A DNA stretch of 64,000 nt, from positions 1 to 64,000 of the forward strand of contig JAJFHX010000004.1 in NCBI GenBank assembly GCA_021775425.1. Reading direction: 5' to 3'. Position numbers and translations under genes: made by a program. The notes below the pieces were generated by a model, which worked only from the letters and a program-made list of their open reading frames with translations, was not told the origin of the DNA and searched no databases. Source of the DNA: Hyphomicrobiales bacterium. GTDB lineage: Bacteria > Pseudomonadota > Alphaproteobacteria > Rhizobiales > HXMU1428-3. Position 1 is the stretch's first letter. Every line of letters starts with the position of its first letter. Shown here in pieces: positions 1 to 64,000 of the stretch.

Positions 1-855
1 TAGATCTGCCAACATATGAACAGTCAGTGGAATTCTATGCTCACGTTTAGCTTTCATCCTATCAGCTGGAATTGTCCAGACAGCAGCGTCTAAATCAATT
101 TCTGACCATTGCGCTTTTAACAATTCGTTGGTGCGAACTGCAGTCATAATCAACAATCTAAGCGCTAGAGCAGACACACTTTTGTTTGCTGATAATTCAT
201 CCATAAAGGCTGGGACTTCATCATAGGGCATGGCAGGGTGATGACGGATTGTTTTCACCCGTGAAGGTTTAGGCAATAACATATCAAGATGGCCACGCCA
301 CCGAGCAGGATTTGACGTATCCCTGTATTTATGGGCTGCAGCGAAATCAAGAACATTTTCTATTCGCCCTTGCACACGTTTTGCGGTTTCTGTTTTTTCA
401 GTCCAAATAGGCGATAATATTTTCAAGATATCTTCAGTGGTGATCTTATCAACCAGCTTGATACCAATTACTGGCCTAGCATATGTTTTGAGAGTGCTTA
501 CCCACTGCCTGGCATGCTTGGCATTTTTCCACCCTTTGCGATGGGCTCTGATATAATTGGCAGCACAACTGGTAAAACATGGTATCTCCGCAACCTCAAT
601 CTTTCTGGTATCGATTGGATCAAAGCCATCACGCACTAGGTTTCGATATTCAGAAGCTTTTGCGCGAGCCTTTGATATTTCAATATCTGGATAACTACCT
701 AACCCCATTTCCCTCCGCTTGCCATTGAGAGTGAAGCGCAACACCCATTTTTTAGCCCCGGCTTCAGAGACAACCAGGCGGAGCCCAGCGCCATCTTCGT
801 ATTTACCAGCTTTTGCATTTTTAACTTGTCGAAATGATAATTTGTGAATGGCCAT
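1..855 (-). CDS. P4-type tyrosine integrase, C-terminus cut by window edge
   Basis: This frame is open from ATG at 855 to the window edge, giving 285 residues of a protein usually near 400. It is not listed in the ORF track because its stop lies outside. The N-terminus (MAIHKLSFRQVKNAKAGKYED, then GLRLVVSEAGAKKWVLRF) has the look of the DUF4102 arm-binding domain of P4-type integrases. A SAM-like core-binding region follows, and the catalytic domain begins with AVRTNELLKAQWSEID, which carries the first catalytic arginine. The remaining catalytic residues and the tyrosine lie beyond the edge. Integrases of this kind insert islands into tRNA 3' ends; a possible attachment site lies about 155 bp upstream. 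The family is clear; whether the gene is intact cannot be seen. Confidence 0.9.
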   Translation of the reverse strand, partial: MAIHKLSFRQVKNAKAGKYEDGAGLRLVVSEAGAKKWVLRFTLNGKRREMGLGSYPDIEISKARAKASEYRNLVRDGFDPIDTRKIEVAEIPCFTSCAANYIRAHRKGWKNAKHARQWVSTLKTYARPVIGIKLVDKITTEDILKILSPIWTEKTETAKRVQGRIENVLDFAAAHKYRDTSNPARWRGHLDMLLPKPSRVKTIRHHPAMPYDEVPAFMDELSANKSVSALALRLLIMTAVRTNELLKAQWSEIDLDAAVWTIPADRMKAKREHRIPLTVHMLADL

Positions 856-888
856 ATAAGAACAATCCAGCAGTGAAGACTGATGGCT

Positions 889-909
889 AGCCCCCCACTC
901 AGTCCCCCA
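889..909 (-). repeat. Possible integrase arm-type direct repeats
   Basis: On the minus strand two G-rich repeats, TGGGGGACT and TGGGGGGCT, lie 12 bp apart between the integrase start and the proposed att core. Similar short G-run repeats are common beside P4-type integrase genes. That they bind the integrase N-terminal domain is inference. Confidence 0.4.
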
Positions 910-1010
910 ATTATATTGGATTGAATGATATGACTACGGATGGTAATAATCAACAACTGTTTATTTTAAAAAGTATTTTCCAATAATATGGATGGCATAA
1001 ATAGTTATAT

Positions 1011-1039
1011 TGGCGGACTTCCTCTCCGCCAGTTTTTTT
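1011..1039 (+). other. Candidate att core: tRNA-Ser 3'-end-like sequence with inverted repeats and T-run
   Basis: TGGCGGA and TCCGCCA are perfect 7-bp inverted repeats flanking a 7-bp centre (CTTCCTC), followed by AGTTTTTTTA. The right part, CTTCCTCTCCGCCA, resembles the 3' end of many tRNA-Ser genes including the encoded CCA, and the T-run would fit the terminator of such a tRNA. The 7-7-7 geometry is also that of a tyrosine recombinase crossover site. I read it as the right end of an island extending leftward, with the intact tRNA-Ser expected outside the window. It could instead be only a plus-strand terminator. Confidence 0.45.
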
Positions 1040-1059
1040 ATAGTGAAACCATTCCCCAG

Positions 1060-1821
1060 TCAGGTAACGAATTTTATCAGTCCGGCAAGGTCTTTGCTGG
1101 TTGCGTCTGGTTTTGTGCCAAGTCGTTCTGGTTTGGCATTTAGTCTGTTGATCCAGATTGTCGGGTAGCCGAACCATTTTGCACCTGATGCATCCCAGCT
1201 TGCAAAGGCTGCAAAAGCTATTTTTTGTTTGGGCAGATTAAAGGCATCCACACCCAGCTGATACGCTATTGGATCTGGTTTATATGTTTTTATTTCATCA
1301 GTGCTTAATACAAAATCAAACAGACCATCCAAACCTGAGTTCTCAATGCCAGCATTTAACATGTTCGTCGTCATGTTTGATAAAAAGGCCAGTTTTATAC
1401 CTCTCGCTTTCAAGGATTGCAGCGTTTCCTTAACATCAGGCCAGGCCCTGAGCTGTAGAAATGCAGACTGGAACTTATCTATTTTTTCATCTGATGTTTG
1501 CAGGCCCATCTGACTGACAGCGAACAAATGCGCATCATTTATTAGGGTGTAGAAATCCTGGTATTGACCACCCAGCGCGCGCAGCCACTGATATTGGAAT
1601 AATCGACTTCTAAACAACATAAAAAATGCTTTTCCATTCGGCCCGTATAATTCACTTGCCAATTCGACAACTGGCCTTGGATCTAGTATTGGAAAGCCAT
1701 CAAATGCGATGGCCTCTATGTCGTTTTTTGCTGCCGCCTCAACTGTGGAAAATTCCGCAACTGTAGTGGCAGCGATACCTGCCGCTGTTAGTCCAATAAA
1801 CCGTCTTCGATGAAAATCCAT
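1060..1821 (-). CDS. Tat-exported HAD-superfamily protein, L-2-haloacid dehalogenase-like
   Basis: The protein has 253 residues. The N-terminus carries a twin-arginine motif (RRRFIG) and a hydrophobic stretch, so export to the periplasm is likely, which is unusual for this normally cytoplasmic family. The HAD core follows: FDGFPILD with nucleophile Asp41, SNMTTN (Ser148), KTYKPDP (Lys181) and SWDASGAKWFGYPTIWINR. The FRSRLFQYQWLRAL stretch matches type II haloacid dehalogenases. However, the threonine after the nucleophile and the SSN halide-binding triplet of that family are replaced, so true dehalogenase activity is doubtful and phosphatase-like or other activity is possible. It is divergent from the LysR gene, a common arrangement for a regulator and its target. 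Confidence 0.8.
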   Translation of the reverse strand: MDFHRRRFIGLTAAGIAATTVAEFSTVEAAAKNDIEAIAFDGFPILDPRPVVELASELYGPNGKAFFMLFRSRLFQYQWLRALGGQYQDFYTLINDAHLFAVSQMGLQTSDEKIDKFQSAFLQLRAWPDVKETLQSLKARGIKLAFLSNMTTNMLNAGIENSGLDGLFDFVLSTDEIKTYKPDPIAYQLGVDAFNLPKQKIAFAAFASWDASGAKWFGYPTIWINRLNAKPERLGTKPDATSKDLAGLIKFVT

Positions 1822-1982
1822 AGCTGCTCCAGTCAGGCAAAATAAGTTTACTTATCCTAATTTGAAAAAACAGTCTTTTATACAACCCACTGCGATTATT
1901 GACCTAACAATGAATTAACATGGCTAACAAACGAGTATAAATTGACCTATGGTTTAGTTATTCTAATCTGTAGGAGAAGGTT

Positions 1983-2891
1983 ATGCGGCCAACATTACCA
2001 CCACTGAAGGCTTTGCGATCTTTCGAGGCTGCTGCGCGCTTGCAAAGTTTCAAGCGAGCCGCAGAAGAGTTGAACGTGACACCTGCGGCCATTAGCCAGC
2101 AAATCAAAATATTAGAAGAGACTATCGGGCTGCGCCTTTTTCACCGGGAATATCAGGCGGTGAAGCTGACAGCAGCCGCGCGATTGATTTACCCTGATAT
2201 ACATGATGGTTTTGAGACTATGTTTCAGGCCATGAAGAAGCTCCGCAAGCAGCAGGAAAGGTCCGTTCTTAAAGTTGCCTCAGCTCCTGCTTTTGCTACG
2301 CAGTTACTGATCCCGGAATTGCATCATTTCAGAGTGGCTTCAGCAAGTGCAGAGACTGATGTTTATGTGATTGCGGCTCATGAAACTATAGATTATGACG
2401 CGCATCAAATTGACATTGGCATTCGCTATGGACGAGGAAACTATGCCGGGCTGACAAGTGAAAAGTTCCTTTCGGATAGTCTTTGCCCAGTTTGCTCACC
2501 TGAACTGGGGATGCTTTCTGATCAGACGGGGCAATTAAAACAATGGCCTAATTATCCATTATTGCATAATGACAGCCTTGATTTTGATCATACATTCCCT
2601 GGATGGCCTGAATGGTTAAGGCATTTCGGTTTTGCTGAAATTGATGGCACATTGGGATTGCGCTTTAATATTGCGTCTGATGCCATCACCGCGGCTGTGA
2701 AGGGGGCTGGCATATTACTGGCGCGGCAGTCTCTGATACGATCAGAATTGGCAGAGGGGAAACTCATGCGCCTTTTTGATTTAGACTTTCCACTTGAACA
2801 TGGTTTTCACCTTGTCTATCCAAAAGAAAATCTTGAAAGGGATGATGTCCTCTCATTTCGCAACTGGGTTATGGAGCGATTTGCAGGCTAG
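1983..2891 (+). CDS. LysR-family regulator, GcvA-like
   Basis: A LysR-type regulator of 302 residues, the usual length. Residues 5-65 form the winged helix-turn-helix (LKALRSFEAAARLQSFKRAAEELNVTPAAISQQI), and the opening PPLKALRSFEAAAR is typical of the GcvA/AmpR-like subgroup. The rest is a periplasmic-binding-protein-like effector domain. The start is supported by AGGAGAAGG just before ATG. It is divergent from the HAD gene across a 161-bp spacer, and precedes the SnoaL-like gene on the same strand by about 107 bp, so either could be its target. The effector cannot be deduced. Confidence 0.9.
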   Translation: MRPTLPPLKALRSFEAAARLQSFKRAAEELNVTPAAISQQIKILEETIGLRLFHREYQAVKLTAAARLIYPDIHDGFETMFQAMKKLRKQQERSVLKVASAPAFATQLLIPELHHFRVASASAETDVYVIAAHETIDYDAHQIDIGIRYGRGNYAGLTSEKFLSDSLCPVCSPELGMLSDQTGQLKQWPNYPLLHNDSLDFDHTFPGWPEWLRHFGFAEIDGTLGLRFNIASDAITAAVKGAGILLARQSLIRSELAEGKLMRLFDLDFPLEHGFHLVYPKENLERDDVLSFRNWVMERFAG

Positions 2892-2998
2892 TGGAAATCT
2901 GATGAGAATTATTGCGGGGTGTTCATGGCCGTGGTATCTGGAGCGAAACTCATCAACAGTTTAAGTTCCATGACTAAATTTACAGAAAGACCTCTTTT

Positions 2999-3427
2999 AT
3001 GAACGACAATGAAAGCCAATCTCGTATAGATGCCGCGAAGCTTATTCGTAGCTATTATGATGCGTTTAATGCTGGTGATACGGATGCCATGCTTGACCAC
3101 CTGACTGAGGATGTCATTCATGATGTGAACCAGGGCGAGCGGCGTTTGGGCAAAGAAAGTTTTCGTGCGTTTAACGCATCTATGACCCACAATTACAAAG
3201 AAACGCTGACAGAAATTACGGTGATGGTTTCTAAAGATGGCAGCCGGGCTGCTGCTGAATTTGTTGTTAATGGATCTTATATGAATACTGACAGTGGCTT
3301 ACCGCCGGCAACGGGACAGAAATATGTGTTGCCAGCGGGCACTTTTTTTGAACTGCGTGATGGAAAGATTTCCCGGGTTACGACTTATTACAATCTTGTC
3401 GACTGGACCAATCAGGTAACCGGCTAA
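2999..3427 (+). CDS. SnoaL-like / ketosteroid-isomerase-related protein (NTF2 fold)
   Basis: A 142-residue protein with the NTF2-like pattern: an N-terminal helix (LIRSYYDAFNAGDTDAMLDHL), then EDVIHDVNQGER and sheet segments ending in TFFELRDGKISRVTTYYNLVDW. It looks like the steroid delta-isomerase-related subgroup found with short-chain dehydrogenases. Such folds may be isomerases, hydrolases or non-catalytic ligand binders, so the reaction is not assignable. The ribosome site before ATG is weak. It ends 6 bp from the convergent SDR gene. Confidence 0.8.
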   Translation: MNDNESQSRIDAAKLIRSYYDAFNAGDTDAMLDHLTEDVIHDVNQGERRLGKESFRAFNASMTHNYKETLTEITVMVSKDGSRAAAEFVVNGSYMNTDSGLPPATGQKYVLPAGTFFELRDGKISRVTTYYNLVDWTNQVTG

Positions 3428-3433
3428 CCATTA

Positions 3434-4159
3434 TCAGTTGTTGAACATTTCACTCGCCATATTTTCCAGCTTTCTATAGTCATCTCTCCAAAGTGCGAAC
3501 ATTTCAGCGCCGGTTGGGTCGGGGAAGATATCGGCAACATCGCGCTCCAGCTCATCAAAGATGATTTTGGCCGTCGCTTCAGGGCTGGCTTTATCCATAG
3601 CGATGTCTTTCGTCATGTCTGTGTCGATTGGGCCGGGGTTGATACTGTGGACGTTTATGCCTTTTTTCTGCAACTCAATGCGGGCGCACTGGGTGATCGA
3701 AAATGCCGCCGCTTTTGAGGCACCATAACCGCCATGGAAAGGAAAATTCACGAATGAGGCGATTGATGCCACGTTGATTATTGCTGGCTCTGTTTTTGTC
3801 TCAAGCACGGGCACGAAGGCTCGCATCATTTTAAGAAGGCCGAAATAATTAACTTCCATATCATGCCTGATATCCGCCATCGGGCCGGTAAGTGCGCTGA
3901 CGAATGACAGGGTGCCCGCATTATTGACCAGCATATCAATGTCGTTTGCTGATATAGCTGCTTGTTCGATCTGGCTGTCATTTGTTATGTCCAGCTCAAG
4001 CGGTGTTATGCGACTGTCCGCATAATCTGGCAGGGAAGTTAAATCCCGGGCGGCTGCATATATTTTTTTCACACCACGATTTAATAGATCCGTCACCAGG
4101 GCTTTGCCTATGCCTCGGTTGCTGCCGGTGACGAGGACGATTTTGTTTTCAAAGTTCAT
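3434..4159 (-). CDS. Short-chain dehydrogenase/reductase (SDR)
   Basis: A classical SDR of 241 residues. The NAD(P)-binding glycine motif TGSNRGIG is at residues 11-18, NNAG near 79-82, and the catalytic set is Ser131 or Ser134 with Tyr145 and Lys149 (YGASK). It should be a soluble NAD(P)-dependent oxidoreductase with an alcohol, ketone or aldehyde substrate that cannot be predicted. It follows the isochorismatase-like gene on the same strand with an 80-bp gap that contains an inverted repeat just before this start, so co-transcription is possible. Confidence 0.92.
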   Translation of the reverse strand: MNFENKIVLVTGSNRGIGKALVTDLLNRGVKKIYAAARDLTSLPDYADSRITPLELDITNDSQIEQAAISANDIDMLVNNAGTLSFVSALTGPMADIRHDMEVNYFGLLKMMRAFVPVLETKTEPAIINVASIASFVNFPFHGGYGASKAAAFSITQCARIELQKKGINVHSINPGPIDTDMTKDIAMDKASPEATAKIIFDELERDVADIFPDPTGAEMFALWRDDYRKLENMASEMFNN

Positions 4160-4168
4160 TTACTGTGC

Positions 4169-4188
4169 TCCTGAATTAATTTTCAGGA
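4169..4188. repeat. Inverted repeat before the SDR gene
   Basis: TCCTGAA and TTCAGGA are perfect 7-bp arms around a 6-nt AT-rich loop, 9 bp upstream of the SDR start. It could be an operator or a leader hairpin; no T-run follows on the coding strand. Confidence 0.35.
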
Positions 4189-4238
4189 ACATTAAGCTCG
4201 CCACAGGCTGCACGCTGCCTCATTTTGTACATTGAATT

Positions 4239-4775
4239 TTATTTGATCAGTTTCACCAGTTCGCGAAAGTCTGGATGATCTGAATTTTTCAGCCATTCAA
4301 ATAGCACCATTTCTGTCGTGACCATTTCCGCGCCGTGTTTTTTCATGCGATCAACGGCGGCTTTTTTGCTGGCTTCTTTGCGCGATCCAATCGCATCCAG
4401 AACAACATAGACATTATGGCCTTTTTCCTTCAGACCCAGCACCGTTTGCAGCACGCAAATATGGGCTTCGCAGCCGGTCACGATGATGTCTCTCTGCCTG
4501 CCTCTAAAGTGATTTGCTATCTGTTCGGTTTGCAATGCATCAAAGTTTGTTTTGTTAAACAGAGTTGCTTCATCGCGCCTCAGTTCAGGCAATGTCTCAC
4601 CAATACCCTCTGGGTTTTGTTCGGTATAAACTAATGGAACATTTAACTTTACCGCCGCTTCAAGCAGGATGCCGGTGTTTTTAATCAGGTTTTCTGCGCC
4701 GCTGAGTGCCGGAACAAGACGTGATTGCATATCTATAATCAGCAATTGGGAATTACTGACTTCCAAAGTGGGCAT
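4239..4775 (-). CDS. Isochorismatase-like cysteine hydrolase
   Basis: A 178-residue member of the isochorismatase/nicotinamidase-like family, about the usual length. The catalytic triad is visible: Asp15 (LLIIDMQ), Lys75 (FNKTNFDAL) and nucleophile Cys107 (VTGCEAHICV). The compact form resembles YcaC-like and other short amidohydrolases rather than true isochorismatases, and the substrate is unknown. I start at MPTLEV, not at the track start 12 codons upstream, because GGAG sits at good spacing before this ATG (4775). It may share a transcript with the SDR gene downstream. Confidence 0.88.
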   Translation of the reverse strand: MPTLEVSNSQLLIIDMQSRLVPALSGAENLIKNTGILLEAAVKLNVPLVYTEQNPEGIGETLPELRRDEATLFNKTNFDALQTEQIANHFRGRQRDIIVTGCEAHICVLQTVLGLKEKGHNVYVVLDAIGSRKEASKKAAVDRMKKHGAEMVTTEMVLFEWLKNSDHPDFRELVKLIK

Positions 4776-5116
4776 GAAATATTCTCCGTTGTTCTTTGTA
4801 TTGTTTTTCACTCACTGTGAATTGTCTTTTTGTCTGGGGAACGCAGAACTTGCCAAATTTAACTAAGATTATTGGCTTTGATTGGTGTGAAATGCAAGGG
4901 CGGCTCGGGTTAATTGCGCTGATTTTATATAGCATGTTTGTTCGGCTTCAGGTTCTGAAAGCTTTTCTTTAATGCTGCGTAAGTTATTGTGATGCCCCAT
5001 AATTTTCTAATTTTTTGGTGTTTTTGATCTGGTCACTTGCACCTTCGCAGTGTATTTAGGGGCGTGTCTTTTTAAATTTTTCATTTTCATTTCCATATTC
5101 AACAGGGTTTGCTCCA
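4776..5116. other. Intergenic region between divergent genes
   Basis: This 341-bp AT-rich stretch separates the isochorismatase-like gene (minus) from the EamA transporter (plus). It must hold both promoters, but I see no convincing -35/-10 pair, operator or small gene. The track ORFs here are shadows. Confidence 0.5.
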
Positions 5117-5989
5117 TTGCAGGGTACGAATAAATTACTTGGCCTGATCAGTGCCGTTCTGGTCATTTTTATCTGGTCGGGGTTCATAGTATTTTCTCGT
5201 GCTGGTGTGACAACCAACCTGACGGCTTATGATGTCGCGGCGCTCAGATTTATGGTGGCCGGGGCTGCCGTGCTGCCGTTTGTGTATCGCTGGTGGCCGC
5301 GGCAATTGCCGTTAAATGGCCAAGTGATCATTATGATTTTTGGTCCGGGCGTACTTTATTCTATCTTGATGTATCTCGGGCTTACCAATGCCTCAGCTGC
5401 CTATGGCGGGGTTTTTGCCAATGGCTCTATGCCGATTTTCACGGTATTGCTTGGTTTGCTGATCGCTCATGACCGGCCCAGCAAAATACAGGTGATAGCT
5501 ATTCTGGTGATTGTGTTTGGTGGGTTGCTGGTTGGAGTGAAGGGGATGATGGCTGGCGGGCCGCACATTGTTTCCGGCATCATACTGTTTCTTTCCGCTT
5601 CAATGGTGTTGTCGATTTATCTTTTCAGTGTGCAAAGATACAATGTGAAACCAACACAGGCACTGGTGCTTGTGAACCTGCCGAATGCACTGTTTTTTAT
5701 TCCGCTCTGGTATTTTTTCCTCCCCTCCGGCATTCATGATGTGGGTTGGTCGACCATATTGTTTCAGGCGTTTTTTCAGGGGCTTGGTCCGGGCTTTTTT
5801 GCCATTATTTTTATTGCGCTAACAGCCATTCACTTAGGCTCAACGACCACGGCTGCGGTTTCAGCTTCTGTTCCGGCATTTGCCAGTATGCTGGCTGTGC
5901 CGGTGCTTGGGGAAGTGCCCTCGCTTATAGAGTGGTTTGGCATCGGGATTGTGTCTGCCGGGCTATTGCTGATGTTTACCAACCGTTAG
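5117..5989 (+). CDS. EamA-family (DMT) inner-membrane transporter
   Basis: A 290-residue, very hydrophobic protein with about ten membrane segments in two EamA repeats. The first repeat starts VLVIFIWSGFIVFSRAG and contains YGGVFANGSMPIFTVLLGLL; the second ends GIGIVSAGLLLMFTNR. Members export metabolites or amino acids, and the substrate cannot be predicted. The only start that keeps the first helix intact is TTG at 5117, with weak ribosome-site support, so the exact start is uncertain. It converges with the TPR gene. Confidence 0.88.
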   Translation: MQGTNKLLGLISAVLVIFIWSGFIVFSRAGVTTNLTAYDVAALRFMVAGAAVLPFVYRWWPRQLPLNGQVIIMIFGPGVLYSILMYLGLTNASAAYGGVFANGSMPIFTVLLGLLIAHDRPSKIQVIAILVIVFGGLLVGVKGMMAGGPHIVSGIILFLSASMVLSIYLFSVQRYNVKPTQALVLVNLPNALFFIPLWYFFLPSGIHDVGWSTILFQAFFQGLGPGFFAIIFIALTAIHLGSTTTAAVSASVPAFASMLAVPVLGEVPSLIEWFGIGIVSAGLLLMFTNR

Positions 5990-6024
5990 TTGGGTCGCTT
6001 TCAGAAAATTTTTCCGATACGCCC

Positions 6025-6072
6025 TTATAATTCCTGAGCTCTTATAATTCCTGAAATTTTTATAATTCCTGA
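6025..6072. repeat. Three direct copies of a 13-bp repeat
   Basis: TTATAATTCCTGA occurs at 6025, 6042 and 6060. The third copy forms the end of the TPR gene (Gln-Glu-Leu-stop on the minus strand). A near-identical copy (one mismatch) lies at 6768-6780, beyond the other end of that gene. Confidence 0.8.
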
Positions 6073-6692
6073 CCAGGGATCTCTATCAGCATGGAACGTT
6101 CGCGCAGGAAGGGGTGGATTTTAACCGCATCGCGCAGCACTTTCTGGCCAATGCGAGCGCGGCCCTGCCCCATTAATATCCGTGCTTTGCCAGCAAGAGC
6201 GCCAAAATGTTTCGGCTCTAAGGCGATGGCCTTATCCGTATCTGCAAGGGATTTATCATATTCTTCGCGCAGAAAATAAACAAAGGCGCGCTGGTTCCAG
6301 ACCTCGGCCCAGTCAGGGGCGTCTTTAGCAACCTGGTTGAGTATTTCGAGCGCGCCGGCATAATCATAGGTGCGGCGACGCTCCATGGCTTTGGCTAACC
6401 GGCTTGAGACATCTTCATTTGGGCCCTGCATCCAGAAACGCCAGATTTTTTCTTCTGCCGCTCGGGCTTCCCCTTCAGATTTGGCTGCCAGCAGATCAGA
6501 AAATAATAATTTGCGTTGCTCAGGGTCTTGATAATCAGCTGATTTAAGGGTTTTTTCTTCTTTTTTGATCAGCTGTAAGTTATTTGTATCAGCATTTGCT
6601 GGCGGCGAAAGCATGAGATGAGAGACGCTGAAAAAAAGGACCGTAAAAAAACTGAAGACCAGAGAGGATGGCAGGCGGAAAATCGTGGTCAT
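6060..6692 (-). CDS. Secreted TPR-repeat protein
   Basis: A 210-residue protein beginning with a signal peptide or membrane anchor (LPSSLVFSFFTVLFFSVSHL, then PPANADT). A charged helical region follows, then two or three tetratricopeptide repeats from about residue 100 (YDYAGALEILNQVAKDAPDWAEVWNQRA and EYDKSLADTDKAIALEPKHFGALAGKA). It is probably a periplasmic scaffold protein; the partner is unknown. I place the start at MTTIFRL (6692), which has AGGGAC upstream, instead of the longer track ORF whose extra residues are polar and would spoil the signal peptide. Its last codons lie inside a 13-bp repeat array. Confidence 0.82.
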   Translation of the reverse strand: MTTIFRLPSSLVFSFFTVLFFSVSHLMLSPPANADTNNLQLIKKEEKTLKSADYQDPEQRKLLFSDLLAAKSEGEARAAEEKIWRFWMQGPNEDVSSRLAKAMERRRTYDYAGALEILNQVAKDAPDWAEVWNQRAFVYFLREEYDKSLADTDKAIALEPKHFGALAGKARILMGQGRARIGQKVLRDAVKIHPFLRERSMLIEIPGQEL

Positions 6693-7010
6693 GGTATAAG
6701 TCCCTAGTTTGTTTCTATCGTTTCTCACTATTTTGATGGTCTGGTGCGTTTGTTAGTATAGTCACGCTTATAATTTCTGAATTCTCCCCACATCATAACA
6801 AAACCCGTTTACCACTCAAGATATTGCTCATAAACTTGCTGTGATGAGGCTGTGAGCGATGTGAAGGTTCGGTTTCTGATGCTATACTTTCACTGAACTG
6901 AAGGATTTGTGAAGCATCTGAACTATATAAATTTGGGGCCTTGCACATGGCTGATATGCCCTATAGATTGCCGCAACACCTGAAGCTTATTGTTGAGAGA
7001 ATTACTGACT

Positions 7011-7271
7011 ATGAAAGATTTTGAGGGCAGCTCGAAAGAGCATTTACGAGCCATTATTGAACGTGTTGAGCGCTTAGAAGAAGAGAAAAAAGCCATTGCA
7101 GATGATATTCGCGAAGTGTTTGCCGAAGCGAAAACAATGGGGTTTGATGTGAAAGCCGTTCGTTCTATTGTTCGCATGAGAAAACAGGAACCGCATGTGA
7201 GAGAAGAAGAAGAGGCCGTGCTTTCAACTTATATGGCGGCGCTTGGCATGTTGCCGCAGGAAGACGAATAA
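7011..7271 (+). CDS. gapR: GapR-family (DUF2312) nucleoid-associated protein
   Basis: An 86-residue DUF2312 protein, nearly the length of Caulobacter GapR. It has the family pattern of a long helix ([30 protein letters not shown]) followed by [16 protein letters not shown]. Known members form clamp-like oligomers on overtwisted DNA and help topoisomerases ahead of forks and RNA polymerase. I choose ATG at 7011 over the TTG at 6990 because it gives the usual family length. It precedes rsmB by 20 bp and may be co-transcribed with it. Confidence 0.9.
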
Positions 7272-7291
7272 TGCGGAAGACATACAGTTAA

Positions 7292-8644
7292 GTGGCGGGC
7301 CCTTCAAAACAGTCACTGCAACAAATAGCCGGATTGGCGCCGCGTAAGATCGTGGTTGACTGGCTTTTTGAAGTTTTTCACCGACAAAAACCCCTTGATG
7401 AGTTGTTTAGCAACAGTGAGGCCAGCCCGCTCTGGCAGGAGCTATCAGCGCGTGACAGGGGGTTTGCCCGCTCGATTGTAATGACGGTGCTGCGGCATAA
7501 GGGTGAACTAGACTGGATTGTTGCGCAATTTCTAAAAAAGAAACCGCAGGCGAAATCCAGAGTTTATGAAATTCTGCTTAGTGGTGCGGCACAGCTGTTG
7601 TTTATGGATGTTGAGCCGCATGCGGCCATTGACATGAGTGTCCGGCTTGCCAAAACTTCTGACAAATCCCGCCATCTGGCAAAACTTGTGAATGCGATTT
7701 TGCGTCAGATCAGCCGCGAAGGGGCATCACGACTTCAAACCCAAAATGGCGATGAACTGAATGTGCCCGCATTTTGGCGCAAGCGGTGGCGCGGGCAATA
7801 TGGTGAAGACTGTGCGGCGCGGATTTTAAAGGCGGTGCTGCAACCGGCGGCGCTTGATATCGCTGTGAAACAGGATGCTGCTGGATATGCTGAGAAACTT
7901 GACGGGGTTCAGTTGCCATTTGATATGGTGCGACGGGACCACCGCGGGCTGATCACGGAGCTTGAAGGTTTTGCAACCGGGGACTGGTGGGTACAGGATT
8001 TCGCTGCACATTTACCAACGCGTTTTTTCGGTGATGTCAAAGGATTGAGAGTTGCCGACCTTTGCGCGGCGCCCGGGGGGAAAACGGCTTCCCTTATTAA
8101 TCAGGGTGCTGACGTGGTCGCGGTTGATATTGCCAAAAACCGTCTCAAGCGTAGTGAAGAAAATCTGGTGCGTTTGCAGATGACGGCAGAAATCAAAACG
8201 GTGGATGTTCTTGAGTTTGAACCTGAGCAGCCTTTTGATGCCGTTCTGCTTGATGCGCCTTGCTCTGCCACCGGTACGATCAGGCGGCATCCGGATATAT
8301 TATATTTAAAAGATGAAAAGCAGATTTTTGAACTTGCCAGATTGCAACGCCAGATGCTGCAAAAATCGATTGAATTTATCAAACCTGGTGGCATCCTGAT
8401 TTATTGCACCTGCTCGCTTGAAAAAGAAGAAGGCGAGTTGCAGGTTGAGCGTTTTTTAAATGAAAACCCGACCGTTAAGCGTTTTCCTATTCAGGCTGAT
8501 GAGATTTTTGACCAGGCTGACTGGCTGACTGAACAAGGTGATTTAAGGCTTTTGCCGCATTTTACACCACCTTCTGTTGTGGAAAGTGATACCATTTCCG
8601 CTGGCATGGATGGGTTCTTTATCAGTAGATTGAGAGTTGGATGA
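7292..8644 (+). CDS. rsmB: 16S rRNA m5C methyltransferase RsmB
   Basis: 450 residues with an N-terminal NusB-like helical domain (about 10-145) and a C-terminal SAM-dependent RNA methyltransferase domain (about 155-450). The SAM motif DLCAAPGGKTASL is at 256-268, and two catalytic-type cysteines are present: DAPCSATG (Cys324) and YCTCS (Cys374), as in RNA m5C methyltransferases. By family it methylates the position equivalent to C967 in 16S rRNA. The start is a GTG. The order rsmB, heparinase-family gene, purH is common in alphaproteobacteria. Confidence 0.93.
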   Translation: MAGPSKQSLQQIAGLAPRKIVVDWLFEVFHRQKPLDELFSNSEASPLWQELSARDRGFARSIVMTVLRHKGELDWIVAQFLKKKPQAKSRVYEILLSGAAQLLFMDVEPHAAIDMSVRLAKTSDKSRHLAKLVNAILRQISREGASRLQTQNGDELNVPAFWRKRWRGQYGEDCAARILKAVLQPAALDIAVKQDAAGYAEKLDGVQLPFDMVRRDHRGLITELEGFATGDWWVQDFAAHLPTRFFGDVKGLRVADLCAAPGGKTASLINQGADVVAVDIAKNRLKRSEENLVRLQMTAEIKTVDVLEFEPEQPFDAVLLDAPCSATGTIRRHPDILYLKDEKQIFELARLQRQMLQKSIEFIKPGGILIYCTCSLEKEEGELQVERFLNENPTVKRFPIQADEIFDQADWLTEQGDLRLLPHFTPPSVVESDTISAGMDGFFISRLRVG

Positions 8645-8791
8645 TGTTGCGCCCTAAAATCTACATGATATCATCCTAGTTGAAATTGAATTGTTGAGTA
8701 TGAGCGCCCTTTTCGTATCTCTTCTGCGTAATGCAAGTGAGTATCACAGGGACGGGTTTCGTTTGTTGTAGCCGGGTAAATCAGTGCTTTC

Positions 8792-11509
8792 ATGGGTAAT
8801 ATTTTTAACCAGACACCAGCTTCACTTTCTACCTTGTCGAAAGCCAAGCGCGACCTTGCACTTGGTTTAAAGCGTTCTCCTTTGTTTAGCTGGCGATATG
8901 GCAGCCATAATGTACAGCAGCTTATGCTGGTACCGCGTGATTTGCGCACGGCTGACCCAAGCCTTTCAATCGAACTTGATATGGGCCAGTTTGGACTTGC
9001 GGGTGCAACTGTATTTCTCAATGGCGGGTCGCCGTTTCAGGCAGAGCCGCCCAACACAGCATGGCTGAAAGAATTACACGGGTTTAGCTGGGTGCGGAAT
9101 TTACGGGCGGCGCGAACTGACCGGGCGCAAGAGCAGGCGATGGAGCTGACCCGGGAATGGCTGACTGATTATAAAACCCAGAAAGGTATTGCCTGGGAGC
9201 CGGAAGTGGCGGCACGCAGGCTGATCAGCTGGTTGTCTCACTCGAATTTTCTGCTCTATGAAGCTGATGAAAAAGCCTATATCAACCTGATGGCGTCAAT
9301 TGAGGAGCATATGCGTTTTCTCTCAATGACCGGGATGCATGCCGCCAAAGGTATGCCGCGTTTGCTTTCACTTATTTCTCTGATGTTTGCCGGGCTTTGT
9401 GTGAAAGAACAGGAGAAATTTGCTGAGCAGCACCTAAAACTGATGTGCAACGAACTGGACAATCAGATCTTGCCGGATGGGGGGCATATCTCACGGGATA
9501 ATTCTGTGCTGGCGAGTATTCTACTTGATCTGCTGCCGTTAAAACAGTGCTTCGTCACCCGTAATATGACACCGCCCCAGCCTTTGCAGGATGCGATTAA
9601 CCGGATGCTGCCGATGATCCATTACATGCGGCTGGGTGACGGGTTGATGAGCCGGTTTAATGGCGCGGGGACAACACTGCCTGATACATTAAGCACGGCG
9701 ATGGCTTATGATGATGTATCGAACGCCCCCTTAAAAGAAGCGCCCTATTCGCGCTATTTCCGAATGCAGAAAGGCAATGTGGTGGTGCTAATGGATGGCG
9801 GGCCACCTGCGTCTCTTGAATTGTCGGCAAAAGCTCACGCGGGCTGTTTGTCTTTTGAACTTTCATCAGGCACCTGCCCGGTGATTGTGAATTGCGGTGC
9901 AGCGCCACCTGCATTTCAGACCATGTCAAGCAATGCACGGGCCACCGTTTCTCATTCAACGCTGACTGTCAACAATCGCTCTTCTGCTCAGTTTCATCAT
10001 GATCATAAGGTTAAGAACAGCCATATTCCAAGCCTGTTGAGCGGGCCGCCAACTGTCAAAGCCTGGTATGAAAAGGAAGCCGAAAAAGTCAAAATTATTG
10101 GCTCACATGATGGCTATCTGGATAATTTTGGTCTGATACATCATCGGTTGCTTTCGCTTTCTAATGATGGCTATACATTTATTGGTGAGGACTGGATTGA
10201 GGCGCTTGGCGGGAGTAACCCGGAGCAGAAACTTGGCTGGCCTTATGCGGTTCATTTTCATATACACCCAGATGTGGAGACCACGCGCAGCAGTGATGGC
10301 AAATCAATTACGTTAAAATTACCCGATAGCCAGGAATGGAAGCTTTCAGCGCAAGGGGCGATTATCTCGCTTGAAGAAAGCATTTTTTACGCTGATTTTG
10401 CCGGGCCCTGTCAATCTGTTCAGGCGGTGCTGCGGGGCAATTGTGTTGGCAATACCAGCATTTCATGGATGCTGGCCAAAGTGGTGCAAAGCCACTCAGA
10501 CAAACCGCCTAAAGTTCCTGAATGGATGGCTGAGAATGTTATTCCACTGGAAAAAGCCGCCGCGATTGCTGAAAAAGATGATGCGCCAGAAAAGAAAGAG
10601 AAAGAACCAGTTGAAGCTTCGGATGTGCCGCCACCGCCACCCGCGCGCAAAGTTGCTAAGGTCACTGAACTTGTTGAAGACATTGATGACGAAACAGGTG
10701 GGGGTGAGGATAAATCTGCAGGCGATGGACAGGCTGCACTTGATAAAGAAGATGTGCCGGCACTAGAAGCGCCACGATATGAGGACAGCAAGGCTGGTTC
10801 TGATAAGGATGGCACAGAAAAGAATGGCAATCGTGGCGATTTAAAAACTAAGCGGCCTGCTCGCAAAGATATTTTTGCCAAAGAAACAGACGAACGAAAA
10901 GATTTTAAAACGCCTGATGGCAAAGGCCCTCCTTCGCCGCCCCCGTCCCGAAAAACGCCTGCGCAAACTGACAAGAAACAGACTGATGCTGAGGATGAAG
11001 AAGGTAAAGATAATGACCGCTCAACTTCAGGTAAATCATCCTTAGAAAAACGTGCCACTCAGCCGCCTGCTTTACCTGCCAAAGGTGCACGTACAGCACG
11101 CACAGAGCCAGATTCTGAATTTTCTTCGGAAGCTGACATACCTTCCAGCAAGCCGAAATACCGTTCGCTTGAAGAGGCTTTATCGAGTGCGAAAGCGAAG
11201 GGTGGATATGATGATGATACACCGGCAGAGCAATCTGATAAGCCAGCCAAAAATGAAACGCCACCAATAGACGAACGCGCTGATGCTGTTCGGGCGAAGG
11301 CGGAGAAAATTCGCCAGCAGCACACTCGCTCAAAAAGTCAGAAACAAGGTTCACGAAAACCCGGGACTTCTGAAACAACTGATGAGAAGTCATTAGATAC
11401 GAAGTCTTTAGATACCAAGACAGTGGATGTGAATACTTCTCAGAAAAGCCGTGGTGAAAAAGATAAACCCCGGAAAGGTCCATGGAGTAAACCTGGTGAT
11501 GAGGAATAA
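8792..11509 (+). CDS. Heparinase II/III-family protein with a long charged tail
   Basis: 905 residues. Roughly 1-330 resemble the alpha-helical toroid of the family (WVRNLRAARTDRAQEQAMELTREWL, GGHISRDNSVLASILLDLL). Roughly 345-585 resemble the beta-sandwich heparinase domain (AHAGCLSFELSSGTCPVIVNCGA, SHSTLTVNNRSSAQF). Known members are polysaccharide lyases acting on uronic-acid polymers, and the alphaproteobacterial copy near purH has no firm substrate that I know of. From about residue 585 to the end there is an extra, apparently disordered tail rich in Lys, Asp, Glu, Pro and Ser, including VPPPPPARK, PPSPPPSRK and a KSLDTKSLDTKTVD repeat. No signal peptide is obvious. Confidence 0.85.
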   Translation: MGNIFNQTPASLSTLSKAKRDLALGLKRSPLFSWRYGSHNVQQLMLVPRDLRTADPSLSIELDMGQFGLAGATVFLNGGSPFQAEPPNTAWLKELHGFSWVRNLRAARTDRAQEQAMELTREWLTDYKTQKGIAWEPEVAARRLISWLSHSNFLLYEADEKAYINLMASIEEHMRFLSMTGMHAAKGMPRLLSLISLMFAGLCVKEQEKFAEQHLKLMCNELDNQILPDGGHISRDNSVLASILLDLLPLKQCFVTRNMTPPQPLQDAINRMLPMIHYMRLGDGLMSRFNGAGTTLPDTLSTAMAYDDVSNAPLKEAPYSRYFRMQKGNVVVLMDGGPPASLELSAKAHAGCLSFELSSGTCPVIVNCGAAPPAFQTMSSNARATVSHSTLTVNNRSSAQFHHDHKVKNSHIPSLLSGPPTVKAWYEKEAEKVKIIGSHDGYLDNFGLIHHRLLSLSNDGYTFIGEDWIEALGGSNPEQKLGWPYAVHFHIHPDVETTRSSDGKSITLKLPDSQEWKLSAQGAIISLEESIFYADFAGPCQSVQAVLRGNCVGNTSISWMLAKVVQSHSDKPPKVPEWMAENVIPLEKAAAIAEKDDAPEKKEKEPVEASDVPPPPPARKVAKVTELVEDIDDETGGGEDKSAGDGQAALDKEDVPALEAPRYEDSKAGSDKDGTEKNGNRGDLKTKRPARKDIFAKETDERKDFKTPDGKGPPSPPPSRKTPAQTDKKQTDAEDEEGKDNDRSTSGKSSLEKRATQPPALPAKGARTARTEPDSEFSSEADIPSSKPKYRSLEEALSSAKAKGGYDDDTPAEQSDKPAKNETPPIDERADAVRAKAEKIRQQHTRSKSQKQGSRKPGTSETTDEKSLDTKSLDTKTVDVNTSQKSRGEKDKPRKGPWSKPGDEE

Positions 11510-11667
11510 CGGGATGAACATCTGACTTTAATTCTGGTCTCTGAAGTTTGACAGACGGCAGTTTTGAGGATAGGCATTGGCCAAAGTTGAACAAAAGACG
11601 ATATAGCTGTGCGATTTGTTCAATAAACTGAAGAAAATGCCAAATTTTTCTTTGAATTTATTCGCCA

Positions 11668-11680
11668 TTTATTGAATAAA
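11668..11680. repeat. 13-bp palindrome upstream of purH
   Basis: TTTATTGAATAAA is a perfect inverted repeat about 80 bp before the purH start, with a related TTCAATAAAC nearby. It may be an operator for the purine gene, but I do not recognise the regulator. Confidence 0.3.
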
Positions 11681-11760
11681 CCCAGCAAGCTACTCAACTT
11701 ACTGACCCTTATATTGCGATTGTCATTCCCTTTAGCTGACTTGAAAGGCTGTAATTTTCT

Positions 11761-13344
11761 ATGAACCGTCCTATTGAACGCGCACTCATTTCTGTTTCTG
11801 ATAAAGAAGGCATTGTTGAATTTGCCAAAGCTCTTTCTGACAAGGGCATTGAACTGATTTCAACCGGGGGAACATCTGCTCTTTTAAAAGATGCTGGTTT
11901 GCCGGTGAAAGATGTGAGTGACATCACTAATTTTCCGGAAATGATGGATGGACGGATTAAAACGCTGCACCCTTCCGTTCATGGTGGCTTGCTTGCGATG
12001 CGGGACAACCCGGCGCATAAAAAAGCACAAGATGAGCATGGCATTCAGAATATTGATCTGCTGGTTGTTAATCTTTATCCGTTTGAAGAAACGATTGCCA
12101 AGGGGGCAGACTTTGAAACGGCGATCGAAAATATTGACATTGGTGGCCCGGCGATGATCAGAGCGGCGGCGAAAAATCATGATGGGGTTACTGTTCTTGT
12201 TGACCGTGATGATTACCAGCCGCTACTTGACGAGCTTTCTAATAATGACGGAATGGTGAGCGCTTCTTTTCGCAAATTTGCGGCGCAAAAAGCCTATGCC
12301 CGCACAGCGAATTATGATGCGGCGATTTCAAACTGGTTTGCGGGTGCGCTTGAGATTGAAGCACCAAAATGGGTCAGCATTTCAGGTGAGTTGTCTCAAA
12401 CAATGCGTTATGGTGAAAACCCGCACCAAAAGGCCGCTTTTTATACAACTGGTGACAAACGCCCGGGTGTTGCTACGGCTGAACAGGTGCAGGGCAAAGA
12501 GCTTAGCTATAACAACCTTAATGACACAGATGCAGCGATTGAACTTGTCGCTGAATTTGACCCGGCTATTTCGCCAGCGGTGGCGATTATCAAGCACGCC
12601 AACCCGTGCGGTGTTGCACTTGGAGAGAGCATTGAAGACGCTTATAAAAAAGCGCTTCGGTGTGACCCGGTTAGCGCGTTTGGCGGCATTGTTGCCCTGA
12701 ACCAGCCCCTGACCGAAGACGCGGCCCAGCTCATCACTGAGACATTTACTGAAGTTGTGGTGGCACCCGATGCGACAGATGGCGCGAAGGCGGTGCTTTC
12801 TTCTAAAAAGAATGTACGTTTATTGCTCACCCACAGCTTGCCATCACCTGCAGCACCGGGACATATGGCGAAAATTCTTTCTGGCGGGTTTTTGTTGCAA
12901 GGGCGTGATAATGGGATTGTCGAACAGCTAGACCTGAAAGTTGTGACCGAGCGCCAGCCAAGTGAACAGGAAATGGCTGACCTTAAAATTGCATTTAAAA
13001 TCTGCAAGCATGTGAAATCCAATGCAATTATTTATGTGAAGGACGGGGCGAGTGTGGGCATAGGTGCCGGGCAGATGAGCCGGGTTGACAGTTCACGCAT
13101 TGCCGCATGGAAAGCGGACGAAGCGGCGAAAACTGCCGGATTGTCGCAATCTTTGGCGATTGGTAGTGTTGTGGCTTCTGACGCATTTTTCCCGTTTGCT
13201 GATGGGTTGCTCACCGCAGCTGAAGCTGGGGCGACGGCCATTATTCAACCGGGTGGTTCGATGCGGGATGATGAAGTGATTGAGGCGGCGAACAAGGCCG
13301 GGCTTGCCATGGTGATGACTGGCATGCGGCACTTCAGGCACTGA
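11761..13344 (+). CDS. purH: Bifunctional AICAR transformylase / IMP cyclohydrolase
   Basis: 527 residues, the normal PurH length. The N-terminal MGS-like IMP cyclohydrolase domain (about 1-150) shows [31 protein letters not shown] and [17 protein letters not shown]. The AICAR transformylase domain includes [14 protein letters not shown] and the catalytic [11 protein letters not shown]. It performs the last two steps of de novo purine synthesis, formylating AICAR with 10-formyl-tetrahydrofolate and then closing the ring to IMP. The gene stands alone, 251 bp after the heparinase-family gene. Confidence 0.98.
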
Positions 13345-13389
13345 TTTTTGAAGACCTTTGTTTCGCAAAACTTCGTTTTCTCAGCTCCA

Positions 13390-14253
13390 TTAAATTGAAG
13401 CTTTGATGCCTTCTCTGTAGGTTGGATATTTTAGCTTCACGCCAAGCTCTTCTTTCATGCGCTTGTTTGAAACGCGTTTGTTGTCATTGTAAAAACTTTT
13501 GGCCATTGGTGAAAAGTCAGCGTCTTCAAATTCGATTAAGGGCGGGGTTTCAACGCCGATCAGTTCGGCTGCGTAAGCAAGGACATCCTGAGGCGGGGCG
13601 GGTTCATCATCCGCGATATTGTAAACCCGGCCCGGATTCGGGTTTTGGCACGAGGCTTCCAGAGCGGCCGCGATATCTTCCACATGAGCGCGGTTAAATA
13701 CCTGACCTTCTTTATGTATGCGCCTTGCTGTGCCTGATTTTATTTTAGAGACCGGGCCGCGACCCTTGCCATAAATGCCCGGCAGGCGAAATATATGTAC
13801 CGGGAGGGATCTGGTTTCATATAGCTCAAGCCACTGGTCTTCGGCTTTTTTTCGCCACGACGATCGCTCAGAGCCGGGGTTGGTTTCTGATGTTTCATCT
13901 ACCCAGGCGCCATCATGATTGCCATAAACACCGACAGTTGAGAGATAACCAAGCCATCGCAGATTCTCATTTTCGACGAGGTCTTCTTTATGATGAGCGA
14001 GGATGCGGTCACCATTTTCATCGGGGCTGATTGAGATGAGAATGTTTTCAGCTTTCCTGAGTAATTCTTTTAATTCTGCCGCCGGTTCGTGGCCATTAAA
14101 GATAATGACTTCTTCAGCGCCTGCCTCAAGGATCTCAGATTTTTTTTCTTCTTCTCTGGTGGTGCCCCACATATGTTCTGCCGGGTAATTCCGCATCATT
14201 GTTTTGGCTGTGTATCCGGCACCTAGCAATAACAGATTGTTTTTCTTATTCAT
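13390..14253 (-). CDS. NAD-dependent epimerase/SDR-like protein (YeeZ type)
   Basis: A 287-residue extended-SDR protein resembling the YeeZ group. The nucleotide-binding motif is [13 protein letters not shown] at the N-terminus. Further in are [17 protein letters not shown] and [17 protein letters not shown], and a substrate-side region ends [20 protein letters not shown]. The substrate is unknown. The start MNKKNN (14253) is preferred over the track start 4 codons upstream because GGAG lies six bases before it. The gene overlaps the 3' end of queG, which indicates translational coupling. Confidence 0.85.
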
Positions 14254-15397
14254 TTTCAACTCCATTTGCTGGTTGCGCCGGTGTATCGTGCCATTCTTTT
14301 ATGATGGCGGGGTCTTGTTCGGTTTTCAAGTATTGAATTTTTTTTGCCTGATAAGTTTCCTTATTTGCAAGACGGCCAAAGGCCCATATTGCTGAGGCAC
14401 GCACCATTGGCTCCGTTGCATTAAGGTGGGGTTCGACATTTTCCAATAGCTCAGCATCGTTAGAATTACCGGCTGCTATGAGGCAATTGCGCAGAAACCG
14501 GTTCAGGCCTGAGCGTTTAATCGGTGTGCCGGCAAATTTAGTCCTGAATGTGGTGTCGTTTAACTTCAGTAATTGTTTTAGCGCGGGCGTGTCAGTTTCT
14601 TCTCGTGCCAGAAATCTGGTCTCGTTCGCAGTTCTTGCAAATTTATTCCAGGGGCAAATGGCGAGGCAATCATCGCAGCCATAGATCCTGTTGCCAATTT
14701 TGGGTCTCAGCTCTTTTGGAATCGGGCCATTATGTTCGATTGTCAGGTAGCTGATACATCGTCTTGCATCAAGTTTATAGGGGGCCGGGAATGCGTTGGT
14801 TGGGCAGATTGTCAGACAGGCCTGGCAATTACCGCAATGGTCAATTTCAGCTGCATCCGGAACTAACGAGTGGGTTGTGAATATGGCACCAAGAAAGGTC
14901 CATGAGCCAAGGTCGCGGCTGACAAGATTGGTGTGTTTGCCCTGCCAGCCAATGCCCGCCAGCTGGGCGAGCGGTTTTTCCATCACCGGGGCGGTATCGA
15001 CAAAGACTTTAACCTCGGCGCTTGTTTCAGCAACAAACCAGCGGGCCAGTGCTTTCAGTTTTTTTTTGACGATATCGTGATAATCCTTGCCGCCCGCATA
15101 GACGGAGATAACGCCTTTTGAGGTTTGCTCAAGTTTGGGGAGAGGGTTTTCTTCTGGCCCGTAATTCATGGCCAGCATGATGATGGATTGTGTTTCCGGC
15201 CAGAGATTTTGAGGTGTCAGGCGCCGTGTTTTTTTGGCCTCCATCCAGCCCATGTCGCCATGCCAGCCGGCTTCCAGAAAAGATGTGAAGGCCTGTTGAT
15301 TGCGCAAGGGTAGTTCTTTCCCGGTGATGCCAACCAGGTCAAAGCCAAGTTCGATGGCTTTTAATTTTAACTCGGATTTCAGGGATGTATTGGTCAT
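14246..15397 (-). CDS. queG: Epoxyqueuosine reductase QueG
   Basis: 383 residues. The conserved cofactor-domain region includes VFVDTAPVMEKPLAQLAGIGWQGKHTNL. Two ferredoxin-type iron-sulfur motifs follow, CGNCQACLTICP and CDDCLAICPWN, and the C-terminus has HEAT-like helices. QueG is a cobalamin and 4Fe-4S enzyme that reduces epoxyqueuosine to queuosine in tRNA, the final step for the wobble base of Asp, Asn, His and Tyr tRNAs. It is the first gene of a two-gene minus-strand unit with the SDR. gluQRS, which further modifies queuosine in tRNA-Asp, is at 52.3 kb. Confidence 0.97.
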   Translation of the reverse strand: MTNTSLKSELKLKAIELGFDLVGITGKELPLRNQQAFTSFLEAGWHGDMGWMEAKKTRRLTPQNLWPETQSIIMLAMNYGPEENPLPKLEQTSKGVISVYAGGKDYHDIVKKKLKALARWFVAETSAEVKVFVDTAPVMEKPLAQLAGIGWQGKHTNLVSRDLGSWTFLGAIFTTHSLVPDAAEIDHCGNCQACLTICPTNAFPAPYKLDARRCISYLTIEHNGPIPKELRPKIGNRIYGCDDCLAICPWNKFARTANETRFLAREETDTPALKQLLKLNDTTFRTKFAGTPIKRSGLNRFLRNCLIAAGNSNDAELLENVEPHLNATEPMVRASAIWAFGRLANKETYQAKKIQYLKTEQDPAIIKEWHDTPAQPANGVENE

Positions 15398-15478
15398 CTG
15401 GTGCGAGCGTTAATCCTGAGAAATGTCCTTTAATTGTTATTCAGCATTATAGCATGTTGTAGGGGGTGAGCCTGCAAT

Positions 15479-16162
15479 TTAAAAATCAAGATTGGTATAG
15501 TGGGCGGGGGGAACGATGCCGGGGAAGCTGTCTTTTAATATGGGGCGGAAGCTTGGACGCGATTTAATTCGTGCGTACCAGTTTTTGACAAGTGGTGCCT
15601 TTTCCCAGGTGATGTCTCCTAAAAAATCAAGACATGAAAGATGAGCGGCTGCTGCCAGGTCTGCCATGCTCATATAGTCTCCGCCGATCCAGTAGCGTTC
15701 TTCAAGCAGGCGGCTGAGATAGGCCATGTGATTGTGCATGTTCGCCATGGCAGCGCGAATGGCCTCAGGGTTTGGCGGGTGACGGTGGACAAAAGGATTT
15801 TCAATACGTTCATAGGCCAGATATGACCAGACTTCGGCATGGAATTTCTGGTGGAACCAGTCTGACATGCGTCTGGTTTCGGCTTTGGCGAGAGGTTCTT
15901 CGGGGTATAGCTCGGGGACGACGTTGTCTGCTGCGAAAGGATTTGTTTCAAACAGATATTCGGTTATTGGTGTGATGCCGCATATGGCGGCATTGTCCAA
16001 TAGTAAAACCGGTAAGTTGCCGCCCGGATTGACAGCCAGAAACGGGGCGCGCCATTCCCATGGCTTTTCTTCTGCCAGTGACGCATCTATGCCATACTCA
16101 GCCAATAACAATCTGGCTGTCCTAGAGAAGGGACAGATTGAAAAATGTATGAGTTGACCCAT
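15479..16162 (-). CDS. Glutathione S-transferase family protein
   Basis: 227 residues with the two-domain GST layout. The thioredoxin-like N-terminus has a CPFS motif at Cys10 (HFSICPFSRTARLLL) and the cis-proline segment NPGGNLPVLLLDN. The helical C-terminal domain contains YWIGGDYMSMADLAAAAHLSCLDFLG. The cysteine suggests thiol-transferase or dehydroascorbate-reductase-like chemistry rather than classic conjugation. The substrate is unknown. It sits 81 bp upstream of queG on the same strand and may be transcribed with it. Confidence 0.9.
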   Translation of the reverse strand: MGQLIHFSICPFSRTARLLLAEYGIDASLAEEKPWEWRAPFLAVNPGGNLPVLLLDNAAICGITPITEYLFETNPFAADNVVPELYPEEPLAKAETRRMSDWFHQKFHAEVWSYLAYERIENPFVHRHPPNPEAIRAAMANMHNHMAYLSRLLEERYWIGGDYMSMADLAAAAHLSCLDFLGDITWEKAPLVKNWYARIKSRPSFRPILKDSFPGIVPPAHYTNLDF

Positions 16163-16494
16163 ATAGTTTGCTCCTTAAGGTATCTGGCATCAGGACAAAA
16201 TATAGATATTATCAAGACTTAACAAGCAGGGCTCGATTTTGTCACTTGGGAATCAAGGGATAGAGACAACAAATGTTGTTCGAAATCCGACCCTTTATGC
16301 TTTTTGGGGTTGATAATTAATGGCTTGCTTAACGCGTTCAGATGGAATACTCAAAATTCATGTCGAAAAACAGACATTATATATTTTTACCCGCCCTTTT
16401 TCAGGCTGTTATTCTGGCTCCTCTTCGGACTTTTAAGCAGGTTTTTTTTTGGGTAGCACGGCCTTTATAACGAAAAGTGTGAATGGAGTTTTTT
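16163..16494. other. Divergent intergenic region with a small palindrome
   Basis: This 332-bp region separates the GST gene from uppP. ACAACAAATGTTGT (16266-16279) is a perfect inverted repeat with a 2-bp centre and could be an operator. I see no small gene. Confidence 0.4.
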
Positions 16495-17298
16495 ATGCCA
16501 ATTGAACAATTGCTGATTTTGTCGATCATTCAGGGTTTAACTGAGTTCTGGCCGGTCAGTTCTTCAGGGCACCTTAATCTGGTCCACTTGCTGACTAACT
16601 GGCAGGATCAGGGGCCGTTGATTGATGTGGCAGTGCATTTTGGCAGCCTGTTTGCCGTGCTTATCTATTTCTGGCGTGACATTGTGATGCTGCTGAAAGC
16701 TTCGGTTGATCTGTTATGTTTCAGGATGAACAGGGAAGTGAAGCTTCTGTTGTTTCTTGTGGTTGCGAGCATTCCGCTGATGATCATCGGGTTTATCATG
16801 CTGAAGTCCGGTGTTTACAAGCAATTGCGCACTCTTGAAGTGATTGCTTTTGCTAATATTATTTTTGCACTTGTACTTTGGTGGTGTGATGTGCACCCGC
16901 CGTTAAAGCGTAAACTTGAAGATGTGACCATCAAGGATGCTTTGTTTGTCGGTATGATGCAGGTGATTGCGCTCATTCCGGGGGCATCGCGTTCCGGTGT
17001 GACGATGTCTGCTGCGAGATATCTCGAATTTGAACGGGTTGAGGCGGCACGGTTTTCAATGCTGCTGGCGATCCCTTCTATCTTAGGGCTTGGGCTTGGA
17101 ACGATTTATGAGCTTTATAAATCCGGTGATGCTTCCTTGCAGAGTGATGCGATTTTTGTTGGTGTGCTTTCTTTTCTTACCGCGCTGTTTTCAATCTGGT
17201 TCATGATGGCGTTGCTGCGGCGGATGACGATGCTGCCATTTGTGATTTATCGTCTGCTGCTTGGGGCCGTATTGCTTGGGTATATTTTTATAGCCTGA
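16495..17298 (+). CDS. uppP: Undecaprenyl-diphosphatase (BacA type)
   Basis: A 267-residue polytopic membrane protein with both signature regions: GLTEFWPVSSSGHLNL near the N-terminus and PGASRSG in the second half. UppP removes a phosphate from undecaprenyl diphosphate to recycle the lipid carrier for peptidoglycan and other surface polymers, and extra copies confer bacitracin resistance. I use ATG at 16495, four codons inside the track ORF, because GGAG sits six bases before it. A strong hairpin terminator follows. Confidence 0.95.
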   Translation: MPIEQLLILSIIQGLTEFWPVSSSGHLNLVHLLTNWQDQGPLIDVAVHFGSLFAVLIYFWRDIVMLLKASVDLLCFRMNREVKLLLFLVVASIPLMIIGFIMLKSGVYKQLRTLEVIAFANIIFALVLWWCDVHPPLKRKLEDVTIKDALFVGMMQVIALIPGASRSGVTMSAARYLEFERVEAARFSMLLAIPSILGLGLGTIYELYKSGDASLQSDAIFVGVLSFLTALFSIWFMMALLRRMTMLPFVIYRLLLGAVLLGYIFIA

Positions 17299-17321
17299 GC
17301 CAGCGTGGGATAATTGAAAAT

Positions 17322-17360
17322 AAAAACCGCCCTTCGCTAATTCTGCAAAGGGCGGTTTTT
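17322..17360. terminator. Bidirectional terminator between uppP and msrB
   Basis: AAAAACCGCCCTT pairs with AAGGGCGGTTTTT around a short loop, giving a long GC stem with T-runs in both directions. It serves the convergent uppP and msrB genes. Confidence 0.92.
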
Positions 17361-17381
17361 ATTTATAGCATAAAGTTACAT

Positions 17382-17888
17382 TCAAGATGCTTCGGCTGGT
17401 TTAAACTTCAGGGCGATGCCATTGTTGCAATAGCGAAGGCCTGTTGGTTCGGGCCCATCTTTAAACACATGGCCCTGGTGACCGCCACAACGGGCACAGT
17501 GGTATTCCGTGCGCGGGTAGCCAACCCAGAAATCGGTTTTTGTGCCGATAGCATCTGGCAAATGGTCATAAAAACTTGGCCAGCCGGTGCCACTTTCAAA
17601 TTTTGTTTTGGCATCAAACAGCGGCAAAGCGCAGCCGGCGCAATGATAAGTCCCATCGCGTTTTTCATTATTGAAAGGGCTTGAGCCGGGGCGTTCTGTG
17701 CCTTCTTTGCGCAGCACATAATATTGCTCAGTTGAAAGGAGCTTGCGCCATTCTGCATCTGTTTTGGTAATGGGGGTTATTTTTGTGTCTGCTTTAGCGT
17801 CATTTTCCATAAAACGAATGCCTCCCAATGCGGAGCCCATCAGGGTGGTTAAGCTTGCTGTTAAGAATAGCCTTCTTGATAGTCTCAT
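17382..17888 (-). CDS. msrB: Peptide-methionine (R)-S-oxide reductase, Tat-exported
   Basis: 168 residues. The N-terminus has a twin-arginine motif (SRRLFLT) and a hydrophobic stretch, so this is likely a periplasmic MsrB that repairs oxidised methionine in exported proteins. The catalytic domain has the zinc cysteines Cys83/Cys86 and Cys131/Cys134, the SGTGWPSF motif and the catalytic Cys154 in RYCNN. The usual fold length is about 130 residues; the excess is the signal region. Confidence 0.95.
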   Translation of the reverse strand: MRLSRRLFLTASLTTLMGSALGGIRFMENDAKADTKITPITKTDAEWRKLLSTEQYYVLRKEGTERPGSSPFNNEKRDGTYHCAGCALPLFDAKTKFESGTGWPSFYDHLPDAIGTKTDFWVGYPRTEYHCARCGGHQGHVFKDGPEPTGLRYCNNGIALKFKPAEAS

Positions 17889-18070
17889 AAGTTATTACCT
17901 TTAACGTCTTTAATCTCTTAGACGTAATATAGGCATGAAACTCATTATATGCATATCAGATGTTTTCACAAATCTGTGAGGGGGAGGTTATCGCAGATCT
18001 GAGAAATCTACGCTATTTCAACTGGTTGGCAACAATTCGAAGGCATTCATTAATGGCTAAATAATTTTAT

Positions 18071-18778
18071 TTAGCGCATTTGCATCGCTTCGCTATGTTC
18101 TGATATGGAATAGCCGGCGCCTCTTACTGTGCGGATCGGGTCTTGTTCCTTGCCGCGATTAAGGGCTTTTCTAAGCCGGCCGATATGGACATCAACTGTG
18201 CGTTCATCAACATAGACATTCTGGCCCCAGACGCTATCGAGCAACTGGCTGCGGCTATAAACCCGGCCCGGGCTTTCCATCAGGAATTCCAGCAATCTGA
18301 ACTCAGTTGGGCCAAGGCGCACATCTCTTGGGCCGCGGCGCACTTTATAGGCGCTTCTGTCCAGTTCAACATCACCAACCGTTAACACATCAGCGATGCT
18401 TTCAGGGTTGGCGCGGCGCAGAACCGCCTTTACTCTTGCTATCAGCTCGGGGACAGAAAATGGTTTGGTGACATAATCATCCGCGCCGGTACTCAAGCCT
18501 CTGATGCGATCAGTTTCTTCGCCGCGGGCTGTGAGCAGGATGATGGGGATGTTGCAGCTTTTGTTATTTGTTCTGACGCGGCGGCAAAGCTCAAGCCCTG
18601 AAACACCAGGCAACATCCAATCCATCAGGATAAGATTTGGCTGGCTTTCCAGAACGGCCAGTTCGACATCATCACCATGTGAAATGATGTCGACACTGAA
18701 ACCTTCTGATTCAAGATTATACTGCAGGAGAAGGGCCAGCGGCTCTTCATCCTCTACCACTAAGATTTTGGCATTCAT
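18071..18778 (-). CDS. phoB: Phosphate regulon response regulator PhoB
   Basis: 235 residues of the OmpR/PhoB type. The receiver domain has the acidic pair in VVEDEE, phospho-acceptor Asp53 (LMDWMLPG) and the conserved lysine in TKPFS. The C-terminal winged helix includes GPTEFRLLEFLMESPGRVYSRSQLLD and VDVHIGRLRKAL. When phosphorylated by PhoR it should bind the Pho box upstream of pstS. It is the last gene of the cluster, 55 bp after phoU. Confidence 0.97.
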   Translation of the reverse strand: MNAKILVVEDEEPLALLLQYNLESEGFSVDIISHGDDVELAVLESQPNLILMDWMLPGVSGLELCRRVRTNNKSCNIPIILLTARGEETDRIRGLSTGADDYVTKPFSVPELIARVKAVLRRANPESIADVLTVGDVELDRSAYKVRRGPRDVRLGPTEFRLLEFLMESPGRVYSRSQLLDSVWGQNVYVDERTVDVHIGRLRKALNRGKEQDPIRTVRGAGYSISEHSEAMQMR

Positions 18779-18833
18779 TTGTGGTTCCTGTTAGTTCTTT
18801 GCAACAGTTTAGCAGATTTATCCTTGTTTTGCT

Positions 18834-19556
18834 TTAATCCTGATCATCGTGATTAACCAGCATTTGTGATGTTTTGTCACCTTTCGGGCGCTCTTCCTGT
18901 ATCGGATTGCCGAGCACCAGATAGTGAACATTTTCAGCTATGTTGGTTGTATGGTCACCGATGCGCTCAAGATTTTTGGCGCAAAATAACAAATGCGTGC
19001 AAAGACCGATATTGCGTGGATCTTCCATCATATAGGTGAGCAATTCACGGAACAGAGAGTTGTAAATTGCGTCAATCTCTTCATCGCCGCGCCATACAGC
19101 CAGGGCTTTGTTGGTGTTACGCTCGGCGTATGAATCCAGCACATCTTTCAGCTGACCAAGGGCAAGCTCCTGCATGCTTCTCATGCCGTGCATAAGCTGG
19201 GCGGGGTGGCGTTCTGAGTGGATGCTCAACACGCGTTTGGCCATGTTTTTACCAAGGTCACCGATGCGCTCAAGATCAGAAGTGATTTTGATGGCAACCA
19301 TGATCTGGCGCAAATCTAATGCCATTGGCTGACGACGGGCTATCATGGCGATGGCCTGTTCTTCAATATCAAGTTCGAACTGGTCGATTTTATCATCATC
19401 TGAAATGACCTTTACGGCCAGTTCTGCATCTCTCTTGCTGAGGGCGTCAAATGCATCAGCGATGAGGTGTTCTGTCAGGCCACCCATCTGGGCGATTTTA
19501 TTATCCAGGCTGGCCAGTTCATCTTCATAAGACGTTACAATATGCTCGGTGCTCAT
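18834..19556 (-). CDS. phoU: Phosphate-signalling regulator PhoU
   Basis: 240 residues forming two PhoU helical bundles, with metal-binding-type motifs such as ISDDDKIDQFE and KITSDLERIGDLGKNMAKR, and in the second bundle CAKNLERIGDHTTNIAENV. PhoU keeps PhoR in check when phosphate is plentiful, by contact with PstB and PhoR. It starts 16 bp after pstB. Confidence 0.97.
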   Translation of the reverse strand: MSTEHIVTSYEDELASLDNKIAQMGGLTEHLIADAFDALSKRDAELAVKVISDDDKIDQFELDIEEQAIAMIARRQPMALDLRQIMVAIKITSDLERIGDLGKNMAKRVLSIHSERHPAQLMHGMRSMQELALGQLKDVLDSYAERNTNKALAVWRGDEEIDAIYNSLFRELLTYMMEDPRNIGLCTHLLFCAKNLERIGDHTTNIAENVHYLVLGNPIQEERPKGDKTSQMLVNHDDQD

Positions 19557-19572
19557 TCAATCTGTCCTAATC

Positions 19573-20427
19573 TTAGCCAAAGCGGCCGGTTATATAATCC
19601 TGAGTTTTTTCATCTTGTGGGTTGGTGAATATTTGAGTTGTTTCACCTTCCTCGATAATTTTTCCTAAGTGGAAAAACGCGGTGCGTTGAGAAACCCGCG
19701 CTGCCTGTTGCATTGAGTGTGTGACGATGACGATCGTGTAATTGGCACGAAGCTCGTCAATCAGTTCTTCAATGGTGGCGGTTGCGATCGGGTCAAGGGC
19801 CGAACAGGGTTCATCCATCAGGATGACATCGGGTTTGGTAGCAATTGCGCGGGCAATACAAAGCCTTTGTTGCTGACCACCTGAAAGGCCGGTGCCAGAT
19901 TCTGCAACACGATCTTTAACTTCGTTCCAAAGACCAGCTTTCTGAAGGCTACTTTCAACCAGTTCATCCAGCTCAGTACGGTCAGCAGTTATACCGTGAA
20001 TTCGAGGGCCATATGCGACGTTATCGTAAATACTTTTTGGGAAAGGGTTTGGTTTTTGAAAAACCATACCCACGCGGGCACGAAGTTCAACCACATCAAG
20101 GCTCGGATCGTAAATATCATCACCTTCAAGTGTAATCTCGCCTGTCACCCGGCAGATATCAATGACGTCGTTCATACGATTGAGACAGCGAAGAAAAGTC
20201 GACTTGCCGCAACCAGAAGGGCCGATCAGGGAGGTCACACTGTTTTCAAGGATGTCGAGGTTTACATCAAACAATGCCTGTTTTTCACCGTAGTAAACAC
20301 AGACATCTTTGCCTGACATTTTAACAGTCTTTGCTGCTGTATTTGCAGCAGTTTTAGCCGTTTCTTCCTTTAATGCCATTGCTTTATCTTGCTCTACTTT
20401 ATCTTTCACTGCTGACTGTACTTCCAT
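19573..20427 (-). CDS. pstB: Phosphate ABC transporter ATP-binding protein PstB
   Basis: 284 residues. Walker A is GPSGCGKST, the signature is LSGGQQQR, and Walker B is [12 protein letters not shown], followed by the switch histidine in [12 protein letters not shown]. The N-terminal 35 residues are an alanine- and lysine-rich extension before the ABC domain. It powers high-affinity phosphate uptake through PstA and PstC. The gap after pstA is 64 bp. Confidence 0.98.
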
Positions 20428-20491
20428 TATATCACCTGGAAACCTTTCTTGAAAATCTGTTGTGAGACTTTCCCGCTATACTTTGTTTCTT

Positions 20492-22351
20492 CTACCATCT
20501 GCGCTCGAATTTCTTTCTGAGGAAAATTGCAATCGCATTCATAGCGACAAGGAACATCAGAAGAACTACAATGGCCGCGGCTGTTTTTTGCTGGAATAAT
20601 TTCTCAGGGAAATCAGCCCACATATAAATCTGCACAGGTAAAACAGTTGCAGGATCAGTAAAGCCTTGCGCGAAACCTGTAGCGCCAGGAATGTCTACAA
20701 TAAATGCAACCATGCCAATCATCAATAGCGGCGCGGTTTCACCCAGTGCCTGGGCCATGCCAATGATTGAACCTGTTAGAATTCCGGGCATTGCCAGAGG
20801 CAGATTATGATGAAACACGGCTTGCATATGAGATGCACCAATACCGAGCGCTGCTTCTTTGATTGAGGGGGGGACGGCTTTTAGGGCGGCGCGGCTAGCG
20901 ATGATGATGGTTGGTAAGGTCATCAATGCCAGCACCATACCACCGACTAACGGGGCTGAGCGGGGCATACCGAAGATATTAAGGAACATGGCCAGACCCA
21001 GCAGACCAAACACAATGGATGGCACAGCAGCCAGGTTGTTGATGTTGACTTCAATTAAATCTGTAATTCTATTTTTTGGTGCAAACTCTTCAAGGTAAAT
21101 GGCTGCTCCCACTCCTATTGGAAAAGATAGCGCCATTGTGATGAGCATTGTGTAGAAGGTACCAACTACGGCGCCCCAGATACCGGCAACCTCGGCCTCG
21201 CGGCTAGCGCCAGCTGTAAAGAACTGTGTGTTGAAATGATTTTTGACCAGGCCTTCGGCTTGTAGTTGATCAAGCCAGATAATTTCCTTATCTGAAATCT
21301 GACGCTCGCTTTCAGGAGGTGAGATTTTGGTAATCTCCCACTGGCCGTTTTGGCTATCCTGCTCTGAAGATAGCGGCAATATAGCTTCACCGATAATCTC
21401 TGTATTCGAGACCTGCTTCACTTTGACCTTACCGCCATTAATGGAGATAATGTAACTGGATATATCGCGATCAACTGCAAGTGAGTTCCCAGCTGTTGAA
21501 ATCCGCGATTTGAGGTCAGCAGCTTTGTCGTTGTTCTGCCCTATAAGATTTTCAGCAGCAGCCTTGTCTTTCTCAATCTGATCAAGGCGTTTCTGCAATT
21601 CTGCTTTTTCGGTTTCACTTGCGGAAGTCAAACTTTGTTCGATTGCGGTTTTACGCTGCTGCAAACGAGTTAGAACACGATTTTGACCTGCAATGTTGCG
21701 CTCAATTTCTTTTAATTGAACTGTCAGGCCCTGCTTAACTTCGGTTAGCAATTTGCCGAAATCATTCGAAGTTGAAAGAATTTTTACTTCGCCTTCAGTT
21801 CCGACCGGGCTGGCGATGCCTGCTGTTTCAATCTTTGATTTATCTGAGACAGAACCTTTGAAATAAAGATCTGCATAATCTGAGAGCAGAACTTCACTTT
21901 GCAAGGGCTTGCCCACCAATTGGGGGTTCGCCATCACCTGTTCTTGAATGGTGAGGTTGGCGCTGGAGCTGATGATACCATAAAGCGCTTTTTTCTCACG
22001 GCGCGAGGTTACATTCGGGTATTTTTCCCGCAAGAAATCCTTGATGAGACCGCCATAATTAGCGCCGCTCACAGATGCAGCTGTCCGCTTGCCTTCAGGG
22101 TCAATTTCCTCAGCGTTAAGCGGGACCGTTACAGTCACAGAATGTTGACGAAGAACCGGTATGGCATCAACGATAATTGTTGCTAACAACACTGCCAAAA
22201 ACAAGCCGGCAACCAACACAGCACCAAGGCCAATTAATCTGAAGCGTTTTTCTTTTGCATACCGTTTCTGCAAACGTTTTTTTGCTTGCTGGCTGGTATG
22301 GATTTTTGCTTTAGATGTTGGGTCGTTTTCTTCTAGAATATTTCTACTCAT
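20492..22351 (-). CDS. pstA: Phosphate ABC transporter permease PstA with extra coiled coil
   Basis: 619 residues, much longer than the roughly 280 of E. coli PstA and also longer than most alphaproteobacterial forms with an N-terminal DUF3333 region. One membrane segment (about 37-62) is followed by a large region predicted to be periplasmic. Within it about 210-305 is a strong heptad-like coiled coil (VKQGLTVQLKEIERNIAGQN, then KRLDQIEKDKAAAENLIGQN). The permease core with about five membrane helices is at about 385-615 (GIGASHMQAVFHHNLPLAMP is the EAA-type loop). The gene overlaps the end of pstC by 8 bp. The insertion is the odd feature. Confidence 0.95.
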   Translation of the reverse strand: MSRNILEENDPTSKAKIHTSQQAKKRLQKRYAKEKRFRLIGLGAVLVAGLFLAVLLATIIVDAIPVLRQHSVTVTVPLNAEEIDPEGKRTAASVSGANYGGLIKDFLREKYPNVTSRREKKALYGIISSSANLTIQEQVMANPQLVGKPLQSEVLLSDYADLYFKGSVSDKSKIETAGIASPVGTEGEVKILSTSNDFGKLLTEVKQGLTVQLKEIERNIAGQNRVLTRLQQRKTAIEQSLTSASETEKAELQKRLDQIEKDKAAAENLIGQNNDKAADLKSRISTAGNSLAVDRDISSYIISINGGKVKVKQVSNTEIIGEAILPLSSEQDSQNGQWEITKISPPESERQISDKEIIWLDQLQAEGLVKNHFNTQFFTAGASREAEVAGIWGAVVGTFYTMLITMALSFPIGVGAAIYLEEFAPKNRITDLIEVNINNLAAVPSIVFGLLGLAMFLNIFGMPRSAPLVGGMVLALMTLPTIIIASRAALKAVPPSIKEAALGIGASHMQAVFHHNLPLAMPGILTGSIIGMAQALGETAPLLMIGMVAFIVDIPGATGFAQGFTDPATVLPVQIYMWADFPEKLFQQKTAAAIVVLLMFLVAMNAIAIFLRKKFERRW

Positions 22352-23759
22352 ATTGCTCTCTATATTTTTGAACCACTCTTAGTGCGATCACATTGAGGGT
22401 TAGTGTTATGACGAAGAGCAGCAATCCCAAAGCAAAAGCTGCAAGAGTTTTGGCCGAGTCAAATTCCTGATCGCCCACCAGCAGTGTGACAATCTGAACT
22501 GTTACAGTCGTGACCGCTTCAAGCGGATTGATCGTTAAATTAGCGGCCAGACCGGCAGCCATAACAACGATCATTGTTTCGCCGATTGCGCGGCTGACTG
22601 CCAAAAGCATTGCAGAAACAATGCCTGGCAGAGCGGCTGGCAGAACAACTTGTCTGATTGTTTCAGATTTTGTTGCACCCAATCCGTATGATCCGTCGCG
22701 CATGGCTTGGGGGACTGAGTTGATCACATCATCCGAAAGCGATGAAACCAGCGGGATAATCATGATGCCCATGACGAGACCGGCAGCGAGAGCGCTTTCA
22801 GAAGAAACGCTTAAACCTATACTTTCGCCCCAGCCTCTAATGAGTGGTGCGACAGTAAGGGCGGCGAAAAAGCCGTATACCACGGTTGGGATACCTGCCA
22901 GAATTTCAAGAACTGGCTTGGCAATTGAGCGGAATTTAGGGCTTGCATAATCTGACAGATAAATGGCTGACATCAATCCGATTGGTCCTGCCACCAACAT
23001 GGCAATAAAAGTAATCAGCATGGTGCCGGCAATCAGAGGGAGGGCAGCGAATGAACCTTCAGCACTAACCTGGCCTGGTCTGATTGAAGTTTGAGGGCTC
23101 CAATGCATGCCGAATAAAAATTCTGTAATCGGAACTTTTTGAAAAAAGCGGAGGCTTTCAAACACGAGAGAAAGGACAATGCCGATTGTGGTCAGAATGG
23201 CGATAATTGAACAGATGATAAGTAGAGTTTTGATGATAATCTCCACCCGATTTCGCGCCCTCAGGCGCGGGTTTACTGCCCTATATGCAAGAAAACCGAA
23301 GATCGCAGCAAAACCGATGGTACCGAACCAGCGGACATACTGTCCTACATTCATTAATGAGGTGAGATACTGACTGGCTTCAGTGATCATCTCTGAAGAT
23401 TTTGAGGTGATATTTCCTGTAGTCAGTGCGAAAACATTATTGATAAAATTTGATTGCTGAAAATCTGTAAGTGATTGCAGATGGTTTTGATAGGTGGTTT
23501 CCACCATGCTCTGATAAACCATCGGCGCCACAATGCTAAATATCAGTAGAAAGACTGCGGCAGGCAAGAAAATGGAAAGGGCCACATAAGACGCATTATA
23601 AAAGGGAAGGGAATGAACTTCCCTGCCATGTTCTGCATAAAACCCTGAAGATTTTTTCAGTGCGAAATAATACGCCAAAGCTGAAAGAAGCAAAATTACT
23701 CCTAGTGGAGATATGATCAGGCCAAGGAGCCCTGAGAAAAAATCGGTTAGCAACTGCAT
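22344..23759 (-). CDS. pstC: Phosphate ABC transporter permease PstC
   Basis: 471 residues, longer than the 300 or so of E. coli PstC because of an N-terminal region with extra membrane helices, as is usual in alphaproteobacteria. The core has about six membrane segments, with the EAA-type loop LGATKSETIRQVVLPAALPGIVSAM near the C-terminus. It pairs with PstA to form the channel. It lies 176 bp after pstS, with a hairpin in the gap, and overlaps pstA. Confidence 0.96.
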   Translation of the reverse strand: MQLLTDFFSGLLGLIISPLGVILLLSALAYYFALKKSSGFYAEHGREVHSLPFYNASYVALSIFLPAAVFLLIFSIVAPMVYQSMVETTYQNHLQSLTDFQQSNFINNVFALTTGNITSKSSEMITEASQYLTSLMNVGQYVRWFGTIGFAAIFGFLAYRAVNPRLRARNRVEIIIKTLLIICSIIAILTTIGIVLSLVFESLRFFQKVPITEFLFGMHWSPQTSIRPGQVSAEGSFAALPLIAGTMLITFIAMLVAGPIGLMSAIYLSDYASPKFRSIAKPVLEILAGIPTVVYGFFAALTVAPLIRGWGESIGLSVSSESALAAGLVMGIMIIPLVSSLSDDVINSVPQAMRDGSYGLGATKSETIRQVVLPAALPGIVSAMLLAVSRAIGETMIVVMAAGLAANLTINPLEAVTTVTVQIVTLLVGDQEFDSAKTLAAFALGLLLFVITLTLNVIALRVVQKYREQYE

Positions 23760-23885
23760 AAGATAACCACCTACACCAAGATTGTTTTTTCAGCATATTA
23801 AGTTGCTGATTTTCATTAATTATCTGGCGAACTTAACGCCTTCACACTTTAGCAAATGTCTGATTTTTCTCAGGCATCAGATAAA

Positions 23886-23919
23886 GTGTGCGTGGCGACC
23901 CGCGGGCGGGCCGCCACAC
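23886..23919 (-). terminator. Strong hairpin in the pstS-pstC spacer
   Basis: After pstS a GC-rich imperfect hairpin (outer arms around TGGCG/CGCCA, inner arms CCCGC/GCGGG) forms on the transcript. There is no good T-run after it, so it more likely stabilises the pstS message or partly attenuates transcription into pstCAB than ends it fully. Confidence 0.55.
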
Positions 23920-23935
23920 TGAACTCAATGTTTAA

Positions 23936-25057
23936 TTACATTGTAAGTGGTGTTAGTGAAGATACGTCTTTTGCAAATTTAGCGCGATCAGCTTTTGGAA
24001 GCGGGATCAGGCCTTTGTCTACAAGATAGCCATCATCACCCCAGGTTTTGTCAGCTGTAAATTCAGCTGCATATTCTGCGATACCTGGAACTGTGCCGAT
24101 GTGCTCTTTCTTGATGTAGAAGAACAATGAGCGAGACACGCCGTATTTTCCGCTGGCGATATTTTCAAATGTTGGGGTTGCACCATCAACAGTTGCGCCT
24201 TGAACTTTGTCAGCGTTTTGATCAAGGAATGAGAAACCAAAGATACCAACTGCATTTGCGTTAGCTTCAAGCTTCTGAATGATCAGGTTGTCATTTTCAC
24301 CGGCTTCGATGAAGTGACCATCTTCACGCATTGAGTGAGCGATCTTTTTGAATACGCTCTTACCTTTAACTTCTTTACCGTCTTTCATGTAAAGAGCTTT
24401 ATCAAGATTTTTTACAGAAGCTTTATACTCGTCTGAGCCAGCTTTTGCACCGCGAAGAGTTTTTAACCAACCGACTTTCTTAGCTCCACCTTCCATGGCA
24501 AGCTCAACGAAAGCGTCACGTGTGCCAGAGGTTGGGGGAGGGCCAAGAACTTCGATTTTTGTGTTTGGCAAAGACGCATCGATATCTGACCATTTTTTAT
24601 ATGGGTTTTCGATCAGCTTGCCTTCATTCTTTGGATCTGGAACATATTTAGCCAGAGCAAGGAAGACAGTCTTCTTTGTCAACGTCATTTTTGAAGTTTT
24701 CTTTGAATTCGCAAGAACGATGCCGTCAAAGCCGATTTTAACTTCAACTGGTGTCACACCGTTTTTAATGCAACCTTCAAATTCTTTTTTCTTAATACGG
24801 CGAGATGCATTTGTTACATCAGGATGGTCAACACCAACACCAGCACAGAAAAGCTTCATGCCGCCACCTGAGCCAGTTGATTCAACCACTGGAGTTTTAA
24901 AATTCGGGTTTTTACCGAATTGCTCGGCTACTGCAGTCGCAAATGGGAATACAGTAGAAGATCCGACGATGCGGATCTGATCACGCGCAACAGCTGCGCC
25001 TGAGAATAACGATACAGCCAAAACTGTAGTCGCTGTAAGTGTCATAACTTGTTTCAC
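23936..25057 (-). CDS. pstS: Periplasmic phosphate-binding protein PstS
   Basis: 373 residues with a classic signal peptide (cleavage likely after GAAVA). The mature N-terminus QIRIVGSSTVFPFATAVAEQFG and SGGGMKLFC are phosphate-contact regions of the PstS family, and PPTSGTRDAFVELAM is another. It captures phosphate in the periplasm and delivers it to PstCA. A Pho box lies about 110-140 bp upstream, so it is the main induced gene under phosphate limitation. Confidence 0.97.
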   Translation of the reverse strand: MKQVMTLTATTVLAVSLFSGAAVARDQIRIVGSSTVFPFATAVAEQFGKNPNFKTPVVESTGSGGGMKLFCAGVGVDHPDVTNASRRIKKKEFEGCIKNGVTPVEVKIGFDGIVLANSKKTSKMTLTKKTVFLALAKYVPDPKNEGKLIENPYKKWSDIDASLPNTKIEVLGPPPTSGTRDAFVELAMEGGAKKVGWLKTLRGAKAGSDEYKASVKNLDKALYMKDGKEVKGKSVFKKIAHSMREDGHFIEAGENDNLIIQKLEANANAVGIFGFSFLDQNADKVQGATVDGATPTFENIASGKYGVSRSLFFYIKKEHIGTVPGIAEYAAEFTADKTWGDDGYLVDKGLIPLPKADRAKFAKDVSSLTPLTM

Positions 25058-25165
25058 GGGGGAACTCCCTGATATTGATCTGATTCATTTTCTAGCGCTG
25101 GCCCGGCAACTGTGTTCGTTAACTAACCGAGTTCACGCCCCAAACCTATTGGCTATGGTTTGCTG

Positions 25166-25198
25166 TTTTATGACACTAGTGCTAACGTTTTATGACAG
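25166..25198 (-). promoter_or_regulatory. Pho box upstream of pstS
   Basis: On the minus strand CTGTCATAAAA and GTGTCATAAAA start 22 bp apart, two turns of the 11-bp spacing of PhoB half-sites; the middle half-site is degenerate. The site lies 109-141 bp before pstS, in the right direction, and fits activation by PhoB. Confidence 0.75.
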
Positions 25199-25288
25199 AC
25201 TATCTTATTGTTTTTATTTAATTATTTATCCACAGTGGCTTGATTGTAAAATTAAACAGCGGTTAATTGGCCATGTTCACCTAGTGTT

Positions 25289-26665
25289 CTAGGCTTTGGG
25301 CAATAATACTGAAAATGTGGAGCCACTGCCGTGGTCTGAGGTGATTTTCAGCTCGCCCCTGTGGTGGGTGATGATATGTTTTACAATCGCTAATCCAAGA
25401 CCGGTGCCGCCTTTTTCGCGGCTTTCTTCAACGTCGACACGGTAAAAGCGTTCTGTCAGGCGGGGTATGTGGTGGGCCTCTATGCCAAGGCCGTTATCTT
25501 TTATTTCAACACAGACTTTTTGCTGGCGGTTTTTGTCAAACTCAGCATTTTTAAAAGAGATGCGGACGTAACCATCTTCACGGCCATATTTTATCGCGTT
25601 GTGGACCAGGTTTTGAAACACCTGTGCCAACTCGTTTCTCTCTCCGTAGGCCACAAAGGGGTCTTCCGGCTGGATTAATTCGAGACGAATGTTCTGCTCT
25701 TTTGCCAGAGGGGAGAGGACATCTACTGTGCTGCGCAGCAATGAGACGAGGTCGATTTCATCATTGGGGATTTTATGAGCGTTCATTTCAACACGGCTTA
25801 ACGACAGCAAATCATCAACCAGGCTTGTCATGCGTTTGCCTTGTGAGGCCATAATGGCCAGAAAACGATCTCTTGCGACTTCATCATTGCGGGCCGGGCC
25901 CTGGAGCGTTTCAATGAATCCCATGAGTGAGGCGATCGGTGTTCTTAACTCATGACTGGCATTGGCGATAAAATCTGCCCGCATGCGATTGAGGCGCTCC
26001 TGCTCTGTCAGGTCTCTGAAATGGGCGAGAATTGTCGGCCCTCTGTCTCCTGTTTCTTTTGGCAGCCATGCAAGGTTGACTGAAAATTGACGCTCTATCG
26101 GGGTTCGTTCTGTATGCTGGATGTATTTCTGTCCCTTTGTTTCGGCAACTGAATTGATGGCCTCAAGCAAATAAGGATTGCGGATAATGGCTGAGATATC
26201 CTGATCAAACTTATTTATGGAGAAGATGGATTGCGCCTGTTTGTTTGCATACAGCAATTTATTTTGTGGCCCGTTATTATGCGAGCCAAGGATAATGATC
26301 GGATCTGGAATCGATTCTATCAATTTGGCCCAGATTGCCATTTCTTCTCTGGTTTTTAGTTTTTTTCGGGTTTTTTTCTTGTTTCTTATGCTGCCTGTTG
26401 CCGGCTCTGTGGCTGTGTACCAGAAAAGAAAAATAGTAAAACAGACAAATGAGCCTGTGACCATCGACCAGGACCAGCCAGCATATTGCTTCAACAGACC
26501 AAAGATAATGGCGACTGCTGCTAATAGCATCCAGGTGAGAGGGGATCTGTTCAATAGATTTTGTATCAGTGTTCTCATTACCGTTGTGGTTTCAACATTA
26601 CCGGTTGAGCCTGACTGGTTTTCAGCGCGGCTTTGAAGTGGCTTTTGATCGGTTGTTTTAAGCAT
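25289..26665 (-). CDS. phoR: Phosphate regulon sensor histidine kinase PhoR
   Basis: 458 residues. Two membrane helices (about 43-60 and 68-85) are followed by a PAS-like region (about 115-225), a HisKA domain with His238 (ANASHELRTPI) and an HATPase domain with N box (LVHNAIKYG) and G boxes (DNGLGI and GGTGLGLAI). The layout matches PhoR, which senses transporter state through PstSCAB and PhoU and phosphorylates PhoB. It is first in the cluster, with a separate 231-bp gap before pstS. The first 29 residues are polar, so the start may be at Met30. Confidence 0.94.
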   Translation of the reverse strand: MLKTTDQKPLQSRAENQSGSTGNVETTTVMRTLIQNLLNRSPLTWMLLAAVAIIFGLLKQYAGWSWSMVTGSFVCFTIFLFWYTATEPATGSIRNKKKTRKKLKTREEMAIWAKLIESIPDPIIILGSHNNGPQNKLLYANKQAQSIFSINKFDQDISAIIRNPYLLEAINSVAETKGQKYIQHTERTPIERQFSVNLAWLPKETGDRGPTILAHFRDLTEQERLNRMRADFIANASHELRTPIASLMGFIETLQGPARNDEVARDRFLAIMASQGKRMTSLVDDLLSLSRVEMNAHKIPNDEIDLVSLLRSTVDVLSPLAKEQNIRLELIQPEDPFVAYGERNELAQVFQNLVHNAIKYGREDGYVRISFKNAEFDKNRQQKVCVEIKDNGLGIEAHHIPRLTERFYRVDVEESREKGGTGLGLAIVKHIITHHRGELKITSDHGSGSTFSVLLPKA

Positions 26666-26979
26666 AGGGGGGTTATCCCATCTTAACTTATAGCAAAGTT
26701 CAGATCGCCAGGTCAGCTCTATTCAAAGTGGCTTTGCCTGAAGTGTCAGTTACGCCCGCTGTTTACTGGCTTGCCTGAGCTTTGACAGCGCCCATCTGAA
26801 ACTATTCTGTCTGGTGATATATATTGTAGTTGAACGCAACTTTATAGTCTGAAACTATTTCATTTATATGTTAACGGCGAGATCAAAATTGTGTTTTATC
26901 CGTGTTTTCGCGTGCGCTGTTCTGGCAACTGATAGTATGATGTTTTAACATAGTTAAATGTGTTAACCGGGGGATTGTT
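26666..26979. other. Divergent spacer between phoR and ppk2 with a 12-bp repeat
   Basis: TCTGAAACTATT occurs twice, at 26795 and 26848, in direct orientation. I found no good Pho box here. It must contain the ppk2 and phoR promoters. Confidence 0.45.
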
Positions 26980-27849
26980 ATGAGCGATAAAAAACGGCGC
27001 GACGCGATAAATAATTTTAATCTGGATGATCCTGTTCTTGACCCTCTGATAGATGAACATGCATTTACTAGTGGGGCTTACCCTTATGTCAAGAAAATGA
27101 AGCGGCGCAAATATGAGGCTGAGCTGTATCATCTACAGATAGAGCTTTTAAAGCTGCAGCGCTCGATTGCTGCCACCGGTGAGCGAATTGTCATAATTTT
27201 TGAAGGGCGGGATACGGCCGGAAAAGGCGGGACCATTCAGAGGTTTCAACAATATTTAAACCCGCGTCATGCGCATGTGATTGCGCTACCGAAACCAACC
27301 GAGGCTGAGCGGGGGCAATGGTATTTTCAGCGCTATATCAGCCATTTGCCAACTGCTGGTGATATTTCGATGTTTGATCGCTCTTGGTACAACCGGGCGG
27401 GAGTTGAGCCGGTTATGGGGTTTTGCACTGATGAGCAGCATGATCTTTTTTTAAAAGAGGTGCCGCATTTTGAAGAACGGCTGGTCAATGACGGGATTCA
27501 TTTTTTCAAGATCTGGCTGACGATTGGCCAGGAGATGCAATTGCGCCGGTTATATAAAAGGCGTCATGACCCGTTAAAGCACTGGAAAATATCGCCGATT
27601 GACCTTGAAGCCGTTCACAAATGGGATGACTACACACGGGTGAAAGAGCAGATGTTTCAAGCAACTCATAGACCCGATACGCCGTGGAATGTGATCTTTT
27701 CTAATGACAAACGTCGTGCCAGGCTGAATGCCATCAAGCTGGTTTTAAGTCAGATGGATTATGAGGAAAAAGATCCTCAGATAGCTGAAGCGCCTGACCC
27801 GCTGATCGTCGGATCAGGCGATGATTTTTTCTATAATATTGAAAATTAA
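26980..27849 (+). CDS. ppk2: Polyphosphate kinase 2 family protein
   Basis: 289 residues with the PPK2 P-loop kinase fold: Walker A GRDTAGKGGT (about 76-85), the lid-like KPTEAERGQWYFQRY region and Walker B MFDRSWYNRAGVEPVMGF. The enzymes transfer phosphate between polyphosphate and nucleotides, usually making GTP or ATP from the diphosphate. The single-domain form and length fit class I. It is divergent from phoR, which fits a role in phosphate storage, but no Pho box is visible. Confidence 0.95.
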   Translation: MSDKKRRDAINNFNLDDPVLDPLIDEHAFTSGAYPYVKKMKRRKYEAELYHLQIELLKLQRSIAATGERIVIIFEGRDTAGKGGTIQRFQQYLNPRHAHVIALPKPTEAERGQWYFQRYISHLPTAGDISMFDRSWYNRAGVEPVMGFCTDEQHDLFLKEVPHFEERLVNDGIHFFKIWLTIGQEMQLRRLYKRRHDPLKHWKISPIDLEAVHKWDDYTRVKEQMFQATHRPDTPWNVIFSNDKRRARLNAIKLVLSQMDYEEKDPQIAEAPDPLIVGSGDDFFYNIEN

Positions 27850-27853
27850 AAAG

Positions 27854-27880
27854 GGGCGGGCAGAATTAGATTGCCCACCC
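27854..27880 (-). terminator. Terminator for the MliC-SH3 gene (and perhaps ppk2)
   Basis: GGGTGGGCA and TGCCCGCCC form a 9-bp stem with one mismatch. On the minus strand it is followed by a T-rich tract (CCTTTTTAATTTTC). In the plus direction the T-run is more distant. Confidence 0.65.
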
Positions 27881-27927
27881 ACCTTATCGTTTTTCTTCTG
27901 AAGATCATCGTCGATCAGGTAATCAGA

Positions 27928-28590
27928 TCAGTTACAGACTTGATAGGTGCCTTCAACATATTGGCCAACTGAGCAGACAATGCCGCCCCAATGATAACCA
28001 ATGCGGCCGCGGTATTTAATTTTAAACCATGGGCGATCCTGGAACATTTCGCCGGTTGGGCCAAGCAGGGTGATGCGCTCGCCTTCTCTTAATGATGCTT
28101 TTTTTCTGTAATGCTGTCCGGGCCCGGCGCGCACAATACCGCCCCATGATTTGGCAATTCTTGGATAGGTAATCGCCTGCTGGTGATGCTGTTGTTGTTG
28201 ATTATTTGCGACCCGTCGGCAATGATCATCTGTTTGCCCTTGTGTGCCAACCAAAGCTGTATCGCCTTTGACATGCAAGACCCAGTTGCCATCAGTGTAT
28301 CTTACGCCTGAACCAGAGCGGACATTTTCAAGCACGATTTTTGGTGAGCTGTCATGTGAGATAATGGCGATTGAGGTGGTGTTTGTATTGATAAATTCAA
28401 CAATCAGCGGGATGCCTTCATTGCAGCTATATTCCACCCGGGTTGTATCCGCCGCCATTGCTGCGCTGTTCGTTAACAGTGAAATCGCAAACAGTGTGCT
28501 GAAAAATTTCAGGGAAAATGCCAACAGAGGCGTTAAAACCCATGCGGCGATGTTTTTAAAAATACGCCCTATTAGAAATTGAATTTGCAT
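27928..28590 (-). CDS. Exported MliC-like domain fused to an SH3-like domain
   Basis: 220 residues. An N-terminal hydrophobic region acts as signal peptide (ISLLTNSAAMAADT). Residues about 50-125 resemble the MliC lysozyme-inhibitor domain (VEYSCNEGIPLIVEFINTNT, then SGSGVRYTDGNWVLHVKGD). A Gln/His-rich linker leads to an SH3-like domain at about 145-220 (SWGGIVRAGPGQHYRKKASLREGERITLLG). Both parts suggest cell-wall contact, with MliC blocking C-type lysozyme and SH3 binding peptidoglycan. The combination is uncommon. Lysozyme inhibition is inferred and not proven. Confidence 0.75.
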   Translation of the reverse strand: MQIQFLIGRIFKNIAAWVLTPLLAFSLKFFSTLFAISLLTNSAAMAADTTRVEYSCNEGIPLIVEFINTNTTSIAIISHDSSPKIVLENVRSGSGVRYTDGNWVLHVKGDTALVGTQGQTDDHCRRVANNQQQQHHQQAITYPRIAKSWGGIVRAGPGQHYRKKASLREGERITLLGPTGEMFQDRPWFKIKYRGRIGYHWGGIVCSVGQYVEGTYQVCN

Positions 28591-29038
28591 GGTTTTTCCT
28601 TCTCATTGAGGTTGGCTGGCAGCCTTTATTTTTGTGAATTTGCCGTTTTCATCACGATAAACAAGCTTATGGTTAATATACAGCGAGAAATCTCGATTTA
28701 CATTAAATCTTTGTAAGGTATGCGACAAATGGTTCCATTTCGGTTTGTGGACCTATAAAGTGGTTGGAAAGTGGTCTTATTTTTAGTATAAATCTGTTGA
28801 ATTCTATGGGTCCACGTTTTATGTCGTTATTTAGCGCTCATGTGCATACAGATTTCGTGCAGATTCCTGGGCTTTTGTCCGGCTATTTCTGGCATCACGA
28901 CACTGAAAACCTGGCTCATAAGACCGAATTAAAAATTATTTGAAATTATAAAATCAAAGACCGGAACGTACCGGCTGATCAGTTTGCTGCACCGGATGGA
29001 AATTAACTTTCCGGCTATTTTAAGGGTTTAATCATCTC
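28591..29038. other. Divergent intergenic region upstream of mocR
   Basis: This 448-bp AT-rich region lies between the MliC-SH3 gene and the MocR regulator. It contains the 15-bp repeated motif described separately and short CCGG-containing repeats near 28967-29014. I see no small gene. Confidence 0.6.
28747..28815. promoter_or_regulatory. Candidate MocR operator: three copies of a 15-bp motif
   Basis: GTGGACCTATAAAGT (28747) and, inverted, GTGGACCCATAGAAT (28815 to 28801) match at 12 of 15 positions. A weaker direct copy, GTGGTCTTATTTTTA, starts at 28771, and a fourth GTGG lies at 28760. GTGG-containing repeats are known, as I recall, for some PdxR/MocR-type regulators. Binding by the adjacent MocR protein is inference. 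Confidence 0.5.
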
Positions 29039-30610
29039 ATGTATAAGGCTGCCGACAATGTGGCTTTGACGCTGGATACCAATGCAGGGCGCCCCTTGCA
29101 GGCGCAACTGTTTGAGCAGGTGCGGGCGATGATTATTGAAGGCAAACTAACTTCTGGTGCGGCCTTGCCTGCAACACGTGCTTTAAGCGAGCAACTTGGT
29201 GTTTCACGCAATACTGTTGTACTTGCTTATGACCGGTTACTTTCAGAAGGCTATATTGAGAGCAAGCGCTCGATTGGCACGTTTGTTAGTGACGCCATTC
29301 CATCAGGGGTTGATGCTGATAATGCAGAGCTGCCTCGCAATGACAACAAACAAATGATGGCAGAGATTGTCAGCCTGAAAACGCCTGAAGCTGATGTTCT
29401 TCCTGACGCTTGTTTGCCTTTCAGTTCTGATATCACAACTGAACAGAGCGCTTCCCATTCTGATGTTCGTGAAAACCATGCGCTAGATGCTGACATTGAT
29501 TTCAGGCCTGATTTACCGGATGGTGGGGCTTTTCCGCTGCGCAGCTGGCGGCGTATTGTGAACCGGTTATTGTCACTGCCTGAAGCCATTTATGGTCCGG
29601 CTCCTGATTTGCAGGGCATGTTTGAGCTAAGGCGGTCAATTGCTGAATATCTTGGGCCGGCGCGCGGTATTCTGACAAATCCTGATGAGGTGATTATTGT
29701 CTCCAATGCGCAAGAGGGGCGGAGTTTGTTGTGCCAGTTGCTGCTGGCCCAAAAAGGAACCTCCGCACTGATGGAACTGCCCGGCCCGGCGGGGCTTCAT
29801 GATTTATACAGCCATTATGACGCCGAGATATTTGAAATCGGTGTTGATGATGAGGGCATTCTAACCGAACAATTGCCGACCGATCGCCAAATTGGCGGCA
29901 TGGCTTATGTGACGCCTTCACATCATTTCCCGCTTGGGGTTGGCATGTCGCTGGCCCGGCGGGTGCAGCTTCTGGAATGGGCTTTGAAAGCTCAGACAAT
30001 TGTTATTGAAGATGAATCAACCAGTGAGTTTCGCTATGTTGGTTCGCCCCTGACGGCCCTAAAAGGGTTAGACACGCAGGGGAATGTGGTTTATCTCGGC
30101 AGTTTTGCGAAAACACTTGGTGTGCAAATCGGCTATCTGGTGGTGCCCCAGGGGTTGGTCAGGCCGCTTATGAAACTGAAAATCCTATCAAATTCAGGTG
30201 TTTCCTGGCTTGAGCAAGGGGCAATGGCTGAGTTTATGGATAATGGTGCTTATGAACGTCATTTGCGTAAACTGCGTAAAAAATGTATGGCAAAACGCGA
30301 TCTGATTGTCTCTTTACTAAAAAAACATTTTGGCTCTATCGCACTTGATGGGCTTGATGGTGGCTTGCATCTTATCTGGCATCTGCCGCCAGAGTATGGC
30401 ACGGCTAAATCGGTTGCCAAACACATGCGGGTAAAGCATAACATCGGGTTTTATACCACCTCGACGGGTGGGGCTTATTCTGGCCAGACTGACAAGCCAT
30501 ATGAACAGGCACTGATTTTGGGATATTCATCCCTGACGTTAGATGAAATTGAAGACGGCATAGAAAAACTGGCCGCTGAATTAAAGCAATTAACAGGAGC
30601 AAACGCATGA
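29039..30610 (+). CDS. Divergent MocR-family (GntR plus aminotransferase-like) regulator
   Basis: 523 residues. A GntR winged helix (about 15-85: ALPATRALSEQLGVSRNTVVLAYDRL) is joined by a long acidic linker to a fold-type-I aminotransferase-like domain (about 150-515). The PLP lysine is Lys358 (GSFAKTL) and the ring-binding aspartate is Asp325 (IEDES), spaced as in GabR. The usual tyrosine two residues after the aspartate is Ser327, and the PxLRxGY segment is shortened to VQIGY, losing the phosphate-contact arginine. The stop overlaps the ccmF start, so it is translationally coupled to cytochrome c maturation genes. The effector is unknown. Confidence 0.9.
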   Translation: MYKAADNVALTLDTNAGRPLQAQLFEQVRAMIIEGKLTSGAALPATRALSEQLGVSRNTVVLAYDRLLSEGYIESKRSIGTFVSDAIPSGVDADNAELPRNDNKQMMAEIVSLKTPEADVLPDACLPFSSDITTEQSASHSDVRENHALDADIDFRPDLPDGGAFPLRSWRRIVNRLLSLPEAIYGPAPDLQGMFELRRSIAEYLGPARGILTNPDEVIIVSNAQEGRSLLCQLLLAQKGTSALMELPGPAGLHDLYSHYDAEIFEIGVDDEGILTEQLPTDRQIGGMAYVTPSHHFPLGVGMSLARRVQLLEWALKAQTIVIEDESTSEFRYVGSPLTALKGLDTQGNVVYLGSFAKTLGVQIGYLVVPQGLVRPLMKLKILSNSGVSWLEQGAMAEFMDNGAYERHLRKLRKKCMAKRDLIVSLLKKHFGSIALDGLDGGLHLIWHLPPEYGTAKSVAKHMRVKHNIGFYTTSTGGAYSGQTDKPYEQALILGYSSLTLDEIEDGIEKLAAELKQLTGANA

Positions 30611-32589
30611 ATGGAAGCCTTATAGAGATCGGGCTTGGCGCGACAAGCATAGCGCTTGTGCTTTCTGTTGCCGCCGTGGTGCTTTCGTTTCTTTCACTGC
30701 AGCGCGGTGCGCCGGCGTTTTTGCACTCAGCCCGCCATGCGATGATTTTAAATGCCCTTCTTATTACGCTTGGCTGTTTTACGATTGTCTGGTCTTTTGT
30801 GATTAAAGACTTTTCCGTTCTTTATGTGGCGCAGAATTCCAACAGCCAGTTGCCTTTGCTGTACCGGCTAACGGCATTGTGGGGCGCGCATGAAGGGTCA
30901 TTGATGTTGTGGCTCTGGTTTCTGGCCAGTTTTACAGCGATTGCCGTTTTAGTGCACTGGAAGAGCCATCCGCTTTCCATGCCCTATGTGATCATGACGC
31001 TGGCTGGGCTGCAATTTGGTTTTCTTGTGTTTATTCTGTTTCTCTCTAACCCGTTTATTGAGGTGCATCCTGCGATGCCTGACGGGCGCGACCTTAACCC
31101 GTTGCTACAAGACCCGGGCCTCGCGTTTCACCCGCCGACGCTTTATATGGGCTATGTTGCGTTTTCAGTGCCGTTTGCGTTTGCCATTGCCGCGCTGGCG
31201 CGGGGGCAATCTGGCCGGGAATGGGTGGTGACTACAAGACGCTGGACATTGTTCGCATGGGTTGCCTTAACCAGCGGGATTTTGCTTGGCGGGTACTGGG
31301 CTTATTATGAGCTTGGCTGGGGTGGATACTGGGCGTGGGACCCGGTTGAAAACGCGTCGCTGATGCCATGGCTAACCGGTACCGCTTTTCTTCATTCGAT
31401 TATGGCGCAAGATCAGCGCAACCTGTTTCAGACATGGAATGTGTTTTTGATCATCACGACCTTTGGTCTTTCCCTGCTTGGTACATTTCTTGTGCGCTCG
31501 GGTGTGCTGACCTCTGTTCATTCATTCGCCGCTGACCCGGGACGGGGTGCTTATATTCTCGGATTTTTGATCGTTGTTTCTGTTATCAGTTATGGTCTGC
31601 TGATCTGGCGGGGCAACCGGCTGGTTGGGCCGCACAAGGTTTCCAATCTTGTATCGCGTGAATCTGCACTTTTATATAATAACCTGATGTTTGTTGCGGC
31701 AGCTGTTATTGTGCTGACTGGCACGCTTTATCCTCTGGCAATTGAAATATTAACCGGTGAGCGAGTATCAGTTGCAGCTCCTTATTTTAATAAGGTGATG
31801 GCACCTTTGATGCTTGGCATTGTTTTGCTAATGGGGCTTGGGCCGCTTATTCCGTGGCGCAAATCTAATTTTGCGAAACTTCGCAAACAGTTTGCGCTGC
31901 CTGCCGGGCTGGCGGTTGCGATTGCCATTATTGCTTATTTCCTAGGGGCGACTGACATCATCGCGATGCTGGCAATAGGTTTAATTGGCTTTGTGTTTGC
32001 TGCGACGATGATGGATATCATTGCTGCCGTTAAGGCCAATATGCGGGTGACTGAGCGCAGTTGGAGCCGCAGCCTTTCTAGCCTAGCGATGAACAATCAG
32101 CGGCGTTATGGCGGGTTTATTGTGCATCTTGGTACGTTGGTGCTGATTATTGGTGTGGTTGGTTCTGCCTTTTTCAAAGAGGAGGCGACTGTGACACTTA
32201 AACCCGGTGACCAGGTCATCAGCGGGCCTTATGTTCTCACCTACAAAGCGATTACGCCGCAAAAGGGGCCGAATTATACTGAGCGGATGGCCTTTTTTGA
32301 GTGGAAAAAAGATGATGGGACAACCGGCACGCTCACCCCTTCAAAACGGCACTATCCTGTGACCAGTACTGTGACAACAGAAGCTTCCATTCTTTCGACG
32401 ATGCTGGGTGATCTTTATGTGGTGCTTGGGAACGAACATGGCAAGGAAGAAGTGACCACAAGGGTGTTCTGGAATCCGCTTGTTAACTGGATCTGGATTG
32501 GCTGGCTGATTGTTTTACTCGGCGTGTTTTTTGCCATGACCAAAAAAGCGCCGAAGATTGTAACGCAACCAAAAGAGGCGCTGGCATAG
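30607..32589 (+). CDS. ccmF: Cytochrome c haem lyase subunit CcmF
   Basis: A 660-residue polytopic membrane protein of usual length. The WWD-type haem-handling motif is visible (ELGWGGYWAWDPVENASLMPW), as are LWGAHEGSLMLW and conserved histidines between helices. CcmF with CcmH (and CcmI) takes haem from holo-CcmE and attaches it to CxxCH motifs of apocytochromes. It starts inside the stop of the MocR gene (ATGA overlap) and ends directly at the start of ccmG. Confidence 0.97.
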   Translation: MNGSLIEIGLGATSIALVLSVAAVVLSFLSLQRGAPAFLHSARHAMILNALLITLGCFTIVWSFVIKDFSVLYVAQNSNSQLPLLYRLTALWGAHEGSLMLWLWFLASFTAIAVLVHWKSHPLSMPYVIMTLAGLQFGFLVFILFLSNPFIEVHPAMPDGRDLNPLLQDPGLAFHPPTLYMGYVAFSVPFAFAIAALARGQSGREWVVTTRRWTLFAWVALTSGILLGGYWAYYELGWGGYWAWDPVENASLMPWLTGTAFLHSIMAQDQRNLFQTWNVFLIITTFGLSLLGTFLVRSGVLTSVHSFAADPGRGAYILGFLIVVSVISYGLLIWRGNRLVGPHKVSNLVSRESALLYNNLMFVAAAVIVLTGTLYPLAIEILTGERVSVAAPYFNKVMAPLMLGIVLLMGLGPLIPWRKSNFAKLRKQFALPAGLAVAIAIIAYFLGATDIIAMLAIGLIGFVFAATMMDIIAAVKANMRVTERSWSRSLSSLAMNNQRRYGGFIVHLGTLVLIIGVVGSAFFKEEATVTLKPGDQVISGPYVLTYKAITPQKGPNYTERMAFFEWKKDDGTTGTLTPSKRHYPVTSTVTTEASILSTMLGDLYVVLGNEHGKEEVTTRVFWNPLVNWIWIGWLIVLLGVFFAMTKKAPKIVTQPKEALA

Positions 32590-33195
32590 ATGGCTGAGCA
32601 GACACAAATAGTTATACGCTGGTGGCACTTTGCCCTGATTGGGGTGATGATCCTGATGTTTGTGATGTTTGCGGCTGGCCTTGGGCGGGATACCCGCTTT
32701 ATTCCTTCGCCGTTAATTGGCAAGCCGGCCTATGATTTTAAACTGAAGCAATTGCGGGCGGATAAAGAAATCAGTCTGTCTGATTTTAAAGGCACGGCGG
32801 TTGTTTTAAATTTCTGGGCTTCGTGGTGTGTGGCCTGCCGTGATGAGCATCATGTGCTGCTGGAAAGCGCGAAAAAATATACTGGTAAGCCGGTTCAGTT
32901 CCTTGGTGTGAACAGCAAGGACACGAAAAAGGCGGCGATCGGTTTTATGGAGCAGCGCGGCTTTTTCCCCTACCCCTCTGTGGTTGATGGGCAGGGGCGG
33001 CTTGGTCTTGAATATGGTGTTTATGGTATGCCGGAGACATTCTTTATCAATGAAAAGGGAATTATTGTTGCCAAGCATATTGGTGCGTTAACTCCTGAAA
33101 TTGTTGAAAAGAACATTGGCCTGACGGGCGCACTCGAACAAAGGGCTGTATCTATTTCTGATGATGCCTCTTCTAAGAAAGAGGTGCGCCAATGA
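32590..33195 (+). CDS. ccmG: Thiol:disulfide oxidoreductase CcmG (DsbE)
   Basis: 201 residues. One N-terminal membrane anchor (about 12-32) precedes a periplasmic thioredoxin-like domain with the CVAC active site (NFWASWCVACRDEH) and the cis-proline region VYGMPETFFINEKG. It reduces the haem-binding cysteines of apocytochrome c. It abuts ccmF and overlaps ccmH by 4 bp. Confidence 0.96.
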   Translation: MAEQTQIVIRWWHFALIGVMILMFVMFAAGLGRDTRFIPSPLIGKPAYDFKLKQLRADKEISLSDFKGTAVVLNFWASWCVACRDEHHVLLESAKKYTGKPVQFLGVNSKDTKKAAIGFMEQRGFFPYPSVVDGQGRLGLEYGVYGMPETFFINEKGIIVAKHIGALTPEIVEKNIGLTGALEQRAVSISDDASSKKEVRQ

Positions 33196-33692
33196 GAGTG
33201 AGCATAAAAATCATAATCGCTGCTTTATTTGTGATGTCTGCCCCTATTGCCGGGCAGGCGCAAGATGCGAATCCAGCCAAAGCTGAGACTGCTGCACCCA
33301 AAGTGCAGGTTGAGAGCCGGCTTGAAAGACAAGTGCGGAATATTGCCAGCCTGCTTCGTTGCCCGGTTTGCCAGGGTGAAAGCGTTTATGACAGCCATGC
33401 GGATGTGGCGGTTGAAATGAAAACGCTGATTGCAGAAAAAATCACAGCCGGGGAAACGACCGAGCAGATTTTGACCTATTTCAAAGACAGGTATGGAAAT
33501 TACATTTTAATGGAGCCACCGGCTGAGGGATTGCACTGGGTGATCTGGATTTTTCCCGGGTTTATGGCATTGCTTGGGGCTATGTTTCTGGTTCAGCACT
33601 TACGGTCCAGCGCCAAAGCTGAGCAACAACGTTTTGAGGAACAGGCAAAAAGTAAAGAGGCGCCGGGTGAAATTGAGGAACTCAGCCTATGA
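33192..33692 (+). CDS. ccmH: Cytochrome c maturation protein CcmH (CycL)
   Basis: 166 residues: signal peptide (cleavage likely near IAGQAQ), then the LRCPVCQ redox motif within VRNIASLLRCPVCQGESVYDS, followed by one C-terminal membrane helix (WVIWIFPGFMALLGAMFLV). It works with CcmG and CcmF in the haem lyase complex. It overlaps its neighbours by ATGA-type junctions on both sides. Confidence 0.96.
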   Translation: MRVSIKIIIAALFVMSAPIAGQAQDANPAKAETAAPKVQVESRLERQVRNIASLLRCPVCQGESVYDSHADVAVEMKTLIAEKITAGETTEQILTYFKDRYGNYILMEPPAEGLHWVIWIFPGFMALLGAMFLVQHLRSSAKAEQQRFEEQAKSKEAPGEIEELSL

Positions 33693-34609
33693 GTAGTTTA
33701 ATTGGCATAATCGCGCTTGGGGCGTTGACGCTGTTTGTGATGCTTTTGCCGTTATGGCAGCGGCGTGCTGACCGCTCGCTTGGAACGGGGCTTGAGACCA
33801 ATGATCTTTCCACTCAATGGGAAAATGAGAAAGACCGGCTTGTCAAAGAACAGCATGATCTGGACCTTGCCTTAGCTGAGGGGAAAATTTCTGAAGAAAC
33901 GCATGCTGTTGAACGTGAGCAGGTAGTTTATGACGCCAAGCGGGCGCTTGAACGGTTGCGCTTTGCCCGCAGTGAAAGTGAAAAGCGGGCCTCTAAAGCG
34001 AAACATAAGCCAAAAGCCTACCCTTTATGGGGGATGGGGTTTGCCGCGTCGATTTTTGTTGCAACGATTGGTCTTGTGTTTCACCTCAACGGGCAGGACG
34101 TGCAACGACAACTGACACAGGCGGAAGCTCAAAAAGCACCAGGACAGCCGGACATTCAGAAAATGGTTGCTGCCTTAGAAGAGCGTGTTAAAGCAGGTGG
34201 CAGCAGTCTTAAAGAACAGTTGATGCTGGCGCGTTCGTTTCTGGTGCTTGGCAGGCGGGATGAATCGATCTCGCTTTATAAAGGCATCGCCAAGGCGAAT
34301 AGTGACAATGTGCCAGCTCTTATGGCGCTTGGTGAAATTCACTTTAACTCCAAGACACCTGAAGAACAGTCGCAAGCGTTACAATATTTTGAAAAAGCTC
34401 TGGTTGTTGAACCTGATAAACCAGAAGCTCTTTGGTACAAATCTCTTGCCTTACTTCGAGAAAAGAAATTTGACCAATCCAGAACAGTTTTGGTGAAACT
34501 GAAAGAGATTGCCAAAGATAACCCAAAGGCGATGGAAGCGGTTACGCAATTGCTGACTGAACTGGATAAGAACCGGGCGAAGACCCAGAAAAACAATCCC
34601 TCTCAATAA
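33689..34609 (+). CDS. ccmI: Cytochrome c maturation protein CcmI (CycH)
   Basis: 306 residues. Two membrane helices (about 2-20 and 113-130) flank a cytoplasmic charged leucine-zipper-like loop, and a C-terminal periplasmic TPR domain follows (about 185-290: [24 protein letters not shown] and [25 protein letters not shown]). CcmI chaperones the C-terminus of apocytochrome c to the lyase. It is the last of the tightly overlapped ccmF-G-H-I set. Confidence 0.95.
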
Positions 34610-34655
34610 AGGGCACTGCCGGTTTGAAAGCTGGTTACAAAATAAGGAAGTTATT

Positions 34656-35915
34656 ATGTTTGAATATGACCAATGCCTTGAAGACCATATTAAGTCACTG
34701 CATGATGAGGGGCGTTATCGTGTCTTTCTTGACCTTGAACGTGTGGCTGGTCAGTTTCCAAAAGCTTACAATTTTGGCAGCTATACCAGTGTTGATGGCA
34801 AGTGCCCGCGCAATACGCTTGAGCCATTAAGCGACATCACCGTCTGGTGCAGCAATGATTATCTTGGCATGGGGCAAAACAAGGATGTGATTGAAGCGAT
34901 GAAAGAAGCCATTGACCGGCTTGGGGCCGGCGCTGGTGGCACACGGAATATTTCCGGCAATCACCATCTTATCGTTTCGCTTGAGCGGGAACTGGCTGAT
35001 CTGCATCAGAAGGAAGCGGGGCTGGTGTTTTCTTCCGGTTATGTTGCGAATGAATCGACCCTTAGTACGCTTTCAAAATTGCTGCCTTCTGTTGTGATGA
35101 TTTCTGATGAGCTGAACCATGCGTCAATGATCCAGGGGATTTTGCATGGCAAGGCTGAAAAGAAAATATTCAGACATAATGATCTGGCGCATCTTGAAGA
35201 AATTCTGAAAAGCATTGACCCTTCGCGGCCAAAAATTCTGGCCTTTGAAAGTGTTTATTCCATGGATGGGGACATAAGCCCGATGGAAAAAATCCTTGAC
35301 CTGGCAGACAAATATAACTGCTTTACTTTTCTTGATGAAGTACATGCGGTTGGCATGTACGGGCCGCATGGCGGCGGCATTGCTGAGCGTGAAGGACTGA
35401 TGGATCGTATTGATATTATTCAGGGCACGCTTGCCAAGGCGTTTGGGGTCATTGGCGGTTATATTACAGGTAAAACTTCAACCATTGACGCCATCCGTTC
35501 TTATGCCAGTGGGTTTATTTTCACCACAACGCTGCCACCGGCTGTGGCCGCTGGTGCGCTGACCAGTGTGAGGCATCTGAAACAATCAAATAAAGAGCGT
35601 GACCTGCAGCAACAGAGAGCTGGTGAGTTAAAAGGATTACTAGCGCAGGCTGGCATTCCCTATATCCATTCTGAAACGCACATCGTGCCGGTTATGGTGG
35701 GTGATGCGGTGCTGTGTAAGGAAGTTTCTGACAGACTGCTTGGGCAATTTAACATGTATATTCAGCCAATTAATTTCCCGACTGTGCCGCGGGGCACGGA
35801 GCGGTTGCGCATCACGCCTGGGCCATTGCACACAAGTGAGATGCTTGCAGAACTGGTGAACTGCCTTTCTATCATCTGGGATGACATTAATTTACCGCGA
35901 TCAGTAGCGGCATAG
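34656..35915 (+). CDS. hemA: 5-aminolevulinate synthase (C4 pathway)
   Basis: 419 residues. This PLP enzyme condenses glycine and succinyl-CoA to 5-aminolevulinate, the first committed step of haem synthesis in alphaproteobacteria. Visible are [51 protein letters not shown] (Asp227) and the PLP lysine Lys261 in [13 protein letters not shown]. The ribosome site is AAGGAAG. It lies between ccmI and ccmE with 46-bp and 9-bp gaps, which ties haem supply directly to haem attachment. Whether it has its own promoter is not clear. Confidence 0.97.
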
Positions 35916-35924
35916 GAGCTTTTC

Positions 35925-36368
35925 ATGACAGCCAGAAAAAAACGTATGGTGGTGATTGTCAGTGCTTTGGCGCTGCTTTCGGTTAGTGTTGGGCTTGTGG
36001 CTTTTGCTTTCAGGGATAATCTGGTGTTTTTCCTCACGCCGACAGATGTGATGGCGGGCAAAGCCAAGGGGGCTAACAAGCTTCGTATTGGCGGTATGGT
36101 TGAAAACGGGTCTCTCAAGCGGCTTGAAGATGGATTGACCGTTTCTTTCATGGTCACTGATTTCAGTCACTCAATACCTGTCACTTATACGGGCTTGTTG
36201 CCAAACCTTTTCAAGGAAGGGCAAGGAGTGATCGCAGAAGGCGCTTTCATTGGCGACGGAAAATTTCAAGCCAAGACCATTCTTGCAAAGCATGATGAAA
36301 AATATGTGCCGCGTGAATTGCAGGAAACCATGAAGAAAAAACCGAAATCTGAGGCTCAATCTTATTAG
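35925..36368 (+). CDS. ccmE: Haem chaperone CcmE
   Basis: 147 residues: one N-terminal membrane anchor (about 8-28), then a periplasmic OB-fold domain. The covalent haem histidine is His123 within LAKHDEKY, with Tyr127 following, as in the family. It carries haem from CcmABCD to CcmF. It is separated from ccmF-I by hemA, a rearranged order compared with the common ccmE-ccmF pairing. ccmABCD are not in this window. Confidence 0.97.
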   Translation: MTARKKRMVVIVSALALLSVSVGLVAFAFRDNLVFFLTPTDVMAGKAKGANKLRIGGMVENGSLKRLEDGLTVSFMVTDFSHSIPVTYTGLLPNLFKEGQGVIAEGAFIGDGKFQAKTILAKHDEKYVPRELQETMKKKPKSEAQSY

Positions 36369-36395
36369 TTTTCATGCTTTACCCCCTATGATGAA

Positions 36396-36409
36396 TTGAC
36401 ATAAATCGC
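36396..36409 (+). promoter_or_regulatory. Degenerate FNR-like site upstream of the fnr gene
   Basis: TTGACATAAATCGC resembles TTGAT-N4-ATCAA with three mismatches, 50-63 bp before the regulator start. It may allow autoregulation but is weak. Confidence 0.3.
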
Positions 36410-36458
36410 TATATTTATAAAAACCGGTTTATTTTAAATTCAGACTTTTGGGAGCTTT

Positions 36459-37241
36459 ATGCAGAGCAATTCCGCACAACCGAAAATTTCTGGCCAGAAT
36501 TGTGAAAGCAAGGATGGTGACAATGTGTTGCATCCGACCTGTCTTGTTTGCGAGGTGAGAGCTTGTGGTCTTTGTTCTGAATTAAACAATGAGTCGCTCA
36601 TTAAACTGCAAAAAATCACTCGCACACGTGAATATAAAGCTGGTGAACAGATTTTTTGTGATGAAGAGCCTTTGCAGAATTATGCCACCATTAAGAACGG
36701 TATTGTTAAGCTGACCAAGATTTTGCCGGATGGGCGCCAGCAAACCATCGGGCTTGGGTTTCCCCCTGATTTTATTGGCAGAGCTTTCAAAGACACCAAT
36801 TCCTCATTTGCCATCGCGCTTACTGATGTGACCGTTTGCACCTTTCCCAAAGAGTTGTTTAACGGGTTTTTATCCAGCCTGCCGAAGCTTGAACACAAGT
36901 TGTTTGAGCTCACGCTAAATGAGCTTGATCAGGCAAGGGAATTGATGCTGATGCTCGGGCAGATGTCTGCGCTTGAAAAGGTGACAGGCTTATTGATTGG
37001 GTTTTCAAAACGACTGCATCATTCAAACCAGTTGCAGAATATTGAAAGCGATATAAACCGGTTTGAGCTGCAACTCTCAAGGGCTGAGATTTCTGATTTT
37101 CTTGGCCTGACGATTGAGACCGTTAGCCGGCAATTTTCGCTGCTTAAACAAAAGGGTCTGATTACGATTGAAAATCAGCGCCAGATTCATATTCTGGATC
37201 GCCCGGAGATGGAAGAGATTGCTGGTCATAGCCCGTTTTAG
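36459..37241 (+). CDS. fnrL: FNR-type oxygen-responsive regulator (FnrN/FnrL-like)
   Basis: 260 residues. The N-terminus has the iron-sulfur cysteine cluster Cys28-x2-Cys31-x7-Cys39 (plus Cys36), and Cys127 (DVTVCTF) matches the internal FNR ligand. A cyclic-nucleotide-type domain, a long dimer helix and a Crp-type HTH follow, with recognition helix ETVSR (Glu220, Ser223, Arg224), which predicts binding to TTGAT-N4-ATCAA. A perfect such site lies upstream of ccoN, 100 bp after this gene. It should activate cbb3 oxidase when oxygen is low. Confidence 0.93.
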   Translation: MQSNSAQPKISGQNCESKDGDNVLHPTCLVCEVRACGLCSELNNESLIKLQKITRTREYKAGEQIFCDEEPLQNYATIKNGIVKLTKILPDGRQQTIGLGFPPDFIGRAFKDTNSSFAIALTDVTVCTFPKELFNGFLSSLPKLEHKLFELTLNELDQARELMLMLGQMSALEKVTGLLIGFSKRLHHSNQLQNIESDINRFELQLSRAEISDFLGLTIETVSRQFSLLKQKGLITIENQRQIHILDRPEMEEIAGHSPF

Positions 37242-37340
37242 CAGGGCACTAATTGATCATTCTTAACTGATTGTTTCGATACATCGTGCCGTGCTGTTCA
37301 GCACTGGTATTCCCCTTACTTTAAATTTTTTATCATGCAA

Positions 37341-37382
37341 TTGATATAGATCAATTCATAGCACCTCCCCCTCGCCTACTAT
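37341..37382 (+). promoter_or_regulatory. FNR-dependent promoter of ccoNOQP
   Basis: TTGATATAGATCAA (37341-37354) is a perfect FNR/anaerobox. TACTAT at 37377-37382 can serve as -10; a start near 37389 would put the site centre at -41.5, the class II activator position. The transcription start itself is inferred. Confidence 0.82.
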
Positions 37383-37530
37383 TTCATTACGACCATTACT
37401 CACTCATTTGCGTGCTCCTCTTAACTTCCGGGTTTCTTTGAACTGCGGATTTAATCGAAGCTGCTTGCGGGTTTTGCTGTTGTTTTTTATTTGACCGAAA
37501 TTGTTTGACCGAACTTATCGGAGGTATCAG

Positions 37531-39144
37531 ATGGACCCTCTCAGCACTATGTTTGCTCTGGCTGCGAGTTTGTTTTCAGTTATTCTGGCTTTATATGCGT
37601 CTTCACAGGCTGAGGATTTTATCTTCGGCTTTCACATGCTTGTTTTTGCCGCTGCCGGTGGATTGTTAATTCTCTATCTGGCGCGGACGGTTTCTTTTCA
37701 GCAAATGACTGAAAAAGGTGAGGCGACATATTCTGACGGGATCATTCGTTATGGTGTGATCGCGACGCTGTTCTGGGGCATCGTCGGATTTCTGGTTGGG
37801 GTGTTGATTGCCAGCCAACTGGCTTTTCCTTCTCTGAACCTTGACCTTGAATGGACCAGCTTTGGCCGATTGCGGCCGCTGCATACATCTGCTGTGATAT
37901 TTGCATTTGGCGGTAATGCGCTGATCGCCACCAGTTTTTATTGTGTGCAGCGTACATGCAGAACAAGGCTGGCGTTTGAGCCTCTTGCGTGGTTTGTGTT
38001 CTGGGGCTATCAGCTGTTTATTGTGCTGGCGGCAACGGGGTATGTGCTTGGTTCAACTCAGGCAAAAGAATATGCCGAGCCTGAATGGTATGTTGATATC
38101 TGGCTGACGATTGTCTGGGTTTCTTATTTGCTTGTGTTCTTCTTTACGCTTTTAAGACGCCGGGAACCGCATATTTATGTCGCGAACTGGTTTTATCTCG
38201 GGTTTATTGTCACGGTGGCCATGTTGCATGTGGTGAACGGTCTGGCGGTTCCGGTTTCTCCTTTCTCTTCTGTCAGCTATTCAGCTTTTTCAGGTGTGCA
38301 GAGCGCGCTTGTGCAGTGGTGGTATGGTCACAATGCGGTTGGCTTTTTTCTCACCGCCGGATTTTTGGGCATGATGTATTACTTTGTGCCCAAACAGGCC
38401 AACAGGCCGGTTTATTCCTACAGACTTTCCATCATCCATTTCTGGTCAGTTATTTTTCTATATATCTGGGCGGGGCCGCATCACCTGCATTATACAGCTC
38501 TGCCTGACTGGGCGCAGACTCTTGGCATGGTGTTTTCCATCATGTTGTGGATGCCGAGCTGGGGCGGGATGATCAATGGTCTGATGACGCTATCTGGTGC
38601 GTGGGACAAATTACGGACTGACCCTATTTTGCGGATGATGGTTGCGTCTATCGCTTTTTATGGCATGGCGACATTTGAAGGGCCTTTGATGTCTATTAAG
38701 TCTGTCAATGCGCTTAGCCATTATACTGACTGGACCATTGGTCATGTGCATTCTGGTGCGCTTGGTTGGAATGCACTGATCAGTTTCGGGGCGATTTACT
38801 ACCTGGTGCCGAAGCTCTGGGGTCGGCGCGAGCTTTACAGCCTACAGCTTGTGAACTGGCATTTCTGGATCGCGATGATGGGCATTGTGATTTACGCCTC
38901 TTCTATGTGGGTCTCAGGAATCATGCAGGGGCTGATGTGGCGCGAATATAACGCTGACGGGTTTCTGGTTTATTCCTTTGCTGAAACGGTAATGCAGATG
39001 CATCCGTTCTATGTCCTCAGGGCGATTGGAGGTTTGTTGTTCCTGATTGGTGGATTGATCATGGTTTACAACATCTGGCGGACGATCCGCGGGGAAGTCA
39101 AAGTTGATCAGCCGATTTCTCAGGTCATTACGGTAGGGGCATAG
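37531..39144 (+). CDS. ccoN: cbb3-type cytochrome c oxidase subunit I
   Basis: 537 residues with twelve or so membrane helices. Haem and copper histidine regions are visible: [44 protein letters not shown] and [15 protein letters not shown]. It is the catalytic subunit that reduces oxygen with high affinity and pumps protons. I start at MDPLSTM (37531), which has GGAGG at good spacing, not at the TTG 10 codons upstream. It is first in ccoNOQP. Confidence 0.97.
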
Positions 39145-39155
39145 GAGCATTAGAC

Positions 39156-39875
39156 ATGAACCATTCTATCATTGAAAAAAACGGAACCCTGCTACTTGTA
39201 TTGAGCCTGATTGTGGTCTCTATCGGTGGGATTGTGGAAATTGCGCCAACGTTTTATCTCGAAAACACGATTGAGAAGGTGAAAGGCATGCGGCCATACT
39301 CACCACTCGAGCTGATGGGTGCGAATATTTATAAACGAGAGGGCTGCAACCTTTGCCATAGCCAGATGATCCGCCCGTTTCGGGATGAGGTAGAGCGCTA
39401 TGGTCACTATTCGCTCGCGGCTGAAAGTATGTATGATCACCCGTTTGTCTGGGGTTCAAAAAGGACGGGGCCGGACCTTGCCCGTGTTGGCGGGCGTTAT
39501 TCTGATGAATGGCACAGGGAACATCTGAAAGACCCACAAAGCGTTGTCCCCTCTTCTGTGATGCCTGGATATAAGCACCTGATGAGACCACTAAGTGTGC
39601 CGAATATTGCGTCGCATCTGAAGGCGAATGTGGTCGTCGGCGTGCCATATACTGATGAGCAGATTGAAAAAAGCGCTGAAGATCTTGTTGCGCAAGCGAA
39701 CCCCGATGCTGATGGCGCTGAGGATGTTTTGGCACGATACCCGAAAGCACAGGTCAGGGACTTTGATGGTGATCCGAAAACGCTGACAGAGATGGACGCG
39801 CTCATCGCTTATTTGCAGATGCTTGGCACGCTGGTTGATTTTTCAACCTATGACGCCAAAGCCAATTTCAGATAG
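39156..39875 (+). CDS. ccoO: cbb3 oxidase monohaem cytochrome c subunit
   Basis: 239 residues: one N-terminal membrane helix (about 11-30) and a periplasmic cytochrome c domain with CNLCH (Cys64, Cys67, His68) and candidate axial methionine motifs ([14 protein letters not shown]). It carries electrons from CcoP to the CcoN active site. Its haem is attached by the Ccm system encoded just upstream. Confidence 0.97.
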
Positions 39876-39885
39876 GAGGCAAGAG

Positions 39886-40056
39886 ATGGAGCTTTATACC
39901 TATTTACGTCAAATGGCAGATAGCTGGGGCCTTTTATATATGATGCTGGTTTTTATAGGAGTGGTGATTTTTGCGTTTCGCCCCGGTTCTAAAGAATTTT
40001 ATGAAACCCACGCCCGCATTCCCCTCGACGAGGAGTTAAAAGATCATGACAAATAG
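39886..40056 (+). CDS. ccoQ: cbb3 oxidase small subunit CcoQ
   Basis: 56 residues with one membrane helix (GLLYMMLVFIGVVIFAFRPG) and a polar C-terminal end, typical of CcoQ/FixQ, which stabilises the complex. The real start is 39886, preceded by AGGAGG; the track ORF adds 21 residues from inside ccoO. It overlaps ccoP. Confidence 0.92.
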   Translation: MELYTYLRQMADSWGLLYMMLVFIGVVIFAFRPGSKEFYETHARIPLDEELKDHDK

Positions 40057-40951
40057 AAAAATAGATCAGGCCACAGGAACAGAGACGACCGGGCATGAGT
40101 GGGACGGTATCAGAGAGCTTGATACGCCGATGCCGCGCTGGTGGCTGATCTTGTTTTATATCACCATTATCTGGGCGATCGGATATATGATTTTTTATCC
40201 GGCTATTCCGCTGATCTCATCCAACACAAAAGGAACGCTTGGCTATTCTTCACGGGCTGAACTTGAGGATGCTCTCAAAAATGCACAATCAGCCAGGGCG
40301 CAGCAGATTGAAAACATCAGGACCAGCAGTTTAGCTGAAATAAAAGCTGACCAGAGCCTGCATGCCTTCGCGCTAGCGGGCGGCAAGGCAGCTTTTAAGG
40401 TGAATTGTGTGCAGTGCCATGGTTCTGGTGCGGAAGGTTCGAAAGGAAACCCCAATTTAAATGATGATGACTGGTTATGGGGTGGGAAATTAGAGGACAT
40501 TCACCAGACCATAAAACATGGTGTTCGTTTTGAGCTTGATGATGACACGCGCAGTTCTGAGATGCCAGCCTTTGGGCGGGATGAAATGCTTACTCAGGCT
40601 GAGATTGAAGCTGTTGCAGATTATGTTTTATCCCTTGCAACCAAACCCGCAGATAAGATGGGTGTGCATGAGAACTCCGGGGAGGAGACGGCAGGTGGCA
40701 CAGATAACGGCGCTCAGATTTTTGCCGATAATTGTGCTGCCTGTCACGGTACTGACGGGGGTGGGGATCGTTCTTTAGGGGCGCCGTCTCTTAATGACCA
40801 TATCTGGCTTTATGGTGGTGATAAAAGGACCGTTATCGAGAGTATTTTTAATTCAAGGAAAGCTGTGATGCCTGCCTGGACTCACCGGCTCGACGAAGTA
40901 ACCATCAAGCAACTTGCGCTTTACGTTCACTCTCTGGGCGGAGGTGAATAG
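40046..40951 (+). CDS. ccoP: cbb3 oxidase dihaem cytochrome c subunit
   Basis: 301 residues. An N-terminal CcoP_N domain with a membrane helix (about 32-55) is followed by two cytochrome c domains with CVQCH (121-125) and CAACH (230-234) and methionine regions SEMPAFG and VMPAW. It receives electrons from the bc1 complex through soluble cytochrome c. It overlaps ccoQ. Confidence 0.97.
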   Translation: MTNRKIDQATGTETTGHEWDGIRELDTPMPRWWLILFYITIIWAIGYMIFYPAIPLISSNTKGTLGYSSRAELEDALKNAQSARAQQIENIRTSSLAEIKADQSLHAFALAGGKAAFKVNCVQCHGSGAEGSKGNPNLNDDDWLWGGKLEDIHQTIKHGVRFELDDDTRSSEMPAFGRDEMLTQAEIEAVADYVLSLATKPADKMGVHENSGEETAGGTDNGAQIFADNCAACHGTDGGGDRSLGAPSLNDHIWLYGGDKRTVIESIFNSRKAVMPAWTHRLDEVTIKQLALYVHSLGGGE

Positions 40952-40968
40952 GCTTTGGAAAAAAGGCA

Positions 40969-42462
40969 ATGAACTTAAACTCAGATATAGAGCAATTTGA
41001 TGTTCAGGCTGTCAATAACAAGACAAAGCTGTTTGAGGCCACTGGAAAAATTTACCCCAAACGGGTTGAGGGTAAATTTCGCCAGTTAAAATGGCTGATC
41101 ATGTTTGTAACGCTCGGGATTTATTACATCACGCCATGGCTCAGGTGGGACAGGGGGGAGTTTGCCCCTGATCAGGCGGTTCTGGTCGATCTGGCTCACA
41201 GGCGGTTTTATTTCTTTTTTATCGAAATCTGGCCGCAGGAGTTTTTTTATGTTGCCGGATTGCTGATCATGGCAGGGCTGGGGTTGTTTCTTGTCACGTC
41301 TGTCTGGGGGCGGGCATGGTGTGGTTATGCCTGCCCGCAAACCGTTTGGGTTGATTTGTTTCTTGTTGTTGAAAGGGCGGTTGAGGGCGACCGCAATGCC
41401 CGCATCAAGCTTGATAAAGCGCCGCTTGATATTTCAAAATTTTTGAAAAAATCGATCAAACATCTGATCTGGTTGTTGATAGCTTTTTCAACCGGCGGGG
41501 CGTGGATATTTTATTTTGCTGACGCGCCAACTTTGCTAATTGATTTTTTCACGCTTCAGGCGTCTTCCATTGCTTATATGACGGTGTTGATTTTAACGGC
41601 GACAACTTACCTGCTTGGCGGGTTTATGCGTGAGCAGGTCTGCACGTATATGTGCCCCTGGCCAAGAATTCAGGCGGCGATGCTTGATGAAGACAGTCTT
41701 GTTGTGACCTATAATGATTATCGAGGCGAACCACGCGGCGGACATCAGAAAAAACTGGCAGATACCTCCTTGCCCGGGACCTTAGAGCTGGGAGATTGCA
41801 TTGACTGCAATAAGTGTGTTGCTGTGTGCCCAATGGGCATTGATATTCGCGATGGACAGCAGATGGAGTGCATCACCTGCGCGCTTTGTATTGATGCCTG
41901 TGACAGTGTAATGGAGAAAACAGGCAAGCCAACCGGGCTGATTTCTTATGCAACACTTCGGGATTATGATCTGGCTGCAGCGGGGAAGGCCCCCCCTCGC
42001 TCAGTGCCGATCCTGTTGCGACCACGAACCATCATCTATTCTTTTATATGGTGCGCAATTGGTTTGCTGATGCTTTTTGTTCTGGCAAACAGAAGCCGGC
42101 TGGATGTGAATGTTTTGCATGACAGAAACCCGATTGCAGTGCGACTGGCTGATGGGTCTGTTCGAAACGGTTATACCGTTAAGATCTTAAATATGGTGCC
42201 CCAAAAACTTATGGCGCGCTTTTCAATCGAAGGCCTGCCGGGTGGGCAGATGCGGACAAACCAGCAAGATGGTCTCGTGACCGGCAATGGAGAAACCATG
42301 AGTTTTGAACTTGCCCCGGACCAGCTTAAAGTTTTGAAAGTTTTTGTGACCATGCCCGCAAACTCATTACCTAAACAAACACAAACCTTTCAATTTGTTG
42401 CCAAGATTCCTTCGCGCGGGGAACGGCGTGTGACTGAAACCAACTTTATAACGAGAAAGTAA
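40969..42462 (+). CDS. ccoG: cbb3 oxidase assembly ferredoxin-type protein CcoG
   Basis: 497 residues. Several membrane helices surround cysteine motifs CGYACPQTVW and CTYMCPWPR, and two ferredoxin motifs follow (CIDCNKCVAVCPMGID and CITCALCIDACD). A C-terminal Ig-like domain closes the protein. CcoG/RdxA family members are membrane copper-handling or reductase factors needed for cbb3 assembly. It begins 17 bp after ccoP. Confidence 0.95.
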   Translation: MNLNSDIEQFDVQAVNNKTKLFEATGKIYPKRVEGKFRQLKWLIMFVTLGIYYITPWLRWDRGEFAPDQAVLVDLAHRRFYFFFIEIWPQEFFYVAGLLIMAGLGLFLVTSVWGRAWCGYACPQTVWVDLFLVVERAVEGDRNARIKLDKAPLDISKFLKKSIKHLIWLLIAFSTGGAWIFYFADAPTLLIDFFTLQASSIAYMTVLILTATTYLLGGFMREQVCTYMCPWPRIQAAMLDEDSLVVTYNDYRGEPRGGHQKKLADTSLPGTLELGDCIDCNKCVAVCPMGIDIRDGQQMECITCALCIDACDSVMEKTGKPTGLISYATLRDYDLAAAGKAPPRSVPILLRPRTIIYSFIWCAIGLLMLFVLANRSRLDVNVLHDRNPIAVRLADGSVRNGYTVKILNMVPQKLMARFSIEGLPGGQMRTNQQDGLVTGNGETMSFELAPDQLKVLKVFVTMPANSLPKQTQTFQFVAKIPSRGERRVTETNFITRK

Positions 42463-42472
42463 CAGGTGCTAC

Positions 42473-43012
42473 ATGGCGACCATGAAAACTGATCAACATA
42501 GTGAACACAACCACTTTCAATTCACCGGACGGCATATGGCGCTTGTGATGGTCAGTTTTTTTGCTGTGATCATTCTTGTGAATCTAACCATGGCATATCT
42601 TGCCAGTCAGAGCTGGTCAGGTCTCGTGGTGAAAAATGGCTATATCGCCAGCCAGAGATTTAACAGTGAGCAAAACCGGCAAGAAGGTTTACTGGCAAGC
42701 GGGTGGCATAGCACGCTTGACTACAAAGAAGGTGAGTTTTTGTTTCAGCTCAGCCGTGAGGGTCGTGAAGCTCGCTCCCGATCTGGCAAATTTGCTGAGG
42801 GGTGTGCTGTGAACGGGTTACTCAGCCGGCCTGTTCATGAACGAAGTGATGTTGCGCTAAAATTTGTTGCCAGTGGCCATGGCACATATTCTGCCGTGCA
42901 TAATCTGACACCAGGGAACTGGGAGTTAAAACTGAAGGCCATTTGCCCGCAAATGGCTGATGAATTTATTCAGCATTTTCGTTTTGTAAAATCTGCGGCA
43001 ATTTTGAAATAA
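42473..43012 (+). CDS. ccoH: cbb3 oxidase assembly protein CcoH (FixH family)
   Basis: 179 residues with one membrane helix (about 22-45, MALVMVSFFAVIILVNLTMAYLA) and a periplasmic FixH domain (WSGLVVKNGYIASQRFN and HNLTPGNWELKL). CcoH interacts with the CcoN assembly intermediate. AGGTG precedes the start, and only one base separates it from the first ATG of ccoI. Confidence 0.93.
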   Translation: MATMKTDQHSEHNHFQFTGRHMALVMVSFFAVIILVNLTMAYLASQSWSGLVVKNGYIASQRFNSEQNRQEGLLASGWHSTLDYKEGEFLFQLSREGREARSRSGKFAEGCAVNGLLSRPVHERSDVALKFVASGHGTYSAVHNLTPGNWELKLKAICPQMADEFIQHFRFVKSAAILK

Positions 43013-43025
43013 GATGGAGACGCAG

Positions 43026-45320
43026 ATGCTGAAGACAAATGCTGATCATTTACTTCTCGGCCCGGGTGACACCACGGATACCAGCTTAGATAAATCTCTA
43101 ATTACAAAAGATGAATTTTCTGATCTCATCCACTATGACAATAACGGTGTGGCCAGCCTGGAATTTATTGTTGCCAATTTGAATTGCGCCGGTTGCATGA
43201 CAAAGATTGAGCACCACTTTGGCAAGTTTGATGGTTTGCGTTCTGTCAGGGTTAATCTGAGTGAACGGCTTGTGCGTTTTGTATGGCCAGAAGATGCGGG
43301 AATTTCAGGGCGTGAGCTATTTGAGCAGCTCGAACAACTGGGCTTTCAGGCGCGGCCGGTGCTGGTGGGTGAAACGACTGAAGATGCCAGCATAACCGAG
43401 CTTCACTCTTTATTATGGGCTCTCGGTGTGGCTGGGTTTGCGGCGGCGAATGTGATGCTGCTTTCAGTTTCCGTTTGGTCCGGGGCGGAAGGCACAACAA
43501 GGGAATTATTCCACTGGCTTTCAGCGCTGATAGCACTACCCGCCATCGCCTTTGCCGGGCGGCCATTTTTCCGCTCTGCTATTCAGGCGCTAAAGGCTGG
43601 GCAGTTGAACATGGATGTGCCGATTTCACTTGCGGTGATTCTGGCCGCTGGGCTTAGCCTTTATGAAACCATTCAACTTGGCGAACATGCTTTTTTTGAT
43701 GCGGCACTGACTTTGCTGTTCTTTCTGCTGATCGGCAGGACACTTGACCAGATGATGCGCAGGCGAGCTTTTGCCGGGGTGCGTTCTTTGCTGGCTTTTA
43801 AAACCGAGCAGGTGATGCTGATTGATGAACACAACAATAAGACACCTTTTCCATTAAAAGATGTGAAACCCGGGATGTCAGTTTTTATCCACCCCGGGGA
43901 AACCATCCCGGTCGATGGTACAATTTCAGATGGCTCAAGTGATGTGGACTGGTCGCTTTTAAATGGCGAATCTATTCCTCAGACAAAGTCTTCGGGTGAT
44001 GAGGTTTTTTCCGGGTTGATTAATCTTACCGGGCCACTATCCATCCGTGTCACGGCGGTTGGTGAGCAGACTTTGCTTTCTGACATTATCCGGCTGATGG
44101 AAAGCGCCAATGAAAGAGCGCCGCGTTACCGCCAGCTTGCAGATCGTGCTGCCGCTTTATATGCGCCGCTGGTGCATCTGGCGGCTTTGCTCACATTTTT
44201 GGGATGGATGTTTGCCGGGGCAAATTTTGAAAGTGCGCTTTATATTGCGATTTCCGTTCTGATCATCACCTGCCCTTGTGCGCTTGGGCTGGCGGTTCCG
44301 GTTGTGCAGGTGGTTGCCAGTTCTGTTGCACACAGTATGGGCATATTAATGAAGGATGGACAGGCACTGGAAAAGCTCAGTGAGGTTGACACTGTCGTGT
44401 TTGATAAGACAGGTACTTTAACAACTGGCTCTCCTTTGCTGAAAGAACAGAAATATGACGCCCATTTTCTTTTGCCTGTTGCCGCAGCCCTTGCTGAAAA
44501 TAGCCTGCATCCACTTTCAAAGGCGCTTTTCAAGTTTGCTAAGGAGGAGAACCAGTTGGCGTTACCGGCTGTTGCTGATGTAAAAGAATTCCCCGGTAGT
44601 GGATTAAGAGGAAAATGGGCAGGCTCTGAAGTTCGGCTCGGCTCTTTTGAATGGTGCGGCATTGAAAACCTACTGAAAAGAGAGCATAGCCAACAGACAG
44701 ATGAGCTTGAGCTTTGGGTTTCTTATCAACCTGAGGGTGGCTCAATGGTTTGCGCCCAGTTTATCTTTGAAGATGCGATAAGACCGGGCGTTGAAACTCT
44801 TTTGCAGGAATTGCGCAAACAAAAGCTTTGCTTGTATTTGCTTTCTGGTGACAGAAGCACTCCTGTTATGAGGATATCTGACAAGCTTGGTATTGAAAAT
44901 TATAGAGCTGAAATGAAGCCGGATCAGAAATGTCAGTTTATTGAGCGGTTAGAAGGAACTGGGCATAAAGTTCTGATGGTTGGGGATGGGATAAATGATG
45001 GCCCGAGCCTGAGTGCTGCTTATGTTTCGCTTTCGCTTTCATCAGCCAGTGATGTGGCGCAAGTGAGTGCAGACTTTGTCCTGATGCGGGAGAGCTTGCT
45101 GCCTTTAGCCAGACTTATAAAGCTAGCCAGAAGCGCAAGATTGCTGATATCTCAGAATTTTGGCATTGCGGTTGTTTATAACCTAATTGCCGTACCGGTC
45201 GCTGTGGCCGGGTTTGTAACGCCGATTGTCGCGGCCATTGCGATGTCACTTTCATCCATTCTGGTGACGCTGAACGCGCTTCGCTTACATCTGCTGAACC
45301 GGAACGACAAAATGAGATGA
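43026..45320 (+). CDS. ccoI: Copper-translocating P-type ATPase for cbb3 assembly
   Basis: 764 residues. An N-terminal heavy-metal domain has the NCAGC motif (VANLNCAGCMTKIE), followed by eight or so membrane helices including the CPCALGLAVP ion-binding motif, the phosphorylation site DKTGTLT, and the hinge GDGINDGPSL. This is the FixI/CcoI type that moves copper(I) to the periplasm for the CuB centre of CcoN. I prefer ATG at 43026, which has GGAG six bases upstream, to the ATG four codons earlier. Confidence 0.95.
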   Translation: MLKTNADHLLLGPGDTTDTSLDKSLITKDEFSDLIHYDNNGVASLEFIVANLNCAGCMTKIEHHFGKFDGLRSVRVNLSERLVRFVWPEDAGISGRELFEQLEQLGFQARPVLVGETTEDASITELHSLLWALGVAGFAAANVMLLSVSVWSGAEGTTRELFHWLSALIALPAIAFAGRPFFRSAIQALKAGQLNMDVPISLAVILAAGLSLYETIQLGEHAFFDAALTLLFFLLIGRTLDQMMRRRAFAGVRSLLAFKTEQVMLIDEHNNKTPFPLKDVKPGMSVFIHPGETIPVDGTISDGSSDVDWSLLNGESIPQTKSSGDEVFSGLINLTGPLSIRVTAVGEQTLLSDIIRLMESANERAPRYRQLADRAAALYAPLVHLAALLTFLGWMFAGANFESALYIAISVLIITCPCALGLAVPVVQVVASSVAHSMGILMKDGQALEKLSEVDTVVFDKTGTLTTGSPLLKEQKYDAHFLLPVAAALAENSLHPLSKALFKFAKEENQLALPAVADVKEFPGSGLRGKWAGSEVRLGSFEWCGIENLLKREHSQQTDELELWVSYQPEGGSMVCAQFIFEDAIRPGVETLLQELRKQKLCLYLLSGDRSTPVMRISDKLGIENYRAEMKPDQKCQFIERLEGTGHKVLMVGDGINDGPSLSAAYVSLSLSSASDVAQVSADFVLMRESLLPLARLIKLARSARLLISQNFGIAVVYNLIAVPVAVAGFVTPIVAAIAMSLSSILVTLNALRLHLLNRNDKMR

Positions 45321-45324
45321 ACCG

Positions 45325-45477
45325 ATGAGCCATTTATTGTTTTTAATCCCTGTTGCGCTGTTGCTTGGTGGGCTTGGCCTGCTCGGGTTTCTCTGGGCAT
45401 TGAAAAACAATCAGTTCGAAGACTTAGACGGGGCCGCAAACCGCATTCTTACCGACGACGAAGACCAGCCTTTATAA
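45325..45477 (+). CDS. ccoS: cbb3 oxidase maturation protein CcoS
   Basis: A 50-residue protein missing from the ORF track because it is short. It begins MSHLLFLIPVALLLGGLGLLG (one membrane helix) and ends with the acidic tail QFEDLDGAANRILTDDEDQ; the QFEDLDGAA stretch is characteristic of CcoS/FixS. It is required for cofactor insertion into CcoN. It lies 4 bp after ccoI and completes ccoGHIS. Confidence 0.93.
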   Translation: MSHLLFLIPVALLLGGLGLLGFLWALKNNQFEDLDGAANRILTDDEDQPL

Positions 45478-45498
45478 AGAGGTCAATAAATGGCTGGG

Positions 45499-48051
45499 TC
45501 AGTTTGCGCCGATGACCAGTTTTTCAGACTCAATGGCATGTTGCTGGCGTTTGCATTTTTCAAGGATTTCTTTCAACTGATCCTGTTCAAATGGTTTTGC
45601 AAGATGATCATCCATACCGGCTCTCAGGCATTGCTCTTTATCTTCAGCAAAGGCATTGGCTGTCAATGCTATGATCGGCAGGCAGGTTGATATAGAGCGG
45701 CTGTAACGCGCCAGATAGGAGCGTATTTTTTTGGTCGCTGTAAAGCCATCCATTTCCGGCATGTGAATATCCATCAGGATATAATCAAGTTTCTGGCCAA
45801 GCTTATTGAGATGTTTAACACGTTCATAAGCGGCTTCACCATTGGTAACATGATCGACCTTTGCGCCGAGTTTTTCCAGAATGGTGCGCGCCAGCAGGGC
45901 GTTAATCTCATTATCTTCAGCCAGCAGAATTGTTGGGGCTGTTTCATCAGAATATTCTTCATCGCCGTTACTTTGCGGCGCATCCGTTTGCTGCATATCT
46001 CTTGGAATGGTTGAGCTGTATTCTGTATTGATGCGGGCAAACAGAGAGATAGCCCTTACCGGACGAGTGAGGTAAGCGTCGACCCCATTTGCGTGAAGGC
46101 CTGGGAATTCACCTCGTTCTGAAGCTTCGATCAGAACGATTTTCCTTGGCAGCATCTTGCTATTATTTGCTTCAAGTTCAGTGCCCAGTTCTTTCATCAG
46201 TTTCTGTCCGCGGTTTTTGGCGGTGGCGGCATCCATAATCAGGACATCGTAGGGTTGTGCTGTTTTGCCGGCATGGGTCAGTTCTTTTAAAGCAGCCGCG
46301 CCATCCCGGTAATTACAGGTAATGCCAGAGGCGTTTAATGTGCGGGCAATTGTTCTCATTTCAAGCTCGATCGAGCCAACAATTAATACCCGGTGCGGCA
46401 GTTCCGGCAATTGATATGACTGATAGAGATGGCCGGTGTTTTTAGACCGATTTAGTTCGATTTCAACGATAAATTCGGCTCCTTCATCCTGCTCGGACCT
46501 GACTTCGATTGAGCCGTTCATTTTCTCGATGATTTTTTTGGTGATTGAAAGGCCAAGGCCTGTGCCGCCATAGCGGCGGGCATGTGAGCTGTCGCCTTGT
46601 TCAAATTCTGAAAAGATGGTTTTCTGGGCGGCTCTGGAAATTCCAACGCCAGTATCGCGGACTTTGATGCGAATTTTTTGTCTGCCTGCTGGTCTTGGTC
46701 TGGCAAAATATTCGGGCCCGTAATCTTTTTTCTCACTATCCAGAATATCTATCGTTACACCGCCACTGGCTGTGAATTTTATGGCATTGCCAATTAGATT
46801 GGTAAAAATCTGACGCAACCTGACTTCATCACCCTGCAGAGTTTGAGGCAGAGTTGGGTCAATGTACCAGCTGATTTGCAGGTTTTTGTCATGTGCACGA
46901 GGGGCAAGAAGTTCAATGACTGACTGGGCGATTTCTCTGATATCCAGCGACTGGTTTTCCAACTCTAGCTTGCCGGCTTCAATTTTTGAAAAATCAAGGA
47001 TCTGGTCAATTAATGAAAGCAGGCTTTTGGTTGATGAATTTATTGCCCGGCAATAGGTTTTTTGTTCTGCGGTGATTTCCGTGTCCATCATCAGACCGGT
47101 CATGCCCAGAATGCCGTTCATCGGGGTTCTGATTTCATGGCTCATTGTGGCCAGGAACTGACCCTTGGCACGGCTTGCAGAAAGGGCCTGATCACGTGCT
47201 TTTTGCAATTCATCTTCAACCTGGCGCTGTTCTGTTACATCGCGGCCAATTGACTGAATTTCGATGATGTTCAGATCACGATCACGGATAGCAAATTCTT
47301 CCCATGTGAACCACCTGACACCAAGCGGTGTTGCGAGGCGCTGCGTGTAGCGGCGACGGCCCTGGCCCTGCTCAAATTCAAGAGGTGGGGTCTCATTTCC
47401 GTCTAGAATTTTTGGTTTAAACTCTGAACCGATTTCAGAACCAAGTGCGTTGCCGAACTGTTTGGTGAAGGCGCTGTTTTTATAAGTCAGCGCGCCGTTT
47501 TTATCTCTGCGGATGATGATATCGTTCTGACAATCAAGCAGGTCACGATAACGGGATTCGCTGTCTCTTAATTCCCATTGCACATCACTGAAATGTTCAA
47601 CCTGCTGGTTTAGCTGCTCGACCAACTGGTTGTTTTCCAGATCTTTGTCTTCTCTTAAAATCAGCCGATAAAGGCTCCAGGCTGAAAGGCTGAGAACTGT
47701 GCCCGAAGCCAGCATGAGTGCGGCTGCTGTTAACTCTGGCGTTATAAAAAATAAAGAGATGGCGATGAACAGGGTGATGATGCTGGCAGCAAAGGTCAGG
47801 AACAGTGACGCGACCAGCCCCATGGCCAGCACCCTGGTCAGTTTGGCTGCACTTTGTTCTGATAAGCCGAGGCGTAACAGAGGAGAGATGTTTTTGCCTG
47901 CTATCAATCTTGAAAAATTAAATGGTTCAGCCATTTGACTGGCCCTGAATAAGTTTTCCCGCACCTCATGAATAAGTGAGGTATCACCTTTTTTGGTGTT
48001 TTCAGGCTGATCTGATTGTGCTGACTGAGATTGATTGTTTTGAATGGCCAC
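45499..48051 (-). CDS. Hybrid histidine kinase with PAS and two receiver domains
   Basis: 850 residues: two membrane helices (about 75-130), a PAS domain (about 165-275), HisKA with His305 (ATMSHEIRTPMNG), HATPase (GGTGLGLSITKKI), then two receiver domains. The first receiver (about 560-680) lacks the acidic pair (HRVLIVGSIE), although VLIMDAA keeps an aspartate, so it is probably a pseudo-receiver. The second (about 720-845) is canonical (ILLAEDNEIN, LMDIHMPEMDG). No cognate output regulator is adjacent, so its pathway is unknown. It converges with ccoS across 21 bp. Confidence 0.92.
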   Translation of the reverse strand: MAIQNNQSQSAQSDQPENTKKGDTSLIHEVRENLFRASQMAEPFNFSRLIAGKNISPLLRLGLSEQSAAKLTRVLAMGLVASLFLTFAASIITLFIAISLFFITPELTAAALMLASGTVLSLSAWSLYRLILREDKDLENNQLVEQLNQQVEHFSDVQWELRDSESRYRDLLDCQNDIIIRRDKNGALTYKNSAFTKQFGNALGSEIGSEFKPKILDGNETPPLEFEQGQGRRRYTQRLATPLGVRWFTWEEFAIRDRDLNIIEIQSIGRDVTEQRQVEDELQKARDQALSASRAKGQFLATMSHEIRTPMNGILGMTGLMMDTEITAEQKTYCRAINSSTKSLLSLIDQILDFSKIEAGKLELENQSLDIREIAQSVIELLAPRAHDKNLQISWYIDPTLPQTLQGDEVRLRQIFTNLIGNAIKFTASGGVTIDILDSEKKDYGPEYFARPRPAGRQKIRIKVRDTGVGISRAAQKTIFSEFEQGDSSHARRYGGTGLGLSITKKIIEKMNGSIEVRSEQDEGAEFIVEIELNRSKNTGHLYQSYQLPELPHRVLIVGSIELEMRTIARTLNASGITCNYRDGAAALKELTHAGKTAQPYDVLIMDAATAKNRGQKLMKELGTELEANNSKMLPRKIVLIEASERGEFPGLHANGVDAYLTRPVRAISLFARINTEYSSTIPRDMQQTDAPQSNGDEEYSDETAPTILLAEDNEINALLARTILEKLGAKVDHVTNGEAAYERVKHLNKLGQKLDYILMDIHMPEMDGFTATKKIRSYLARYSRSISTCLPIIALTANAFAEDKEQCLRAGMDDHLAKPFEQDQLKEILEKCKRQQHAIESEKLVIGAN

Positions 48052-48222
48052 TGTTCACTACTCGATACTATTGATTTTTGGACAGGTAAACTGAACCATA
48101 GTTAACCAGAGTAGTTTTGAGATTTAATTACTTTTATTGTATTTATTTTATATAGTTAGCATGTAATTTTTTAATTTATCAGTATAAGCCGCAATGAAAC
48201 TTCCGGTTAACCATATAACGAC

Positions 48223-49746
48223 TTAAAGTACTTGTTGAGAGCTTCTGTATGAGAGGGCTTCGGCGATGTGTGCATGAGAAACAGTTTCAGAAAATTCGAG
48301 GTCTGCCAGAGTGCGGGCCACTCTTAAAGCTTTGTGAAAGCCTCTTGCTGAGAGCCGCAATTTCGTGGCTGCTTTTTTCAGCAACTCTTTGCCGCTTTCA
48401 TCTGGCGTGGTGATCTGCTCAAGCATTGGCACTGAGCATGTGGCGTTCAGCATAGTCGGGTCATCGCATAATTTTTTGAAACGGTTGCTTTGTATTTCCC
48501 TTGCTGACTGAACGCGTGCTCTTACTGTAGCGCTTGTTTCTGTCTGGGTTTCATCCAGCAGATCAAGGGCTGTCACTGCCGGAACCTCGATTTGCAGATC
48601 GATACGATCCAGCAGTGGCCCGGAAATTCGGGACTGGTAACGCTCCGCACAGTTTGCTCCTTTTGAGCAGGCGTAACCTGGCTCAAAAGCTTTGCCGCAC
48701 CGGCACGGGTTCATGGCGGCAATAAGCTGAATTTTTGATGGATAAGTGATGCGATGGTTGGCCCTTGCAATCGCTGTTTCTCCTGTTTCAAGAGGTTGGC
48801 GCAAAGCGTCCAGCACCTGACCGGAAAATTCCGGCAGCTCATCCAGAAATAATACACCGTGATGCGCTAACGCAACTTCGCCGGGCCTTGGCTTTGAACC
48901 CCCGCCCACCAGCGCGGCCATGGTTGCTGAATGGTGAGGTGCGCGGAAGGGACGGCTCTGACTGAGCTTGCCGCCCATCAGTTCACCAGCAAGGCTCTGG
49001 ATCATTGAAACTTCCAGCATTTCTTTGGAAGAGAGTTTTGGGAGGATGGTGGGCAGTCTTGAAGCCAGCATTGATTTGCCAGCGCCTGGTGGCCCGGCCA
49101 TCAGCAGGTTATGGCCGCCGGCAGCGGCGATTTCAAGACTTCGTTTTGCTCCCTCCTGGCCTTTAATGTCGGCGATATCAGGTTGTCCTTCCTGAGATTG
49201 CTGGTGAATTTCTGGTTTTGGCCGGCTGAGTTGCTGGGTGCCTTTGAAATGGTTGACGAGGCTCAGCAGATGGGCGGGGGCGAGGATGTTCATATCTTCA
49301 CTGGCCCAGGCGGCTTCTGGCCCGCAACTGGCCGGACAAATTATTCCAAGACCCTGCTGGTTGGCACCGATTGAGGCTGGTAACGCGCCAACAACGGGGC
49401 TTATGGTTGCGTCAAGTGCAAGCTCGCCAATTACCACAAAGCCGCTCAACATCTCTTTGGGGATGGCATCTGTTGCAGCCATCAGACCAAGGGCAATTGG
49501 CAAGTCATAATGGCTGCCGACTTTTGGCAGATCTGCCGGGGCGAGATTAACGGTGATGCGTTTTGGTGGCAGTCCGAGGCCCAGCGCGTTTAATGCGGCG
49601 CGGACTCTTTCGCGGCTTTCAGCAACAGCTTTGTCAGCCAGGCCGACAATGTTAAAGGCGGGCAGACCAGACGCGACCTGTACCTGTACATCGACAGGTT
49701 TCGCTTCTATTCCTATGAATGCTACCGTTTTGACCTCAGCATACAT
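48223..49746 (-). CDS. YifB-family Mg-chelatase-like AAA ATPase
   Basis: 507 residues of the YifB/ComM family. The N-terminal LonC-like domain (VQVQVASGLPAFNIVGLADKAVAESRERVRAAL) precedes an AAA domain with Walker A GPPGAGKSML and Walker B GVLFLDELPEF, and a cysteine cluster (CRCGKAFEPGYACSKGANC). ComM-type members are hexameric helicases that aid branch migration in natural transformation. The start MYAEVK (49746) has GAGGGGGG upstream and is preferred over the track start 24 codons earlier. Confidence 0.92.
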   Translation of the reverse strand: MYAEVKTVAFIGIEAKPVDVQVQVASGLPAFNIVGLADKAVAESRERVRAALNALGLGLPPKRITVNLAPADLPKVGSHYDLPIALGLMAATDAIPKEMLSGFVVIGELALDATISPVVGALPASIGANQQGLGIICPASCGPEAAWASEDMNILAPAHLLSLVNHFKGTQQLSRPKPEIHQQSQEGQPDIADIKGQEGAKRSLEIAAAGGHNLLMAGPPGAGKSMLASRLPTILPKLSSKEMLEVSMIQSLAGELMGGKLSQSRPFRAPHHSATMAALVGGGSKPRPGEVALAHHGVLFLDELPEFSGQVLDALRQPLETGETAIARANHRITYPSKIQLIAAMNPCRCGKAFEPGYACSKGANCAERYQSRISGPLLDRIDLQIEVPAVTALDLLDETQTETSATVRARVQSAREIQSNRFKKLCDDPTMLNATCSVPMLEQITTPDESGKELLKKAATKLRLSARGFHKALRVARTLADLEFSETVSHAHIAEALSYRSSQQVL

Positions 49747-49946
49747 AGTTTGCCCCCCTCTTCCACTTTCTATGCGAGTGGTCTTGGCTATTCGAATGCT
49801 CTGGCTCCGCACTAACACAACGTTGTTTTATAGTTAGTGCCAGAACTAGTTTCCGGAGGGTAACAATAAAGCTCTGCTACAGCAAGAACAAAAAGTGAAC
49901 TCTTGAACTGATTTGTTTGCTGATCAGTTCTCTCTTATCATTTCAC

Positions 49947-50630
49947 TCAGCCATTATAACGGTAGTGACCGGTGATTTTGAAGCTGAACAGGTCATCATC
50001 CAGTTTTGGTCCAAGGCCGATGTTGTGAATGATCATCGGTGCACCGGAGGTGCCGACCTTATCTGAGACAATGGCGATATGATCGCGGGAGGAAATGGCT
50101 TTATCGAGATAGTAGGTGACGATATCACCGGGTTTATAGTCAGCGGGGTTATCGGTGACAGGTAATTTCCGGCCATAGCGCGTGAAGAATTTTTCCAGCA
50201 CTTTGACACGGCGGTGAGCAATGTTTCTATCGCCGCCCATTTTCTGGTGAACATCTTTTTGCAAATCAATGCCAATGGCTCGATATGCTCGAATGATGAC
50301 GTCCGTGCAAACGCCAAAATGGGCCGGGACATCGCCATTGGGGTATGGAATTTTGAAATATTGCGGGTTATAGATGACGAGGTTCTTGGTTCGCTCTAAG
50401 GCGGCGTCAGCGAGGCGCTGTTGCACGGTTTTTTTTGACTGGGATTGTGTTAGTGCCGCGCTGTCGCCAAAAAGGCGGCTCGGCTCTTGTTCTGACTTTT
50501 CTTTTTGCTGGGTCTCAGTTTCCTCTTTCTGGCTTTTCGTTTTTTCTTGAGCTTCAGTTGCAAAAGCGATGACCGTTAATGGAAAAATCACCAGGCTGAC
50601 GAATAATGATAAAGTGGAAAAAATTTTCAT
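49947..50630 (-). CDS. Exported DUF1287 protein
   Basis: About 227 residues from the chosen start MKIFSTLSLF, which gives a clear signal peptide; a longer track ORF begins 24 codons upstream, and the ribosome site does not settle it. After a Gln/Glu/Lys-rich linker comes the DUF1287 domain (YPNGDVPAHFGVCTDVIIRAYRAIGIDLQKDVHQKM, YKPGDIVTYYL, SRDHIAIVSD). The Cys and His positions resemble NlpC/P60-like hydrolases, so a cell-wall role is possible but unproven. Confidence 0.82.
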   Translation of the reverse strand: MKIFSTLSLFVSLVIFPLTVIAFATEAQEKTKSQKEETETQQKEKSEQEPSRLFGDSAALTQSQSKKTVQQRLADAALERTKNLVIYNPQYFKIPYPNGDVPAHFGVCTDVIIRAYRAIGIDLQKDVHQKMGGDRNIAHRRVKVLEKFFTRYGRKLPVTDNPADYKPGDIVTYYLDKAISSRDHIAIVSDKVGTSGAPMIIHNIGLGPKLDDDLFSFKITGHYRYNG

Positions 50631-50813
50631 GTTTAGACAGGCCTTCTGATTTGTCTTGAGACACAGCATGATGCCGCCAGATTGTGGCAGGCTTTCTAGC
50701 ATTCAATTCTAATGATTAGGTGTGTTTTCAGGGCGAAATGTCAAGTCTGATCAGGTTATACTTGTTTTTCTTAATGGCTTAGTAGCCGATAGTACTGCAA
50801 ACTACGCTACAGC

Positions 50814-52145
50814 TCAGGCTGACAAAACCTGATGCTGGTCGGTTTTGTTTTGATTATGAATCAGATGTTTTTCCAGTTCCTGAAACAGTTCTTCGCCGCG
50901 GAACGGTTTTGAGATATGGCCCTTCATACCGGCTTCGGCATATAGCTGGATCTGATCTTCCAGTACATTCGCGGTGAGTGCAAGGATGGGCGGCAAGGCT
51001 TTACCTTCTGAAAGTCTGATCAATTCTCTGGTTGCTGTGATGCCATCCATTTTTGGCATCATGATATCCATCAGGATAAGGTCGTAAGGTTTGGCTTCTT
51101 CACTCGGATCAGTCGGCTCGATTTGTTTTCCCATCAGCTCAAGTGCTTCTTCGCCATTGTTGGCGATATCAAAACTTAAACCAAATTTTTCAAGGTAGGT
51201 TTTGATCAGCATCTGATTAAGCTGGTTATCTTCAACAACCATGACATGGCCCTGAAGTGTTGTTTCCTGCTCTATCTTAGAGCTGGCATTGTTGGTCATT
51301 TCAGAGTGGTTTGTGGCTTTTTTCGCCCTGAAAGTGAACCAGAAACAGCTGCCAACATCACTGCGGCTGTTATATGCCATGGTCCCACCCATGCGCTCGG
51401 CCAGTTTTCGGGAAATGCAAAGGCCAAGACCACTGCCACCAAACTTAGTCTGAATGGAGTTGTTGGCCTGAGCAAAGGGGGTGAATATATTTTGCTGCTC
51501 GCTCTTGCTCATGCCGATGCCAGTATCCTGCATCTCAACGCGGATCAGATATTCATCAACCGCGTTTTCGATTTTAATGGCACTCAGTTTGAGGCTGATC
51601 CTGCCTTTTTCGGTAAATTTAAGAGCGTTGTTCGCAAGGTTGTTAATGATCTGAGACAACCTGCTCTGATCGCCGATGATGAATTCGGGGCACGACGTTT
51701 CTATTTCAAGGGTGAATGCCAATCCCTTTGCTTCTGCTCTTGGCTGAATAGAGGCGGTCGCGGTTTGCAGGAACTTTGCCAGTTCGATTTCGCCTTGCTC
51801 CAGTTTTACTTGACCTGATTCAAGACGAGCAAAATTGAGAATGTCATCCGTTAAGATTGCAAGGTTATTAGCGGCCAGTTGCAGGGTTTTGGCGTATTGC
51901 TGCTGGTTTTCATTCAGGCCGGTTAATTGCAACAGCTCAACCATGGACATGACGGCACCAATCGGCGTTCTGATTTCATGGCTGACTGTTGCCAATAGTT
52001 CTGAATTTGCCTGTTCGCGCTGTTTTAGCTCTGCGATCTGCTGATGTAATTCAGCATTCTCAGCTTCAAGCTTCTGAATTTCTGTCTCAGATGCAGTTTC
52101 AGTGGGGTTGGCACTGATGGGACTGCTGTCTTGCTCTGTCGTCAT
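50814..52145 (-). CDS. Cytoplasmic hybrid histidine kinase with receiver
   Basis: 443 residues with no membrane helix. A coiled coil (about 18-48) leads to HisKA with His56 (ATVSHEIRTPIGAV), HATPase (NNALKFTEKG, GGSGLGLCISRKL), and a C-terminal receiver (about 305-430: VMVVEDNQLNQML, LILMDIMMPKMDG). The coiled coil may be a signal input or dimer element. It is an orphan, like the kinase at 45.5 kb, with which it shares the HisKA-HATPase-receiver layout. Confidence 0.92.
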   Translation of the reverse strand: MTTEQDSSPISANPTETASETEIQKLEAENAELHQQIAELKQREQANSELLATVSHEIRTPIGAVMSMVELLQLTGLNENQQQYAKTLQLAANNLAILTDDILNFARLESGQVKLEQGEIELAKFLQTATASIQPRAEAKGLAFTLEIETSCPEFIIGDQSRLSQIINNLANNALKFTEKGRISLKLSAIKIENAVDEYLIRVEMQDTGIGMSKSEQQNIFTPFAQANNSIQTKFGGSGLGLCISRKLAERMGGTMAYNSRSDVGSCFWFTFRAKKATNHSEMTNNASSKIEQETTLQGHVMVVEDNQLNQMLIKTYLEKFGLSFDIANNGEEALELMGKQIEPTDPSEEAKPYDLILMDIMMPKMDGITATRELIRLSEGKALPPILALTANVLEDQIQLYAEAGMKGHISKPFRGEELFQELEKHLIHNQNKTDQHQVLSA

Positions 52146-52271
52146 TTTACGCCTTTACGCTCAATAGAGGCAAACAAAGTCTGCCTGTATTGAAATTGAG
52201 ACTAAGCAAAAGCAGTTAAATTCAGCTTTAATTTCGTGGTTTGCCAGTCGTAAAAGAGCCGTGAAAGCAAT

Positions 52272-53198
52272 TTATGGTAAATAAGTGCTTAAGGCGCTCG
52301 CCCCTTTTTCAGCGGCGTTTCTGATTTCACTGGCGGTCAGGCCTTCTGCTCTTAGCTCAAAAAGGCTTTTATGGGCTTTGGATTTGGAAAGTTTACCTTC
52401 TCTGCTCATGACCAGGTCATGATGATGATAGGAAGGGACTAAGTAACCCAGATTAATCTGCAAGATGCGGTGCACATCTGTTGCTGCTTCAAGATCCACC
52501 CCGCGGCAAATATGGGTGATGCCTTCAAGATGATCATCTACGACAACCGAGAGATGGTAGCTGGTTGGCACATCTTTTCTGGCGATGATGACATCACCCC
52601 AGCGCGACGGGTTGAGCATTTCATGGTGCCTGGCTTGCTGCTGCTCGTTTCCATTGATTTCAAAAGTCTCACAGCGGAGGTCGCCGCCAGTCAGATGCTG
52701 TGCGCGAGATAGAGCTTTATCCATATGCAGGCGCAGGGAGTAAGGCTCGCCAGCCATTATTCTTTGCTTTGCAGCTTCATCAGGGAGGTGTTTGCAGAGC
52801 CCGGGGTAAAGCAAGGCCCCATCCGGGTCTCTCTTGATCTCAGCCGGGTTTTGAGCTGACCAGTATGATTTGATATCGCCCCGGCTGGCAAAACAGGGAT
52901 ATAACAAACCAAGTTCATTCAATTGATCAATCGCCGATTTATAATCTGCCATATGCTTTGATTGTTGGCGAACCGGTTCAGGCCAGGAAAGTCCCAGCCA
53001 GTGCAGGTCGCGGTAAATCGCGGCGATGTATTTTTGCTGCGAGCGGGCTTTGTCAATATCTTCAATGCGCAATCGGCAAACCCCGTTCAGGTTTTTTGCG
53101 GCTTGTTGGTTCAGTAATGCGGAATAGGCATGGCCCAGGTGCAACAGGCCATTTGGGCTGGGAGCAAAGCGAAAAGTCGGTGTTTTAGCTGTTGACAC
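52272..53198 (-). CDS. gluQ: Glutamyl-Q tRNA(Asp) synthetase
   Basis: 308 residues: a GluRS-like catalytic core without the anticodon-binding domain. The HIGH-type motif is APSNGLLHLGHAYSALL-like (FAPSPNGLLHLGHA), followed by CRLRIEDIDKARS and the KMSKS counterpart GKLSKSK. The enzyme attaches glutamate to queuosine in tRNA-Asp. It starts with GTG. It complements queG at 14.2 kb, so the queuosine modification route to glutamyl-queuosine seems present. Confidence 0.95.
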   Translation of the reverse strand: MSTAKTPTFRFAPSPNGLLHLGHAYSALLNQQAAKNLNGVCRLRIEDIDKARSQQKYIAAIYRDLHWLGLSWPEPVRQQSKHMADYKSAIDQLNELGLLYPCFASRGDIKSYWSAQNPAEIKRDPDGALLYPGLCKHLPDEAAKQRIMAGEPYSLRLHMDKALSRAQHLTGGDLRCETFEINGNEQQQARHHEMLNPSRWGDVIIARKDVPTSYHLSVVVDDHLEGITHICRGVDLEAATDVHRILQINLGYLVPSYHHHDLVMSREGKLSKSKAHKSLFELRAEGLTASEIRNAAEKGASALSTYLP

Positions 53199-53395
53199 GG
53201 CTGTGTTGACCTTTATTGCTCTTGATGATACAAGCTTTTATGAGTTTTCGCCGCTCTTGCATTTTTATGCCGGGCGGCTTTGCTTTTAACGCGTATCACC
53301 TCTGCGCTATAGCTTCTTTTTGAGAGAAGCCTGTTAGATTGGGTAAATACAGCGGTATTTTCACTTAAAGATTGATATAACGAGGATTAGCCCTC

Positions 53396-53662
53396 ATGGC
53401 CAATACTAAATCGGCTAAAAAAGCCATTCGTAAAATTGCTCGTAAGACAGCAGTTAATAAAAATCGCCGGAGCCGTATGCGCACTTATATTCGCCAGGTT
53501 GAAGAAGCTATCACAGCTGGTGACCAATCCGTTGCTCAACAAGCTCTTGTGGCTGCACAACCAGAAATTATGCGGAGTGCTCAAAAAGGCATTTTACATA
53601 AGAACAGTGCTTCACGGAAAATTTCCCGGCTCTCTGCACGGATCAAAGCCCTTAGCGCGTAA
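53396..53662 (+). CDS. rpsT: 30S ribosomal protein S20
   Basis: An 88-residue, strongly basic helical protein with the S20 opening [28 protein letters not shown] and ending [19 protein letters not shown]. It binds 16S rRNA early in 30S assembly. A strong terminator follows. Its position next to dnaA is common in alphaproteobacteria. Confidence 0.98.
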
Positions 53663-53722
53663 GCTAATCGAAGGGATTTGCGGTCATTGTGCTGAGTCAC
53701 TGAACGTTGTTGCAAATTTGAA

Positions 53723-53752
53723 ACACCCGGCCAAAGCCGGGTGTTTTTTTTT
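53723..53752 (+). terminator. rpsT terminator
   Basis: ACACCCGG and CCGGGTGT form an 8-bp perfect stem with a 6-nt loop, followed by a run of T. Confidence 0.93.
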
Positions 53753-54526
53753 ATGCCTCGGAACCAGCTAATTCACCCTTGAATCAATGTATTATAAGTT
53801 AAGTGTGGAGATTCCCTGTTTTTGCCCATTTAGGGCTTTTTGATGAGGCAAAATTTATTTTGTGTTTAATAAAAAACTCTGCTTGACAGATTCTCAAATT
53901 AACTCCGATCACAGAATGGTTAAAAAATTATTGAATCACAAGAAGTTGGTTCAATGGGCCAAAAAATGATGCTCGTAAAAGGTTAATTTTCTGCGCGCAC
54001 TCAACCTCTCCAAAACGCCTTATCGGGTCGCTGGCGGTCTTGTCAGGGCAGAGGGGCGTGTGTATAGTTAATTTCATCCGAGGGGCAACTATCTTCTCAC
54101 CGAAAGTATCAAACATATAATTCTAGTAAACATGCGTATTCATCATCCTTTGCACAGCAGAGGGGTGAAAGCGATGCAGTATTGTCGTTATGCAGATCTA
54201 TCTGCTTAACATCTGTTTGCATTTCGAATACTTGAGTTATTTCTGTTGCTACTTTATTTGAACGTGCGATGGTCGATATTTTAGAGTATTTACTTAAGGA
54301 ATACTCTGGCGGGCTGGTTGTTGTTTTGCATTTCTGGTTGTTGGGAATTGAAAAATGAAAAAGTTAATATTCTGGCATGAAACTGCATAGTTGTTAACTT
54401 TTACGGTTATTGAGTGTGGTGAATATTTTTGTTTCAGTGGCCATAATTTTTGGCAAATGAGACCATAAATATGACGATTATTGAGGGTAATTTATTAAGA
54501 CTGATTCGTTTTGACAGCTAAAGACA

Positions 54527-55114
54527 TGATCAAACACAAGCTTTGATCAGATTTGCTGACAGGTGTGAATTTGATGATCAAAATCTGATCTCTGGTCTAC
54601 ATTTTTGAAGGTTTTATGCCAGTTGACGAATTTATAAAAATGTTTGGGATTTTTAAGTGGTTTTGAATTGAGTTTACGGGTCTTTACGAGGTAACGGCTT
54701 TAAAAAAAGGATTGGCAGTCTTGAATAGCTTACCTTCCTTTTAAACTGAGGAACGTTTCTCATGTTTGTGACCGAATTCTTAGTGGCTTAGTTTTGTGAG
54801 TTGTACGACTTAAGCCTGAAATGACAGACGAGTTAACAAGAGGGAGGGAATTTTTAAACTTTTGGATCTTTTGAGGCAGCGTATGTTGCTTAACCAGGTT
54901 GAATTTTACAAACCGGTATTAATTTCACGCTTTTTCGTGAGTTAATTTTCATTTCGGGAGTTGGTTAAGCGCAATTGTCAAAGAGGCCCGGTGTGTTTTC
55001 ACAGCGATGACAATGTAAATTTATATGTATTGAAAATGGAACTGATGTCTTAAATTTTAAAACCAGCTCTGATCAAATGCTAAAGCCTGATAGTTTCAGG
55101 TCATTCTGATCAAA
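54527..55114. repeat. Cluster of TGATCAAA motifs
   Basis: TGATCAAA occurs at 54527, 54542 (inverted), 54575, 55070 and 55107. Several extend to CTGATCAAAT, so the core is the palindrome TGATCA with a preferred flank. A binding protein is not known. Confidence 0.6.
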
Positions 55115-55801
55115 TCTGCTGGTATCATAATAGACGGTGTTTCTTTCAATATGGCTGTATCAAGAACTTGTTTTTTCATTTTGGTTATTTCAAAAGACCA
55201 TTGGCATGGTTGGCTGGCATCTCCAGATAGTGAAAAAATAAACTGAATTTAACAGGATGAGGGGGCTTTCAGATTTTTTATTGATGGGTTTATTTTCAAA
55301 AGGATTAAAGCGTTGTGCTTTTAAAGCTTTTGGTTATTTGCTCTGAAAAATGAATTCTGTGAGTTGCTAATTCTGAGTTTTGAATTTTTGGTTTGCTGAA
55401 ACGATTGAAAGATTTTGAGCTTTGGGGCTCATAAGATATGCACAATTCTGGTGAGGGTAACTGAGCTTCCTCGCTCTGTGCTATCCAGCCAATCTCTCAA
55501 TTAATTCATTTAAAATAAAATAACAGCTAACCCGTTCAAAACTTCATTGATTTCAGTTCTGATACATCACCAGGATCATATTTATCAGCGTCTGAATTAC
55601 AGGCGCTCATGTTCATCTCTCTGATTTCACATTGAGGTATCTTCTTACAAAATCTAGTTGCAGCTCTTTTTTATGCTGGATGACTGCTGTCTGTGTCTGA
55701 TGTGTTGAGACCAGTTTTAGCAGGCGAAAGATTAAGTCCATTAGTTTTGTTTTTTAGCACCGAATTTTTGAATTCATTCGCTTCATGAGTTCTGTGTTTT
55801 T

Positions 55802-55879
55802 GCGTTTCGTAAATGTTGCGTTTTAGTGCATTTCGCGTTCCGTACATTTTGCGTTCCGTACATTTTGCGTTCCGTGCTG
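55802..55879 (+). repeat. 16-bp iteron array upstream of dnaA
   Basis: The unit GCGTTCCGTACATTTT is present in two exact tandem copies (55835 and 55851), preceded by two degenerate copies (55802 and 55818, the latter 17 bp) and followed by a partial copy (55867). The 16-bp period and the position 120-200 bp before dnaA suggest a protein-binding array. There are no spacers, so it is not CRISPR. Confidence 0.85.
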
Positions 55880-55938
55880 TGGCCTCACTTTAAAAAGTGA
55901 TTGGACGGAATTGAGTGACAACGAGGGTAGGCCAATTC

Positions 55939-55976
55939 ATTGACCAGATAAAAGTCAATCAATTGACCAAATAAAA
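55939..55976 (+). repeat. Pair of 15-bp direct repeats at the dnaA start
   Basis: ATTGACCAGATAAAA (55939) and ATTGACCAAATAAAA (55962) differ at one base and are 23 bp apart, ending 23 bp before the dnaA start codon. They could be an operator or leader element. Confidence 0.75.
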
Positions 55977-55998
55977 ATAGCCGGAATGGCTACAACAA

Positions 55999-57459
55999 AT
56001 GGGGTATTTAATTTTGAATCAGGACAAAGGACAGGTATGGAGCCGGGTAGCTGCGCGTTTGCGCGCAGAACTTGGCGAAGAAGTGTTTATGAGCTGGTTT
56101 GGCAGAGTTGAATTCGAGAGCCTCGAGGGCGGGGTTCTGAAGCTTTCTGTGCCAACACGTTTTTTAAGAAAATGGCTCGTTTCACACTATTACGACCGTG
56201 TACACAACGCATCATCCGAAGAATTTAAAAAATCAGAAGACGTGGTTAGTTCTGTCGCGTTTAGCGTTCGTCAACCGATTGCAGTAAAAGACACCGGTGA
56301 AGTGGATGTGAGCACAAAGCCAATAGGGCCGAAAAAAGGCAATGTCGGTATCACCAATCAAAGCAGTGTATTTAATGACGGCAATCATGAAAACTACACT
56401 GAATATGAAGGGTTTCAGGGGTCTCCCCTTGATAAACGCTTTACATTTGAAGGGTTTGTGACAGGTGGATCTAACCGCCTGGCTTATGCGGCTGCAAAGC
56501 AGGTTGCTGAAAGCCTTGGTCAGAACTTGCGGTTTAATCCATTGTACATTCACTCTTCAGTCGGGCTTGGTAAAACCCACTTACTGCACGCCATTGCCTG
56601 GGATGTGACACGGCGCAATAGTGATGCAAGGGTGCTGTATCTTACGGCTGAGCGGTTCATGTACAGTTTTATTGATGCGTTAAAGACCAGAGACGCTATG
56701 GCGTTCAAAGACAAATTGCGCGGCATTGATATTCTGTTGATTGATGATATGGAGTTTTTGCAGGGCAGAGCCACTCAACAGGAATTCGGGCACACGCTCA
56801 ACTCGCTAATTGATGGCAACAAACAGGTTATAGTTGCTTCAGACAGAGCACCAACACAGCTGGAAAGTCTTGACGCACGGATGCGCTCAAGGCTGGGTGG
56901 CGGCCTGGTGGTTGAAATTGAACCACTTGACTTTGATCTACGTTCGCAAGTGCTGCGGCATCGGATCAATGAAAAAATCGCCGAAGACCCGAAATTTGTT
57001 GTCCATGAAGAGGTGATTAACTTTCTGGCTGACAGGCTGACTGAAAGCGGACGGGAACTTGATGGGGCGGTGAACCGGATCTATGCAAACTCTCAGTTTA
57101 CTTCTGAGCCGATTACCCTAACCGCAGTTGAACATATCATTCGTGACCTGATGTGCTCGAAAGAGCCGAGACGGATCAAGATTGATGATATTCTGCGGGT
57201 GATCTCGCGGCATTATGGCGTGAGCCGGGGTGATATACTATCTGAGCGCCGTAACCGGTCTATTGTTTTGCCGCGTCAGGTCGGGATGTACCTCGCCAAG
57301 CGGTTAACGGCCCGGTCACTGCCTGAAATCGGCAGGCGTTTTGGCGGGAGAGATCACACGACAGTGCTTCATGCCATTCGCAAGATTGAGAAAGAACTTT
57401 CTGGCAATCAGACTCTTCGAGAAGACCTTGGTGTGCTTGAAAGATTGCTGAAAGACTAG
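55999..57459 (+). CDS. dnaA: Chromosomal replication initiator DnaA
   Basis: 486 residues. Domain I is at the N-terminus (WSRVAARLRAELGEEVFMSWFGRVEFE), a variable linker follows, then the AAA domain with Walker A GLGKTHLLHA and Walker B ILLIDDMEFLQG, and the C-terminal DNA-binding domain with GGRDHTTVLHAIRKIE. It melts the origin and loads the helicase. The ATG at 55999 has weak ribosome-site support, so the exact start is uncertain. A terminator follows about 40 bp after the stop. Confidence 0.97.
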   Translation: MGYLILNQDKGQVWSRVAARLRAELGEEVFMSWFGRVEFESLEGGVLKLSVPTRFLRKWLVSHYYDRVHNASSEEFKKSEDVVSSVAFSVRQPIAVKDTGEVDVSTKPIGPKKGNVGITNQSSVFNDGNHENYTEYEGFQGSPLDKRFTFEGFVTGGSNRLAYAAAKQVAESLGQNLRFNPLYIHSSVGLGKTHLLHAIAWDVTRRNSDARVLYLTAERFMYSFIDALKTRDAMAFKDKLRGIDILLIDDMEFLQGRATQQEFGHTLNSLIDGNKQVIVASDRAPTQLESLDARMRSRLGGGLVVEIEPLDFDLRSQVLRHRINEKIAEDPKFVVHEEVINFLADRLTESGRELDGAVNRIYANSQFTSEPITLTAVEHIIRDLMCSKEPRRIKIDDILRVISRHYGVSRGDILSERRNRSIVLPRQVGMYLAKRLTARSLPEIGRRFGGRDHTTVLHAIRKIEKELSGNQTLREDLGVLERLLKD

Positions 57460-57501
57460 GTGTTACTCAGTTTCTCAACTGATGTTTTAAATTTAATCAT
57501 C

Positions 57502-57537
57502 AAAGCCGGCCCATAAATTTCTGGGCCGGCTTTTGTT
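57502..57537 (+). terminator. dnaA terminator
   Basis: AAAGCCGGCCCA pairs with TGGGCCGGCTTT (12 bp) around an 8-nt loop, followed by TTTTGTTGTG. It separates dnaA from dnaN, so dnaN needs its own promoter. Confidence 0.9.
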
Positions 57538-57784
57538 GTGTTTTCAGGGCTGTTTCCTAAATTCATCAAGGCTTTGTCAGTGTGACCTTGAGCCTGATTT
57601 TGACTTATAATCAGGCAATTTGCTCTGTTTACAGTTTATTTTCCCTGTCGAATTGGCGCTGTTATTAGAAACGTGTATATATTCTTGGCGGGTTTGAGAA
57701 AAACTGTTGCAAATTGACCTTTAAACAGGTTCAATTGCGGACCCAAAGCGGATCAACTGATCACTCCTGAAGTCTCAAGTCCTC

Positions 57785-57811
57785 TGGACGAAAATCCTGT
57801 GGACGAAAATC
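57785..57811 (+). repeat. 15-bp-period direct repeat before dnaN
   Basis: TGGACGAAAATC occurs at 57785 and 57800, 27 bp before the dnaN start. The 378-bp dnaA-dnaN gap otherwise shows only the terminator; this repeat may be part of the dnaN leader. Confidence 0.6.
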
Positions 57812-57837
57812 TTAAATAAATTAAGCGGAACAAACAG

Positions 57838-58953
57838 ATGCAACTTGTCATTGAAAAAAGCGCTCTTCTTAAAGCTCTTAGCCATGTTACGTCCATTGTC
57901 GAGCGGCGAAATACCATTCCGATTTTATCAAATGTGCTGTTGGTTGCTTCTGGTGACCATCTTTGCCTGACTGCGACTGATCTTGAGCGTGAAGTGATTG
58001 AGAAGGTTCCTGCCAAAATTTCCAGCGAAGGTGGCACGACCGTTCAGGCGCATGTGCTACATGATATTGTGCGCAAATTGCCCGACGGCGCCGAAGTTGA
58101 GCTGACACGCGGCGACGATGACCGGGTGATGCTGACAGCGGGCAAAGGGCGTTATGATTTGCAAGCTCTGCCATCTGATGACTTTCCTGAGCTTAGCACC
58201 GATGATCTCAGTCATAAGTTCACCTTGAAGGCAACTGACCTCAAGCACTTAATTGAAAAAACCAAATTTGCTATTTCAACTGAAGAGACCCGTTATTACC
58301 TCAATGGTATTTATCTGCATGAGGCTGAGAATGACGGGACAGCAATGCTGCGTGCCGTTGCAACAGACGGACACAGGCTGGCGCAGGTTGAAGTGGAACT
58401 GCCATCTGGGGCAGCCGGCCTGCCGGGCGTGATTATCCCCCGCAAAACGGTTGGTGAAGTGCAGCGCATGGTTGCTGACGCTGAAGGTGATGTCACGGTT
58501 GAGATGTCAGACGCGAAAATCAGATTTTCCGTCGGTGATCTGGTGATGACATCTAAACTGATTGACGGCACTTTCCCGGATTATAACCGGGTGATTCCAA
58601 CAGCCAATGACAAAGCGCTTTCCGTTTCACGGGAAGTTTTTGCCAAAGCAGTTGACCGGGTCTCGACCCTTTCTTCTGACCGGGGCCGGGCTGTTAAACT
58701 CAATCTGACGGATCAGCGGCTGGTGCTGACTGTTAACAACCCTGACAGTGGCAGTGCAACTGAAGAGATTACGGTTGAATATAATGATGAACCGCTTGAG
58801 ATCGGCTTTAATGCCCGTTACCTGATGGACATTACCACTCAACTTGAAAGCGACACTGCAAACCTTCTACTGGCAGACCCAGGTTCTCCGACTATGGTCA
58901 GGGATGGCAGTGAAATGTCTGCTCTTTATGTGCTTATGCCGATGCGTGTTTAG
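57838..58953 (+). CDS. dnaN: DNA polymerase III beta sliding clamp
   Basis: 371 residues, the normal length, with three clamp domains. Typical segments are RNTIPILSNVLLVA, ATDGHRLAQVEVELP and the C-terminal YVLMPMRV. It forms the ring that tethers polymerase III to DNA. It precedes recF by about 60-80 bp. Confidence 0.98.
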   Translation: MQLVIEKSALLKALSHVTSIVERRNTIPILSNVLLVASGDHLCLTATDLEREVIEKVPAKISSEGGTTVQAHVLHDIVRKLPDGAEVELTRGDDDRVMLTAGKGRYDLQALPSDDFPELSTDDLSHKFTLKATDLKHLIEKTKFAISTEETRYYLNGIYLHEAENDGTAMLRAVATDGHRLAQVEVELPSGAAGLPGVIIPRKTVGEVQRMVADAEGDVTVEMSDAKIRFSVGDLVMTSKLIDGTFPDYNRVIPTANDKALSVSREVFAKAVDRVSTLSSDRGRAVKLNLTDQRLVLTVNNPDSGSATEEITVEYNDEPLEIGFNARYLMDITTQLESDTANLLLADPGSPTMVRDGSEMSALYVLMPMRV

Positions 58954-59012
58954 TTTCGTTATGTGCTTTAACTGCGCGAGAGATGTAATGCTTCAAGGAT
59001 CAACACCCCTTT

Positions 59013-60290
59013 ATGGTGGGAGCAATTATTTTCATGGGTGAATTTACCTCACACCAGAACAGCATAACCACAGACTTTTCCGGGCAGCGGCATGACAGAA
59101 ACTGGATTGAGCAAATCTCTCTGCATCAGTTTCGCAATTATAATTCTTTAAAAGTCGAATTGTCCCCTGCGCCGGTTGTGCTTGTCGGGGCGAATGGGGC
59201 GGGCAAAACCAATTTGCTGGAAGCGGTTTCACTTTTGAGCCCAGGGCAAGGATTACGCCGGGCACCAAGCAGCGAGCTGGCTCGTTTTCAACCCTCAATA
59301 ACTGGCTCTTCCCCTCTAGCTCAACAAGACCGTGATGATAACAGCGGGCATCCTCTGGCGCGTGAATGGGCTGTTTCTGCGCTGGTACACGGGGCGATGG
59401 GGGAAGCACGTATCGGCACCGGCGTTTCGGGGCGTTCAGCTTCAGACGCAGCGCGGCGAAAAGTGCGCATTGACGGGGCGACGCTCAACTCAACCACACC
59501 GCTTGGCGAATCCATTCAGATTTTATGGCTAACGCCTTCAATGGACGGCTTGTTTACAGGTGCCGCTTCTGAGCGACGGCGCTTTCTTGACCGACTGATG
59601 CTGGTGTTTAACCCACTGACACGCAAACAATGGAACCAGTTTGAGCGAGCGATGCGGCAGCGTAACAAGCTCTTAGAAGGGCCTGATAATTCTGATTATC
59701 TGTTTGATGGGCTTGAAATGCAGATGGCCGAATATGGCGTTGCACTGGCAGCCAGCAGGCTTGAAGCCATTGAGCGATTGCGCGGTGTTATTCGTGACAC
59801 CCGCTCAGACCTTAGTGCCTTTCCCTTTGCAACACTTGCGCTTGAGGGCACGCTTGAAACGGCCTTAGAGACAAAGGCGGCGATAGATGTTGAAGATGAT
59901 TACCGACTGATGCTGCGCCAGAATCGCAGCCAGGACCGAGCCGCCAGACGCACGCTGATTGGCCCGCACAGGACTGACCTGCTGGTTGGTCACGGGCCAA
60001 AATCAATGCCGGCGCGGTTTTGTTCTACAGGCGAGCAAAAAGCCCTGCTAACCGGGCTTATTCTCGCCCATGCGCGGCTGGTTTTTGACAAGGCTGGTGG
60101 TTACGCTCCGCTGCTGTTACTCGATGAAATTGCAGCCCATTTTGACGAAAAAAGACGCCATGCTCTTTATGAAGAAATTCTCAAACTGAACTGTCAGGCA
60201 TGGATGACCGGGACAGATGTTTCCAGCTTTGAATATTTTGGTAAAAATGCCCAGATTTTTACTGTTGATGGTGCTGAAATAGTCGCATAA
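59013..60290 (+). CDS. recF: DNA replication and repair protein RecF
   Basis: 425 residues at the track start, an SMC-like ATPase: Walker A GANGAGKTNLLEAV, the signature STGEQKALLTGLI and Walker B LLLLDEIAAHFDEKRR. It directs RecA loading at gaps. It is slightly longer than usual because of an insertion after the Walker A region (around FQPSITGSSPLAQQDRDDNS). The start may instead be ATG at 59034, since GGGAG lies 11 bases before it; neither is decisive. Confidence 0.95.
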   Translation: MVGAIIFMGEFTSHQNSITTDFSGQRHDRNWIEQISLHQFRNYNSLKVELSPAPVVLVGANGAGKTNLLEAVSLLSPGQGLRRAPSSELARFQPSITGSSPLAQQDRDDNSGHPLAREWAVSALVHGAMGEARIGTGVSGRSASDAARRKVRIDGATLNSTTPLGESIQILWLTPSMDGLFTGAASERRRFLDRLMLVFNPLTRKQWNQFERAMRQRNKLLEGPDNSDYLFDGLEMQMAEYGVALAASRLEAIERLRGVIRDTRSDLSAFPFATLALEGTLETALETKAAIDVEDDYRLMLRQNRSQDRAARRTLIGPHRTDLLVGHGPKSMPARFCSTGEQKALLTGLILAHARLVFDKAGGYAPLLLLDEIAAHFDEKRRHALYEEILKLNCQAWMTGTDVSSFEYFGKNAQIFTVDGAEIVA

Positions 60291-63022
<2,732 letters not shown>

Positions 63023-63063
63023 CAGTTTTGAACCTGAATGAAACGAAACGCATTGGCTTCATT

Positions 63064-63792
63064 TCAGACGTTGTAAATCAGCACGACCAGCTCTAGTGGC
63101 CCGTGGGCGCCGAGGGTTAGTGTTTGTTCGATGTCTGCTGTTCTTGAAGGGCCGCTGATGAGGTTTAGTGACCGTTTAGGAAACAGCGGTTCATTGCTAA
63201 CTCCTTGTTTTTCTACTGATATTTCCTCACCAAACTGATAGGCCTGTTCGTATGTCTGGTGAATGGTTTGAGCGTCCAGCAATGCGATGTGACAGGTCGG
63301 CAGATAATTTAACGGTGTCGGGTTTTCTGGTCCTGATGTGAAAAACAGAGTGCCTGTCTCAGCAGCCGCGGCAAAGGCATGGGTCATGGCGAGGTTGAGA
63401 TCGCTGACTTTCTGGCCATTGTTACTTACCAGCTTCAGCTCAGGTGCCAGCTGCCAGTTTAGTGACTGAATAAACGGATTTTCACCAATCATAATTTCTG
63501 TGCCGTAATTTTTTGTGGCCAGAACCTCTGAAAGCTTTTGCGGAATTAGCTCTGCATTCGCGAGATCATAAAGTTCGGTGTTTTGCGCTTTTAAGAATTC
63601 TCTTAGCCTTTCAAGGCACGCGTCTTTATCAAGCACGTCTGGCTGGTAAGGACTGATCTCGCGCACAGTTTCTAGCTGCTCAACAGAAGCTGCCCGTTTT
63701 CCGGTCGGGTCCGCTTGGCTAACGGCTTTTGATAGATTTTTCATGAAACGGTTGCGGCGTTCTTCAGACTTTTGCTGCTGTGACAGGCTCAT
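63064..63792 (-). CDS. lutC: LUD-domain lactate utilisation protein LutC-like
   Basis: 242 residues of the LutC/YkgG type. The C-terminal LUD domain shows MTHAFAAAAETGTLFFTSGPENPTPLNYLPTCHIAL and LISGPSRTADIEQTLTLGAHGPLELVV. In Bacillus, LutABC oxidises L-lactate. It overlaps the end of lutB by 4 bp (ATGA), so the two are coupled; lutA is not in the window. Confidence 0.9.
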   Translation of the reverse strand: MSLSQQQKSEERRNRFMKNLSKAVSQADPTGKRAASVEQLETVREISPYQPDVLDKDACLERLREFLKAQNTELYDLANAELIPQKLSEVLATKNYGTEIMIGENPFIQSLNWQLAPELKLVSNNGQKVSDLNLAMTHAFAAAAETGTLFFTSGPENPTPLNYLPTCHIALLDAQTIHQTYEQAYQFGEEISVEKQGVSNEPLFPKRSLNLISGPSRTADIEQTLTLGAHGPLELVVLIYNV

Positions 63793-64000
63793 TGTTGTTG
63801 CTCATTTTTGTTTTTTGACATTTTTTCTCTCCATTCAGACTGGAAACTTCTGGTGGCTAATCTTGGGAGGGTTCTGTGTTTCAGCCAGGATTTTGCACCG
63901 GGTGCATATCGCATCAGTGCATTCTGCCTTCCGGCCCATGAGGCGATGGGAAGTGAAACCCTTAAAGCAAAGTTATATAATCTGGGTCGCTTGGCGAGAC
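63789..64000 (-). CDS. lutB: LutB-like iron-sulfur protein, C-terminal fragment
   Basis: The last 69 codons of a gene that begins beyond the window edge, so it is not in the ORF track. The readable end is LAKRPRLYNFALRVSLPIAS, then SWLKHRTLPRLATRSFQSEWRE, ending in a Gln-rich tail. The sequence and the overlap with lutC fit the C-terminus of LutB, the iron-sulfur subunit. The truncation is only the window edge. Confidence 0.75.
   Translation of the reverse strand, partial: LAKRPRLYNFALRVSLPIASWAGRQNALMRYAPGAKSWLKHRTLPRLATRSFQSEWREKMSKNKNEQQQ

Follow-up and report, generated by a model that had tools for sequence, protein, structure and literature searches.

Islands that carry a P4-type tyrosine integrase at a tRNA-Ser gene are exemplified by VPI-2 of Vibrio cholerae (PMC3014918). 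In ICEMlSymR7A, the integrase IntS needs five arm-type sites with the consensus TGKTGGTATC (PMC11963761), and islands that are split across scaffolds can be found with TIGER2 (PMC9580842). The element described here is a genomic island of this ordinary, already known kind. It shares with VPI-2 the tyrosine integrase, the tRNA-Ser target, the attL/attR direct repeats and the tRNA restored at one end; in contrast to VPI-2, its integrase is tRNA-distal and reads toward the tRNA. As in the IntS/attP system of ICEMlSymR7A, several short, probable arm-type sites lie around the core and near the integrase gene, whereas in ICEMlSymR7A intS adjoins attL and the five arm sites are of the TGKTGGTATC type. 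Like the split islands of TIGER2, its ends fall on different scaffolds and were recognised through a relative that has the tRNA and the right flank together, but they were paired by synteny and by comparing cores across the integrase family.

The window (the whole stretch of 64,000 nucleotides that we analysed) makes up the initial 64 kb of contig C24 (313,724 bp) in a draft genome of 50 contigs and 3.19 Mb, and its start is the start of the contig. Window positions 1-1031 are very probably the right, tRNA-distal end of an element integrated into the 3′ end of a tRNA-Ser(GGA) gene, because an 18-bp repeat, synteny with the congener G005, paired 12-bp repeats, the context of a T-run and a family-wide rule for the core all point to this reading (Table 1). 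The portions of the element that are represented comprise about 1.0 kb on C24 and 428 bp on contig C46, and no contig joins both ends.

Table 1. Features of the window, with the evidence for each
Feature	Position	Strand	Evidence
P4-type tyrosine integrase (first 285 aa; the contig start cuts off the C-terminus)	1..855	-	Pfam domains; 92% identical to the complete C2 integrase
Pair of tandem 12-bp repeats, probable arm sites of the integrase, AGCCCCCCACTC-AGTCCCCCAATT	889..912	+	Matching pair on C46; 12-bp phase is a family trait
Element-side core arm TGGCGGA	1011..1017	+	Differs from the tRNA copy on that side
Predicted 7-bp crossover overlap CTTCCTC	1018..1024	+	Identity with tRNA-Ser(GGA) starts exactly there; centre rule in relatives
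attR repeat of the tRNA-Ser(GGA) 3′ end, 18 bp, including TCCGCCA (1025-1031)	1018..1035	+	Exact match to C46:106338-106355
T-run GTTTTTTT	1032..1039	+	T-run after CCA in four congeners, none after the C46 tRNA
Conserved chromosomal right flank	6926..17298		Collinear homologues in G005 (L079:3693-15296), downstream of its tRNA-Ser(GGA)

The core site and its tRNA-Ser(GGA) partner

The original prediction had placed a leftward-reading P4-type integrase 155 bp from a 21-bp site composed of 7-bp inverted arms, a 7-bp centre and a T-run, with no complete tRNA in this region, and all of these features were found in the window. The minus-strand ORF encodes arm-binding, central and catalytic domains (PF13356, 1.3e-21; PF22022, 1.9e-30; and PF00589, 3.6e-9, respectively), and its ATG lies 155 bp from the core. 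The latter, at 1011-1031, is a perfect palindrome, TGGCGGA-CTTCCTC-TCCGCCA, followed by GTTTTTTT at 1032-1039. It occurs once in the window and had no match in 100 shuffles of the sequence, even with three mismatches permitted, while a tRNA search of the window returned no gene.

An intact tRNA-Ser sharing the terminal 15-20 bases had been expected elsewhere, and the search for it led to contig C46. The core half CTTCCTCTCCGCCAG has exactly one other perfect copy in its own genome, and an intact tRNA-Ser(GGA) gene (C46:106262-106351) ends with that copy. Window 1018-1035 and this tRNA have exactly 18 bp in common (CTTCCTCTCCGCCAGTTT), the core repeat being identical to the 3′ end of the intact tRNA. 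Because the shared identity begins exactly at the 7-bp centre of the core, this centre is likely the crossover overlap, a prediction that is directly testable. Contig C46 terminates 428 bp beyond the tRNA, and these final 428 bp also contain the start of a SulP-type transporter gene.

Like window 889-912, C46 carries a tandem pair, AGTCCCCCAACT-AGTCCCCAATTT, 56-79 bp past the tRNA. The repeats of the window and of C46 are both of the AGTCCCCCAA type, with a 12-bp phase and equal orientation, and lie near each element end; their arrangement makes them probable integrase arm sites. Among 42 integrase loci of the family, 22 presented upstream of the start codon a 10-nt stretch that was repeated exactly 12 bp on with at least 9/10 identity, whereas none of the other lags from 8 to 16 applied to more than two loci. 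The 12-bp phase of the arm repeats is a trait of this integrase family.

Regarding the mechanism, the two inverted 7-bp core arms are most likely binding sites of the integrase, whose N-terminal domain most likely also recognises the tandem 12-bp repeats. The enzyme would cut on either side of the 7-bp centre, and strands would then be exchanged between the element site TGGCGGA-CTTCCTC-TCCGCCA and the 3′ end of the tRNA. The outcome would be an intact tRNA on the left (attL, C46) and a palindromic copy on the right (attR, window). Were the element mobile today, its predicted excision products would be joined element ends with the sequence ...TATATTGGCGGACTTCCTCTCCGCCAGTTTAATC... and an empty site in which the tRNA-Ser reads ...CTTCCTCTCCGCCAGTTTTTTTATAG.

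Gene order in congeners and the two contig ends

In G005, tRNA-Ser(GGA) is preceded by DNA that matches C46 and followed by homologues of window 6926-17298 with their order kept. Since G005 joins the tRNA-Ser to the homologues of window 6.9-17.3 kb, C46 and C24 very probably flank one element, and the chromosome very probably ran from C46 to C24 with the element in between. The element had been proposed to extend to the left; the contig begins at the window start, but the tRNA end on C46 could be linked to it through this synteny. As to the empty site anticipated in a relative, G005 has the tRNA and the right flank together, but it lacks window 1040-6900, and the junction is too diverged to yield a base-precise site. 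The integrase is not kept at this place in relatives, given that the window integrase had no match at E ≤ 1e-60 in six of the seven congeners, G005 among them; G004 presented one partial match (46% identical) on another contig. Altogether, the C46 partner, the core copy and the G005 synteny bear out the idea that the tRNA-Ser-like site is the att core of an integrated element. Four further congeners (G002, G003, G004 and G007) carry a T-run directly after the tRNA CCA, as in window 1032-1039 and not as on C46, which agrees with the T-run probably being the original sequence 3′ of the tRNA gene. No orthologous right flank was found beside the tRNA in these four genomes.

Window 1040-6900 is absent at the corresponding place in G005 and constitutes further variable DNA. 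Because of this, the history of the right flank is not simple. The genes of this segment, located between attR and the conserved flank, encode a HAD hydrolase, a LysR regulator, a SnoaL-like protein, a short-chain dehydrogenase and an isochorismatase; the HAD and LysR genes also adjoin in G032 (L085:9407-11321).

The source genome contains a second copy of the integrase end, at C2:5594-6623 (minus strand), which is 89% identical to window 1-1031 and includes a complete integrase. Its core, in tRNA-strand reading, is TGGCGGA-CTTCTTA-TCCGCCA, and no tRNA with the centre CTTCTTA was found in the assembly. In this second element end (L076:5594-18690 on C2), the integrase is followed by copper-resistance-type genes; a KefB-like gene flanks the copy on one side, and genes for a P-type ATPase, a multicopper oxidase and an outer-membrane efflux-type protein flank it on the other, the KefB-like and copper-resistance-type names having been read from the sequences and not from a family search. 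With a second related integrase in the genome, variable DNA at window 1040-6900 and an interior that is missing from the assembly, the ends on C46 and C24 might derive from two elements inserted successively at one tRNA, in a tandem or composite array. We regard this as unlikely, since the repeats of the two ends match in type and phase, and the C2 copy has a different centre and a different neighbour, the KefB-like gene.

About 117 residues of the integrase (a length taken from the complete C2 copy) are missing from the window because C24 begins inside the gene, and the catalytic domain, complete in the C2 copy, is partial here. Neither the missing C-terminus nor the remainder of the SulP-like gene that starts on C46 was found on any contig of the assembly, and therefore the element could not be closed. 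An incomplete integrase with no matching contig end is what a dead remnant in an immobile element would also leave, a reading that we consider improbable. The frame is open through the first base of C24, which means that the gene is cut off by the end of the contig. Moreover, C24 starts where the C24 and C2 copies are most alike (95% identity over the first 100 bp), and assemblies typically break in such near-identical stretches, which makes a break likely at this point. A scan of viral contigs with the integrase as query revealed no relative, and a phage origin is therefore without support here.

Core centres and tRNA targets across the integrase family

We collected relatives of the complete C2 integrase from named genomes and from the order, in which 87 of 298 genomes had a match. 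In 26 out of 42 loci, a core with 12-14 of the 14 arm bases was located upstream of the integrase at a distance of at most 450 bp, compared with 1 out of 311 control stretches; the controls, taken from within and past the integrase gene, serve as a rough yardstick. For 27 loci, the 7-bp centre was compared with the tRNA genes of the same genome ending in TCCGCCA, in a table compiled by hand, and a tRNA with an identical centre was present for 23 of them. Where an antisense tRNA lay within 60 kb on the 3′ side of the integrase on the same contig, the centres were identical in all 13 cases, at distances of 6-22 kb; two of these 13 cores (L150 and L158), whose element-side arm is degenerate, were read by eye. 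The 13 pairs include Acidithiobacillus sp. YTS05, Bradyrhizobium sp. AT1 and Asticcacaulis sp. YBE204, and the centre in G217 is that of the window. This family-wide link between core centre and tRNA target is the most useful outcome of the analysis. As a rule for this family, the tRNA target can be read off the palindrome that lies upstream of the integrase, which offers a way to match island ends located on separate contigs. Here, a contig end has become a resolved island junction.

The same cores rule out an intrinsic terminator as the sole explanation of window 1011-1039: a 9-bp stem with a 7-nt loop, a T-run and a folding z of -4.45 against shuffles fit such a terminator, but a tRNA likeness arising by chance is extremely improbable given the 18-bp match to the intact tRNA-Ser 3′ end, the equal core at equal distance with the tRNA's own centre in related integrases, and two neighbouring genes on the minus strand, which leave no plus-strand transcript needing termination. 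While serving as a core, the segment may still incidentally terminate transcription.

In the usual arrangement of the family, the window included, the integrase is tRNA-distal and reads toward the tRNA. In six loci (L098, L099, L109, L145, L152 and L167), an intact tRNA-Ser instead immediately precedes the integrase and points the same way. For two of these tRNA-proximal loci, the far core was found as a direct repeat about 9.7 kb away in Sneathiella sedimenti (C5:201752 and 211466) and about 13.9 kb away in G237 (C6:1508968 and 1522889), the latter genome having additionally a distal-type pair 64 kb apart. Orientation formed no clades on the integrase tree (five changes for the six tRNA-proximal members, against a shuffled mean of 5.8), and therefore no single switch could be dated. 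Because both core arms equal the tRNA end TCCGCCA, it is conceivable, and we suggest only tentatively, that with symmetric arms the centre alone sets target and orientation, so that exchange of the centre would let the family shift among tRNA-Ser isoacceptors and flip direction. The two 92% identical integrases of the source genome have different centres, and both orientations are scattered across the integrase tree.

Sequence changes and further observations at tRNA-Ser genes

The 3′ end of tRNA-Ser(GGA) reads CCCTCTCTCTCCGCCA in the congeners and CCCTTCCTCTCCGCCA in the source genome, which also has a G where the congeners have an A on the opposite side of the T stem. Compared with seven relatives, this tRNA (L011:9263-9352, on C46 of source genome G000) is changed at T-stem/acceptor positions 50, 65 and 66, resulting in G-U pairs in the T stem. 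Two of the three changes fall within the predicted overlap, which counts against the integration model, and the third outside it; because of their position, these two may have arrived with an element. Transfer RNA ends with CTTCCTC also occur elsewhere in the order.

Another tRNA-Ser gene of the source genome, an intact tRNA-Ser(TGA) on C41, is followed by a distant P4-type integrase (26% identical) that is cut by the contig end (L014:5265-6628; C41:101264-102627), and this locus probably marks another island inserted at a tRNA-Ser. Finally, two repeated partial tRNA-Ser 5′ ends (GGAGAGGTGGCCGAGTGGGC...) are located directly upstream of the intact tRNA-Ser(GGA) in G005 (L079:1862-2073), and the C46 tRNA is likewise preceded by a similar partial repeat.
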